NCBI RefSeq assembly: GCF_963576615.1
Contig: NC_088710.1
Span: forward strand, 22,005,114 to 22,069,113
DNA from: Watersipora subatra
Taxonomy: Eukaryota; Bryozoa; Gymnolaemata; Cheilostomatida; Watersiporidae
Direction of reading: 5' to 3'
Length of the DNA: 64,000 nt
Shown here: piece by piece, positions 1-64,000 of the stretch
Layout of the letters: every line of letters starts with the position of its first letter
How positions within the stretch are numbered: the stretch's first letter is position 1
Made by a program: the position numbers and the translations under genes
Notes under the pieces: generated by a model
What the model was told of the DNA's origin: nothing
Database searches by the model: none
What the model saw: the letters and a program-made list of their open reading frames with translations, nothing else

Positions 1-399
1 TTTGACTAAACCAAGTGCTAATTTAAACATTTACTGAATGACGCAAGGCTAGTGGTTACACTAATGCTAGAAACGTTAATAATACATAAAAATTTTTTAA
101 CTGAAATATAATTCAATTGTTCTTTTATTTAATAGTACTTCATAGCAATGTTTCTTTTAGAAATATTTGTGTACATGTTTTACAATTTCTATATTTTATT
201 TTCAACAATCATGGTACCATCCGCGTGTAGATGTTTTTTATACGAAAAGGTACTGAATCTAGTTTGAAATTTGAGTGAATGTGCTGAGAGAAAAATGATA
301 AAATCAAAAATATTGATCAAAAATCTTATAATAGATATTCATATATCATATCTTCTTCAACTTATGTATACCAAACGATAAATACGCTGAAAGTACTTT

Positions 400-1101
400 T
401 TAACCCTTTCACTGCCGTCCATGCAAAAATTTAGCTATCGGCCTACTGCCAGCCATTTTACCAAAAACTGCCGCTATTGGTTCATGATATGTATAGGCCT
501 ACAATATTTTTTAAAATTCAAATTTTATCTAGAACATTTTTGTTACATGTTTTGTTTTGCCAACATTTTAACCAACAATGCTATGCAAAAAATTCAATGT
601 ATCTACACTTTGTGCGATGATAAAGGAATGTGAAGCTACGATCGCAATGAAGCTCAATGTTCCTTACTCTTAATAAAAACTATTACTTTCACTACTATCA
701 GAGTCAGTGTTGCTACTTTAATTATCTGTATAATTATGAAAATCTGAATCTGAATTGGTTATAATGTCATCAACATAAGTAATTATCTGTTTTCTGACTC
801 ATGCGGTACTTAACAAAACTTACATAAAAAATGTTCGCTTTTAGGTTGAAAATTCTCAAACAAAATTTTTAAACCGCTTCGTTACGTTAGGCTAATTTTA
901 TAGGGAAATCTTCGAACAACACTGTCAATTTCATAAAAGTCCCAAAGACCGTGGCTTATGATGTCAACGGACAATAAAATTAGGTTACTACGCAATTGCT
1001 GGGAAAGTCACAAAAATGCGTCTACGTCTATGCGTCTACGTCTGGCGTCTACGTCGACCCTAGAAAACGCATGAATGCGTCTTTGGCAATGAAAAGGTTA
1101 A
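400..1101. mobile_element. TTAA-flanked MITE (piggyBac-like)
   Basis: The element is bounded by TTAA on both sides (400-403 and 1098-1101). Its inverted ends read CCCTTTCACTGCC on the left and GGCAATGAAAAGG on the right. TTAA duplication with ends starting CCCTTT is typical of piggyBac-type non-autonomous elements. No transposase ORF is visible inside. An ACGTCTAYGCGTCT-type short repeat lies near the right end (about 1017-1060). The element sits in the presumed first intron of the hedgehog gene. Confidence 0.7.
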
Positions 1102-1202
1102 GATACGAGATTTGAAGTTTTTCAAAATACTCTAGTTTGTGAGCGAAATGGCAGAGACAAAACAAATGAAATATAAAATTTAAGAATAGTAAAGATATAT
1201 AA

Positions 1203-1395
1203 GGTAAGTTATTTATATATATATATATATATTTAAACTTGACTTAATCTAAATACGAGTAAGTTATATATATATATATATATATATATATTTAAACTTG
1301 ACTTAATCTAAATACGAGTAAGTTATATATATATATATATGTATATATATATTTAAACTTGACTTAGTCTAAATACGAGTAAGTTAAACTTTACA
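1203..1395. repeat. Tandem repeat of about 58 bp, three copies, with (TA)n
   Basis: Three consecutive units share the core ATTTAAACTTGACTTA followed by ATCTAAATACGAGTAAGTTA, separated by (TA)n runs of varying length. It lies in the presumed hedgehog intron 1. No function is evident. Confidence 0.85.
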
Positions 1396-3708
1396 TTTTT
1401 ATCATTTACTTTACTTTCAAGCCTGCGTATTACTGAGGATTCAATGCTGTTCACAGTCCCTAAGATGACAATAAATACGTCTATTATTAATACCTCTTGA
1501 TACTTATTTTCACTGTAGTAATATATAATCTTTCTACATGTAATTTGGTTTTTTAATTTTAAGTTTCACATAGTTTTCTACAAAGCAATTGTTTTAAATT
1601 TATATGCATCTGCTTACAACTTAAAATTATCAAAGTTTTATCTTCATGTATGGTATAATTAATTTGATAGTTGTAAACTATATGGTAGGCTTGAAAGAGA
1701 ACACAAAGGGGCTATAAATATCGCAGATATAAAACTCATAGCAAACCAGAAGCTAGTATCAACATAATCCTTTTGGGAGGAGAAAATGTCAAAACATGTT
1801 CTATTACAGATAACTTCAGCCTTGTCATTCGCTGGTCAGCGGTTGCATCATACCCAGTGGATGGTAATAAATTTCCACATATGCTAGTGGTCTGGGAAAC
1901 AAACTTGTTGTTTGTCATAGAGCAGGGCATAGCTGCTGACTTGCTGACTCGAAAGTGTTCTCTTACACATTACACCAAACATACCGCAACTGGTAATTAT
2001 AGACAGAAATAGAGGACCCATTAAGTGATCATCAACTGCTTGCCATCATTGTAATTTTACGTTTTTATTATAACAAGATCATTTAGTTCTTGTGTTTTTG
2101 CCACTTACTTTAGTTTCCTAAATAAAATACATCATTACATAATGTCCATACATGTGATTTTTTATCCCAATTAACTTGCTAATCGATTCTTTTTAAATTT
2201 ATGACAATTAAACTCTGAAATGCTTTCTTCTGCAATCTGAAAGTGTTGAAAATATGAAGATTTTCAGCTGCTAAGGATGGGGAAACCGGTAGGTGTAGTC
2301 TGTGACAGTGGGAAATAGAGATGAAATAGTTAAACCCACTGCCATAAACTGCCATAAAGGCACTTGTTGTCCATCTACATGTGCACTGGTGTGTTTGGCA
2401 CCTGCTAGAGATGTCATTAATGCTAGGCTTGACAAAATGACATTTGTTCAGAGAGATTCTGGAAAGTTGCCAAAAATTTTAAACCTTATATTGTAAAAAT
2501 ATCTTTTGGTTCTGCTAAAAATAAAAAAATATTATTGGAAAACATTGAAAAATATGCTTAAAAAAAATGGAACATTTAGTGTAATAGTCATTGAAATAAA
2601 CACCAGCCTGTGTTCCTGCTAACATATTCGGGCGATTCCATTGGTCGAACAACAAAAATTTAGCTTGTCTAGATGCTGTACACTGAGACTAATATTGCCG
2701 GAACAACAAACACTACCAGATATGCCGGAGATGCCGTGGTGACAAAATTGATTTTTCGAATGTGCTTAAATGTCACATTTACTATAGCAGACAGTTTACA
2801 CGCCACGTTGGAACATTGAAATACAAGTAATAACACCATTAGGAGGCAAATTGTAAGATGAACATTTCATATGCTTAGTGTGCTGTCTAACTTGTTTACA
2901 TCCTGACAGGAAAAACCCTTAGAGACCAGCCAGCTTGTATACATATAAACAGCAAGCAGATATTTGATTAAAACTAAAAATATCATATATCCAGAGCCCT
3001 TATTTTGACCGCTCATGCCGTTGTGCCAAGAGTAATGTTTCAAAACAAGACCTATTTTAGCCTCTAAAAAACTAAAATATGTCATATTTAAAACTAATTT
3101 TACAAATGTTTGTAAGCTAAATAAATTGACCACATAATTAAGTTTAATAGTTAACATCGACGTAATCTCGAAATATTTCCAAACGTAGATGTTTATATTT
3201 AAAACTACAGAAAAAATAGTAATTGTCTCCCTTGCTTAAGACTAGAATTTTTAATGTGGACCAAATTCTTAGGCAATCTTATGTTTTCGTTTTTCATGAA
3301 TAGTAAATACAGTCATACCCTGACATAAGAGTTTAATGTGTTCTGGAACTGAGTCTGTATGAGATCCCTGATGACTACTTGATGCAATTACATGAAATAT
3401 TATAAGACAGTATATAAAGGGATATAGTTGTAAAAGCATAAATTACATAATAATATAATAATTATGTACTGAATTAATAAAAGGCTAATCAGTAGAAATA
3501 CGCATTTATTGTTACTTCAAGTGTGTAGAAGTGTAAGTAAGTGGAATGTGTAAGTCTGGGGTGAAGTGAGTGATAGAAATACACATCATAACTTAGTCTA
3601 ATCTGAACCAACTGTAGTATAAACTAACTCCATATATGTAATTTTGCAATCACTTCAAAACTATTAAAAGAATATGCTTAGAAAGACATTCTAAACTTAG
3701 AAAGACAT

Positions 3709-4149
3709 TCTTCCTGCGCTGCTGTATTACGGCAGCATCAGCAGAACTAATTACTCTGTTGTTTTGCTTCTAGAGATGCAGTAACTGTGCATAGAGAAGA
3801 AAGCCCTATTTGAAGAACATGTTTAAAAAGACATTTTAAAAATAAATATTGTAAAAGTTTCAAACTGAACTATTTACAGTAAAATAAGTACCTACTGTTT
3901 ATTCTATGATAGATTAGTGTAAAAGTGCGACTATTTGTGGACAAACATATTTTTCTATTCAAATATTTTGGATAAATAAAATTTGTTGGTGATACTAAAT
4001 ATATTATATTATACTAAGTTGTGTATGATTGTAATCTATGAGTCTTTAGGTGTCCATGACACAAGAATAAGTAGTTATTATTTATGTGTGGTGAACCCAG
4101 TGAACTCTCAGTTTAGAGGTATTTATGTGTGCTGGAGGTGCTGTCAGTG
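3709..4149 (+). repeat. Dispersed repeat of about 440 bp, copy 1
   Basis: This block is nearly the reverse complement of 17859-18304. Shared landmarks include CTTCCTGCGCTGCTGTATTA, the CAGTAACTGTGCATAGAGAA stretch and TTATGTGTGCTGGAGGTGCT. It has no coding capacity and no clear long terminal inverted repeats. A non-autonomous transposon is likely. Confidence 0.8.
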
Positions 4150-4225
4150 GACAAATTAGCAGTGTCCAATTTTGATGCAAAATTTAAAATGTTATTCAGA
4201 TTAAATAATGTTACGTAACGCTGCA

Positions 4226-4500
4226 ACTTGAACACAATAGCTGATATCAATAATGAGAGAGAGACAGGCTGCCAGGCAACTAGTGACGTCATTTTAGCGT
4301 CTCTCTATTTTAACCAGCGACCATGTTTTGTCGATTTTAATATAAACATTTTTGCAGCTAATCACCTCAAACATCAACAGCAACCGCAAATGACGAAAAA
4401 ATACTGATATTTTCTGATGAAATCTAATAAAATGTTGTGTAAGCTCATCTCTTTGTTCCTTACAGTATGTTCTACCTTGTTTTGATACCTGTTGGGCTGC
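4226..4500 (-). repeat. Interspersed repeat family A, copy 1
   Basis: Shares diverged blocks with 12885-13135 and 32535-32830 in the opposite orientation. Blocks include a GAGAGACAGGCTGCC-type end, a TTTTGTCGATTTTAAT block, a CACCTCAAACATCA block and a ATTTTCTGATGAAATCTA block. No ORF is supported. An old non-autonomous element or SINE is likely. Confidence 0.65.
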
Positions 4501-4968
4501 GTCATACGCACTCATAAAACTAGCCCTTGCAAAAGAAACTTATATGAGAGAAGATTTATGATTTGTAGACAGATATCTAGACTGTCAACCACCAAACCAA
4601 ACCACAAAGTACTCTTGCATAATAAGAACCCAGCGGTGTCTCACTGACTAGTACAGAACCTTGTGGCTTTCAATACCGCTATATATAAAAACAGTTGCAT
4701 ATCTATTATCTTTTTGTTTTATAAGTTTTAACTTGGAATATTTAAAGGCATGCTATCATATAGTCCTTGACCTTAACTTTGTGATTTTTGTTTTCGTGGA
4801 TGCCGTACATCTTATCAACACCGTTTGAGCCAAATTCAGTTTCTGCAAAATTTTAAATTTGTTGTTGCGATGAAATGCAAGTATCTCTTTATTCTATCCT
4901 TTCATTATCGTTTATAATAAAACGAACCATTACATTGATCTCTAACTAGATGAACTCTAAACACTTAC

Positions 4969-5268
4969 ATTGGTCATCATCCTGTCTGCACCGGTTCCTT
5001 CCTCGTCTTTAAAAATGATGTCAAGGTTATTATTCTCCACAAGCTTTGAGAAGTCGGGGCTTTCTCTTGTTATTCTTCCGTTGGCGGGTCCAGACGCCGA
5101 AATAGACATTTCAGAGCGATTAGGAACGTACTGTTTGTAAATAAGAGGCTCACGGTTGCTCATCCTTCCTGGTCGACCTCGCAGAGATGTTCGCCCACCG
5201 GAGAGGCAAGCATACGCATAAAATACTTGCAGAAATAATGAAATAAAATAATTTAAAACCTTCGCCAT
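4969..5268 (-). CDS. hh: Hedgehog signalling protein, first coding exon
   Basis: The exon encodes 100 residues, from an ATG at 5268 in a good context (AAAG before ATGG) to a GTAAGT donor just left of 4969. Residues 1-20 form a hydrophobic signal peptide ending AYA. Cys21 follows, where hedgehogs carry the palmitoylated N-terminal cysteine. The rest matches the start of the hedgehog N-terminal signalling domain: [44 protein letters not shown]. The DEE and GAD acidic residues that help bind calcium are kept. The exon ends at the position where vertebrate Shh exon 1 ends, just after the ADRLMT-type motif. The residues after the cysteine (LSGGR) differ from the usual CGPGR. The protein would be a secreted, autoprocessed morphogen acting through Patched and Smoothened. 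Later exons are outside the window. Identity is firm; the start is supported by the signal peptide. Confidence 0.95.
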
Positions 5269-5480
5269 CTTTCAATATCTCTTAGCGCATTCTTCAAAAG
5301 CAAGCAAAAAAGTTCGACTAGCAGAGTAAGAGATGAGTGTTCGAAACAACCTCCAGCAGATAAGACTCGAAATTTTGGTTAAACGCGAAAGCACTGGCTG
5401 ATAAGAAGCGGGTCCAAGAGCTGGTGAATATGCGTGGCTAGACGAGGCCTTTCTGAATGCAAGGCCGTGCGTACCCATGT

Positions 5481-5486
5481 TTTATA
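5481..5486 (-). promoter_or_regulatory. TATA box candidate for hedgehog
   Basis: Reading on the minus strand, CATATAAAAC lies about 215 bp upstream of the hedgehog ATG, with an E-box (CAGCTG, 5491-5496) directly upstream. It would place transcription start near 5450 and leave a 5' leader of roughly 185 nt. Inferred from position and sequence only. Confidence 0.45.
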
Positions 5487-6604
5487 TGCTCAGCTGTGGA
5501 GTGCAGGGGTATTGGTTGCCCTCACATTGATTGATATGAACAATAGAAAATGGGATTGCCTCACCGCCTGCAGATGAGCCCAACAGCGAGTAAACAAGAA
5601 CAAACCTCCAGGAAGAGTGCAAATACATTCTGTATCAGGCAATATTACAGCTGTAAAAATATATAGTTTGAAACCATTTTCGGTTAATCACTGCATTGAT
5701 ACTTTGAAAAGGTCAATGAATATTAAAAATCTTCTGGAGCATGAGAATTTAGGTTATAGTGACCGTTAATCCATACTTATCCATAGTTAATCCATACTTC
5801 ATGTGTATTCTATGGAACATTGATATATAATACAGAGAAGAGGTTACCGGGCGTTTTGTTACGGACGATTATGTTTCGCCTCACTGACCATCTAGGCAAC
5901 AATATGATTCGACGATTAGCCGCCTCACTAAACTGATCACCTTTCATCCTTTTGTTTTCTTAATTGTTTTCCAATATCCACCTGCATAACCTGTCATCGG
6001 AAAGGACTCTGTGAGGTATGTGAAGCATCTGCCTGACCACCCATACACTATCCAGCTGTAACTCAACCACTGACCGGCTCATAGAAGAATAGCCTTGCGT
6101 GTCCTAGACCAAGAGGGCTGCCCTGGTATGTCTATGCGAGGAATGTGCATTTTCCCAGAATCAACATTGTCACCGGCAGCAATTATTGATTATTAATTAT
6201 CAAAAGTTATTTAGTTCAATTTCTTATGCTGACTTTCTTTCTACATTGTCACGAAATAATAGCCTAGGGTTCAAGTACTCTCGGACAGAACGGCGCGTCA
6301 AAAGGTCGTGCCGCCCTTTAGTCTTAGTTTAGGCCAAAAGCTACCACGCTGATGAAAGCGTGGGAATGAGTATGTCACAGCAAGGGGTATGTGGGCATAA
6401 AGGCAAACTGCTGCCAATTGGTGGTTTGAGGAGGGTAGGCAGACCTCCAGAGGGATGAATCAGATAATTATTCATCAAATTCATCACATTTAATGGCAGC
6501 ACAACAGCAGTTGGCTTAAGCTTGGTTCCCATATACTGATATATTGTGGAATAATATAAAATAAATTAGTTTATATTACTATGAAATAACTTTTACTGCT
6601 ACTC

Positions 6605-6980
6605 CATACGTTATGAAATTGTTTTCCGATTTCGTGAAGCCTCGGCGACAGCACCGCAGGCTATTGCCATGAAATGTGAGCCTACACGCCGGGTACCACC
6701 GAATATCGCCGGTAGTTGCCAGCAGTCAACGCAAGAGTTTAGCGCTGTTCAAATTTCGCAAAAAGCCGCAGGCAAAACCTTCCCGAAATGCACAGTACAG
6801 GTGAAGGTCACCATTATCGAAACGACGTAGCGAGCGAATATTTTATTTGATTATGCGATTATGTTTAGCGATGCAGCTTTATATTTGAACAGAAGCCGCA
6901 GAGCCTAGCGTCGCAAGCGTTTTGCTGCGCAAGTTACCGCCGGAGTCTCGCAATTGATATGAGAGCCAGGCTTTAGGGAT
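6605..6980. other. CpG-rich patch
   Basis: This stretch carries many CG dinucleotides (CGCCGG, GCCGCAG, TCGCAAGCG, CGCCGGAGTCTCGC) in a window otherwise poor in them. The outer parts contain loosely opposed GAGCC and CTCGC motifs, so a decayed MITE is possible. It lies roughly 1.1-1.5 kb upstream of the hedgehog promoter, so a regulatory CpG island is the alternative. No ORF. Confidence 0.4.
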
Positions 6981-8214
6981 GACGCTCAAGCAAAAATCTT
7001 ACAAAAGATTATCAAAAATCTCTATAGATCGTCTGCATCGATTTTGCCAAAACCTTCTAATTCATATTGAGTTTGCCTCATCGCTTTAAAATAGATGAAA
7101 GCAGTGCAAAGATTGTCTTTATGGGCTACTTGCTCTCCATTTATATACCTGAAAAAAAGGCCTATTCCGTGCGTAGCTAATCATGCCATAGTCTTGCCAA
7201 GCTACCATAGTAAGTTAGAGATTAGCAAAGCTACAGCCTGATTGGCTAAAAATTGTGATGTCATAGAATTATACTACCATTTTTCAGACCTGTAAACAAC
7301 AAATATCACAATGTATTATAAAACTTTTAAATCTAGAATTTCTTTCTTTTTCCGATGTTTTATATGACAGTTACGGAATCGAAATTTAATTTTTAAAATA
7401 ATTATATATTGAACAGGCTCTGTTTATTGCAAGGCTAGTAGGCAAGTGCCTGAGCATACAATAGACTATTATATCTATGATTGAGTTGAATACGAGTGAC
7501 AACACATTGCAGGAGGACCTAGTATCCCTGGTTTGACTTTATGTGTCCCTCTCTTAGACATTACATATGGTCTGAGAAATTAGCCTAATCTTTTTGTTCC
7601 CCTTATGCTATGAAGGGACGCGTTCAGCGAGCCTATAATATAAACAAGCTTTAAATTTGAAAAATGTCTATAAACACTAACTCACCTTGATAAAATTCTC
7701 TTTGCAACTAATCAATGCAATGAATTTTGCCTTAGTTGAAGCAATTGCCTGCAATTACAATGACTCGATGGAAGCAAACCGAATTTGCGTTATCGGCTAG
7801 CTGAAGCTCATATATTCGTTATACAAACACTTTATCACGGATATTCATACTGGATATGTCAGGTAGAACTGTACTGAAAAACTTTGCTAGAATATGCTGG
7901 AGTACATAAAGCTTTTACGTAGAATAAATGACGACTGCTTTTAAAAATGTTTTGCATGTTATTAGCAGCATTCAACTAGACATGTCTACATGTACTGTAT
8001 ATTCTAGCCAAATGCCTGGCATTGCAGCGGAAAAAAATAATTACTCTATGAATTTCAGTAACTTACCTCGTAAGCTAGTAGTCCAAATATTTACTAAAAA
8101 TAGGGATGTTTTAATCCAGCTTAATAAATTGTTACGTAACGATAAACTGTGCTAGTTAATAAGTATGATTATTTTAACCAATGTAATTCATGCAATCACA
8201 ATCCTTCATCGCTG

Positions 8215-8335
8215 CAGTGAGTTGAATGATTGTAGTGTAGTGGTTTAGACTGCTGGGCTTGCTTTAAACTTGGAGGTACTGAGATCAAATCCTCTTTGAA
8301 ACGGATTTTTCATTTCTAGTTTTTAATCGCCATAA
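8215..8335 (+). mobile_element. tRNA-derived SINE-like copy
   Basis: A box-A-like stretch (TAGTGGTTTAGACTGCTGGG) is followed about 40 bp later by a box-B-like GAGATCAAATCCT. This spacing is that of RNA polymerase III internal promoters in tRNA-derived SINEs. Similar tRNA-like heads recur elsewhere in the window. No intact tRNA fold is apparent. Confidence 0.5.
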
Positions 8336-8619
8336 CTGGATACAGGAATGACCAACAAATGACACACACTGAGATTTATATATATCTAAAATAGATATAT
8401 ATATATAATACATTAATATATAATTATGTATATAAATAAATACATATATATAGCCTATATGTTACATACATGAAATAAGTATTTCGTATTTCTGAATTTT
8501 AGTCACTTTTGTGAGCTGACTGTACTGACAGCAATGTTAAATAATGTATTAAACGTTTTACAAAAAAATAATTATCTCAAATTGAACATTGCTCAAAATT
8601 GAAAAACTTAAGAATTATT

Positions 8620-8900
8620 TTTAACCCTTTGGGTGCTACTTTTCCATTTCGGCGCAAATGCTTAAATGACCCGTGTACCAATTTCGCATTTCTGCAAATT
8701 TGCAAAGGCTCAGAATAAATGAAGCTTAACTACGGGTGAATGAACATAATATTTTTACAAAATATTTACAAATCTGATCTATTTGCAGTAAAAAATATTT
8801 ATATTGCCCTTCAAGCAGTTTAGACAATTAGGATGAGTACTTAAATGATAGTGCTAAAAGAAATGGATAACGGCAAAATAGCACCAATGAGTTGCGATGC
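8620..8900. mobile_element. Probable TTAA MITE, decayed right end
   Basis: The left end reads TTAACCCTTTGGGTGCTACT. The right part contains CGGCAAAATAGCACC, whose reverse complement GGTGCTATTTTGCCG resembles the left end. The right TTAA is not recognisable. The interior has no ORF. Confidence 0.45.
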
Positions 8901-9994
8901 TGTAAATGCTTCTATAAAATTTATAAACATTCAACACTGTGTGACAGCCTTCTTAGCTCAAGTTTCAACATGTAGTTTAAACCTCTGTACATCTATGAAA
9001 TATTAAAAGGAAATGCTACTTTGCTTGGTAATTTCTTTCTCAGCAATAGAAAAAATGATCTTCTGCAAAAGTCAATGATCTGAAAATGTTCGTTTCTGTA
9101 AAATAGACTTACCTTTCTGTAGAGTGTTTTATGTCTAACACTGTTTCATGTCTTTTAGATTACATTTGAAACCTTTTTTTGTTGGAGAACTCATTGTTTT
9201 TAGTTTTAGGAAGTTTCTGCTATCGATAATCATATTTTGAAGGAGACAAATTTATGTCTTAGCCGATCGTACGTTTTTCGTGCTCCATTTCCTGTTTGTA
9301 TTACATTCATATTACGTTATATAACTCTGCTTTAATTTATTCTAGCTTGTCCCAACTGTTTTCACATCATCATAACACTTGTAGGAGCAAAATAAAAAAG
9401 CTAGTATTTATTAAATATAAAATAGAGCCCTGAAAGTTTTATTCTTATTCCAAAAACAAGAAGCATTTTTGTTTTTGTATTCAGCATCATCTGGTTGGCT
9501 ATAAGGTCACCCAAGACAAGTACTATTGCTTATATTCTGTTGCTAAAAAGTTATAATAATGTATGGCTAATTTGGGCTAAATAGACCAAGTAATAAGACA
9601 GCAAAAACAAAAACAAATGCTAGGACTTTAAACAAAAAATGATGCGTCGTAGCACGTTGCACAACAAATAATGCTGCAGTCAGTGTTACAAAACAATTGG
9701 ATATTTTAGAAGCTAGTTAAATATTTTATAGAGTTATCGACTTGGCGCTCCTGTTTATTGTTTATTTACTAGTTAAGCACTTGAGGTCATACCAACGACC
9801 TCCTCTGTTGAGCAGAGACAATACCAATTGTAAGTATAAAAACTGTCTTGTCATATGAGTGCAGACAAAGTGTTTATTTGTTATACTGATAGGTTGGTTG
9901 CATTCCAGCTGGTTAACATATAATTGTGCAATTCTAGGTCATAGACTAGTACTGCTGTTCTCTTAGATATATAGTTTTTACTACATAGAATAAC

Positions 9995-10487
9995 TACATT
10001 GAAGTGTTCTATAAATAGTCTATAGTATAAGTATATTGAAATGTTCTATAAATAGTCTGTAGTATAACTATATTGAATTGTTCTATAAATAGTCTATAGA
10101 ATAACTATATTGAATTGTTCTATAAATAGTCTATAGAATAACTATATTGAAATGTTCTATAAATAGTCTATAGTATAGCTATAGTAAAGTGTTCTATAAA
10201 TAGTCTACATTATAGCTATAGTAAAGTGTTCTATAAATAGTCTACATTATAGCTATATTGAACTGTTCTATAAATAGTCTATAATATAGCTATATTAAAG
10301 TGTTCTATAAATAGTCTATAGTATAGTTATATTGAAGTGTTTTATAAATAGTCTATAATATAGCTATATTAAAGTGTTCTATAAATAGTCTATAGTATAG
10401 CTATAATGAAGTGTTCTATAAATAGTCTATAGTACAACTATATTGAAGTGTTTTATAAATAGTCTAGAGTATGACTATATTGAAGGC
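9995..10487 (+). repeat. Minisatellite of about 37 bp, about 13 copies
   Basis: The array repeats a unit with the core GTTCTATAAATAGTCTATAG followed by TATAGCTATATTGAA. Units vary by single bases. It is intergenic, about 4.4 kb upstream of PRODH2. Each unit contains CTATAAATAG, which resembles a TATA box. Confidence 0.92.
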
Positions 10488-11554
10488 TGATATTTCATTG
10501 CGTCTTTTGTTGGCTTGGCTACGGTTACTTTCACAAGACAGTTAAAGTGCTTCGCTTATAACTTAGATTTTAGATTTTCTTCGGTAGATTTTCATTCTTT
10601 TGTAATAATTTTTTGTCATCTTAAAAAAGAAATCTTTTCTATTTTTCTATTTTCAAACCCATTTAAAAATATGCATCACAAACAATATGAGAATTTATAA
10701 TAACACTTAGCCAGTGAACTTCACAGGTTAAGCCAACTTCTACATTGAGGGAACAACTCTTGACTGCTTCAACAGTAGATTTCAACTTACCTGAATCCGT
10801 TTAAATAAAACAACAGAGCTTAGCTTAAATTGATGTACATGTAGGTGTTTAAAAATAAACAAGATTTATAGTCTCGGAAGACACGGTCTGGTTTGGAGTT
10901 ATCATCTTCTTTGTTGGGGCCTAATTTAACAAAGCTAACTGCTATACAGTGTCACATGCTTCAAGCATGTGATTCAACAGACGCCCATAATGATTAGGCT
11001 GGAACAACATGACTGATTAATAAATTAGGGTTGGCATAAATAAATTAATCTAGCCGAAGTTGTCTATTTATATGTGAAGACAACCTCCCATTCTATATAA
11101 AGATATTATTATACAATGCGGCTGCGGAAACAATGAACTACTTGTCCTTAGCAACTACCATAAAGGAAAATATGGACTAAACGAGCCACAACAGCCAATC
11201 AACACCGCCAAGATGGTGCACAGACTCTCATGGATGCTTGGCGAAATATTGGGAAAGTTTGACAGGTGAAATCTTTCCCGAGATATCTGCGTTGCCTCGA
11301 TGATGTCATCAGTGCATGATGCACAAAGTTGACAAATAATTGCTGAGGGAACAACCAGGACATACGGCGATATGGTGGGAACCAGCCTTTAGGTTTTGTG
11401 CAGTTGTTTACTCACATACTTAACTCTGTCTAGTTGAGGAAATCAGCAGTCTGTTGAGGAACTCAGGACAATATGTTTTATGTTAAGATGAAGATAGGGA
11501 ATAAACTGTTGAACTTTAATTTGGTAATTGTGATGAGCCTTTGAATCTACAGTC

Positions 11555-11953
11555 TTAAGGTAGGGCCACACTGTATCGTGTAATTTCAACTAATCTGGGA
11601 AATTCCATTCGTACGAAATTTCTGACCTGCCACACAGAGTTTCCCCACCACGGATTCGTACGAAACTAACTTTCAACTAGCCAATCAGAACGCGGTGATA
11701 AATTGAAGCCGATTCCGTTTCAATCATTTGCTTCAGACGTAGAAGAAAACGACCTTCAACATTCAACTAACCTTTTCAACCGACCAATCAAACAACGATT
11801 CGTAGGAATTTCTGACGTTTCGTCCAATTCAGGATTCGTTCATAGTGCGCAATCAACGATGGACGAATTCGTCCAAATGTCAATTCGTCCGAATCGTTTC
11901 GTCCAAATTTCGCCGATTTCGTGAGAATTTTGTTTTGTGTGGCCCTACCTTTA
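11555..11953. mobile_element. TTAA-type MITE, copy 1 (GGTAGGGCCACAC ends)
   Basis: The left end is TTAA-GGTAGGGCCACAC and the right end is GTGTGGCCCTACC-TTTA, so the terminal inverted repeats are perfect over at least 13 bp. The flanking TTAA is kept on the left and mutated to TTTA on the right. The interior is rich in ATTCGTACGAA and TTCGTCC motifs and has no transposase. A second copy at 41171-42188 has the same ends. The TTAA target suggests a piggyBac or Kolobok-type source. Confidence 0.85.
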
Positions 11954-12884
11954 CACTAAATTTAATAGATAGATTTCAGTTTTGTATAATCTGCTCTAGT
12001 TTGGTGTCCCATTCAGATGGATCTTGTGAAAGCTTATAAGCCAACTCGAGTTGATGTTTCTGTTTTTTTTCTCTGGCTAAACTCTTTTCAATGTTGTCAC
12101 AACAGTGCTTAACTGAAACAGGGAGTATTTTGAAGTTAAATTTTAAACACCAACCTTTATTTCCCAAAACAAGCACTTCAAGCCACCCATCCATAATTAT
12201 AGCTGCTGACAGACCGCACATATGTTCCTAAGCAAATCCCAGTTTTCTCATTTCCACGCGTTCAATCATAAAGAGCTGTGTATATCAGCGCATGTACACA
12301 TCTATTATATTCTAGTAACTAGTGACTCTATGTTTGTATACTGTTGCTGGGACAATGAATAGTTAACAAAGCTTATTGTCTTTGCTGTGAGTTACTCTTT
12401 ATTGAACATTTGATTAGTAGCTGGCATGTGCAGAGCTATTCAACTCACAGATACAACTGACAGCTACACGCACATTTATCTACTGACAGCTATATTGCAG
12501 GTCATCTCTTGAGGTACTGTGGGAGGATCGCAGATATGTCAACAAAAAAGGTTTGTCATTTACAAATTTTTATATATCATTAACAAATAGGAATAAAAAT
12601 TAGGTTGCTGTTTATTTAATTTTAGAGTTTTGTTGTATCTTCCGCAAATTGGGTGTAAGAGGAGGAGATTATGTTTTGGTTTTACTAGTGCTGTAGTGGT
12701 AAAGATGAACACTTCGATGACAAATGCATATATGTGTTGTCATATATCATATCCGTTCGTTTAATATCACTCAAAAGCTATAAAAGTTGTGTCAGAGAAG
12801 AGAAAAAACGCAAACAGAGAAAGCCACATAGGAGTAAATGTGATGCTGGTGGGAAGACAAGCGCCAAGACTCATGACTAGTTCT

Positions 12885-13135
12885 ATGAAGGGTTTTAAAA
12901 ATGAACATACACAAAGTTTTAGTAGATTTTATCAGAAGATATCAACATTTTTTTATCATTTGCTGTTGTTGTTTTTTTTTGGAGATGATCTGACTGCCAA
13001 AATATTTTAGGATTAAAATCGACAAAACTTGATTGCGCATGAGATGGTCAGAAAAAAATATGTGCCAAAATGACTTCACTAGTTGCGCGGCTGCCTGTCT
13101 CTCGTAATTGATATCTGCTATTGCTTATAAGCTCC
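12885..13135 (+). repeat. Interspersed repeat family A, copy 2
   Basis: Shares blocks with 32535-32830 in the same orientation and with 4226-4500 inverted: TTTTATCAGAAGATATC, GGATTAAAATCGACAAAA and CTGCCTGTCTCTC. A partial inverted copy with CACCTCAAACATCA follows at about 13225-13345. Confidence 0.65.
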
Positions 13136-13224
13136 GTGTCTCTATTCTGTTTGTCTCATTGCAACTGTAATCGCACTTTCGCTTGTTCTGAGCCTTTTGA
13201 TCACAATCCAGTTTTGCTGATTTT

Positions 13225-13345
13225 AATCTTAAGACATCCTGGCAGTCAGATCACCTCAAACATCAAAAAATCACAAATGATAAAAAATACCAATAATTTC
13301 CGACAAACGCGTCTAAAAAGGTGGAGAAAGTTAATATTTAAAGTC
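13225..13345 (-). repeat. Interspersed repeat family A, partial copy
   Basis: Contains CAGTCAGATCACCTCAAACATC followed by a CACAAATGATAAAAAATACC block, matching the corresponding part of the 4226-4500 copy. It lies next to copy 2 in opposite orientation. Confidence 0.5.
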
Positions 13346-13984
13346 ATTCAGGGAACTAGTAATCTCTGATAACTCTCTAAAAAGTGTACGACATGTGATG
13401 AGATCTCGGTATTTCATGTTGGCACATCATAGGATAACACAGAAATAATCTTAACTTTATAGAACTCTATGATCAATAAGTTTAGTAAATGGCAATCCAC
13501 ATCATGGCAGCTTCAACAGCGAAAGTAGTTCAGTAAGAATGCCAACCTTTTCTAAAACCTGATCCCTAAAGGATAGACAGCAACCAGCGATCAGTCCGAA
13601 CAATTTTTTCGATTTCACATGTAAGATACAATGGTTTCCAAAGTATTAGAACAAATTTAAGAGAAGACATCGTTTACTCTATGTATTAGTCTATGGATCA
13701 GCATAGACAATTAACTGAATCTGCCAAAAAGCTTTTTGCTGAATTCAAGTGAGATAATATTAATCTTTTGAAAATTACTCTTAAGTGAGTTTGAAGATTG
13801 CAAAATTAAAATATATATTTTTTAATAGAAATAGAAAGACTTTGTTTTGTAGTTTTAGTGATAAGGAAAGACAACTCTAATGAATTTTTGGCATTTGTTT
13901 AATGGGTATTATTGTGTACCCTGGGAGTCTCTTGTGGTGTTAAGTATTGGCAGGTGTAGTAGCTATACATACAATTATTCTGAA

Positions 13985-14115
13985 ATGCTGAGGGGAGGTT
14001 GGTTAGAGCAGTTGCTAGAGTGTTGGTTGCCCAAGATGAATGTCAAAAGTTTGAATCCTGTTTAAAGCTGTAAAAGGCGCTGTCCGGTCTTTCACGAAAC
14101 ACAAGCTAATTCCTT
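13985..14115 (+). mobile_element. tRNA-derived SINE-like copy
   Basis: Box A-like GGTTGGTTAGAGCAGTTGC and box B-like AGTTTGAATCCTG are spaced as in tRNA-derived SINEs. A related tail (CTTATTATAGTAAAG) occurs at about 14497 and in other copies. Confidence 0.55.
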
Positions 14116-14767
14116 TTTTTCAGACTCAGAAATAATAAGGCATGAGACTAGAGTGCTTTAGTGCTTTATACTTTCATTTAACAGGCAGAGTTACACCCAA
14201 AGACTACTTTGTCATCTTAGAAAAATTGCCAGCCTTTTTTATGGTTTGCCTATGACAGCAATGTTACATAAGATAGCATGGTCAAACACGCCCGATGGCA
14301 ATTACATAAGTTGTGGTAAGACATTCAAAACACAAAGAAAAGGATATAATAAGTTGCTAAATAAAGATATGCATATGTGACAGATACTGCATTCAAATAT
14401 AGTTTAGGTTTTAAAATGTAGCCGATGATGTCTGTGTGCTACGGCCACCACAAAGCTATATTTTACCCCGAGGGTGGACATATATAGACACAGATCTTAT
14501 TATAGTAAAGATGAAGTAAAGGATAATTTTTTTTCAAACAAATTTATACAAAATTTAAATATTTAGATACTTTTAAAGAACTAAAACAAGAATTGATCAA
14601 TCAGCCTGTTTTAGAACAAAATAGGCATTGCCATGGTTGACATGCTCAACAAGTGGTTTTCTGCACATTGTGACACTTGGTGACAAGTGACATCTGGTTT
14701 TGACTCTACTCTATGAAAGTTGAAATGCCATGAATAGATAAGAACACAAAAACCTTTGTTATAAAAG

Positions 14768-14774
14768 TATAAAA
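14768..14774 (+). promoter_or_regulatory. TATA box candidate for PRODH2
   Basis: TATAAAA lies 133 bp upstream of the PRODH2 initiation codon. A start about 30 bp downstream would give a short leader of roughly 105 nt. There is no transcript evidence. Confidence 0.45.
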
Positions 14775-14906
14775 ACAGACATTGCTGTCACATTATGTTA
14801 AAGGTCAGAGAGGCAGTCCAGCTGAGGTCAGCATGCTGGAGCAGTATGGAGAACTGTGAGCTATAATCTGACAGCCCTACAAGACTGCAGTCCGGGAGCA
14901 TAAAGC

Positions 14907-15185
14907 ATGGCTCGACCAACAATGTCAAGGACAATCGCAGGTGACACCTTGAGATACGTTTATTTCCATGGAGGTATTGCAACTAGAAGGCTTGGCATAG
15001 CTCAACTCTATTCTAAACAGACTCTTTGTTACTCTAGCTTGAGTGACAAGATAAAAGAAGTGGATATGAACTTTATGGATAGCTCGAGGACTGCGTTTAG
15101 GAAGAAAAGCTTTGGAGAGCTATTGAGGGCCTTGACTGTTCTTAGCCTCTGCTCTTCTAATAGCCTGGTGACCCACAACCAGCAG
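14907..15185 (+). CDS. PRODH2: PRODH2 exon 1
   Basis: Encodes residues 1-93: ATG, basic leader, then [19 protein letters not shown] and THNQQ, which match the first helices before the barrel in PRODH proteins. It ends CAG before GTATTT, phase 0. The frame closes just beyond the donor. Confidence 0.9.
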
Positions 15186-18100
15186 GTATTTATGTTTATC
15201 ACCTGCTGTCTGCTTCGGTAAAACAATTATACGGTAGCCTGTGATTCTACACGAAAGTTGCTGGCCTGTGAGGTTGTTACATAGGAGCGCTTCTACTGTA
15301 CATATTCTACTGCGCTGGTTCAGAGAATAGACTGACGATGTGCAAATGCTGGATCAATGCCAGCTTTCCTATGAATCATTCTAGCCAACATTATAGTATA
15401 GAAAAGACCACCTTTGTGTTCTTTTCTATATTTGTGAATAGGTATGTACATATATATTGAAAATGTTTTTCAAATTTTTGAGCAAAGGCACCCGACTAGC
15501 GACACTGTAAAACAGATTTGTTGCGCCGAAAAATTTGACTTTCTAGGGAAGTTTTAGTCCATACATGAAAAAACCTGTTTCCTCACTCTGGTCTGCTCAA
15601 GTGGATGGTAACGTCTACTCAAACTCAGGCATCCTACCAGAGACCTCGGAGTTTGAGCACTCGCCTCAAGATCTTGACCATCCCCAATAATGTGCTTTTC
15701 TGCAACTCACCTGTGCTGGCTGTTGCCGGCCATTTGGCAAAGCCACATTTGATGTGCAGGTGTTATTGCATCCATTGCACCAATGATTACTGGGATAATA
15801 GTTGCTCTTACATGCCAGCACTTTTGTATTTTGTATATTTTATTTACAAAGTATATATTATAAAGTATATTTATTTATTTTATAAAGTATAAAATTTAAG
15901 TACATACAAAAAGATATTTTGAATTATTCAAATTCAATAGATTGATTTAGCCATTCAGTAGTTTGTCAGAGTTTCTAAATACAATTTGTTGTTTATCATT
16001 TTTATTTAAATTGCTTCTGTTTGATAATTTTAACTGGTGCTGAATAGAGTTAACAGAATGTATTGTATAAAAATTAAAAGAATATCTCATATCTATGCTT
16101 TTGAAATACGTTAAAACTTCTATTTGAACGCCATGATGCTCTATTTATCAACCCTTTCCCTATAGTAGTGCCTTATTAGAGGTGACGTTCACACAGAGAC
16201 TGGCGTTGTATTTTTCAAACGGCTCGTCGGAGTTTTGGGAAGATAAATTTAATCATTTTACAGGTGAAGTAAATGTCGTCTATATTTTGCACGCTCCTTT
16301 GGGCGGAGTGACATTATCCCTTTTAGATGGGAGAAACCTGCTAACTTACCTCCAACTTGTCCTAGATCTCTAAATAAATGTGCATTGGGAAGCCGATAAA
16401 TATCAAATGAAAGTTGGTTTTATTTGAGGTTTAACAGTACTTAATATTCTTTAAAATAATTTTCAACTCCACCTATGTGGAAGGTCATAAGAGACCTTTC
16501 TCTCAAAATGCCAAAGAATTATGATGTGAATATGAAATGTCTGTGTTATGCTCCCTTTAAAGACAGCGAGTTCAATCATATGTTATGATTAACTCTTCAC
16601 ACCAAGCAGGCATTGTAAAGGAGCTGGTCTATATACATCCCTAATACTACATGTATTATTGTACAATTCGTGTAGTACTCTTCATATGCATTCCTCAACC
16701 AGCTTACTCAACTCAACAAAACACTCACATCCGTGTTTCAACAACCCTAGTTGAAACTAAAAGTGCACTTGCTTCAAGGCAATTTATTGGAGTTGTCTTC
16801 ACACTGACAAAGCGTATTTGGTATAAAACGAAAAACGGTAGTAAAAATGGCCTTGTCTCAGTTACTGACACAAAATTGGTGAAACGCTGCACATTATGTA
16901 TGTCCATTTTTTATGGCTGTCATTGACGGAGTACAGGATGGAATTGACCAATCATATCTCGCAATGTTAATAGTGCCGAAAACAAAGCAAATGAAATGTA
17001 TATCGATGTTGTATTTATCGGCTGGAAATGTTGAGACATTCTGTATAGTTGGAAATGGTTTGGTGTAGAGTCTTTTTAAAAATGTATTTCAAATCATAAA
17101 CAGATTAGAAGACATTTAAACTCTATCACTCTGTGAAAAGACAACTCCAACAAGTTATCCTGGTGCGCCTTTGAAATGGAACTAGTAGCTTTATACAAGC
17201 ACCCATGGCCTAGTAGTCTGAGTCACACGATCTGCACGCAACATGTTAGGGTTTAAGTATAAAAAAAGGCTGGTAGTGGTGATAGGAATGACATTCAATC
17301 TTAAATCACTCTCACCAGTTGTCGAGGTTCCCTTGTAACTGGACTCAGACATGTCCAGCCGAGATCACAGAGCAATTGTTTGTACAACAATTCTCTCATA
17401 AAACATGCACGGCCTCTGCTTGCAGTAAGCTAATCAGACATGTTATTCAATCTTCGATGGGCTACTCACACTAATTCATAAACAGTTCAATAGAATCAAA
17501 TGGAGAAGTTTCCTTGCTGTTTAAACAACTAGTAATAGCAACTAAATCTTCAAGATATTAACAGATGAGCCTTGATTTCTTTTATAGTTAATGACAACCT
17601 TCCGAAAGATTCTCGGACGATCGCTTTACGAAAGGTTTATGCAACTGACGTTTTATGGCCAGTTTGTAATTGGGAAAGAAGAAAAGACTGTCAGACCAAT
17701 CATAGAGCGATACCTGAAAGATGGAGTTGGACCAATACTCTATTACGCTTTGGAGGAAGATAAATCTGAAACGAATCGGTTAGTTTCCTAACGATGATGT
17801 TTCCTTGTTATCAATTTTCTATGCTTTTGTTATCAAAGTTTCACAGTGTTGCTATTTCTACTGACAGCACCTCCAGCACACATAAATACCTCTAAAGCGA
17901 GAGTTCACTGAGTTCATCATACATAAGGAATAACAGCTACTTATTCCTGTACCATGGACACCTGAAGACTCGTAGATTATAATCATACACAACTTAATAT
18001 AATATACTATATTTAGTACCACCAATAATTTTTATTTAACCAAAATATTTGAATAGAAAAGTCTGTTTGAGCACAAATAGTCACACTTTTACACACTAAT

Positions 18101-19275
18101 CTATTACAGAATAAACAGTAGGTACTTGTTTTACTGTAAATAGTTCAGTTTAAAGCTTTTACAATATTTATTTTTAAAATGTCTTTTTAAACATGTTCTT
18201 CAAATATCGCTTTCTTCTCTATGCACAGTTACTGCATCTCTAGAAGCAAAACAACAGAGTAATTAGTTCTGCTGACACTGTTGTAATACAGCAGCGCAGG
18301 AAGAGCTTGTAAGTCTTCATATCGATAGTAGTTCTAATGTTGGCACTGCTTCAGTTTTATCCTAAGTGTACCAGCAATTGGTTTGATATACCATTACAGA
18401 TATCACAGTGAATGCATTCTTAGCTTATATAATTTTGGTTAGGGGCAAAATAAAACCAAAAAAATAGCCTAAGATTTTGTGGTTTTGGCTGACAGAAAGC
18501 TTCAAGACTAATGAAGATTAATACAGTGTTTGAGTAGATATTTATTGTGCAATGGAATGAGACAACTCCAAACCACGAATGACCTTTTAAAAATTTAACA
18601 CAAGTCTATGTAAATACTATGCTCCAGTTCAATATAGCTAAACTACAGCAGCATGATGCTGATTTCATGATGCTGATGACAATTTAATTGATTCTGATCT
18701 AGTAATACCATCTTCTCTTTATGCCTAAAACTTGAGAATTTTTCTCTAAAAATAAGCTTGAATGTTGTCATTTGTATAAGTAACATAGATTCACAGGCTA
18801 AAAAGGTGCAGATTGTCAGGTAAAAGTAACCAATGGTCAATAGCCTTACATGTTCATCCTTAGGCATTGATTACTCATGAAGGACTGCTAACTCCATTGA
18901 TCTGTTTAGGCCCTACATAAAATTATTTATATTTCTCTTGATATTTTATCATTTATTTTTGTTAAAGAAATTACATTGATATTCGTTGTAGCTTAAGCAA
19001 TGACCCGTTTTATGCCCGAAATGTTGCTTCATTCAAAGAAGCGATTGATATAACAGCAAGGGCAGCAAAGACAAATGGATACATAGCGGTCAAACCCACA
19101 GCCCTTTGCTCTCCCTACCTTTGGGTAAAGTAAAGCACTTGTTAACATTCTTGCAGTCTATACAGAATACTTTATACTTTATCACACTTGCAAATATATA
19201 TACGTATATATATATACGTATATATATACGTATATATATACGTATATATATACGTATATATACGTATATATATAC

Positions 19276-19317
<42 letters not shown>

Positions 19318-22300
19318 GTATATACTTTATACTTTATCGCACTTGCAAATAAATATATGTATAATTAATATGTATCCTACTGCTTTAGCCTTCATCACAT
19401 CTAAATCATCCTCTTGTTGCCAGTTGGAGTTATCTGTCTAGGCATGCATAGTTGATGCTATGCTTAAAACTCTGGTATATAGCGCTTCCAACTATTTTCT
19501 TTCTACTCATCTGTACCCTAATGTCATATACTTGCAGGTAAAACTGACAGAAGTTATACAACAGCGAACACAGCAGGTAGAGTCTGACTCCTACCACAGA
19601 CATACAGAGTTTCTGTGTGGCTCCCAACCAGAGGGACTGACTAAGGTTGAAGTTCAGGAGCTCAACAAACTGGGTCAAAGGGCTGAAGACATCATAACGG
19701 TAGTGCTTTTTATGTTCATAGAGTGATCATACTGGCTGCAGTTTTCATAAAGACATTATAGCTATTCATATTGTTGGGCTAAATCTCTTGCTTCATATTT
19801 CATAGAGTGGTTGTTGCTACCTTTGATAAAATTGTTGTAGTCACTATGATTAATAAGTTAAATTTTTGTGGTAAAATCCATAGAGTGACCGTAACTGCCC
19901 AAATGATTGCACTGAATCATCTGTTGTATATCTAATAGAGTAAGAGCACAACTCTTCTCATGAAGGTGTCAAATTTTGCCTGGCAATGGCCAGGCAAAAT
20001 TTGACACCTTGTTGAAAAAATTTGACACCTGCCTGGCCGCTAAACTATAATAAATTAAATTTTATTGAACTAAAAAGTATTTAAAGCACTCAGAAATAAA
20101 TGCATTGTTAATTCTGTATAAAAAAATTTTTTTCACAAAAAAATATTTTCCTTTGTTAATGAAGTTTACGGAGCAAACATTTTCTCTAGGACTACTATTT
20201 TGTATCAAAAACTAGAGTGAAATAAAATACAGCTTTAGGTATTTTTTACCGTTTCTGTCAAAAGTATTCAGTGCACCCTTTGGCAAAAGTTATTTACTAT
20301 TTGTATGCCTGTCAGTCCTGTGCACCATGAGAGATCGTCATGAGATATCAGTATGAGCATAATTATCCTATGTTGCAGTGAGGCGACAGAGAAGTGTAGT
20401 GGTTATTGTGCTGGTGTGTAAAATGAAGTGCCTGAGTTCAATTTTCATAAGAGGCTGTTTTTTCCTTCTCGCGGTTAGCGTGGCTTCGAATAGAAAAATG
20501 AATGAACACAGCTCTTATTGCAGCAAATATATCCAGACTGGAGTTGTTGGTACTTAGTAATAAGAGGACAACTCCTAGTTTCAGATGCAAATTATTTAGG
20601 GTGTGGCTAGTTTAACTTGTGCAATCCATAAGATACATTTCCACAGTCTATAGCTTTTGCTCAATCTTTTAAAAAGTTAAGTACTATCACTTTAGTTTAA
20701 AACAGGAGACTTCAAAATAATCTAATAACTAAAAGGCTAAACCTAACAAACTATCCTCTGCTTTATCATTAGAAACAACTATGGAAGAAATCTCAACATG
20801 CAAATCCGATTTGCAGTAGAGTATTTAGTCTTGCACAGTTTTCAAATGTGCTTCTGGGTATAATTTTAGCATCTAACAATGTATACATGTACATGTGGAA
20901 ACGTTCTTCTAGTACATACTCTCAATTAAAAAAACAGTTTTACCCGAGTGTATGCAAGCCATCAAAAACATAACGTAACGTGAAGTTGACCTTTCTTGCT
21001 TCTCTAAGGTGCTTTAGAATCCTTTCTAGGATATAAATGCCAAAATATTGGAAAAATATTTATTGTTGGACTTACATGCATTTCATCCAATGCATATCCA
21101 TAGACTTGGAGTTATCCACTCCATGCTATTATCAGTGATATATGGACAGCATAGCAATCATTTTGTCGCTGATCCTCAAATGAATCTAACAAACACTTTT
21201 ATTACACACTAAATGCTTTAGTTGGTCATAGCCCGAGGTTGACAGGGAGTGAAACATTTAAATATGAAGATACTGGGCAACTTCTTTTGTTAATGCATGA
21301 CCATGTGCGTTAAATACTACTAGTGGAATGCCCGGCTTGCACGGGTATAACAAAACAAAACAATTCAGCTTATAAAACAGTGACTGGTAATGTAGTCGCC
21401 TGCCGCTTGCCACTAGCCTGGCACAATGCCAATTGCTAAATTGAGTAAGCTAGTTAGTTATCCACGGTCGTTACTAATAAGAGCCGTGAGAACAAGCATG
21501 AAATTACGTTGTTCCGTAATGGAGATGGAGAGCGGTAGCGTATTTTCACCCACATAGCAACATATTTTGCCCAATGTATCCAATAATCTCGTGTAGCTGA
21601 ATTGGTAAGATATTTTCCTGGCGAATGTGAGGCTCCGCGACCAAATCTTCTGCAATAATGATTCGTCATTCAAATATTTTAATAGCTATTGCTGGACAAA
21701 CCGAAGCACACCTAAACTTTGATATTGATATAGATTGCTGGGCCTTAGTCAACTTTGATTTTATTAAGTATACCTTACCATAATATAACCGAAAAACTGC
21801 CGTAGCATGCGCTACCTTGGTTCAGCAACAATTGTGAAGGGATGTGCCCCATATCCGGAAGGAATTTGAAAGCACCCTATAATTAGCAGCCATGAATGAA
21901 ACCTTTGTATATTTGAATCGCTGCCACTATCATTTCAATATCTACCTATACTTTTTAGCATGCAGCTCACTCTGGTGTGAGGGTGATGATAGACGCTGAA
22001 CAGACCTACATGCAACCAGCAATACAGAGAGTGCTGGGAGTCGAGATGATGAACAAATTTAATAAGAAATCAGTGGTGGTGTTTGTCACCTACCAAACAT
22101 ATTTAAAGGTTGGTTCACAGGCTATTCAACCTCAACTCGGTCTCTTGAAATCCTGAAACAGAATTTTGGGATCTGGACTGTCGTTAGTGTAAACAATCTT
22201 ACTCTAATCTTGTTATTTAAAACGAATAGGTACTGTATACCCGTGTATGCGCTAATCTCGTGTGAATCAATAGATATTTTTAACACAAAAAATTGCATTA

Positions 22301-25300
22301 TTATAGGCATTACCCATGCAAAAGTCGATCTGTTATTCCAGAATATTTTGAAATATTCCAGAATATTTTGAAATATTTCAGAATATTCTGGAGTGTTTCA
22401 GAATATTCCAGAATATTTTGAAATATTCCAGAATATTTTGAAATATTTCAGAACATCCTGGAATATTCTGAAATACTCTGAAATAATTATATCAAACCTG
22501 AAACAAAGTTTTCTGCGTAAGAGCACAAAACATATCATTCAAAACTTGAAGTTCTTTACTTAATACAGCAAATAGAGTTCTTTGAGATGTTTAGATGAGG
22601 TCTGAGATGACCAGTCTATGGTGGCACACTAGAATGCGATTTAAGCGCTGCCTGTTCTCAATTGCGTGTTTGCTACTGCGTGGCTGGTACACAAACAAAA
22701 AAGCTAACAAAGATTGATGGTCTATCTGAATGTTCGTGCATTAGACTTTATTCAAAATTTACAGTCATAAAATTCGGCCTAAAATTTTCCCAAAAATATT
22801 ATGTGTTGAATTCAAAACTGACCTATGGCAGTACAGCACAACAATCGCGGCTACCATGTTACACCTGATCGTACGGTTGTAAGCTTGTTTACTGTTAATA
22901 TGTATAATTTTTGCAGGCATTTGATACTGATGATCACCATTTTTATGACTGTTTGTTAAGGCTTCATACTGATGTCTTTATATTGAATGTATTAGGACAA
23001 AGTTTTTTTTATATTCACATTCTAATCGATTCAGCAGCAACTTGTCCCCAAATATTGCTCCTGCATAAGTCGACCCAAAAATTTCACTCTAAAATCGTCT
23101 TCCAGCAATTCAACTTACACGGTAAATAGCAACTTTTGATGAACCTTGTTCAGGGAGCATTACAGAACATAGCAAGAGACCTTCAATACTGTCAGAGAGA
23201 AAACATCAAATTTGGAGGTCGAATTGTAAGAGGAGCTTATCTTAACCAGGAGAGAAATCTAGCTGAAGAGCATGGTAACTAGCTAAATATGTTCTATCAT
23301 TTTATATGCATCTAGCCTCAGGACTTACCTGTAAAAGATGTATGATGGCATATGGAAGCCAATAACAGATCTGCTAACGCCACAAGCCGCTCATCAGCCA
23401 GCAGGCCGTATTACAGAATTGAAAAGTTGATAGGTATAACTAAAAAAAGAGGTTAACTTTCATATTGCATTGAGGCATGGGGCAATGCACCGCCCATCCA
23501 TCTTACGAATTTAATAACATTTCAAAAGCGCATAAGGACCATTCACAAAAGACCCACCTCATCAAATCATCATCCATACTACCTATCAGTTCACTATATT
23601 CATACCGCATTATACTTTTAGCTCATCAAGAATTAAATTGTAATCACATCCCTCACACAATATATCAAACCCGACTCTCAAATTCCTGTCTAAATCTCCC
23701 ACATTCTTCTCCCTGTGCAGGCCATTGCAGTGTGAATTACCAACAGGCCATTTTTTGGAACCAACTTTCTAATATTATAACAAGCATAGAGATGATGGTC
23801 AGTTTCAAGAAAAAACTCAAATTACATCTTTTAACAAGTGAATAAAACCTAATTACCCATAAACATTGACATAGATTACGAGTACAGGATGACGACAAGT
23901 CCAACACCACAACTACTGTAGCTATGCTATTGCGAATTGTGGGCTTCATCTCTCTTCCAGCTTTTTTCTTTTGTTTAACTACTTTTATTGATGAAAATAA
24001 ATCACACAAAACAATTGACAAAATCATGTCAATGTTTTATTAAAAACATGAATTGTCTGGCTATTCTTGTCAAATTTATTAAAGGCCTTTCTCAGACATT
24101 GTAAGTGCATTTCGAGTTTTGTAGGATCAACATAAGATATCTATATCTACATACATGCCTATCAAACTCTGATCATCTGATCATCATGCTTGACACGTTA
24201 AACTGAAGAAATAAAATGTTCAGTAATAAAAGCCATTCATAAAACACTGCTATTCATGAAAAGCAAACTCCAAACATACAGCTTATGATACCGGCACCCT
24301 ACCAACTGTGCCAATCTGACTACCAGCTGGTTCTGTAATATAATCATTACTATAATAAGAGTCGTGCTCTGAGACATTAAATAAATTCTCATGTGAGGGA
24401 AGAGGTATAATAGCAGATAGCCTGAGCTCCATGAGTTATTAATTGTTTATTTGATGTGCAAAAGCTGGCCCTTGTCCAAGCAATGCCGGGCTCAATCAGC
24501 AATCTTAGAACTAGAGTTTTTCATACAAGAAGTTGCTATCCACCAGGTTGGACACTCGAAAATGTATCTTTGGATGCATGAAGGACAATAAATTGCTCTT
24601 TATGAAGGACATTGCCCTCTATGAAGGACAATTGCCCTTTATAAAAGACATTTGCCTACTATGATGGACAATTCTTTCTATGAAGGACAATTGCCCTCTA
24701 TGAAGGACATTGCCCTCTATAAAGGACAATTGCCCTCTATGAAGGACATTGCCCTCTATGAAGGACAATTGCCCTCTATGAAGGGCATTGCCCTCTATGA
24801 AGGACAATTGCCCTCTATGAAGGACAATTGCCCTCTATGAAGGACATTGCCCTCTATGAAGGACAATTGCCCTCTATGAAGGACATTGCCCTCTATGAAG
24901 AACAATTGCCCTCTATGAAGGACATTGCCCTCTATGAAGGACATTGCCCTCTATGAAGGACAGTACCCTCTATGAAGAACAATTGCCCTCTATGAAGGAC
25001 ATTGCCCTCTATGAAGGACAATTGCCCTCTATGAAGGACAATTGCCCTCTATGAAGGACAATTGTCCTCTATGAAGGACAATTGCCCTCTATGAAGGACA
25101 TTGCCCTCTATGAAGAACAATTGCCCTCTATGAAGGACATTGCCCTCTATGAAGGACATTGCCCTCTATGAAGGACATTGCCCTCTATGAAGAACAATTG
25201 CCCTCTATGAAGGACATTGCCCTCTATGAAGGACATTGCCCTCTATGAAGGACAGTACCCTCTATGAAGAACAATTGCCCTCTATGAAGGACATTGCCCT

Positions 25301-28300
25301 CTATGAAGGACAATTGCCCTCTATGAAGGACAATTGCCCTCTATGAAGGACAATTGTCCTCTATGAAGGACAATTGCCCTCTATGAAGGACATTGCCCTC
25401 TATGAAGGACATTGCCCTCTATGAAGAACAATTGCCCTCTAGGGAGGACATTGCCCTCTAGGAACATGTTCATAATATGTAGGAATTTGGGGTTCCGTTA
25501 TTTTTTTCATTCAATCAATGTTGTAACTAAATGTATGTACTAATTTTTGCTTCTAGTTATTATTCTATTAATTGATTAAATAAAGCTCGTAGGCTACGCA
25601 CACACGCACACACGCCCACACGCACGCACGCACGCACGCACGCATGCACACACACACACATAGATTATTGTCATAAAATCAGTAATTTACATAGAAGATA
25701 ACACACATTGAGCGACACGACTTACATAGTATATAAATAGCTGTCTTATTATAATATAGTTGATGTTGTACAGATTTGACTAAACTATGTAAAGTCTACA
25801 AGTTTTGATTCAATTTTGTTGTATTTTGCTGTTTTTAGGGATTATTAAAAACCTTTTACGCCAGCTTTTTTTAAACTTAAAGTTAAATTCAGAGACCTGA
25901 TATTTAAAAAGACAGTTATATCTACTGTTGGAATAAAAATGTATAAAATATGCTAAAGAATGCATTGAGAACCAAACTACTAGCTACTACAAAGGCAGAA
26001 GTGACTTTAAAAAAATAAAATTGTTAGATAAGTTAATGTTTTCCCAGTTTGGGTTGTAATTTAAAATTGTATCAACAATTTGAATAAATTTATAATACAA
26101 TAGCTGAGAAAAAGGTGTTTTTATATAGCAGAATTAAAACACTTTTTCTCAATTTGAAAAATAATGGCAATGGATGATCTTGTTGACAGGTGATGTGTGT
26201 GCGTGCGTGCGTGTGTGTTAATGACAGCAACTGACACTATTGACAGGTGACATGAGTGTTACTGACACCATATGACACTGTTGACAGGTGATGGGAGTGT
26301 TACTGATGCCAGATGGCACCGTTGACAGGTGATATGCATTTTACTGACCTACAACGACACTGTTGACAGGTGACATGAGTGTTACTGACACCAGATGACA
26401 CTGTTGACAGGTGATATGAGTGTTAATTAATGACACTAGATCTCACCATTTAAGTGCATTAGTATTTAAACATTCTTAGTTTCAATGCTTTAAAATCTTT
26501 TCACGACATTAACGGGAAAGTTGATGTCGAGATCACAAGTACATGATTTCACTGGTGTCTATTATTATTATCTGACCTCACCTTGTCCTTAAATGCAGGT
26601 TATGAAGACCCAACCAACCCAAGTTTCTCAGCCACCTCACAAATGTACCACAATGTAGTACAGCTATTACTGCAAAGAATTGAAGATAGTCCGGGAGATA
26701 CGGAAGTTATGTTTGCTACGCATAATGAGGATACATTGAGATTTATCCTCTCTTTGTATGTATATGTGTTTGTCGCTCTGACGTTAACATAATTCTCTTC
26801 TCTGGCATAAAACCAATTGTCGCTTGCATGAGTAATGATTACTGCTACTTGTACTATGCTAAGTGTTTTTAAAATATTACATCCTCTGTTCTAGAGCTAT
26901 AAAGTTCACAAATCATTACATACAAACATTTTACTACTCTTCATTTGAAAATGCATAAAGGTACATAACGCCTATAACCACTTGGTTAGCTACTGCATTT
27001 TGTTAAACTATGGGTACTATAGACCTGATGCTTTGAAGCCTGTCACAGTAGTATTTCACATCTAGTCTTCGAAGTTGCATACAATTTTTTAGGTTGGAAC
27101 TAAAGAGTTATTCAACAAACAACATTAGCTTTGGGCAACTCTATGGAATGTGTGAACATATCACCTTCCACTTGGGTAAGTATTGACAGAGTTTGATTCC
27201 AATGCTAGGCAGCAAAATGGTTTGCTTTGGAAGTATGTGTTTAGTACTTCGTAGCAGATTGGAGCTACCTTTAGTATTTCATAGCAGAGTAGAGTTACCT
27301 TTAGTACTTCATAGCAGAGTGAAGCTACCTTTTAATATTTCATAGCAGAGTGGAGTTACCTTTATTACTTCATAGCAGAGTAGAGTTACCTTTAGTACTT
27401 CATAGCAGAGTAGAGTTACCTTTAGTACTTCATAGCAGAGTGGAGCTACATTTTAATATTTCATAGCAGAGTGGAGCTACATTTTAATATTTCATAGCAG
27501 ACTGGATTTACCTTTAGTACTTCATAGCAGACTGGATTTACCTTTAGTACTTCATAGCAGAGTAGAGTTACCTTTAGTACTTCATAGCAGACTGGATTTA
27601 CCTCTAGTACTTCATAGCAGAGTAGAGCTACCTTTATTACTTCATAGCAGAGTAGAGTTACCTTTAGTACTTCATAGCAGAGTAGAGTTACCTTTAGTAC
27701 TTCATAGCAGAGTGGAGTTACCTTTAGTACTTCATAGCAGAGTGGAGTTACCTTTAGTACTCCATAGCAGGGTAACCTTTAGTACTTACTGTATAGCAGC
27801 GAGTAGAGTTACCTTTAGTACTTATAGCAGGGTAACCTTTAGTACTTATAGCAGCGAGCAGAGTAACCTTTAGTACTTATAGCAGCGAGTAGAGTTACCT
27901 TTAAAAAATAACACAATAATACAATAAGCTACATCTGAATCATTTCTAAAACTTAAAAATAATTAAGTTTTGAACTTTTAGTAACAGACACAGCATTATA
28001 GGTTTTTGTCTGATATTGTACAATATGAGATTAAATTATGTTAATTAAATCATTGTATTATTATATTATATTGCATTGCACTATATGATATTATAGCATG
28101 TTATATTATACTGTTTTATATCATACTGTACATTAATATACTCTATTACTATCATGTTATTATATAACCACATTATGTTTCATTATGTTATATTATGCTG
28201 TAGTACTATAAAATGTGCTACATTGTATAATGTTATGTTATATTTCAATTTCTAGTATTATGTTATATTATTTATATATTTTAATCTAAGTGTTTTTTCT

Positions 28301-29299
28301 TGTATCTCTAGCTATATTAATTTAATTTTGGAAATCAAAAACTCTTTTCGCGCTGGTATTGTACTAGGAGTTACCGGTTACGCAGAAGACCGTGCTATCC
28401 ACTTCACCACATGGCCTACTAGCGATACTATGGCACAATTGTTGACATATTTATTACTCTTGCTAATCGTTAATAATGCACACTTGCAGCGCTTGTAAAA
28501 TATTATTAGTTACCACTAGAAGTTAGTATGCTTGAAGATCATGATTGCGTTAGAGATCATGACGCACAGCGATTATAAGCACAAGTATTCCAGGCTGTGA
28601 CAGGGGGCTGAGTGACTTAATGGTAATGCGCTTGGCTTGACATTCATGGATCTACCAAATGTACAGATTTGATTTCTGTGAGATGCAATCTATTTTTAAC
28701 GCTGGCTGCAGACGAACAGACACTGCTCTTATTATAGTAAATATTTAGACTAGCTTAAGTTACCCAAATTTATTGGGTAAAAAACTTAGTCAATGGCAAC
28801 TACATTACTTGCCACTTTTTATAAGCTATTTTAAATTTTGAATGAATGCGCAGCATAAAAAGTAAGAAATGTTTTTCGACAATCTGTTTTAGCTATGCCT
28901 CGAGGTTTTGGATTTTTAAATTATGCATTAGCTGGACACACACAGAAATAAACAAATACTTTCATTTAAAAGTTAGAACAGTAAATGTTGATTAGAAACC
29001 AACTTTTACTGCAAAACTTTTTCATTTTATTACTTATGCAACGCCGGGCATTCTTCTAGTATAGTTTTGTATTGTATTAGATTAGTTTAAGTTATGTTAT
29101 ACTAAATCACATGATATTATACTATGCAGGACAAGTTGGGATACCAGTATATAAAAGTATGCCTTATGGAGAAATAGATCTTGTGACATCGTATCTAGGA
29201 AGGAGGGTCATAGAGAACAAGGGAGTCTTTGAAAAGGTTAAGAAAGAAAAAAAGCTACTGTCCAAAGAACTGGCAAGGAGAGTTTGGAAGAAAAACTGA
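14907..29299 (+). CDS. PRODH2: Proline/hydroxyproline dehydrogenase, PRODH2-like (nine exons, complete)
   Basis: This is a mitochondrial FAD enzyme oxidising proline or, more likely here, 4-hydroxyproline to the pyrroline carboxylate, passing electrons to ubiquinone. Exons are 14907-15185, 17588-17778, 18992-19124, 19538-19699, 21959-22108, 23154-23274, 26599-26755, 27093-27175 and 29130-29299. They total 1,446 nt and encode 481 residues with matching phases at every junction. Residues 1-45 are Arg-rich with almost no acid, fitting a transit peptide. The barrel domain carries [16 protein letters not shown] (Lys191), MIDAEQTY (Asp267), [25 protein letters not shown] (386-390), [10 protein letters not shown] and YLGRRVIEN (Tyr447, Arg450, Arg451, Glu454). 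VYKSMPYG has Ser435 where E. coli PutA has Tyr540, the hallmark of PRODH2. It lies tail to tail with the coiled-coil gene. The family call is firm; the hydroxyproline preference is inferred from that serine and from LLSKEL near the C terminus. Confidence 0.92.
15634..15811 (-). pseudogene. LINE reverse transcriptase C-terminal remnant
   Basis: On the minus strand one frame reads [14 protein letters not shown] and a second, after a frame change, reads [20 protein letters not shown] followed by RGLW and a stop. This resembles the last residues of animal non-LTR retrotransposon ORF2 proteins. It is broken by a stop and a frameshift, and lies in PRODH2 intron 1. Confidence 0.6.
17588..17778 (+). 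CDS. PRODH2: PRODH2 exon 2
   Basis: Residues 94-156 plus two bases of codon 157. The acceptor is TTTTATAG at 17580-17587. The donor is GTTAGT at 17779. Motifs [14 protein letters not shown] and [12 protein letters not shown] mark the start of the catalytic barrel. Confidence 0.9.
17859..18304 (-). repeat. Dispersed repeat of about 440 bp, copy 2
   Basis: Reverse-complement copy of 3709-4149, lying in PRODH2 intron 2 just after the exon 2 donor. Similarity is high across nearly the whole length with small indels. Confidence 0.8.
18992..19124 (+). CDS. PRODH2: PRODH2 exon 3
   Basis: Completes codon 157 and encodes residues 158-201, including the [12 protein letters not shown] strand with the substrate-contacting lysine. 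The acceptor is CGTTGTAG and the donor GTAAAG. Confidence 0.87.
19195..19322. repeat. (TA)n/(TACGTATA)n microsatellite
   Basis: Alternating TA with regularly spaced TACGTA, in PRODH2 intron 3. A direct repeat of TTTATACTTTATCRCACTTGC flanks it on both sides (about 19170 and 19325). Confidence 0.95.
19538..19699 (+). CDS. PRODH2: PRODH2 exon 4
   Basis: Residues 202-255, phase 0 at both ends. The acceptor is ACTTGCAG and the donor GTAGTG. It carries the helical insert [20 protein letters not shown] between the lysine strand and the DAE strand. Confidence 0.88.
19963..20010. repeat. Perfect 22-bp inverted repeat (hairpin)
   Basis: A 22-base arm starting AAGGTGTCAAATTTTGCC is followed by the 4-base loop AATG and its exact complement. 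A third partial copy of the arm (TTTGACACCTGCCTGGCC) follows immediately. It lies in PRODH2 intron 4. Confidence 0.9.
20385..20525 (+). mobile_element. tRNA-derived SINE-like copy
   Basis: Box A-like TGTAGTGGTTATTGTGCTGG and box B-like GAGTTCAATTTTC are followed by a GCTCTTATTGCAGCAAAT tail resembling other copies. It lies in PRODH2 intron 4. Confidence 0.5.
21320..21725 (-). mobile_element. Non-autonomous Helitron-like element
   Basis: Read on the minus strand, the 3' end is CCCGTGCAAGCCGGGCATTC then CACTAG followed by T: a short hairpin about 8 bases before CTAG, as in Helitrons. The body matches 42941-43327 over a tRNA-like stretch and GGCTCTTATTAGTAA. The 5' end is not precisely located. 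It is in PRODH2 intron 4. Confidence 0.65.
21959..22108 (+). CDS. PRODH2: PRODH2 exon 5
   Basis: Residues 256-305 with [14 protein letters not shown] and [10 protein letters not shown]. The acceptor is CTTTTTAG and the donor GTTGGT, phase 0. Confidence 0.92.
22335..22490. repeat. 20-bp repeat of TTCCAGAATATTTTGAAATA
   Basis: About eight degenerate units in PRODH2 intron 5. Several contain TTCCAGAA, the inverted pentamer pair of a heat-shock element, but the spacing suits only some pairs. Confidence 0.85.
23154..23274 (+). CDS. PRODH2: PRODH2 exon 6
   Basis: Residues 306-345 plus one base. [15 protein letters not shown] matches the conserved KLVRGAY strand, with Arg328-Ile in place of the usual Lys-Leu. 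The acceptor is TTGTTCAG and the donor GTAACT. Confidence 0.9.
23463..23843 (+). pseudogene. LINE reverse transcriptase C-terminal remnant
   Basis: One frame reads [16 protein letters not shown] and FQKRIRTI, the region after the RT domain in CR1/jockey-like ORF2 proteins. After a frame change the other reads [17 protein letters not shown] and [11 protein letters not shown], the usual end of such proteins. Frameshifts and stops make it inactive. It lies in PRODH2 intron 6. Confidence 0.7.
24585..25462 (+). repeat. Minisatellite of 19-20 bp, about 44 copies
   Basis: Units read TATGAAGGACAATTGCCCTC or TATGAAGGACATTGCCCTC. A higher-order period of about 292 bp is marked by two copies of CAGTACCCTCTATGAAGAAC (near 24961 and 25253). 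Alternating 20 and 19 bp units keep frames open on both strands, but they are not genes. PRODH2 intron 6. Confidence 0.95.
25598..25662. repeat. (CACG)n/(CACA)n microsatellite
   Basis: A run of CACACG, CACG and CACA in PRODH2 intron 6. A GTGTGCGTGCGTG run lies near 26197. Confidence 0.95.
26183..26440 (+). repeat. Minisatellite of 41-53 bp with GTTGACAGGTGAYATGAGTG core
   Basis: Five or six units of TGTTGACAGGTGACATGAGT followed by GTTACTGACACCAGATGACAC, one interrupted by a (GTGC)n run. It is in PRODH2 intron 6, about 160 bp before the exon 7 acceptor. The same unit occurs at 36082-36235 on the minus strand, next to an exon of the coiled-coil gene. Confidence 0.85.
26599..26755 (+). CDS. 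PRODH2: PRODH2 exon 7
   Basis: Residues 346-397. [17 protein letters not shown] and [11 protein letters not shown] are near-canonical; ATSQ resembles PRODH2 more than PRODH (ATN). The acceptor is AAATGCAG and the donor GTATGT. Confidence 0.93.
27093..27175 (+). CDS. PRODH2: PRODH2 exon 8
   Basis: Residues 398-425: [18 protein letters not shown], an FAD/substrate pocket strand. The acceptor is TTTTTTAG and the donor GTAAGT. A 30-bp minisatellite follows about 60 bp later in the intron. Confidence 0.93.
27237..27905 (+). repeat. Minisatellite of about 30 bp, about 22 copies
   Basis: Units read CTTCATAGCAGAGTAGAGTT followed by ACCTTTAGTA. It sits about 60 bp after the exon 8 donor, in PRODH2 intron 8. 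The last units (27780-27900) are shorter variants. Confidence 0.95.
28605..28748 (+). mobile_element. tRNA-derived SINE-like copy
   Basis: Starts GGGGCTGAGTGACTTAATGG (box A-like), then TACAGATTTGATTTCTG (decayed box B) and the tail ACTGCTCTTATTATAGTAAA, which recurs at 38520 and 14497. Confidence 0.5.
29030..29059 (+). mobile_element. Helitron-like 3' end
   Basis: TTATGCAACGCCGGGCATTC then TTCTAG followed by T: same terminal motif as at 43327, 63652 and 21320. Upstream sequence (AAATAAACAAATACTTTCAT, AAAGTTAGAACAGTAA) matches 63530-63580, so the element extends leftward, but its start is unclear. Confidence 0.55.
29130..29299 (+). CDS. PRODH2: PRODH2 exon 9 with stop codon
   Basis: Residues 426-481 and TGA. 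Contains VYKSMPYGE (Ser435) and the YLGRRVIEN substrate helix with Tyr447, Arg450, Arg451 and Glu454. The acceptor is CTATGCAG. The C terminus is basic, RRVWKKN. Confidence 0.95.
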
Positions 29300-29817
29300 A
29301 ATGTTGGACAATCGTTCATGAAAAGGCTTTTGACTCAGCTATTCTAGTGTGATTCATAAAGAGTGTGTCTCTTTACAGCTGACCTTGACCTGACAGTACA
29401 CTTATCACCTTTAACACAACTTATAAATATATATGTGACAAATATATAAATCATAAATATATATCCTTTGCAATCAAAAGGCTATGCATATAAATAACCA
29501 GAGTGATACTGTAATTTTCTGAAGAACATTACCAATTTTACTAAAAGCTTGTTGTAAGGGTCTACAAAAACCAGTTGATATAAAATACAACAATCATGGC
29601 CATAGCATGAGGAAGGTAGAAGGGGGAGTGCGGGCAGAGAAGGGGAAGCTAACCCTGACATCTAATAAATGTTCAAACTTTTCAATGCTTCACTAGGTTT
29701 TTAAAATGTCAGTTTATTTCAGTTTTTACTAGTGTAGGTGTTACGTGTATATTTTATTGAAGCAATGTCTTTGATTTATTGCAAATTTATATGAAGACCC
29801 ATATAATGTATGTTTTT

Positions 29818-29823
29818 AATAAA
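29818..29823 (+). terminator. PRODH2 poly(A) signal candidate
   Basis: AATAAA lies about 520 bp after the PRODH2 stop codon, with T-rich sequence nearby. It would end the transcript roughly 1.3 kb before the convergent gene's stop codon. Confidence 0.5.
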
Positions 29824-29875
29824 GTCTACTGATTATTGAATTAATTAAATCTAAGAACAGTCCTACAGTGCTATA

Positions 29876-29955
29876 ATCCTACAGTCATACAGTCATACAG
29901 TTCTACAGTTGTACAGTCATACAGTCATACAGTTCTACAGTCATACAGTTCTAGA
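29876..29955 (+). repeat. Short tandem repeat of CAGTCATA/CAGTTCTA
   Basis: About eight units of 9-10 bp such as TACAGTCATACAGTTC, in the region between the convergent genes. Confidence 0.85.
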
Positions 29956-30237
29956 GTGTGCATCATTTGTAGATATGGAAATGCAATTAATGCAATGTCA
30001 AGCAGCATTTAAAATGCATTGGAAGTCAGTGCTAACAATCTTCAGTATGGTCCTTGATAGCAAAGGTCCAAGGGAATTATACAAACAACGGTTTTCATAG
30101 GAATAGTTATAGCAGACTGTCAGTTCTTTGGTTGAGTGAAGTAACTGAGTGAAGCAAAAGACAACCTCAAATGCCAAAAAAAACAAATAAAAGCACGATA
30201 AAAATATAGCAAATTGTCTTATTAAACCAAGTTTATT

Positions 30238-30298
30238 TTCATACTTACCTATTACTTACATATTACTTACCTATTACTTACATATTACTTACCTTTGT
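30238..30298 (+). repeat. Short tandem repeat of ATTACTTACCT/ATTACTTACAT
   Basis: Five or six 11-bp units in the intergenic gap. On the minus strand each contains GTAAGTAAT, resembling a splice donor. Confidence 0.85.
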
Positions 30299-30634
30299 AA
30301 TAATCAGGAATTCAAAGTAACGAACTTTGTTTATTTTTATTTTTGACTGTTGGTGTACAAGGCTGTGGATAATGATGAAGTGTAGTTTAACAGCCTGTTT
30401 CTTTATATAGAGTCATGCAGCACTTGCTCTGTCATGATTGCATATTGCTTCAAAACTTTTACCATCAAGTACAATCGCATTGTAAATGGCATCTCAAATG
30501 ACATGAAAAATGACATCACTAATGAGATTACAGATGACATCACAAATGACACCGTACTTTTTTTACAAGCCAGAACACAGAATTTCCCAATTGTTGTTGT
30601 GAATTTTTTTCTGAGAATAATCACTAGTAATCAA

Positions 30635-30640
30635 TTTATT
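30635..30640 (-). terminator. Coiled-coil gene poly(A) signal candidate
   Basis: TTTATT on the plus strand gives AATAAA on the minus strand, about 475 bp after the stop codon at 31116. It is the first such hexamer downstream of that stop. Confidence 0.45.
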
Positions 30641-31115
30641 GATTACAGTATCTCACACTGTTGCTATGACAACATTTTACATTGTTGCAACAGTAAGATT
30701 TTTTAACAGCTCTTTGATGTTCCCATGACTATATGTTCTATACGCAGCAGATACCATGCCTCACACATTGTTTTTAAATTATGCAAAAAAAAACGGTCAA
30801 CTTTATGGCCAATTGAACAATTCTCATTTTTGCAGACTTACCAGCCCTTGTGTTCTAGTAAAACATTATTAGTAAAAAGAAGGCAACTCCAATCAACACC
30901 AATATATTAATTTCAATTCTGTCGAAAGAAAAATGACACATTTCCTATGATGAACTGCTTTGAAATCAACGAGTAAACAAAATATACCATAACTTAACAA
31001 AAGTAGATCTTAGCTTAGAAAATCAATAAACTAAAGAGAAATCAACAAATACAAATAAAACCCTATGAGCAGACAACTCCTTTCTACAATCATTTTTGTG
31101 CGCAGACATCTCATG

Positions 31116-31424
31116 TTATTTTCGTTTGACCTTCGTTCTGCTGGCTGAGGTCATTGAATAGCTGCTCGCCTTGCCTATTCGAACTCCCTTTAGAGATTTA
31201 CTGGACTTGAGAGCTGGTTTGAGGTGTGGCTCGGGAGTAGGTACCTGAGAAGGACGCGTTATGAGAACATGGCTGGATGTCCTGCCTTTGTATTTGTGCT
31301 CCATCACCTTGAGCATTTCCTTGAGATGGTCTCTCATTTTAATAATCTCTTGTTCTCTCATGTCAAGGAGTCGTACTCCTTCTTCACCCATCTTCCGTAC
31401 TTCCTCCCTCAACCATTTTATTTC
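31116..31424 (-). CDS. Coiled-coil gene, terminal exon
   Basis: Starts EIKWLREEVRKMGEE and ends with TAA at 31118-31116. The last 45 residues are not coiled coil: a TPEPHLKPALKSSKSLKG stretch, then a basic end (SRTKVKRK) that could bind nucleic acid, microtubules or act as a localisation signal. The acceptor is TTTGTCAG, phase 0. Confidence 0.88.
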   Translation of the reverse strand, partial: EIKWLREEVRKMGEEGVRLLDMREQEIIKMRDHLKEMLKVMEHKYKGRTSSHVLITRPSQVPTPEPHLKPALKSSKSLKGVRIGKASSYSMTSASRTKVKRK

Positions 31425-34400
31425 CTGACAAAGAAAAACTTGCTGCTATTATGAGAGTTGCAAAATTTTACATGTAGCAGTCCCAATTATTTTATATTTA
31501 AAAATGTTGAAATATCCCATGCTGTAAAATTGTGTAAAATCAAATATGAGTGATACAGGTAAAGATTGCATTTTGGACTATACTTTGATTTTGGTTAATT
31601 CAGGGAAAGAATAACATACTGAAAAGTACATTTTTACGAACCTACAAAGACAATATCGACAAAAAAATGAATTTTTTAACAATACCAAAGTTTTGACCTC
31701 AAGTTAAGTGGTTGAATTACAAAGTGCCAAAATTTAATGAAAAAACAAAAAGCTGTCTGTAGAATAACATAAAACTGTCTTTTAGACACAAAAGAACAAA
31801 AACCAGCCTAAATGTAAACCGCTGTTACACATTTAGCTGTTATATAAAATAAACTTTTTATCACTGTCCCTTCCTCTTTCAGCTAGTTGACAATTCTAGT
31901 AGCTCAGCAAATTATCTAGAGTTTTGACAAAAAGAATAATATAACGTTATAACATCTATTAAATATATATTATAATACATTATATCCCAACACACAGCAT
32001 ATTATAACATTTCGTCCGCTAATAGAAGCTCAAAAAAGTCACCTGTGATTTTTTATGAAGTTTTGATCGAAATGTTTGCTCGGCATCATCCAAGCACCTG
32101 TCATACTCTTCAAGCTTCTGAAACAGCTCAGAGATTTTAGCCTCCTTTTCCTGGAGTATTTTATGGAGATGAGAGCTCATATCTCCTCGTTCCTTTGCAA
32201 TCCGCTCTACCTGCGTGTCAAACACCTTGGGCTGAGGTCATCCTTACTCAGAATATCGAGTGTTTGACAAAACAGTAGTCTTTAATGATGTGTAAGACAC
32301 ACCAAGTTTTCTAACTTTCAAAAATGCAACAACTAGTTTGCAACAATCACATTCTGAAGATGGCTTCAATTAAAAACTAAACTAAACAAGATGGTAAAAT
32401 GCACATAGAATTATACCTACAGGATATTACAACTTCAACTCGCTGGAAGTATTTTTTAAAGCAAAAGAAACTATAATCCGGCATTGATTTTACAGTGTAT
32501 AAGTATAGTACTTACTTTTAGAGTATAACTTACAAACAGTTTTAAAGATAAACTTACACAAAATTTTAGCATATTTTATCAGAAAGTATCGGTATTTGTC
32601 TATCATTTGTGATTGTTTTTCTAATGTTTGAGTTGATCTGACTATCAAGATGTTTTAAGATTAAAATGGACAAAAATTTATTATTATTAAAAGCTCAAAA
32701 TAAAAATACTTGTTAAAATTACATCCCTAGTTGCACAGCTGCCTATCTCTATCATTACTGATTTTGGGTATTGGATTCAACTTGCAGAGTTACGCTTCAC
32801 TATTGGGTCACTCTCTTTGACGATGTGCGACTATAGACCTCATAATCGCACATTTACTTGAATATTAGCGTTTTACAAAAATACTATTCAAACTATTATA
32901 TCTCTGGACTGGGCAGGTCTACAAAGACCAAAATTACATCAAATTGAAGCTTAATGCTTCTACATTGATGTTAGTTTCATTTGCATCACTTTAATTGTGT
33001 GAGTTCATTTTTAATCTCAGCTATAGAACATAAATACATATTGCTATTAATTTACTTTAAGCCACAATAACATATTTTATCATTGTTATCAAAACAATTA
33101 AATATTTAAACAAACCTCACTAAAATACCACTAATATATTTACTCTTACTAAAATCTTGTGAATATTCTAAATACGTGACTCGAGAAGATTAGTGAATTA
33201 AATTTTTGTCTAAATTATTCAACTGAGTAATGTAAAAATTATCAGTTATCCTGATAAATAAGGATTATCAGTTATCTTGATAAATAAGAATTATCAGTTA
33301 TCCTGATAAATAAAAAATATTAATTATCTTGATCAGTGAAAATAATAAATTATTCTGATAGGTAATATTATTAATCGCTTTAATAAGCAAAATTATCAGT
33401 TATCTTGATAAGTAAAAATAATAAATTATCCTGATGAGTAAATTTTTCCAATTATTCTAATATGAAAACTTTGCCTACCCACTTTTGCTTTTTGTGTACC
33501 TTTCGCTTATACCTACATTTGCTCTCTTAAAAACGGTTTAATCAATAAACTGAATGACTAAAGAAGTAGGAACCTTGGTGTAGAGATCTCTGATCTGAAC
33601 ATCCTTGGCCTTGATAGTCTCAGCATGCTCCTGCTTCAGCCCTTCCACTCGATCCTCCATTTCTTGGCTGATGCGGTCGACCATCTCTTGAAAGTCAGCC
33701 TTATCAGCGAGGCATGTTTCGTACTCGTTGTAGAGCTTATCCATGTCTGACTGCCACTGATCCTGTATATGAATGAATGGGGGTCAATCTGTTTTTATCA
33801 GAGCAAACATACCATATATTGAATATGAAAGTGGTGATACCTAAACACCCACAATATGTTGATAAATTCTATGACATTAACTTATATATTCCATATTTAT
33901 TGTTGTATTCAAAATAAGACATAAAACTTTTAAATATGTATGTAGCAATGCTAATCAGTTTTTCATCAAAGCCTAAGCAGTTGAAACAATCTGAGAGTGA
34001 ACCTGTGCAGGTAAATGGTCTAACAATAAAGCTAGGCAAGTATATAGTCTCAATGTAAAGCTAGTCAGGTAAAATAGTCTCACAATTGAGCTAAGCAGGT
34101 AAAATAGTCTCACAATAGAGCTAGGCAGGTAAAAATAGTTTGACAAAAACATGAGTTAAAGTACATCTCACAATGATACTTTTAGCTAAAATAAAGAGAA
34201 TGGGTAACACAATGATTTGCATCTTAGCCTTGATCTTGTCAACAGTGAAATATTAAATAGCTTTAATAGAATTGGGAGGATAACTCTGCATATCTATGAT
34301 TTCTATGATACAATCCTTTCGTAGAGGTCATCACATCAACATTAATTTGCTGCACAAATGTGTTGTTATTCCACTTTGAGTTTAGGCTGCTCCCTTCTTA

Positions 34401-37400
34401 AATAGCTGTATATAAGCACTGAGTAATTACAACAGCTCACACTGTAAGCCTATATAATAAAAGCACTCAGCATTCTCCAATTTACTACGTATACCAATCA
34501 CAGGTCAGCAACCATGGCTGCTTCTTCCAATTAAGAAACATGACAGATAAATCAAAAACATTTTAATATCAATCACTCTTTTTCAAACTAGCTATCTTAG
34601 TTGATGCGATGCAATTTTAGCTTGTTGATTTCAAGCTAATTATTTTATTCAGTAGACTTCTACCACTTCTTAAAAAACGACTTTGTTGCTTGCGGGGTTG
34701 TCTCTTCTCTACGCCATATACTATAATGAGCAGACAACTTTATCAACAAATAAAAATATCTACCTTGAGCATGAGGAGTTCAGCTTTATCTTGTTCTAAA
34801 AGGAACACTTGTTTATTCATCTCAGCAATCGAACTGCCTCCATCTCTCGCTTCATTTAATAGTTTATCTATTTCCTGTTTAAGGTTCTGTATCTCATTGT
34901 CCTTGATCGCTATAAGATGTGCTCTGTCTGTCATAAACTGCTCCATCTAGTTGAAATTGAAAATGCTTGAATGGAATATTCTAGAATGATAACTTCAAGT
35001 GCTGATGAAAAGGTTTATGCATAGTAGATTACTTTAGAGTAAACAGTATACGCTTAAGTTTCCACATGATGTAAGGGCATGTCAAAAAGAACATTTGCTT
35101 TTGATTGACCTGCTATGACCTGTCATATTGACAACTATAAGGGCATATAATGAACTAAATGAATATGTTGGCAAAGCCCCTCTTACCTCTTGACAATATT
35201 TACATAAAATAGCCGGCTTAGAGATTTGGGTAGAGCTATACTTTCAATATGTATACAAAAGGTTACCTATTCTTGATTTTTGCAGGTATCAGTTAATATG
35301 GATGACAATGTACATATCCCACTAAAACAAAACACACTTTAATTTGGGAGTTTAAAAGCAGACTCACTTTTGACACTAATTTGTATCCATACTTCATTAG
35401 AGTGAGTACACAGCTCTTTATAAGTACTCTCAAACAGTGACTGCTTTTTTGCTTTGTATCTGTTTTGCATGAACAATATTATAATTTTTGGCAAGCAACA
35501 AAATGGTCTCCTACATCATTTTAATCTCATAACATCAAGATTATAATTATGCTCTTTTACCATCTGTATTATAAAATACACAATAGCAGGAAAGTAGACA
35601 ATATTAGAGTGAGAATTTAGCATTTATGATAATTCCAATCCGAACCCTAAATTGCTAAATGCTCATTTTTCTTATTAGCTACAGATGCTAATAATTACAT
35701 ACAGCTAGTTTTTTTTATTGCCAGTTGCCAATTTCTGACTATCAATTGTTATATAGAAATGCTAGCTATAACTTGCTAGATGCTAATAATTAATTGCTAC
35801 TTGTTAGTGAATTTGATGGTTGCCAACCTTCTGTTTGTAGTCACTTTGTAAAGAGGCAACCTCTTGGTTCTTGTTAGCATGAAGTCTGGCCGCATCGACT
35901 TCCATTTTCTCCGTGTCTACCATTAGCTTACGTATTTCGGCTTGCTTTTCCTGCATAGTTGCCTGGCTCTCTGCCAATATAGCGTTTTTTTCCTCTTTCA
36001 ATAGTGACAGCTCTTTACGAAGCCTTTGAATTTCTGCCTCCTTGTCTTTGTTGACAGTATGTAAGTGAGCACTCATATCACCTGTCAAAAGTATTATCTG
36101 GTGTCATTACAATCCATACCATCTGTCAAAAGTGTGATCTGGTGTCAATAACACTCATGTCACCTGCCAACAGTGTCATCCTTTATTATGAGCACTGCCG
36201 CCACCTACCAACTGTTTCATCCAGGGTCATTGGCGCTAATATTCTTTTTTATTAAGGTCTCTAAAAACTATTGTGTTGGCAACCAAAATTGTTTTGGTTC
36301 TTCAGTAGTTAAAAAGGTTATAGCTTAGGAATAAGCTAATTGCCGTTTCAAAATCACAGTCATTTGAAATAGACAGTCGGAAAAGTGATAATGTGTTTAA
36401 TTTCTGTTTGAGAATGTCATTTGAACTTTTATACAAAGAATAACAGGGCTAAATGATTATGAGGGCTGTAGATTAATTTGGTCTACCTAATAAATACTGT
36501 AAATTATTTGCAATTGACCTAATGCAACTCAATTACAAATAAATTACATATCAATTAATTTATATACAAAACCAAGTCAGAATAAAAAGGAAAGGTTTTC
36601 CAATTCATCTGCATTGCAAAGATTATTATAATATTAATATGTAATAATATATAACAGTAATTCAAACTGAGCATTATGAAATGTGTCAGAATTAAAAAAG
36701 CTCAACTACAAACTCAAAAATAAGGTTCAGCTATTACATCATGATTTTTGTTCAAATAAAAACTTGTGCCTTTCTTCTCTTCCGATTTAAATAAAATTTT
36801 TCTATTCGTTATATTATGTGGCTACTTTGTTGCTATCAGCTAACTCCTGAAATTGACCAATCAACATTTGTGACATCTATCAAGTTTCTCACAAGCTTTT
36901 TGCTAACTTTTGGCCATATTGGCTCAATTTTAGCTTGATAAGTAATTAGCAAGTGTTGATCGAAATCCTTTCAGGATACTGCTCTTCAATATGTAGCTTG
37001 AGATCTATACATATCTCTATTAAAATACTCCAATTTGTCATCATGTGTGCGTGAGCTTGCTAGTCTAGGTTAACGCTTTGCACTTCCTATAAGGTTATCA
37101 CTTGCCTATTTCAGAGTATAGACGCTTCATTTCATCCTCCTTCAGTTTAAGAGTTGTCTCATTCTGCTCCAGTATATCCATATGTTTCCTCTGGAATACC
37201 TTAAGTTGGGACTGAAGTCTGAACAGCTCTGAGTCATTAACTGAGGATGCCTTGTCAACCTGATTAGACAACTCCTCAACTTGCTTGGCAAGAGTGTTTA
37301 TCTCATTGTTCTTTGCTGGTTAAACAGGAGTGACAACTCTAATAGATTTGGGAAACACGGTATTTGTTATATTGGAAAAAGGAAGCTGTGATAGTGTAGC

Positions 37401-40400
37401 CATTACATAATTTTTTTAAACTGTGAGTTGCAAGGTAAACGTTTTGCCTTTCCTAATGCTGTGTTGTGAGTCTGCAACATAAATGTTGCAGAACACAATT
37501 AACACAAAATTACATTTTTGTGAATTGTGGGAAAGTATTTTGTTTATTTAAAAAAAATCCAAAACATTTTTAAACCATGACCAAAAATACAAAGCTAAAA
37601 CTGAGAACTTTTTAGAAATTCAGAGAAACCTTGGGCATGTATGATGAAGTAGTTTAAATCAATTGAAATCCTTATTTTTATTTATTTTATCATTTATTAT
37701 TCCTTATTTAACATTTCGTTAGATATTCAACGAAATCTGACTGAAGAGAAAACCGTTTGCTGTGAAATTTTTTTGTGAAAACCAAACATGTTTGAACGGT
37801 TTTGCTAGCGATATTAGTATTATGTCTTTAATAACGTAATATAAAAACAATAAAACAAATATAAAAATTCAGTTTTCATGTTTGCACATTCAGCACTTGT
37901 GAAAAAAATTTATGTAAATGTTAAATGAATGCAAAGAGAGACACACTTGGTTGCAATGCTTAAGCGATTTCAAAGGAAACCTTTCAAAATTAATGTTGTG
38001 ACACATATTAGCAGGTTATCGGAATGTAGAAAGTTTTGTACCAGCTGTTATCTACGCATTATGTTTGAGGTAAAGAGCTAAGGGGTCCAAAAATAAACTG
38101 GGTTTATTAACCTTTCAACATGAGAGCTTGTCGTTCCTCCATGTCAGCTATCTGTCTGTTATTATCTTCATGTTTGATCTTCCAGTGTGTGACAGCACCA
38201 TCTCTTTCCTCCAACCTGGCCGCCATATTGTTTAGTTCATCTCTCAGTCTCTGAGTCTCCAGCTCTCGCTGCTGCTGTATTGCCAACCTGTTAGTCTAAA
38301 ACAACGAGGCACATCAATTGACTACTTGTATCTCTGCTGCTTTTAACAGAAATATGTTATTGCGAATAGTTCTTGATGGCTTCATTTAATAAAATTGTAA
38401 ATTTTTAGAAACAAATTTGATTGAAAGTATTTCAATTGTAAAACCTCAAGTTATGAAGTGCTATTTTAAGTCCAGTACAACGCAATTTCCTCAACATTAG
38501 ATTCAGACGGGCGGATCGAGACGGCTCTTATTATAGTAAAGAATAGTACCTGGCGGTCTGGTGCGCTGTGAATGTCATGCAGGAACAAGATTAATACCTG
38601 ATGATGTGGTCTCTGATGTAGTTCATAGCTGCCAGATAAAAATGCTCAGGTAGCTAGATTGATAAAACCCTACAGCAGCTGCTAAATAGATAACTTTTAT
38701 TTAATGATACTAAATAATAATTCTTTTGATATCAGGAAGAATTTATAAGCCACTTTGATAATTTATGTTGTTACGAACATAGAAAAGACAATTACTTATT
38801 TTTTGTGTTACAACCTGCAAACACAAATTTTAACACACATTAACAGACATTGTTGTGTTACGTGCCACAACGTACCTGGTTGACATCAAGTTCAGATTTA
38901 ACGATAGCCAGTTCTTCCTGTTTATTGGCCAGTTCAACTTCATGGTTTTTGGCTGTATTCACCTTATCCTTCTCTAGGATATCTATCTCTCTCAGGGCCT
39001 CCTTCAGCTGCTGGTTGCAACGATCAAACTCTGCTCGGAGGTCATTTCGTGACTTTCTGCAAAAATTTGTAAATTGGAAATGCCTAACAGAAAATTTTTT
39101 TAACAAAATTGTATTGAGAACTTCCTGCGTGCACTAAATAGTAAAAACCTACTGTGCACATACAATAGTGAAAACTTACTGTGTACATGCAACAGTGAGA
39201 ACTTCCTGTATCTACACACTAGTGAGACCGTCTCTGTACTTACATAATAAAGATAATTTAATTTTGTACTCAAGCAATCACATTAATTTTTACTATCAGT
39301 TAAGATGCGAATATTCTGTCACAGGTTCAGACAAAACTTTATGAAAGTCTCCGCAAGTAAAAGTTTTAAGAAAAGCAATTCTGTTTAGTCGGAGTTCCGT
39401 AAGCGTGACATTATAGCTTGATAAATTAGAGTAAATCCCAATTACCTGAGAGCTTCTAAGTCAGCCCTGAGATTGGGGATCTGCTCAGATTTCATAAATT
39501 CATATTCTCTGATTGCTTTCTCCAGCTCAAAGTTTCTTTTTTCAAGGTTGTCGAGCTCGTTACAAAGTTTCCTCATTTCAACTTCCTGTGGAACAGTTGA
39601 AAATCAATTGGGTGTTCACTGTACACAATTGGGTGTCCACTGTACACAATTGGGTGTCCACTGTACACAATTGGGTGTCCACTGTACACAAGTTCACCGT
39701 ACAACTCTAGCATTAATTTATTGAACAGCAACTCTTTACTTACGGCTAACAGTGTAAGTACCGCATTACAGTAGGTGTTATCTGCTCCTACCTAAGAATT
39801 TGTATTGGCTAATGATAAACAGTGATTGGTTATAAGTTTTAAAGGTAATCTGACAACACCTCAGATTAGAAAAGGTTACCTTAATTAGACCTTTACCCAT
39901 TAGAAGCCAAATTCTCCAAATGGCTACTCGAGACTGATATCAGATACCTGCTAGCAGCTGACAGTTTTAAGAACTCTGTATTGGTGCAAATGATTGGTCT
40001 ATGCTGATTGGTTTACATATACAGATTGGTCTAATTAATGTGCCAAATTTCTTTATTCTAGCTATTGTTATTTTTTTGTTATCATCCGAGTCAGAAAAAC
40101 TTCAAAGCATGGATGGCATCGACAGTTCGAGATATTAGTGATCTCTGCACTTGTTGGAATTTTGAAGAAAATTTCCAAATTACAAAAAAAGCATAAAATG
40201 AATAGTATTTTAGTATTAAATTTTTTTACATGAAAGTTGCCTGAATTTACATGTAGTTGAATAAAATACCCACTATTTCACCTTGTCTACTAAATATAAG
40301 TTTCTAATTTACATTTTGGTATTTCTATCCTCATCTTTAAACCAATGTTAGATCAACCACCATTAGACCAAATGGTATATTGGACGAATCGGTTATAGAC

Positions 40401-43400
40401 TAAATGTTTTTGAACTATAGTTGTCTATTAGACTGATTAGACTTGAACCAATCAAACCCCTCTACATGACCAGCCTTTAACACTGAATTGTAAACAAAAT
40501 AATTGTATACCACACCCGAAGCTGATCGTTTACACCAATAAGTAAATACAGTCATACCTTGACAAGCGATTGTTTCAACATATGAAAAATTTGAGATGCG
40601 AGAAAGAATGTGAGCTAATTTCTGCCCTGAGATACAAATCAAATTTGAGATATGAGCATATGAGCATAGGAGATGGTTCCTGATACGATTGCTAGATAGC
40701 TGAGTATATTAGAGAGCGCTTACAAAAACAGCAGCACTTGATCATTTTTATCAGATCAAAAGAGATTTAAAAAGGCCAACTAAAATTGAATCCTTCGTGA
40801 AGGTGAGGTGAAGACGAAGTTAGGCAAGGCAGAAGAAAAAGCTAAAAATGAAGACAAAATTAGAATTAGTTTAGTAACATGAAATTAAACTTATTTTCAA
40901 GTTTGTCTATATTAAGTCAAATTCATTAAGTTGCATTTAAAGGTTATGTTACAGTGTCACAAAAGTGTTGCGTATCGATTGTGTAGCCTTCAAGTCTTTT
41001 CCATTAGCCACTATTATCTCTCTCAAAGGCAAAACCCCATACAGTAAAGCACATAATAATAGTAATATTTGTTATTCTTGTATATTCGAAAGCTAAACAG
41101 CAACTGACTTACTACATAAGTGAGGCAAAAGAGTAAAGAATTATTACATAAGAATTACATAACAGATGAGTAAAGGCCGGGCCACACGTATCGTGTAATT
41201 TCAACTAATCTGGGAAATTCCATTCGTACGAAATTTCTGACCTGCCACACGGAGTTTCCCCACCATGGATTCGTACGAAACTAACTTCCATCTAGCCAAT
41301 CATAACGCGGTGATAAATTGAAGCCGATTCCGTTTCAATCATTTGCTTAGTACAAACACGCGGGTCAGATCTAAAAAGATAACGATTTGTGAGTTTCTAG
41401 TCGCAATTCCTAATTCCTAAAATCGGTTGCGGAATGTACACGCAAATTAATTTCGACGCCTACAATATAACTGCGCGTTAATAAGGTCGTTTCTACGCAA
41501 CTATAAAAACTGCTGCTAGTTGCACTGAGTAGTTGTAGTGGGCTGTTGTTGTAAATGGTTTCAAGTATACTTTTGAATAGAGCTTGTACATTGATAATAT
41601 TATTACGAACTATTACGTATGTACTACATTGCAAAACGGTTATTTTGTATGACTACAGCAGGTTTTGGCTTGCCCACAAAACCGTTTTACTTTTTTTTCT
41701 AATTACAATACAAATTTGAACCTGACTTCAGCAATTATTAGCCTTGCTACAAAACAGTTATATTTATATTAAATACATATTGGAACCTGACTTTTCAGCA
41801 AATATTAGTCTAGCTACAAAACAGTTATATTTCTATTAAATAAATCCATTACGTCCATGGTACTACTGATTACATATAATCGCCAACACAGTACACAGTT
41901 TTCAAACCGAGTTAGGAACTGCGGGCTAGAAACTCGCAAATCGTTATCTTTTTTTAGATCTGACCAAACATGCGCAAAAGAAAACGGCCTTCAACATTCA
42001 ACTAACCTTTTCAACCGACCAATCAAACAACGATTCGTAGGAATTTCTGACGTTTCGTCCAATTCAGGATTCGTTCATCGTGCGCAACCAACGATGGACG
42101 AATTCGTCCAAATGTCAATTCGTACGAATCGTTTCGTCCAAATTTCGCCGATTTCGTGAGAATTTTGTCTCGTGTGGCCCTACCTTAAGCCAATATGAAC
42201 AAAGAGTCTGACAACGGCTATATACAAATACAAGATAATGACTGGTCAATGTCAACAACTAGTAAATATTCAACAATATTGTCAGATCATAGCCACTAGA
42301 TAAATATTTTTGCTTTGTAAGCGCGACTTGTGAATTAGAACAACTAACAACATTTTTCCCATTTTAATATCCTGTTTTTAGATGTTTGTTCTAAGGGCGT
42401 AAATAGGTTAAATAGCATTAGTTATTTCATATAAAGGAAAAATGATTTAACATGCAAGGGAATTGTCGTATGAGCATAGGACCCTGAATGCGTTGAGCTT
42501 GTATCTCAAGGTATTACAGTAAAACAACCTATAACCTGACAAGTAGGCCTATATATGACAATGTCTATGTTTAGGAGGAGCTAAATACATTGAATGGCTG
42601 CTGATACCTGTGACTGGCCCTTGCTAGTACACTCAGTGATAAGCTGAGAAAGCTGCTTGGCATAGTTTGTCCTCACGGAGAGCATTTCATTTTCTTTGGC
42701 CAATATGAGATTGGAGTGCCTCTTTGTGAGCGCCTCCATTGTCTGGTGGAGTTGTCCCATCTCTTCTTCACCTTGCCTCAGTTTCTCAGTATATGTAGTA
42801 ATGAGTTCTTGTTGGGCCGAACCTTTCATCAACCACTCAATCTATCAGTAACCAGAAACAGGATGAAGTATTATTTAATATGAATAACGGTATATACGAG
42901 AGACATTCAATAAATAAGGTGTATATGTACTATATGTGCATCTACTATATAAACGGCAGTCGTTGTGTGTGTGTCTGTACTTTGGTTTTTCCAGTTATAC
43001 ATATTGAAATATTGGAATGAAGAATCTGTATAGCAGAAGATTTGATTTTCAAACCTTCCATTTGCAAGGCAAATACCTTACCAATTAAGCTACATGAGAT
43101 TGATGGCTTCATGGGGCGATATATATCAATGTGGGTGAAAATACACTACTGCTCTCCGTTACAGCACAACATAATTTTATGCTTTCTCTCATGGCTCTTA
43201 TTAGTAAGCTCAATCGAGTTAGCGATTGGCAATGCGCCAGGCTAATGGCAAGTAGCAGACAACTAAATTGCCTGTCATTGTTTATAAGCTGATTTTAATA
43301 CCTGTGCAAAGCTGGGCATTTTGCTAGTTTATTTATAAAAATAGTTCTATTATAAATGGAAGCCTAATCGATTTTTGAAAGTTTATATAATTTCTACTAA

Positions 43401-46400
43401 TGGCTGACATAATTTTCTTTGTGGATTGTACAGTCTACAATCCACAAAGAAAATTCTCTTTACAGGAGAATGATGAATGTTTACGCAGAAGATCGCTTTA
43501 ACCAGAAAAATGTCTAACAGTGTGCAAAATTGTTTAAAGAAGGCAGGACAAGAGTTGATGATGAAGAGAGATCATGTAGACCTAGTGATGTGAGAGCCTC
43601 TAACATAATTGAAGCAGTTATTAAGCTTGTTCAATTTGAGAGAAGGTAACAGTGAAAGTTGTTGTGAAGTATTTTAGTTTGTCAATTGGTGCAGCTCATA
43701 AAATAGTCATGAGGCACGCTTGTACATAAATTATTTAAACTCAATCTTGTCTTTACTTACAAAATGTCTGTACTTACTTTTGTCTGTACGTACACAATGT
43801 CTTCTATTTTCCATTATTGTGTCTCATTTTATGTTTATTTATCACAATTATCTCTGGAGATTGATTTAAAAACTGCTAAAAACTGCTAAAAACTTATGGT
43901 CTTTCCTTTTGTGGCATTTCATAACAAACTTTAGCGTTTTATTTGAAAGCTGTCAAACTTTTTTACGTTCTCCAAACTGTTACAATCCTCACCATTTTCT
44001 ATTTTCGTTAGTGAACTTATCTTTTATGTACTCATTGCTAGATTTTTACCTTTAACGCTTTTTATATGTTTTGTAGGTCTCTCAATGATTTTCTTTACCT
44101 CTTCCCTCAACTCAGAGATTCATAAAACAAGAGTAATACATACTATTTTTAATCTCAAGTAACTTACCTCATCTCGCATCTCAAATATCCTTGCGTCTCT
44201 CTCCTTGATAAGTTCAATTAATTTGACATTGTCTGTTTCGAGTTTGTCAATCTTTTCTTTCATTCTGGTCGAATCTTCAGTCATTATCACTGAAATTATA
44301 CACCGAATGATGTATGACCAGGACCAGCAGATCAACAACAGCTAAAAACAAGTACTACCTTAAAGAGTATACAACTTCATAAAAGCTGTTTATATAAAAC
44401 ATGAAAGTAAAAAATTATTTATAAAGAATTTTAATGGACTTTAAATTTTCTGAAGCTTCCTATACAAATGACAGTTACTTTCATAAAGCAACCAATAAAA
44501 GAGCCTGATTTGGCAAAAAATTAATTTTAGTATCCATTTTTTATTATGTCATTCGGCATAAATTTAGTTTGAAATTTTTTTTTCAATTATAATATACAAA
44601 TATCATAAAAAGTGCAACAGCTAGACAATCAAATCAAATAAATGGTTCAACATATAGCGTTTAAAATATATTTCTCTGTTAAGAGAATAAATATTAAGAA
44701 GAACATTGTTCAAAAAGCTAGTGATAACTTTGCAAAATAATTGTTATAGGTTGTAAGCTATTGGCTCATATCATGTAAGTTAAAATGAATTGAGGACTTG
44801 TAATTGTCATGTAAAATGGAGACACAACCCATGAAAAATCTTGAAACCGTCAATTGAGTTAAAATACGCATTTACATGTAGCATAACATTGCATTGTATA
44901 TTTGTGTGACCCTAATTTAAAGACACTATTAACTTATCATTATAACCAATTAGACTGAGCTAAAGGTACAAAATCTTCTAAGTAAAGATTCAAGTTATTT
45001 GTGTTCGGGATAGCTGCAGAAAGACATTTTACATGCACAGTTGTGTGATGTAAAATTTGTAAACACATTGTGAATCTTCTATCAAAATAAAAAATTTGAA
45101 ACTGTAGCCCACATCCAAGAGTTGTGATCATCGAGATTGAGTTGTTTGTGTGAACTGTTTATATGCTGGTTTCTAAAAACAACTTTATTTTGAGTTTTTT
45201 AGCTTTAACAGTTATTATTGCAATTTTGTAGTACGGTTACTGTTAGAATTATTCAATACAAAGTTTCCAAAACTGCCTCACAGTAACAGATTTTCTCAAT
45301 TTAATAAAATTTTGAAACTACTTTAAATCACAGTGCATAGCTTTATGCTATTTTTAACTTGTGTTTATCAAGAAAAAGTATGATACACTAATAATTTATT
45401 ACAAATGTCTAGAAGAAATATAAATGTTTCTAGACAAAACGTCTAGTTGTGGCACAGCTAAATAATCAGTACAAATGATGAAGAATAACAAACTAATAAA
45501 GACAACTTACTAAGCATCTCAGCTTTATCGTCTACATGTCCAGATTTAGTTCTGGGAGTTGAAGTGCTGGACCTAGGAGTGAAGCCTTGGTCTCGGCACT
45601 GCTGACCAAACCTTTCTAGGTCAGCAATCTTTTCATGCAACTGAAGAATTGTTTCATCTCTCATTCTTACTATGTATGCTGTAGATCCGCTGGGGGGTTG
45701 CCCACTGTGTAATAATTTCGACCGTACAGCAAAAAAATGTGAAATTGCTTGTTTACAACAGAAACAACTTGGATTAGCTTCTACCTGGTTTTTTTCATCA
45801 CCTAACAATTTTCTTTTAATTTCCTTTTAATACAACAGTTCTCACACATAGTTACAAAGAAGAGCACTCTGCTCACATGTCTATACATAGATGAGATGAA
45901 CTTTATTTTCTTTGTTGTTTAAAGTTGTAAAGCATGCGTAAGCTTTTGCAGTCATCACTTTAATTTGCTAATGAGAGTGTCTATCATGACAGACAACTTT
46001 TCAGAGAGTCAGAAACCTATGAGAACAGCCTACTAGTTTAGAGTTCATCTATGTTGAGAGTGATGTTAACAAGACAACTACCAGTCTACTAACAAATAAA
46101 TAAACTAGTGTGCCTGATGAGATATAATGTTTTGCATACCGGTTATATTGCTCAATGTTAACAGAATGTTTGAAAGTTATAACAACACTGCTAAGAGTTC
46201 AAATAATAATTGTGCTACATATAATGATTTTAGGATATCATATATAGAGACAATACCATTGCTAAAAGTAAGAATAAAGTTAGTAATGTTAGTAGCACAC
46301 TGACTTCCTGCGTACAACCTCTGCTACACTTACTTCTGCTACACTTACTTCTGCTACACTTACTTCTGTTACACTTACATCTGTTACACTTACTTCTGCT

Positions 46401-49400
46401 ACACTTACTTCTGCTACACTTACTTCTGTTACAGTTACTTCTGCTACACTTACTTCTATTACACTTACTTCTGCTACACTTACTTCTGCTACACTTACTT
46501 CTGTTACACTTACTTCTGCTACACTTACTTCTGTTACACTTACTTCTGCTACACTTACTTCTGTTACACTTACGTCTGCTACACTTACTTTTGCTACACT
46601 TACTTCTGTTACACTTACTTCTGCTACACTTACTTCTGTTGCACTTACTTCTGCTACACTTACTTCTGTTACACTTACGTCTGCTACACTTACTTTTGCT
46701 ACACTTACTTCTGTTACACTTACTTCTGATATAGTTCTATATCCTTGCGGGCGATCTTGAGCTCATGCTTGAGTTTGTTATAATCCAAATCTTTGAGTTC
46801 GTCTTTTTCTCGCGCCGCTTCGACGATACTTTTCTTTTTCCTAAGTTCTTCACCCTCTGCTTCTAGTTGAGCTATTTTTGCTTTCAACCGAGGAATGTCA
46901 TTGAGACTCTGTTCCGCTGACTCTGCCCTGTGTTTTAGCTACGATCAAGTGATAAGATTGGTTTATTAGCTATGCAATTGGCAATTGGATTGACAGTAGC
47001 TTGTTTAGTAACCTTTGTAACTAGCTTAAAATTCTAAAATTTTGGTGGAGAAGATTACTACTAGCGACAGTTGTCTGTCGTGTCACAAGTGTTGCATAGA
47101 TTTGGTTACTGTCCTACCTTCTTTATGTCAGATTCATATGACTCTAATATTTATAAAACTGGTTCTTTAGCAACTTTAAAGATTTCAATTTTCTAACAAG
47201 ATTTGAAAGTTTTCTCTGGCAGTTCATATAATTAATGCTATCTCAGTACATTATAACTTGCAATAAAAACTAGCTAACCACCAAGTAGCTGAAAAGCATT
47301 CTCAATGGTTATATATTTTTTGGGTAAGAAAGTTTTTCATTTCAACCAGACGTTCTTTGGTCACTGAATGAAAGTTTTAAAAGGTGCTCAAATCAAATGA
47401 AGTATGCAAACAATGGCTACACAAGTCTCAACTGCTTTAACAAAATGAATAGCATTTCAAATAATTCCTGTCCTATTGTCACCTAAGTTGATTTATTGAA
47501 TTATACATCAACAATTCGTGAAGAAATAAATTATGGTTGTCAAATCAAACACAAGCCTTGGTGGCATCTGGCTGAACAAAATTGACCTTGAATCATCTCA
47601 AGCTGTTATGTTGTAGGAATGAGTTACTTTAACAGGTTCTCCCAGCGTAAGGCCATGACATTCGAAAACTGTAAACCTCACTGAAATTTTTGATAGCAAA
47701 AAAACACTTGTTTGATTTAATTAGAAGTCACTGGAACTTCAATTGCCAACTTTCAGTAGGTTCCCTCATTCATTCCATACCTATGACTGTCTTTCTGTTC
47801 TTCTCTATCAATGTAACAATGATCAGATTATTGGATTTGATAGAATGTTAGATATCTATTATAGACCGTCTAATTTAATGTAACCTCTAATATTATATAA
47901 GATAATATATAGATAATAATATATATAGTATATAATAATATATATATAATATATATATTACTATATAATATATGTATTATATAATAAATTTATAACCACA
48001 AATATTGTAAACTAGCCATAAGTAGTAGGATTGTTGGGTATCTCTAAAAAGAAAATGTTAAGAAAGCTGTTAGGGCCTTTGAATATAAATTCTTTTCCAA
48101 TTTGTGCTCTGTTTGTGATATAAACCCTGACTGACTAATCATATTTACCAAGTCAAACTCGAGCTGCAATTCATTGGTTTGACGTTTCAGGGCTGTGTTT
48201 TCTTCTAGGCATTGCTCATATTCACCGAGAGCTGATTGACTCTTCACTTTAGTCACTTCCTCATACAGCCTCTCGATCTCTGCATTTTTCTCCTTTAAAG
48301 ATAAAAAGATGCAGTTGGCTATTGAACATTGTACAAGTCATTATATAACATTGTACAATTCATTATATAACATTGTACAAGTCATTATATAACATTGTAC
48401 AATTCATTATATAACATTGTACAAGTCAATATATAACATTGTACAAGTCATTATATAACATTGTACAAGTCATTATATAACATTGTTAGTACAAGTCATT
48501 ATATAACATTGTACAAGTCATTATATAACATTGTACAAGTCATTATATAACATTGTTAGTACAAGTCATTATATAACATTGTACAAGTCAATATATAACA
48601 TTGTACAAGTCATTATATAACATTGTACAAGTCAATATATAACATTGTACAAGTCATTATATAACATTGTACAATTCATTATATAACATTGTACAAGTCA
48701 TTATATAACATTGTACAATTCATTATATAACATTGTACAAGTCAATATATAACATTGTACAAGTCATTATATAACATTGTACAAGTCATTATATAACATT
48801 GTTAGTACAAGTCATTATATAACATTGTACAAGTCATTATATAACATTGTACAAGTCAATATATAACATTGTACAAGTCAATATATAACATTGTACAAGT
48901 CAATATATAACATTGTACAAGTCAATATATAACATTGTACAAGTCATTATATAACATTGTACAAGTCATTATATAACATTGTACAAGTCATTATATAACA
49001 TTGTACAAGTCATTATATAACATTGTACAAGTCATTATATAACATTGTTAGTACAAGTCATTATATAACATTGTACAAGTCAATATATAACATTGTACAA
49101 GTCATTATATAACATTGTACAAGTCAATATATAACATTGTACAAGTCATTATATAACATTGTTAGTACAAGTCATTATATAACATTGTACAAGTCAATAT
49201 ATAACATTGTACAAGTCATTATATAACATTGTACAAGTCATTATATAACATTGTACAAGTCATTATATAACATTGTTAGTACAAGTCAATATATAACATT
49301 GTTAGTACAAGTCAATATATAACATTGTACAAGTCAATATATAACATTGTACAAGTCATTATATAACATTGTACAAGTCAATATATAACATTGTACAAGT

Positions 49401-52400
49401 CATTATATAACATTGTACAAGTCATTATATAACATTGTTAGTACAAGTCATTATATAACATTGTTAGTACAAGTCATTATATAACATTGTTAGTACAAGT
49501 CATTATATAACATTGTACAAGTCAATATATAACATTGTACAAGTCATTATATAACATTGTACAAGTCATTATATAACATTGTACAAGTCATTAAAGGTAG
49601 GAAATAAAATAGAGAAATAGAGCTTACATAAAAGCTTTTCTTTTGCTGTTCGGACAGGATTTCCTTTTCTTTGTTACATTCATCGAGGAGACGATTGAAA
49701 TTATCCATTTCTATTTTCTTTTTCTTATTATAGTCGAGCAGTTTCTGAGTCAACTCGGCTATTTGACGTTCCATATCCTGCTCCCTCATTAAAAGTCGCT
49801 GATAGTCCTGCCATTATAACACAGTTGTTAGTGGTGACAAGCACTAGCCAATCAAATAAGTCATGCTACTTGTTGTTTTAAACGAAATACAAAGACCTTT
49901 TAGTATGGTGGAAAACTGAACCTTCTTTTTAGCTAAAAAGTCGACCTTACCATAAAGCTAAAATATAGAACTTCCCAGAAAGTTTAATTACTGTACATTT
50001 TAAAAAGATAAAATACAGACTTCTTCGGGAAGTTTAATTACTGTATTTTATGGAGAGATTAACTTTTTAAAAAGCCCAAGTGCAAAGCTTTTCAAAAACC
50101 TTTAGACAGCACTAACGTCAGCAGCAGAGTTTCAGAGACAGTAAAGATTCTGTTTTATGAACTATAACAAGTAAAGAAGCCAATTTGTCAACACAAATGT
50201 CTGACACTAATCAAGGAGTGTCAGCTCAAACAACTAGTTGGTAGACATCATTTGGTAACCATTTTCAGTCCTTAATTTTGAACATGTATTAAATATAAAA
50301 CATTTACTCTACCTCATGGTGAAACTGAGTATTGGTTGGAAGAAGATTACTGGAATGGCGAGGAACATTTAGCTCTGGTTTTGAGCCCTTGCTCGCTGTC
50401 CGGTTAGGTAGAGATATCGCTTTCTGCAGCGGAAGCGTTTCTGAGCTAAAAGCCGACTGCGAAGCTTGCTGCTCCGCGGATCTGAAACTTTCTCTGATGT
50501 GCTCTAGTTCTTGTCTTTTTTGTGACAGCTCTTGCACCATCCTGTCATTTTCTAATTTGAGAGAGTTGAGAGAATCGTGCGCCTCAGCTGTGGCCGAAAG
50601 GCAGCTGTTTAACTCATCTCTACAGTTTTGCAGTTTGGAATGAAGGTCATCTTTCTCCAAGTTCAACAGATTGCAATTCTCACACGTGGCGGCTGCCTGT
50701 GTGCCTGCAGACGCGATTCTATGCAGATTACTGTCTATACTAGTTGATCTCTCATCAACTGCAAACTTGGCTTGCGTCGTTGCAGATACATGACGTCGGT
50801 TTAAAGAAAGTCGTATGCTTTCGATTTCATCTCTCGCTTCCTGTAACTTAGATTTGAGTCGCTGGTTTTCTAACATTTCTTCCTCGAAATCCTTTTTGTT
50901 GCCTTTCATCAGACCCTCCAGCTCCGTTTGCTTCTTTGTAAATTCCTTTTCTAGTTTGTCCTTTGACTGCTTACGCTCGGCCTCTTGGTCTACCATTCTT
51001 TGTTTCAGATCTTCACAGGCTGTCACCAATTCTTCCAACTCCTCTTGTTTCTCGTTTAACTCCTTCTTTAGTTGAACATTCTGCTGCTTGCAAATTTTCT
51101 CACGATCTAACAACTGTTGTTGTGTGGTCTGAAACTCTGCAAGCATCTCTGCGTTCTTGTTCTCTAGTTTTTTATTCTTCTCTCTGAGAGCAGTGATCTC
51201 AGTTCTCTCTGCTGCAGATGACAGATCTATATCCTCTATCATTCTCTCCTTCTCTTCTTGTAATAATGCACAATTTTGTTCCAACTTTGCCAACAGCGCC
51301 TTTGTCTTACTCAAATCCTTCTGCGCTATATTTAGGTCAGAGAGTAAACTATCTTTTTCTTCATTTGACATTCTTACCGAAATATCGCACTCTTTTTTAA
51401 AGCTTTCCAAATCCTGCAACGAGTCTCGGAGTTGTCCGCTCAATTGCTGGTTCTCTGCCAATAAGTGCTCTTTTTCGAGATTGCCTTGCGCTTTTATTGA
51501 CTGCTTCCGAGCGTGTAGCATTTGCTTGAGCTCATCAATTTCGTTGGTTGCTACCTCCAGCTTGGAAACAAGTCGGCGATTTTCTTGTTCCATAAATGAA
51601 TTCTGAGGTTGTGCTTCACTAGTTGCCCTAAATAAATAAATCAGTAAACAATTTTTATAATGATAAATAGGTATTTGGCTGTTTTGTTATTTTTAACATT
51701 TTCAACTCTGATTTGCCGACTTATTTATATATATAACCATATTAGTTGAATGCCCGGGTGATAAAAAAGTCTTTGGACAAAAAATTTATTCTCGTTCAAC
51801 ATTCACCATTACAACAACTTCGTCATTCTAAATTTTAAACTTCATATCATAAGAAAAATCTTTTTCTGCAGTTCAAATAAATTAAGAAAAAAAGAGAGCA
51901 ACTGTAAAAGTTTTAAAACTTTTTAAACAGCCATAATTTTTAAGTTTCATAACTTGAAAGAAGTGTTTCGGTGAAATAAATTAAGAGGAAAAATAAAAAT
52001 GTAAAGGTGTTTAAATGTAAATGTGAAAATATTTGAAAGTAATGGCTAAATATAGTTGGTTTTGTTACAACCACAATAAAAAATTGTTTGATAAACAGGT
52101 ATATGATTTTAGTTCGTTTCAGTGCTGGCATCATAAGGTGAAAACAACGTAGGCTATAGACATATATAGAGTGGTATAGAAACTCATAGTAATTATTTAA
52201 TGCAATCACGTGCTGGAAAAATCATCAAAAATATCATAATTAAAAAAAGTAACAAAACAATATGTTAATCTTAGTAACTATAGTTACCTACAATAACATT
52301 AGTGTCTTTTGTGGTTATGCTCTTCAAGATAATGTAACACTACAATGTACTACAAGGAGAGTTATTACCTTCAAGACAAAAACCTAAGATGCTTATATGC

Positions 52401-55400
52401 CTATAATTGTCTAAATGACCTTCACAGCACATTAAAAGATGTTCAACGTTTTTCCGTATGTTATAATGAAAGCGAAACCGAAAACAGGTACATGTAGGCG
52501 ATAAAATTTTAGCCAATAAAAATTTTGAAGTTTGGTTGCGTAATAATCCATAATAAAACCTTGCTTTAAGCATGTTTTTAGTAAGCAAAATCTATTTTAG
52601 TTAAATTCTACATTTATTTTATACGGTGTATTAAAGGTAGAAACTCCCTACAGTACATACTGCATGTAGTAAATTAAATTGGTTTGTTATATTTTATTGC
52701 AGATCATAACCACTAAATTCACTGAAGCTATTGTATATTGACCTTTTTATACACACACTTTTATGCAGTAATTGTTACTATTCATTCAACAAATTTATGC
52801 TTTTTATTTTGCTTTCTCAGTTTGTATTATTTGTATCATTCCCAAATAATTTCTAATTGTAATCGTAGCAAAACAGACTTTGTTTAGCCAACCTTTATTT
52901 GCTAATTATTTTACATTTAAACACTTTAATTACAGTTGTTATATTTTTCTCTTAATTTATTTCAACTGTCCAAACTCTTTTTCATGTTATGAATTTGAAA
53001 GGTTTCAGTTGTTCTGTTCTGCTCCTTGTTTAGTTACTACACACTAGCAATGTTAGTAGATTTCCTATTCATCTCTATACAATTATACAGCCAGGACATG
53101 GGCAATGAAGAGGTTCAAAAAAGACCAAGTGACCTTGCAGATTTGTAGAGGACCTCCAGCTGATCAGATATTTTTCTCAACTCTGCATCCTTCAGCTCAC
53201 AGCCCGGACATTTGGTCACCTGAACATTGCTGTAAATGCATAGCATATACTTCTACTTTCAGATAGACCAAACACACCAGAAATAGAACAAACAACAATA
53301 TTTGATACAAACAACAACTCATTTGATTATGTGTAGGTCAGACTAATGTAAAGTAGATAATTGGTCTCTAAAATATACTTACCAACAGGTTTCACTGGTA
53401 TACAGCAATGTCTAATTAATTTATAGTAAACAACAGGTTGCACATGTGTACAGTTCACAATAGATGTACTGTATAAAATGAACCTTCCTAGTGAGCAGTA
53501 TATACCTGGTTTCACTGGGGTTCATTACATTGGTTCATTACCCCCATTACATTAATCTCACTAAGGTTCACTACATGAGGTTGTATTAGTGTAAAACATA
53601 CCACAAGTTCAAGTCAAGTTCATGCAGCTATCTTGTAATGATATACTTCTAAGCTTACGAGTCTACAATTCTCTTAGTGTAAAAAATTCAACAGCTATCG
53701 CTAGGGTGTACTGTCTATACCGTAATTAAAGTGGTGCTCTTTTGTCTGACCGAAAACACTGGAGGGTGCCATAAAATTATTGCACTGTATGGGGTTTGAA
53801 CCTGCAACAGTCAACTCACAGATCAGACAGTCTAACACCTTCACCAATAAACCACTGCCAGTCTTTGCTAATAACTGTGCAGATAGTTATAAAACCTGGT
53901 GATCTCTTATGGTACATCCAACTGCCAGGGGAGTAGTGGTTACATGTATATGAAAGAGATCCTATTAGAGTCTGGTGTATAACAGGATTGATTATGGTTA
54001 AGTACATGACACCCAAGTGACAAACAATAGCTGAGGCTAATCGATTGTCTAAGATGTTCTACTGGCTGTCTATGATATACATCACTTGAAACGCAGCCCT
54101 TCCAAATCTCTACTTACAACTAATAACATGGATGACGTGGAGACATGGAAACAGCTGTGTCACTCACATCCTGCCATCATTCAGTGTGGCTGTTTAGAAG
54201 TGAAACGCTTGTGCAATGTGCTGTCTTTGTGCCCCGAAAACGATCTTAGCGGCCTACGTTTGTGCGTGCACATAAACCTTGACATAAGGCGTCACACAAC
54301 CATCGCTCTACTATAGCACCATATAGAAACATGGTTTGCTTGTCGGCCCGGCACTTCAGCACTGATGCACCCAGGTGTTGCTACACTACCTCTGTATGGG
54401 AACTTATTAATTTACCTCTACATACATGTGTACATATTTTGACATACGACTCCAAATTTCAGCCAATCTCTATTTGAAAATATGCAGTAATTTTCAACAA
54501 AACACCTTGAAAATCTCCAGAAATATGACAAATTTGCATGTAGAGTTAAGTATACATATATGAATAATAAAAACTAAAAATACAACAGCAAACTAACAAA
54601 AAATGGGTAAATTCAGTTAAACTATGGCGCAGGATGGTATGCGTTTCTTTCACTTATCGACCACAAGGGGAGGTAACAATAAACACCTTCATTGAATTTT
54701 TCTTTATTGTACTTTCTAACTCTTAGTTTTTAAATAGTTATACTAAATGTACTTGTTTCAATGCCTTACTTAACCAGATAAAATAACATTCATTTTCTTG
54801 TGAGCCCTAAATCCAATTAATCCAAATACAATGTATTTCTATAAGGATATTTGCGTCAACATACAACGTTTTGACATACAAATTATATATTGGATTGGAT
54901 ATCTTGATGAGTCAAAATTTGATAGCATATATACATTTCCCTTATGCGCACGTAACACAACAAACTGACATGCTATCCTTGACTAACACTGCATGTATAA
55001 ACAATCTTGTTAACACGTAACACACTTAATTGTGTGCTATTTACAACATACGTGACATGACTCAGTATAACTTGAATTACTTAATCAACACACACTTTTG
55101 TGTACATGTAACCCACCTGGTTGACATGCCATCTATAATATACTTGAGGTCGTCAGCAGATACCCTTCTTGTGCAGTTCTTGCAAGTCTCTCGTTGTGTA
55201 GACAACTCTTTGTTTAACTCAGCTTGCTTTTCCTGAAATGACTTGATATCCTGTGGAAGCAGTATAAAATACGTAGCTTAACATAAGACTGTTTTGTTTT
55301 ATTATAAGAATAGGGTTGGAACATACATGTGCACATATTTAAGTTTTGACTACTGATTCTCATTTGTGATTTATTTTATAGCAGAAACCATATGAAAATT

Positions 55401-58400
55401 ATAAATTCTTTATTCAACAGGGCCATAACACTCTAATTGATAGCTACTTGTTAAAGTAATAAGATAGAATTTGGCTGCACGCCAATTATATTCTAGCAAT
55501 TCCTATTTACTCATGGAAGCAGTACAGGACTGGCTTTTGGCTGCGTGCCAATTATATTCAAAATTTTATTGTTATCTCCATTTGGAGTTAACTCCTGGGC
55601 AGTCTGCTGAGGTGCTGCTCATTGCTTTGAATTCCATTATGATTAGACTATATACGAACAAAAATTTTTTTAACACTGATTGCTAAGACGCATATGTCTT
55701 CTGTAGAAAATAACTTCACTGCAAAAAGGAAGATAATTAAATCAAGTCATTTTCTACACAGATCAAAATTGAACTAAAAGCGAGTCTATGTTTAATTCAA
55801 AGTTTCCTAAACCAAAAATCAAATTTTTTCAGCACGATAGATCCAATTACATGTATGAATCAATGAATACTTTCACAGACATCGACCAGATGTCAATAGA
55901 CAGCAAATCACAATACTATATTGCTGTGAAAATGAGTCAATGTGAGTTTCACCATGGCGCAAAGGTCTGTAAAAATGGACTTCGCTTGGTCCATATGTTA
56001 AACCCTATACATTTCAAAACACAGCTAAAGTCTAATAGAAAATCAAACCTCTTGTAGCTTTAGGACCTGCTGATTCAGTTTTTGCTTTTCAGCTGTCAAG
56101 TCTTGGTTTCTGCTTTTTAGCCAAATATTTTCCTTTTCCGCGCTAGTTTTAGCTCCTTCAATTAGTATGTTCGCTTGTTCCGCCCGATACTTCTCTTGCT
56201 CAGCTTTACATTTCTCAAGCTCGTTGCGAGAACTCTCCTCAAAAGCCTTATCTCTCTCTTCCTCCGCCCTTTTCCTCTCTTGCTCCGCCTTTTTCCTCTC
56301 CTGTTCAGCTTTAAGCTTTTGCTGCTCCAACTTTGAGAGTTGTTCTGTTAGTTCTAAGTTCTTTTTCTCTAGTCTCTTCAACTGGGCCTCTCTCTGATTA
56401 ATCTCATTGTTGGACTCTTCCGACTGAATAGATCGGAAAAACACAAAGACACTAGACTAGCTGACATAAAATTCGGTTTTAAATGACTATTTTGAACGAG
56501 TTTCTACAGTTTAATGAATTTTTATTGCCTTTCCTACAAAAAAGTAATTTTAGAAAATGTGTAAATATAATTTTTAGAAAATATTTTAACAGGTCTTTTT
56601 AAAGAATGATCTCAACAACTTATTACTCAGCAGTTTTACTGTTCTATGTATATAAAAATTCCAAAAAATAATTTTGTCAAGAAGTGGTAAAGTTTTAACA
56701 TCCGTGCGAAAAAGTTTGTGGGAGCCAGAAAACGAAATATTATAACCTAATCAAAACTTGCTGTAAAACCTCTATTCGAATGTCGATTCAAATTTGGATT
56801 TGTAATGATCATGTATTACTGAAAGTGTAAATGCAGTGTATTTTCTTGTTCTTGTAAATGAAACTATTTCTACTTTTTTGTCAAATGGTACAATGTTTTT
56901 TTGTCAAACAGTAAAATATACCTATTATGTAAAATTTAAAAATGTGAAACCTAATTTTTTGCCAAATAAAAAAAGATATTTTAATATCTGAAAGCAAATT
57001 AATGTGAACAGGTTTTGCCAGATTATCTACATTTGTAAGAGAAGATAAAGTAAATTTGAAATTCCTGAATTGAAAGTATCAACACCAAACTAAACACTAT
57101 CAGATATACATGTATTACTCTTACAAATCAAACCGAGATGTCTCATATCAACAATTGGCTGGTTGTTAGCGAGTATGTCAATAATTATTTATAGATACGT
57201 GGTAAAATATATGCCAGGAATGTCTGTCTGTATGTCCTTCGGTATGTCCGATTATAGCTATTAAAATGGTAGAATTAAAATATCACATCCTGCTGGATTT
57301 GAACTCACAAAAATTGCAACTGCAAGTTTGTAATCCTATTGTCTAACCACGAGTCTACAAAGGCTCTTATGGTTCACAGCTCTTACTATATACTGTATAC
57401 ACCTTTCTTCCGATTTCACACACTAAATGACGTATTGACACATTATGCCTATGAGTTAATAACATATATAGGCACAAATCGCCAAATTTTAATTTCGAGA
57501 GAAGTTTTTATTGATATTTACGGCGGGCAAACAAATTTACCCTAATTCTATTATAAAATGAAAACTTGAATTGGTTCCAGCAAAATTGAGGACTGACAGT
57601 AAACTTTCGAATAGAATACGTTTGGTTAAAAAAGACCATCATTTATGTTAATGTCGTAGTGACAAGGTTCAACTTTTTCAATAAACTTTTCAATCAACTC
57701 TTGTCGCCAGGCCCAAGTGTATCTATAGCAGTTTTTTCATACAGTTGATGACGCTTTCTGACTATACTAGTTTGAAAATCCATCGGGCCATTAATGAATC
57801 CAGCTTTGTGTTAACCTGTTTCCTTAGAATGCTCACCCTATATTATCTATTAACTAGCCCTAACCATCAGATGTAGACACAAGTCAACTGCTGCACTGTA
57901 GCTGTTGAAATCAATAGACATGACTAGTAGATTCTCACCCTTCGCTGGTTTTTCTTCATATAAATAAGAATATCTTTCTCAAGCTGTTCGCACTGAGCCT
58001 TCAGGGCCTGTCTGTCGTGGTCACAGAGCTGGAACATTGACTCAAACCCCTCCAACCTTGTTTCATAATCCAACTTTTCAGCCTCTACCTGATATAAACC
58101 GTCACACTGCTCGTGGAAAGATTGTGACAAAAACACTGGGTACTTTGAGTGCGATTAGATATTTACTATATGCCCCTATTCATGAATAGAAACTGTAAAA
58201 CATGTGTTGTAATAGTCTCTGGATTTGATGTTGTTACAATGGAGCACCGTAACTAGGGCCACAGGGGCCAACTTTCTGGTCACCAAGGTCACTGGGAAAG
58301 CCTTCCGACCACAGAAGAAAAGTTGGTCACCGTTGAGAGCGCTCGGACAACTGAGTAGAACGTACAGAACACCAAGCATAAAATAAATAGAAAAGTGGGC

Positions 58401-61163
58401 GGAGCCTAATAAAAGAAGAAATTTATAAAAGAAGCAAGGCGCTATAATTTTATCAGAGTCATACTGTGCACACATTCTCCGCATGTATGTTCTCGGCTTA
58501 TTGCCTGTCTTTCATGTATAATTGTAAATATTATGCAAATATATATATTGGTGCTTAACACTTGGTATGCTTATTGCTTGACTGTCTTGTAGAGAATAAA
58601 GGGAATCTGCAGTTTCCTTTACAAAATTACCTTCATGCATCATGGGATATGTTGACATTTTACAATCTGTCATTTTACACCTCAGTAGCATGCTACAGTA
58701 CCAGACGGCTCAAACCATTGCTTACTACAGTAGTAGCCTGTTACAGTTGCAGTTAGTTACAGTAGTTACCCAATACAGTAGTAACTGGCTACAGTAGTTA
58801 CCTATGACAATAGTGGCTTGCTATTATACCCTAGAACACTTATTGTATGTATTCGCGTCATCTAATGTTCGCGTTTTCGCAGAATCATCCTCTCGCAAAA
58901 AATTCATGAGTAAAACTATACTATCATAACAAACGAGCGAAAACGCGAAATTAAATAGCTTTGCTTATTGATATCCACAATAAAATCGTCATATATAGAG
59001 GGACCTAGACGTCATTGATAGTCCAAGAAACAAATGGCAGCAAGCGATCAAATTGAATTATCGATCTCGCCCTCACATTTTTACCTGCGGTTTACAATTA
59101 CAAACTAGTCCCGCATTGAAACTTTTCTTGCTAGCGAACTGGACCTGAGGAATCTAATCTGTTTGTCCCACTGAATTTATTTTCACACCACTATATTTTC
59201 GCACTCAACAGAGCCGCGAAATTAAGTTGCAGCAAAATTTTACTCTGTGTGCTACTCATGAAACTAAATAATAGCAAAATAAAAGTGTCCTAGGGTAGTA
59301 GCTACCCATTACAGTAGTAGCCTGTTACAGTTGCAGTCGGTTACAGTAGTCACCCATTACAGTAGTAACTGGTTACAATAGTTACCTATGACAATAGTGG
59401 CTTGCTACTATAGTAGTCACCCATTACAGTGGTAGCCTGTTAGAGTAGTTCTTGAATACAGTTGTAGTTTGTTACAGTAGTTCCACAGGGCAGTAGCAAT
59501 CTGTTACTGTAAATGCCCATTACAGTAGTAGTCTGTTCCAGGAGCTCTCGAATACAATTATAACTTATTGTAGCATTAACCATGACAGTATGGTCAGTTA
59601 CAGTCATTATTCATTACAGTTGTAGCCTGTTGCAGTAGCCACTTTAATGAAACAAGATATGCTCTGAAACAACTACATTATTTTTTAACTATGAAGTTTT
59701 CAAACCACCACAAAAGAATTATCATACTGACCTCTTCAGTAAATAGCGCCAGTTGCCTTGATAATGTCTTTTTTTCCTCAATTACAACTTTGGTCTCATG
59801 CTGTGCTGCCTTCAAATGTGACCTACTAGTGGCTAGAGAACTCTCTGTTATTCTTCTTTTCTCATTGCTCTGCGCCTGTCAAAGTATTTATGTTATGCTC
59901 TACCACTTTCCACAATATACTTTCTACTTCATTCAACTTGACATTCAAAATAGAACAAATAAAATAAAGTTCAAATAAATAAACACAAATAATACATATT
60001 TTATAATATTACAGTAATTCAGGCAAAAATAAAATCACCTTGCATAAGAAAATAATTACACTTCAACCTAAATTTGTCAGAGAAGGAAAAATGGATTAAG
60101 TTTACGTGTAGATTAAATCAAGTGATAGACAAATGAAATAACAACAAGGAGTTAACTATAAATAGAAAACGAATGAATAAGAATGATGGAATTTCAGCTG
60201 ATTATAAATTTATGTTTACCAGAAGATTCTGTAATCTCTCAACTTCCGATTGGCCTGTTCGATCTTCAATTGTTTTGACCGACTTGGTCGCCTCTATTTC
60301 CTGTGTACATAATAAGACAACTCTTAGAAACCAAATGGTAAAACAGATGTTCAATAACAACAGAAACCAAATAGATTGTCCGTTGTCGTAGTTAATCTTA
60401 CTGTGATATTTCTCAAGCCACTCTGTAGAATTAAGAAGAATGGGAATAAAATCTTATTTTAGTTACAAGTTATACAAGTAATTAGAGAAACTTTTTATGT
60501 ACCCTCAAAGTTTACTGTAGCCTCAAAGTGCTCTTATTTGTTATAAGTTAGGAATAGTTAAAAGCAATATTAAACAAAATGTTTTACGCTACAAAAAACT
60601 CTTGGCTTCCAGTTGGTATTTAAATGTTTTATATTGTCATTCCCAATTTGTTTTTATAATAATGGTATAATACTAATTGTATAAATTACCTTCTTTAATT
60701 TATTTTGTATAGCTAAAAATATAACATACAATTTTAGCAGCTGCTTAAGATCTGTACCTTTTTAAATTTATTTGAGAAAACACAATATTTTTCAATTTTT
60801 ATATATATTGCTGTTGTTTATGAGTTCACACAGGTTTCTGAAACCTTCTTCAATAATAACGTCTAGCTACAGATTTTGGTAAGGCTGGAATTCAAAGAAC
60901 ACTTTTGAGTGTAGATTTGGCTTGTTATAAAATGAAACTACATAATTGAGCAAGCACCTGCTGACAGTCTGCCAAAGACTTGCGTGTCGATGTCAGTTGT
61001 TTTTCGTACAACAACAATTGTTTCTTATGCCTATCCAGCTGCTCTTTGGCTGAATGAGCCTCTGAAGACTTCTCCTTGAGCTTATTGCACGCAGTCCTAA
61101 GCTTTGCTGTCAGCAACTCTGAATCACTGCTGACTTGACTTGACAAGTGTCTGAGTTCCGTAT
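31116..61163 (-). CDS. Large coiled-coil protein, at least 23 exons, 5' end not found
   Basis: Twenty-three exons join in one frame with matching phases: 60958-61163, 60220-60300, 59732-59875, 57939-58106, 56049-56423, 55117-55250, 53134-53229, 50313-51627, 49628-49807, 48149-48292, 46724-46938, 45511-45704, 44168-44289, 42608-42841, 39446-39585, 38876-39056, 38112-38295, 37106-37315, 35828-36081, 34764-34946, 33574-33762, 32043-32231 and 31116-31424. They encode 1,814 residues up to the stop. Nearly all is Glu/Lys/Leu/Gln-rich heptad sequence without long breaks. Exceptions are paired CxxC motifs, a Ser/Thr/Pro-rich linker (GFTPRSSTSTPRTKSG) and a basic, Pro/Ser-rich tail ending TKVKRK. The first exon found starts with two bases of a split codon, so an upstream exon is expected. 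The size and shape suggest a centrosomal, ciliary or cytoskeletal scaffold, but I do not recognise the family. Two adjacent genes joined by chance is unlikely given phase continuity. Confidence 0.85.
32043..32231 (-). CDS. Coiled-coil gene exon (63 codons)
   Basis: Contains RGDMSSHLHKILQEKEAK, related to the GDMSAHLHTVNKDKEAE start of the exon at 35828. The donor is GTGACT. The acceptor is CCTCAG before CCC; an alternative AG six bases further in is also in frame. Confidence 0.82.
32535..32830 (+). repeat. Interspersed repeat family A, copy 3
   Basis: Matches 12885-13135: ACACAAAATTTTAGCATATT, TTTTATCAGAAAGTATC, GATTAAAATGGACAAAA and GCTGCCTATCTCT. It lies in an intron of the coiled-coil gene. 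Confidence 0.6.
33235..33450. repeat. Minisatellite of about 28 bp, TTATCAGTTATCCTGATAAA
   Basis: Seven or eight diverged units; each contains the inverted pair TTATCAG/CTGATAA. Intron of the coiled-coil gene. Confidence 0.85.
33574..33762 (-). CDS. Coiled-coil gene exon (63 codons)
   Basis: Starts DQWQSDMDKLYNEYE and ends AKDVQIRDLYTK. The acceptor is TATACAG and the donor GTTCCT, phase 0 at both ends. Confidence 0.85.
34010..34142. repeat. Minisatellite of about 30 bp
   Basis: Four or five units of GAGCTAGGCAGGTAAAATAG followed by TCTCACAATA in an intron of the coiled-coil gene. It contains GGTAAAAT on the plus strand. Confidence 0.85.
34764..34946 (-). CDS. Coiled-coil gene exon (61 codons)
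   Basis: Starts MEQFMTDRAHLIAIKDNEI and ends AELLMLK. The acceptor is CAACTAG and the donor GTAGAT, phase 0. Confidence 0.85.
35828..36081 (-). CDS. Coiled-coil gene exon starting in a minisatellite unit
   Basis: Encodes DMSAHLHTVNKDKEAEIQRL through SLQSDYKQK. The acceptor TTTTGACAG and the first exon bases GTGATATGAGTG together match a unit of the 41-bp minisatellite. It starts with two bases of a Gly codon and ends in phase 0. Confidence 0.85.
36082..36235 (-). repeat. Decayed 41-bp minisatellite ending at an exon acceptor
   Basis: On the minus strand, three or four units of TGACAGGTGACATGAGTGTT followed by ATTGACACCAGATCACACTT run directly into the acceptor of the exon at 35828-36081. 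The exon's first 12 bases continue the unit. Same family as 26183-26440. Confidence 0.8.
37106..37315 (-). CDS. Coiled-coil gene exon with GC donor
   Basis: Encodes NNEINTLAKQVEELSNQVD through DEMKRLYSEI. The only donor that keeps the frame is GCAAGT, a typical GC-AG intron start. The acceptor is TTAACCAG. Confidence 0.82.
38112..38295 (-). CDS. Coiled-coil gene exon
   Basis: TNRLAIQQQRELETQRLRDE through EERQALMLK. The acceptor is TTGTTTTAG and the donor GTTAAT, ending with one base of a split codon. Confidence 0.85.
38876..39056 (-). CDS. Coiled-coil gene exon
   Basis: KSRNDLRAEFDRCNQQLKEA through VKSELDVNQ. The acceptor is TTTTTGCAG and the donor GTACGT. Confidence 0.87.
39128..39240. repeat. 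Short tandem repeat of about 30 bp
   Basis: Three or four diverged units of ACTTACTGTGYACATRCAAY followed by AGTGARAACTTCC, in a coiled-coil gene intron. Confidence 0.7.
39446..39585 (-). CDS. Coiled-coil gene exon
   Basis: EVEMRKLCNELDNLEKRNFE through RADLEAL. The acceptor is GTTCCACAG and the donor GTAATT. A 21-bp minisatellite lies just upstream of the acceptor (39605-39690). Confidence 0.87.
39605..39692. repeat. Minisatellite of 21 bp, four copies
   Basis: Near-identical units of TTGGGTGTCCACTGTACACA, about 20 bp upstream (in gene direction) of the acceptor of the exon at 39446-39585. Confidence 0.95.
41171..42188. mobile_element. TTAA-type MITE, copy 2, interrupted
   Basis: Same ends and interior as 11555-11953. 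The right TTAA is intact and the left is mutated to TAAA. An extra block of about 620 bp (41355-41975) with its own inverted ends interrupts it. Confidence 0.85.
41355..41975. mobile_element. Inner MITE inside copy 2
   Basis: Inverted ends of about 50 bp: left has GGGTCAGATCTAAAAAGATA and right, complemented, has TGGTCAGATCTAAAAAAAGA, both continuing into CGATTTGYGAGTTTCTAG. Copy 1 lacks this block, which defines the insertion. No ORF is recognised. Confidence 0.8.
42608..42841 (-). CDS. Coiled-coil gene exon (78 codons)
   Basis: Starts IEWLMKGSAQQELITTYTEK and ends TECTSKGQSQ. The acceptor is TACTGATAG and the donor GTATCA, phase 0. Confidence 0.85.
42941..43327 (+). mobile_element. Non-autonomous Helitron-like element, complete
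   Basis: Starts TCTACTATATAAACGGCAGT and ends CTGTGCAAAGCTGGGCATTT then TGCTAG. The base before is A and the base after is T, as expected for insertion at AT. An internal tRNA-like stretch (GCAAGGCAAATACCTTACCA) lies around 43070. Length is about 387 bp. Confidence 0.72.
43411..43455. repeat. Perfect 20-bp inverted repeat
   Basis: The arm AATTTTCTTTGTGGATTGTA, the loop CAGTC and the exact complement. It lies between a Helitron and a mariner remnant and may be part of the latter's terminus. Confidence 0.9.
43521..43728 (+). pseudogene. Mariner-type transposase N-terminal remnant
   Basis: Reads KLFKEGRTRVDDEERSCRPS, then IIEAVIKLVQFERR and, after a one-base frame change, VTVKVVVKYFSLSIGAAHKI. 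This matches the paired helix-turn-helix region of mariner/SETMAR-type transposases (FKEGR, DDxRSGRPS, GxSxGSxHxI). It is frameshifted and truncated, with no catalytic domain. Confidence 0.72.
44168..44289 (-). CDS. Coiled-coil gene exon
   Basis: Two bases plus 40 codons: TEDSTRMKEKIDKLETDN to ARIFEMRDE. The acceptor is TAATTTCAG and the donor GTAAGT. Confidence 0.85.
45511..45704 (-). CDS. Coiled-coil gene exon with Ser/Thr/Pro linker
   Basis: Begins GQPPSGSTAYIVRMRDETIL, a non-helical Pro/Gly/Ser start, then a short coil and the linker GFTPRSSTSTPRTKSGHVDD. TPR sites there could be proline-directed kinase targets. The acceptor is TTACACAG and the donor GTAAGT. Confidence 0.83.
46321..46728 (-). 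repeat. 15-bp minisatellite made of 5' splice sites, about 27 units
   Basis: On the minus strand the unit is AAGTAAGTGTAGCAG. The first unit is the real donor of the exon at 46724-46938, with the last five exon bases CAGAA included. Nearly all units keep GTAAGT; one has GTAACT. Confidence 0.97.
46724..46938 (-). CDS. Coiled-coil gene exon next to the donor-site minisatellite
   Basis: LKHRAESAEQSLNDIPRLKA through ARKDIELYQ. The donor is CAGAA before GTAAGTGTA; this sequence is itself the first unit of the 15-bp array filling 46321-46728. The acceptor is GATCGTAG. Reading past the donor meets TAA at once. Confidence 0.87.
47886..47990. repeat. (TA)-rich low-complexity tract
   Basis: Runs of ATATAATA and TATATAT in a coiled-coil gene intron. 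Confidence 0.9.
48149..48292 (-). CDS. Coiled-coil gene exon (48 codons)
   Basis: EKNAEIERLYEEVTKVKSQ through NELQLEFDL. The acceptor is TCTTTAAAG and the donor GTAAAT, phase 0. Confidence 0.85.
48311..49594 (-). repeat. 22-bp minisatellite filling an intron, over 50 units
   Basis: The unit is CATTATATAACATTGTACAA followed by GT, with 26-bp variants carrying TTAGTACAAG. It spans all but about 20-35 bp at each side of the 1.33-kb intron between exons 49628-49807 and 48149-48292. Confidence 0.97.
49628..49807 (-). CDS. Coiled-coil gene exon (60 codons)
   Basis: DYQRLLMREQDMERQIAELT through SEQQKKSFY. The acceptor is ATGGCAG and the donor GTAAGC. The downstream intron is almost wholly minisatellite. 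Confidence 0.85.
50313..51627 (-). CDS. Coiled-coil gene, large exon (438 codons)
   Basis: The largest exon: one uninterrupted coiled coil with repeating EN(R/Q)RL-type segments (ENRRLVSKLEVATNEIDELK, ENQRLKSKLQEARDEIESI) and a KQEELEELV/KKQTELEGLM pair. It contains CENC near 50673-50684. Its last part (KAISLPNRTASKGSKPEL) is polar and probably unstructured. The acceptor is TTTATTTAG and the donor GTAGAG. Confidence 0.93.
53134..53229 (-). CDS. Coiled-coil gene exon with CPGC
   Basis: Short exon: NVQVTKCPGCELKDAELRKI to EVLYKSA. The CPGC pair (53199-53210) follows the CKNC pair of the previous exon by 25 residues. The acceptor is ATTTACAG and the donor GTCACT. The frame requires both splits. 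Confidence 0.82.
53755..53885 (-). mobile_element. tRNA-derived SINE-like copy
   Basis: On the minus strand: box A-like AGTGGTTTATTGGTGAAGG, then a strong box B, GGTTCAAACCCC, about 45 bp later. This is the best-preserved tRNA-like head in the window. Confidence 0.6.
55117..55250 (-). CDS. Coiled-coil gene exon with CKNC
   Basis: DIKSFQEKQAELNKELSTQR, then TCKNCTRR and VSADDLKYIIDGMST. The acceptor is CTTCCACAG and the donor GTGGGT. Confidence 0.85.
56049..56423 (-). CDS. Coiled-coil gene exon (125 codons)
   Basis: Highly charged coil with seven-residue AEQERKK/AEQERKR/AEEERDK repeats, then CKAEQEKYRAEQA. The acceptor is CTATTCAG and the donor GTTTGA. The low-complexity run will attract spurious database matches to other coiled coils. 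Confidence 0.9.
57285..57375 (-). mobile_element. tRNA-derived SINE-like fragment
   Basis: On the minus strand: CTCGTGGTTAGACAATAGG and GAGTTCAAATCC at tRNA-like spacing. Confidence 0.5.
57939..58106 (-). CDS. Coiled-coil gene exon
   Basis: CDGLYQVEAEKLDYETRLEG through IYMKKNQRR. The donor is GTGAGA. The acceptor is GAGCAG before TGT; nearby in-frame AGs (three bases out, or after TATATCAG) are alternatives. Confidence 0.78.
58690..58826. repeat. ACAGTAGTAGCCTGTTACAG-type tandem repeat, left part
   Basis: Short diverged units around GTTACAGTAGTWRCC. The array continues at 59298-59650; a 467-bp MITE separates the two parts. Confidence 0.85.
58829..59295. mobile_element. TA-type MITE with CCCTAGRACACTT ends
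   Basis: Inverted ends CCCTAGAACACTT and AAGTGTCCTAGGG, flanked by TA on both sides (58827-58828 and 59296-59297). The interior is rich in TTCGCG/CGCGAAA motifs. No ORF. TA duplication suggests a Tc1/mariner source. Confidence 0.87.
59298..59655. repeat. ACAGTAGTAGCCTGTTACAG-type tandem repeat, right part
   Basis: Continuation of the array at 58690-58826, including a unit reading GGCTTGCTACTATAGTAGTC that corresponds to the uninterrupted MITE target. Confidence 0.85.
59732..59875 (-). CDS. Coiled-coil gene exon (48 codons)
   Basis: AQSNEKRRITESSLATSRS through LSRQLALFTEE. The acceptor is TTTGACAG and the donor GTCAGT, phase 0. Confidence 0.85.
60220..60300 (-). CDS. Coiled-coil gene exon (27 codons)
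   Basis: EIEATKSVKTIEDRTGQSE then VERLQNLL. The acceptor is TGTACACAG and the donor GTAAAC. It is short but phase 0 on both sides and fits between its neighbours. Confidence 0.8.
60958..61163 (-). CDS. Coiled-coil gene, most upstream exon found
   Basis: TELRHLSSQVSSDSELLTAK through SLADCQQ. The donor is GTGCTT. The left edge in gene direction is an AG after TTTTTACTGAT, preceded by an open frame with ATG at 61188, so a true start there cannot be excluded. The acceptor reading implies an exon further right. Confidence 0.75.
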
Positions 61164-62718
61164 CTATCAGTAAAAAGCACACCTGCATAGCATGTCACAC
61201 CTGCATAAAGTGTCAACTGAGTTTATAAGGTGTCTCAGTGTAGTGAGCACAGCCCCTCAACTGCAAAATGCTAATTGATAGGTACATACTAATGTACGGT
61301 GCCAATGCTAATTTGATAGTCTTTAGCTAAATAAACGCTTGAGTGTTTTGCGCTAACAAGACCTTAAGCATTAAACTGCAGGAATCTATGAATCAATCGT
61401 GAAAACTGATAAACATTATTTAAATACCATATAAACGTATTTACATATAATAATGTAACAAATTCAAATAGGCTAGCTACAGACTACAGTGACAGTAGTA
61501 GTTATAGACATGAAAACAACAGTTTATTTACAAGCAATACAAGAAACAAGATGGCAGCTCATCTGAGCTTAATTGCCTATGTGGTCATCATAATCGAGAC
61601 AAGTTTTTCAGAAATTTTTTTAAAGCGTTGCAGTCAAAGGGTTATTTTTTATAGCATCTAACATAGAGCAAGCAAGCCTCTTGTTGGAACAAACATTCAA
61701 TTAATAACTTTTAAACTGTAGTAATCTAATTTCTTTTTAAACAAAATGATAAAACTTAGTTATAAAATGAGTTTGACATTTTTTACATTTTATATCCACT
61801 TTATGCCCACCAGTTTATTGGCACAACAGTGAATTTTTAGCTTGGTTTTAAAAACAAATTTACAGTTTCGACAAAGTACAAGATATCTTTGGAGGTTAAT
61901 GATCTCTTCATAAAGTTGCAATTTGACTATACACAGCAGTGATATACATCTCAACATGTACAACATTCTATTCATGATATATCTATATTCCCTTCATTCA
62001 TCTAAACAGTATATGTACAAAATAATAAATATTCTCTATTTCGAAACTTTAATGGGTTATCGTTTGTTTTACTCGGTTACTCTTAATCGGTTACTTTTCC
62101 TGACTGATGTAAGTTTGGATGAATTTTTCTTATTCTTTCTTATATCTTACTTATTGGTGAGTTCAAGTTGCAGAAGTATTAGTGGGAAAAAACAGCGCTG
62201 CCGAGTCGGCATCTATTGAGATAATTTTTTTTATGCAATTCATGAAAACTCTTACTTTTTAGAATTATTCTCTGTTTAGCAAAATGAAATGCTTAACAAA
62301 GTTAACAATACTAAGTTTTATTTAATATTTATTTGATGTATCTACAAAACTAATTTTGAAATTCAATTTCATTAAACATTTTCCTTTTATTACCTAAAAA
62401 TGTTGTTGTTTTTTTGTCTTTTGAACGGCTTGCAAACTTTAGCTTTTGCTAAGCCTAAGATGTCATGTTAGTCATAGACTTGTAAAAGACAACAAAAGCC
62501 TTACGTGTTCATAAACCTTCATAATGTGTTTCCAAGTCTTTCATTTGGTCAAACAACAGACTTTAAAAGTTTTTAGTTTCGCCATTGATCTGTTTGTGAT
62601 ATTTGATAATTTACCGATTTTAGCTATTTGGCACTTGTATACTTCGTAAGAACAGTTATCCATAATACAATGACTTTATTAATACATGAAAGTGTGAATT
62701 AGTTTTTTACATTTTTAT

Positions 62719-62967
62719 TTGACAAAAGCCGATTATATAGTGACATCAAAAGCCATCGAAATAAGCAAAGCGCCCACAAAAGATGTTAAATTGAAAGAAG
62801 TTTTAAAATTTAGCTCGTGGCAACTTCTGCTTGCATCGATATCTCGTCTTACAGAGGCAGCCAATGTTATTATTGCTAACAGAACTTTTGGTGAAACGTT
62901 GCTTCTCCACCGCAACACAGTTTTTCATAAAGTTCCATATCTGCAATGTAAAATGTTCGACCAATAG
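62719..62967 (+). pseudogene. Possible BEL/Pao-type pol fragment
   Basis: An open frame with AIEISKAPTKDVKLKEVLKF followed by SSWQLLLASISRLTEAAN. The FSSW-x-LL pattern recalls the stretch before the integrase in BEL/Pao polyproteins. The match is short and from memory, so the call is weak; it ends with a stop at 62967. Confidence 0.25.
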
Positions 62968-63254
62968 CGAGGTTTCAAGAATTTAGTTGCCAAATAATTT
63001 AAATCGACTGCAACCATATTTACTTCTTTAAAGCTATTAATATTTTACGTTGTGTATTTATTTCCTGTTCCTACAATTTATCGTCACTTTCAGCACTTTC
63101 TGATTTGCTAGGCATAACCTAGAGAGTTATTTGTAACAGAATGTCAATAAAATGTCGATATGTCACATGCATTCATCAACTTTGGAAACACTGAGATGTC
63201 AATCTAAATGTTTGTTTGTTGGTCTGTCATACATTCAGTCAAAGCGATAAAATA

Positions 63255-63360
63255 CACACAAAAAACGCATAGTGCTGGAGTTGAACCCAGACACACCGAT
63301 TTTTTTCAGCTAGGTATGCTAACCTTATGTCGTGCAGCTATTTTGGCACAACACCAACTT
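63255..63360 (-). mobile_element. tRNA-derived SINE-like fragment
   Basis: On the minus strand: AAGGTTAGCATACCTAGCTG and GGGTTCAACTCC, at tRNA-like spacing. Confidence 0.5.
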
Positions 63361-63619
63361 TACCAATCTTTAATGACAATTAGTTAAAATACTGCTTAAA
63401 ATACATGCTTCACACTTTAGCTAGTTAATTTGAACTAGTAGCAAAAAGTATGCGTCGACTTCCCAAAAAGGCTATAGATATATTTATATATATAGCATAA
63501 ACTTAATTAAATTTAAAGCATACATATAAATAGAAATAAACAAACGCTTTAATTCAAAAGTTAGAATGGTAACTGTTGTACATGCTGATTAAGGATAAAG
63601 TTTCTGTGAAAAAACCTTT

Positions 63620-63652
63620 TTATTACTCGTGCAACGCCCGGCATTCATCTAG
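63620..63652 (+). mobile_element. Helitron-like 3' end
   Basis: ACTCGTGCAACGCCCGGCAT then TCATCTAG followed by T. Upstream sequence from about 63525 matches the element ending at 29059. The 5' end was not located. Confidence 0.6.
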
Positions 63653-64000
63653 TTTAGTCATACAACTGACGCCTGTGTTGCATCGCCCCTGTCTTACAGT
63701 TTTTTCTTTTTGCCTCACGATGTTGACCTTGAAGTTTTTCCAACCCTCGTTATGGAATTTTCCTCGCTATATGACATCAACAAAAACATCTCTCAAATTC
63801 AAATTTGATGGTGGTTGATGTACTGTATACATCACAATCACGAAGGTCCCAATATGCTATTCGCCGAAATTCCCACAACGCATGAAAGAGATACGGTGCT
63901 CTCTCTCAGTTCAGGATTCTTCATGTCTCATAAAGGCTTGATCTTGCGTGAGTGAAACAATATCAAATTTATTGTGCATTTTAGTATCTAATATAATATT

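Follow-up and report, generated by a model that had tools for sequence, protein, structure and literature searches.

How does a gene splice correctly when its 5' splice site has been multiplied into a row of almost identical copies, and how would such a row arise? A coding exon of the bryozoan Watersipora subatra raises this question, as it ends inside the first unit of a minisatellite whose units carry the donor core GTAAGT. We analyzed it within its window, the whole stretch of 64,000 nucleotides from contig NC_088710.1, and positions without a contig label are those of the window. A slash in a sequence marks a splice junction. The reading we favor, with a probability of about 0.8, is that of a donor minisatellite of the mirage type, which would have arisen by slippage at the exon-intron junction, would be nearly neutral and would be spliced at its exon-proximal donor.

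The donor array and its host exon

Fourteen exons were placed by eye on the minus strand from 51627 to 32043, based on open frame, splice consensus and coiled-coil sequence, and were taken as one gene. Successive placed exons are phase-consistent at 11 of their 13 junctions. The misfits from 48149 to 46927 and from 38876 to 37315 imply a missing exon or a wrong site in each place, and they leave the array donor unaffected. This donor (46724/46723) joins the acceptor at 45704 in phase, two extra bases being left by the exon and one base opening the next, and it ranks fourth of 14 by a small scoring matrix. By phase and consensus it reads as the real donor of a coding exon. The original prediction had proposed the same exon end and the same junction to 45704, and both were retained; its exon start at 46938 was not, the more likely start being 46927 (acceptor ACACAG/GGCAG), whose 5' junction is the one out of phase with the preceding placed exon. 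In Pfam searches the array-bearing exon matched only weakly (MAD, 16.5 bits against a cut-off of 30) and three other exons had no match, nor did PDB have one for the longest exon. Elsewhere in the gene, a 22-bp unit repeated about 56 times (48325-49593, minus strand) fills nearly the whole intron from the exon end at 49628 to the exon start at 48292, and a possible GC-AG intron at 37106 (minus strand, donor AAATAG/GCAAGTGAT) is in phase with the next placed exon.

TRF reported the array at 46320-46728 with period 15, 27.3 copies and 91% matches, a degree of repetition that goes far beyond chance. In minus-strand register, its 15-bp unit is CAGAA/GTAAGTGTA followed by A or G, head to tail, and the exon-intron junction runs ...GATATAGAACTATATCAGAA/GTAAGTGTA directly into the tandem repeat. 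There are 27 full units from the CAGAA at 46728 downwards (Table 1); 26 of them keep GTAAGT intact and the exception, unit 20, has GTAACT. The array opens five bases inside the coding exon, CAGAA being exonic, and the rest is intronic, in an intron of about 1,020 nt that lies mostly outside the array. The copy number of about 27, the single unit without the core and a register that takes in the last five exon bases had all been predicted and are borne out.

Table 1. Features of the array and its neighboring exons
Feature	Position	Strand	Basis
Coding exon of 204 nt with coiled-coil-like sequence; its final CAGAA begins the array	46724-46927	-	Open frame, acceptor ACACAG/GG, donor GAA/GTAAGT; start uncertain
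Donor minisatellite, 27 full 15-bp units, first 5 bases exonic	46324-46728	-	TRF and register reading
Exon-proximal 5' splice site GTAAGTGTA, predicted as the only array donor keeping the frame open	46715-46723	-	Phase match with exon 45511-45704; later donors add TAA
Unit 20, sole unit without GTAAGT (GTAACT)	46429-46443	-	Register reading
Two degenerate units, CAGAGGTTGTACG and CAGGAAGTCAGTGTGC, at the intron-side edge	46295-46323	-	Local alignment against shuffles
Next coding exon, acceptor ACACAG/TGGGCAACC	45511-45704	-	Placed by eye, phase

A dispersed-repeat origin of the 15-bp unit was rejected, as it matches the genome outside the array no more often than the control word does: the 15-mer GTAAGTGTAACAGAA has nine matches in the genome, seven of them inside the array, and the reversed word has six. 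No such 15-bp array occurs in the 1,500 bases read of the 3,015-base locus L008. Just past the array, at 46261-46297 (minus strand), lies a stretch resembling an acceptor, with two ACTAAC motifs like branch points, a tract of pyrimidines and TTTTAG, which could give rise to an alternative exon. By a matrix from only 14 exons it scores 1.3, tenth among the intron's twelve best listed AGs and within the leave-one-out range of the placed acceptors (-5.6 to 8.5).

Origin of the array

Several observations support the earlier proposal that the array grew from the exon-intron junction. The match of the five exon bases to the unit has a crude chance of 0.001-0.002, and an exon-suffix match this long or better is found at 1.2% of random positions in the surrounding 2.5 kb. 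The array is bounded by the exon on one side, and its worn copies are confined to the intron side: the 40 bases after unit 27 align locally to the unit, with a fraction of 0.0015 of 2000 shuffles equally good, whereas the exon side shows no alignment to the unit in the same test (0.74). Moreover, immediately behind the array stands CAGAGGT, an in-register repeat of the junction CAGAAGT, so that the two would have stood exactly one period apart in the ancestral single-copy state.

The ancestral junction was probably CAGAA/GTAAGTGTAGCAGAGGTTG, in which the short direct repeat CAGA(A or G)GT would have occurred twice, 15 bases apart and once across the junction. The simplest origin would then be slippage or unequal exchange between the two CAGARGT copies, which would have duplicated the junction, and later exchange may have enlarged and homogenized the array to 27 units, including a duplicated block of seven. 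Units 1-7 and 8-14 differ at a single base (in unit 6) and have the rare CAAAA and CAGAC variants in common; therefore, this 105-bp block was probably duplicated recently. The intron is not made of a duplicated coding segment, as in intron gain by AGGT tandem duplication, since only five exon bases are duplicated in an intron of about 1 kb.

Retention of GTAAGT had been ascribed beforehand, tentatively, either to recent expansion or to selection. As the two seven-unit blocks are nearly identical, recent segmental expansion can explain the intact cores. Selection on the core was not supported: minimum change counts give at least six non-core events and one core event (P=0.16), so that retention of the core needs no selection.

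From its sequence, the array looks like a clear case of the known kind of repeats called mirages, in that the repeat spans the boundary, its copies carry splice signals and the edge copies escape homogenization. The amphioxus reports likewise describe tandem copies across an exon-intron boundary that are partly exonic, bear splice signals and escape homogenization at the edges (PMC3087553; PMC3902484). The dimensions differ, as the globin units are of 150-160 bp in few copies and the Adh3 units of 10-72 bp (PMC3087553), whereas here a 15-bp donor is repeated 27 times. Minisatellite expansion at exon-intron boundaries is also described, as internal tandem repeats, for human genes in segmental duplications; there it altered splicing patterns and formed introns among paralogues, whereas here an existing intron appears to have been lengthened (PMC2812944). 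The kind is thus known, from mirages and from human IFI6.

Donor choice and its consequences

Pairing energies were computed with the U1 5' end. They equal -7.5 in 22 of the 27 units and range from -6.7 to -7.6 in 26, that is, within about 1 kcal/mol, with one weak unit at -3.3. Compared with the 13 other donors of the gene (-4.1 to -10.7), the array donors are therefore middling in strength and nearly equal. By this computation U1 would be able to pair almost equally with 26 donors, each a usable site by sequence, in line with the many equivalent U1 sites of the original prediction. The in-frame stop foreseen for any donor but the first was also recovered: past the first donor the exon frame reads QK and then a stop at once (AAG, then TAA), and a stop lies in every unit. 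Every later donor adds an in-frame TAA, with no further in-frame protein isoforms, and use of any of them would yield a stop codon and, probably, nonsense-mediated decay (NMD).

When introns are long, splicing is reported to favor the 5' site that lies closest across the exon (PMC9225289), and this preference predicts use of the first unit here. With an intron of about 1 kb, exon definition would favor the donor nearest the exon's own acceptor and thus produce normal mRNA. Most transcripts would thus be spliced at the first donor, with a small share probably lost to NMD. The array would then be nearly neutral because splicing would use the exon-proximal donor, and it would remain so while the first unit is intact.

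A minisatellite with multiple splice donor sites in the human 6-16 gene (IFI6/G1P3) was reportedly described by Turri et al. in 1995. As in IFI6, units of a minisatellite would serve as splice donors here, in our case judged by their sequence; the IFI6 unit is 12 nt long and is present in about 26 copies. Two downstream repeat units of IFI6 are reported to be used as donors and to give other protein isoforms, and a 130-residue form is said to predominate (PMC4526556), which is probably the exon-proximal product. The outcome differs, since downstream donors yield isoforms there whereas every later donor adds a stop here. Because IFI6 reportedly uses two downstream units, it is not certain that W. 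subatra splices at the first donor alone.

These same properties would suit a regulated poison array, in which many donors titrate U1, use of later units leads to NMD, array length sets the protein level and selection keeps GTAAGT. The TAA reached from all later donors, the core intact in 26 of the 27 units and the downstream donors reported for IFI6 (PMC4526556) all speak for it, but the core is not significantly better conserved than the other positions (one of at least seven events), the recent duplication of a seven-unit block can explain the uniformity, and amphioxus mirages are reported not to disturb regular splicing (PMC3087553; PMC3902484). We consider such regulation unlikely and prefer the nearly neutral array spliced at its first donor.

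Donor words in other tandem arrays

The rest of the window bears on coincidence, that is, on an ordinary intronic minisatellite whose edge fell at a donor by chance. The window holds 38 merged arrays that cover 10.2% of it, and two of the 28 boundaries of the 14 placed exons touch an array: the donor at 46724 and the acceptor at 36081. Further exons lie outside this count, namely those at about 56-61 kb, the terminal one near 31.1-31.4 kb and proline dehydrogenase. Random placement avoiding exons gives 0.27 expected boundaries, with P=0.035 for two or more and P=0.23 for at least one, and the location of the array at a boundary is less far beyond chance than the repeat itself. GTAAGT is in the TRF consensus of six of the 38 arrays (1210, 30242, 39129, 43748, 46320 and 49931, the last with no exact copy), and TGAATG, GATAGT and TGATAG are in the consensus of none. 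Just one of the six, 46320, sits on a placed donor. Chance would accommodate these figures, as well as the many arrays outside the window without a visible coding exon, but it would not account readily for five exon bases that match the unit exactly, nor for four other arrays that start exactly at an apparent coding-exon donor (see below). We regard coincidence as quite improbable.

Other arrays of the window lie in varied positions. On the minus strand, a 41-bp tandem unit at 36070-36180 covers the acceptor and the first 12 bases of exon 36081-35828 (TTTTGACAG/GTGATATGAGTG), and a related unit forms a five-copy array on the opposite strand (26215-26425, plus) beside the proline dehydrogenase exon (Pfam Pro_dh). 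At 30242-30294 (minus strand), five GTAAGT copies in ATAGGTAAGTA and ATATGTAAGTA units occupy the gap between two convergent genes, as judged from their apparent 3' ends, and are therefore probably not at a donor.

Outside the window, the 5' side was read for 21 donor-word arrays, all on C1 and among the matches listed: three of GTAAGT, three of AGGTAAGT, thirteen of AAGGTAAGT (our own grouping) and two picked by eye. A cluster near C1:352316-352577 and a two-copy case at C1:1048575, where no exon was seen, are outside this count. Four arrays begin exactly at an apparent coding-exon donor (C1:481438, C1:1754785, C1:29810232 and C1:53473695) and one, at C1:2079570, is a sense array within an intron, its start about 280 nt below a donor. 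No coding exon was seen by eye at the start of the other 16, a reading that would miss exons if they were non-coding or very short. A 30-nt exon may stand at the start of C1:33466766, and C1:56380212 may likewise have a short exon; neither was counted. Judged from these apparent donors, donor amplification is recurrent in the genome, but the majority of the donor-word arrays read lie away from any visible coding donor.

Concerning the four exons, that at C1:53473695 corresponds to RhoGAP (Pfam PF00620, E 6.4e-14, profile 89-147 of 148), and that at C1:29810232 presumably resembles a nuclear-receptor domain, for which Pfam returned nothing. Pfam had no match for the peptide at C1:1754785, and neither Pfam nor PDB had one for that at C1:481438. 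The apparent donors that open the arrays at C1:53473695 and C1:29810232 belong to the loci C1:53473630-53474280 (L054, the RhoGAP exon end) and C1:29809880-29810540 (L049). At an identity of at least 80%, the unit shares 12 exon-end bases at C1:1754785, as 0.8% of random positions do, and 16 at C1:29810232, as do 13 of 610 other positions in a locus that includes the array's own copies. By the same measure, the arrays at C1:481438 and C1:53473695 start at the donor and share no exon bases with their units. As two of the four other cases lack shared exon bases, birth across the junction is not general.

Donor words were also counted in the 783.7-Mb assembly, where very common words were skipped, so that all counts are lower bounds, and where triples are match counts in which long arrays weigh heavily. 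Three-copy tandem AGGTAAGT gave at least 3,489 matches versus at least 206 for the reversed word; the single words gave at least 40,052 versus at least 28,856, a 1.39-fold difference. Triples of AAGGTAAGT numbered at least 708 versus at least 19 for the reversed word. GTAAGT triples within short distances reached at least 40,852 versus at least 12,352 for the reversed word TGAATG, an excess that is weak alone because triples of GATAGT (at least 21,528) and TGATAG (at least 28,897) are within two-fold of GTAAGT. Single counts of the four hexamers in 200 kb range from 92 to 144 (92, 103, 141 and 144). The excess of the 8- and 9-mers is stronger than that of the hexamer, the reversed word being the sole control. 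Counted as independent arrays among the matches listed, AGGTAAGT had three in the first 4.24 Mb of C1, a small number, and the control word 12 in about 356 Mb, a roughly twenty-fold difference. A random 200-kb sample with 74 arrays of period 10 or more contained GTAAGT in two, TGAATG in one and GATAGT in three, with no enrichment at that depth. We put forward only tentatively, and with some doubt, that the 5' splice-site consensus is a preferred minisatellite seed throughout the genome, by which exon donors would be repeatedly amplified, introns would grow from their 5' ends and spliceosomes would routinely choose the first of many equal donors.

U1 also protects long introns from premature cleavage and polyadenylation, a function known as telescripting. 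That sense GTAAGT arrays serve as landing pads that bind U1 without splicing and give this protection would agree with the over-representation of donor words in tandem arrays genome-wide, with the intronic sense array at C1:2079570 and with 39 sense versus 3 antisense GTAAGT in the gene span 31000-62000 (TGAATG, 13 versus 12), but 26 of those 39 are in the array, the bias outside it is 13 versus 3 with real donors included, and most donor arrays read have no gene evidence, which makes this idea very hard to credit.

A row of equal donors within one intron, such as the mirage-type array favored here, is a natural experiment on how the spliceosome chooses the right 5' splice site among identical neighbors, and it has a built-in read-out, as a wrong choice yields a stop codon. 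The context is new, and what most deserves to be followed is that donor words are in excess in tandem arrays across the genome. If donor words do seed arrays genome-wide, W. subatra would offer many loci of this sort, as well as a way for introns to lengthen from their 5' ends.
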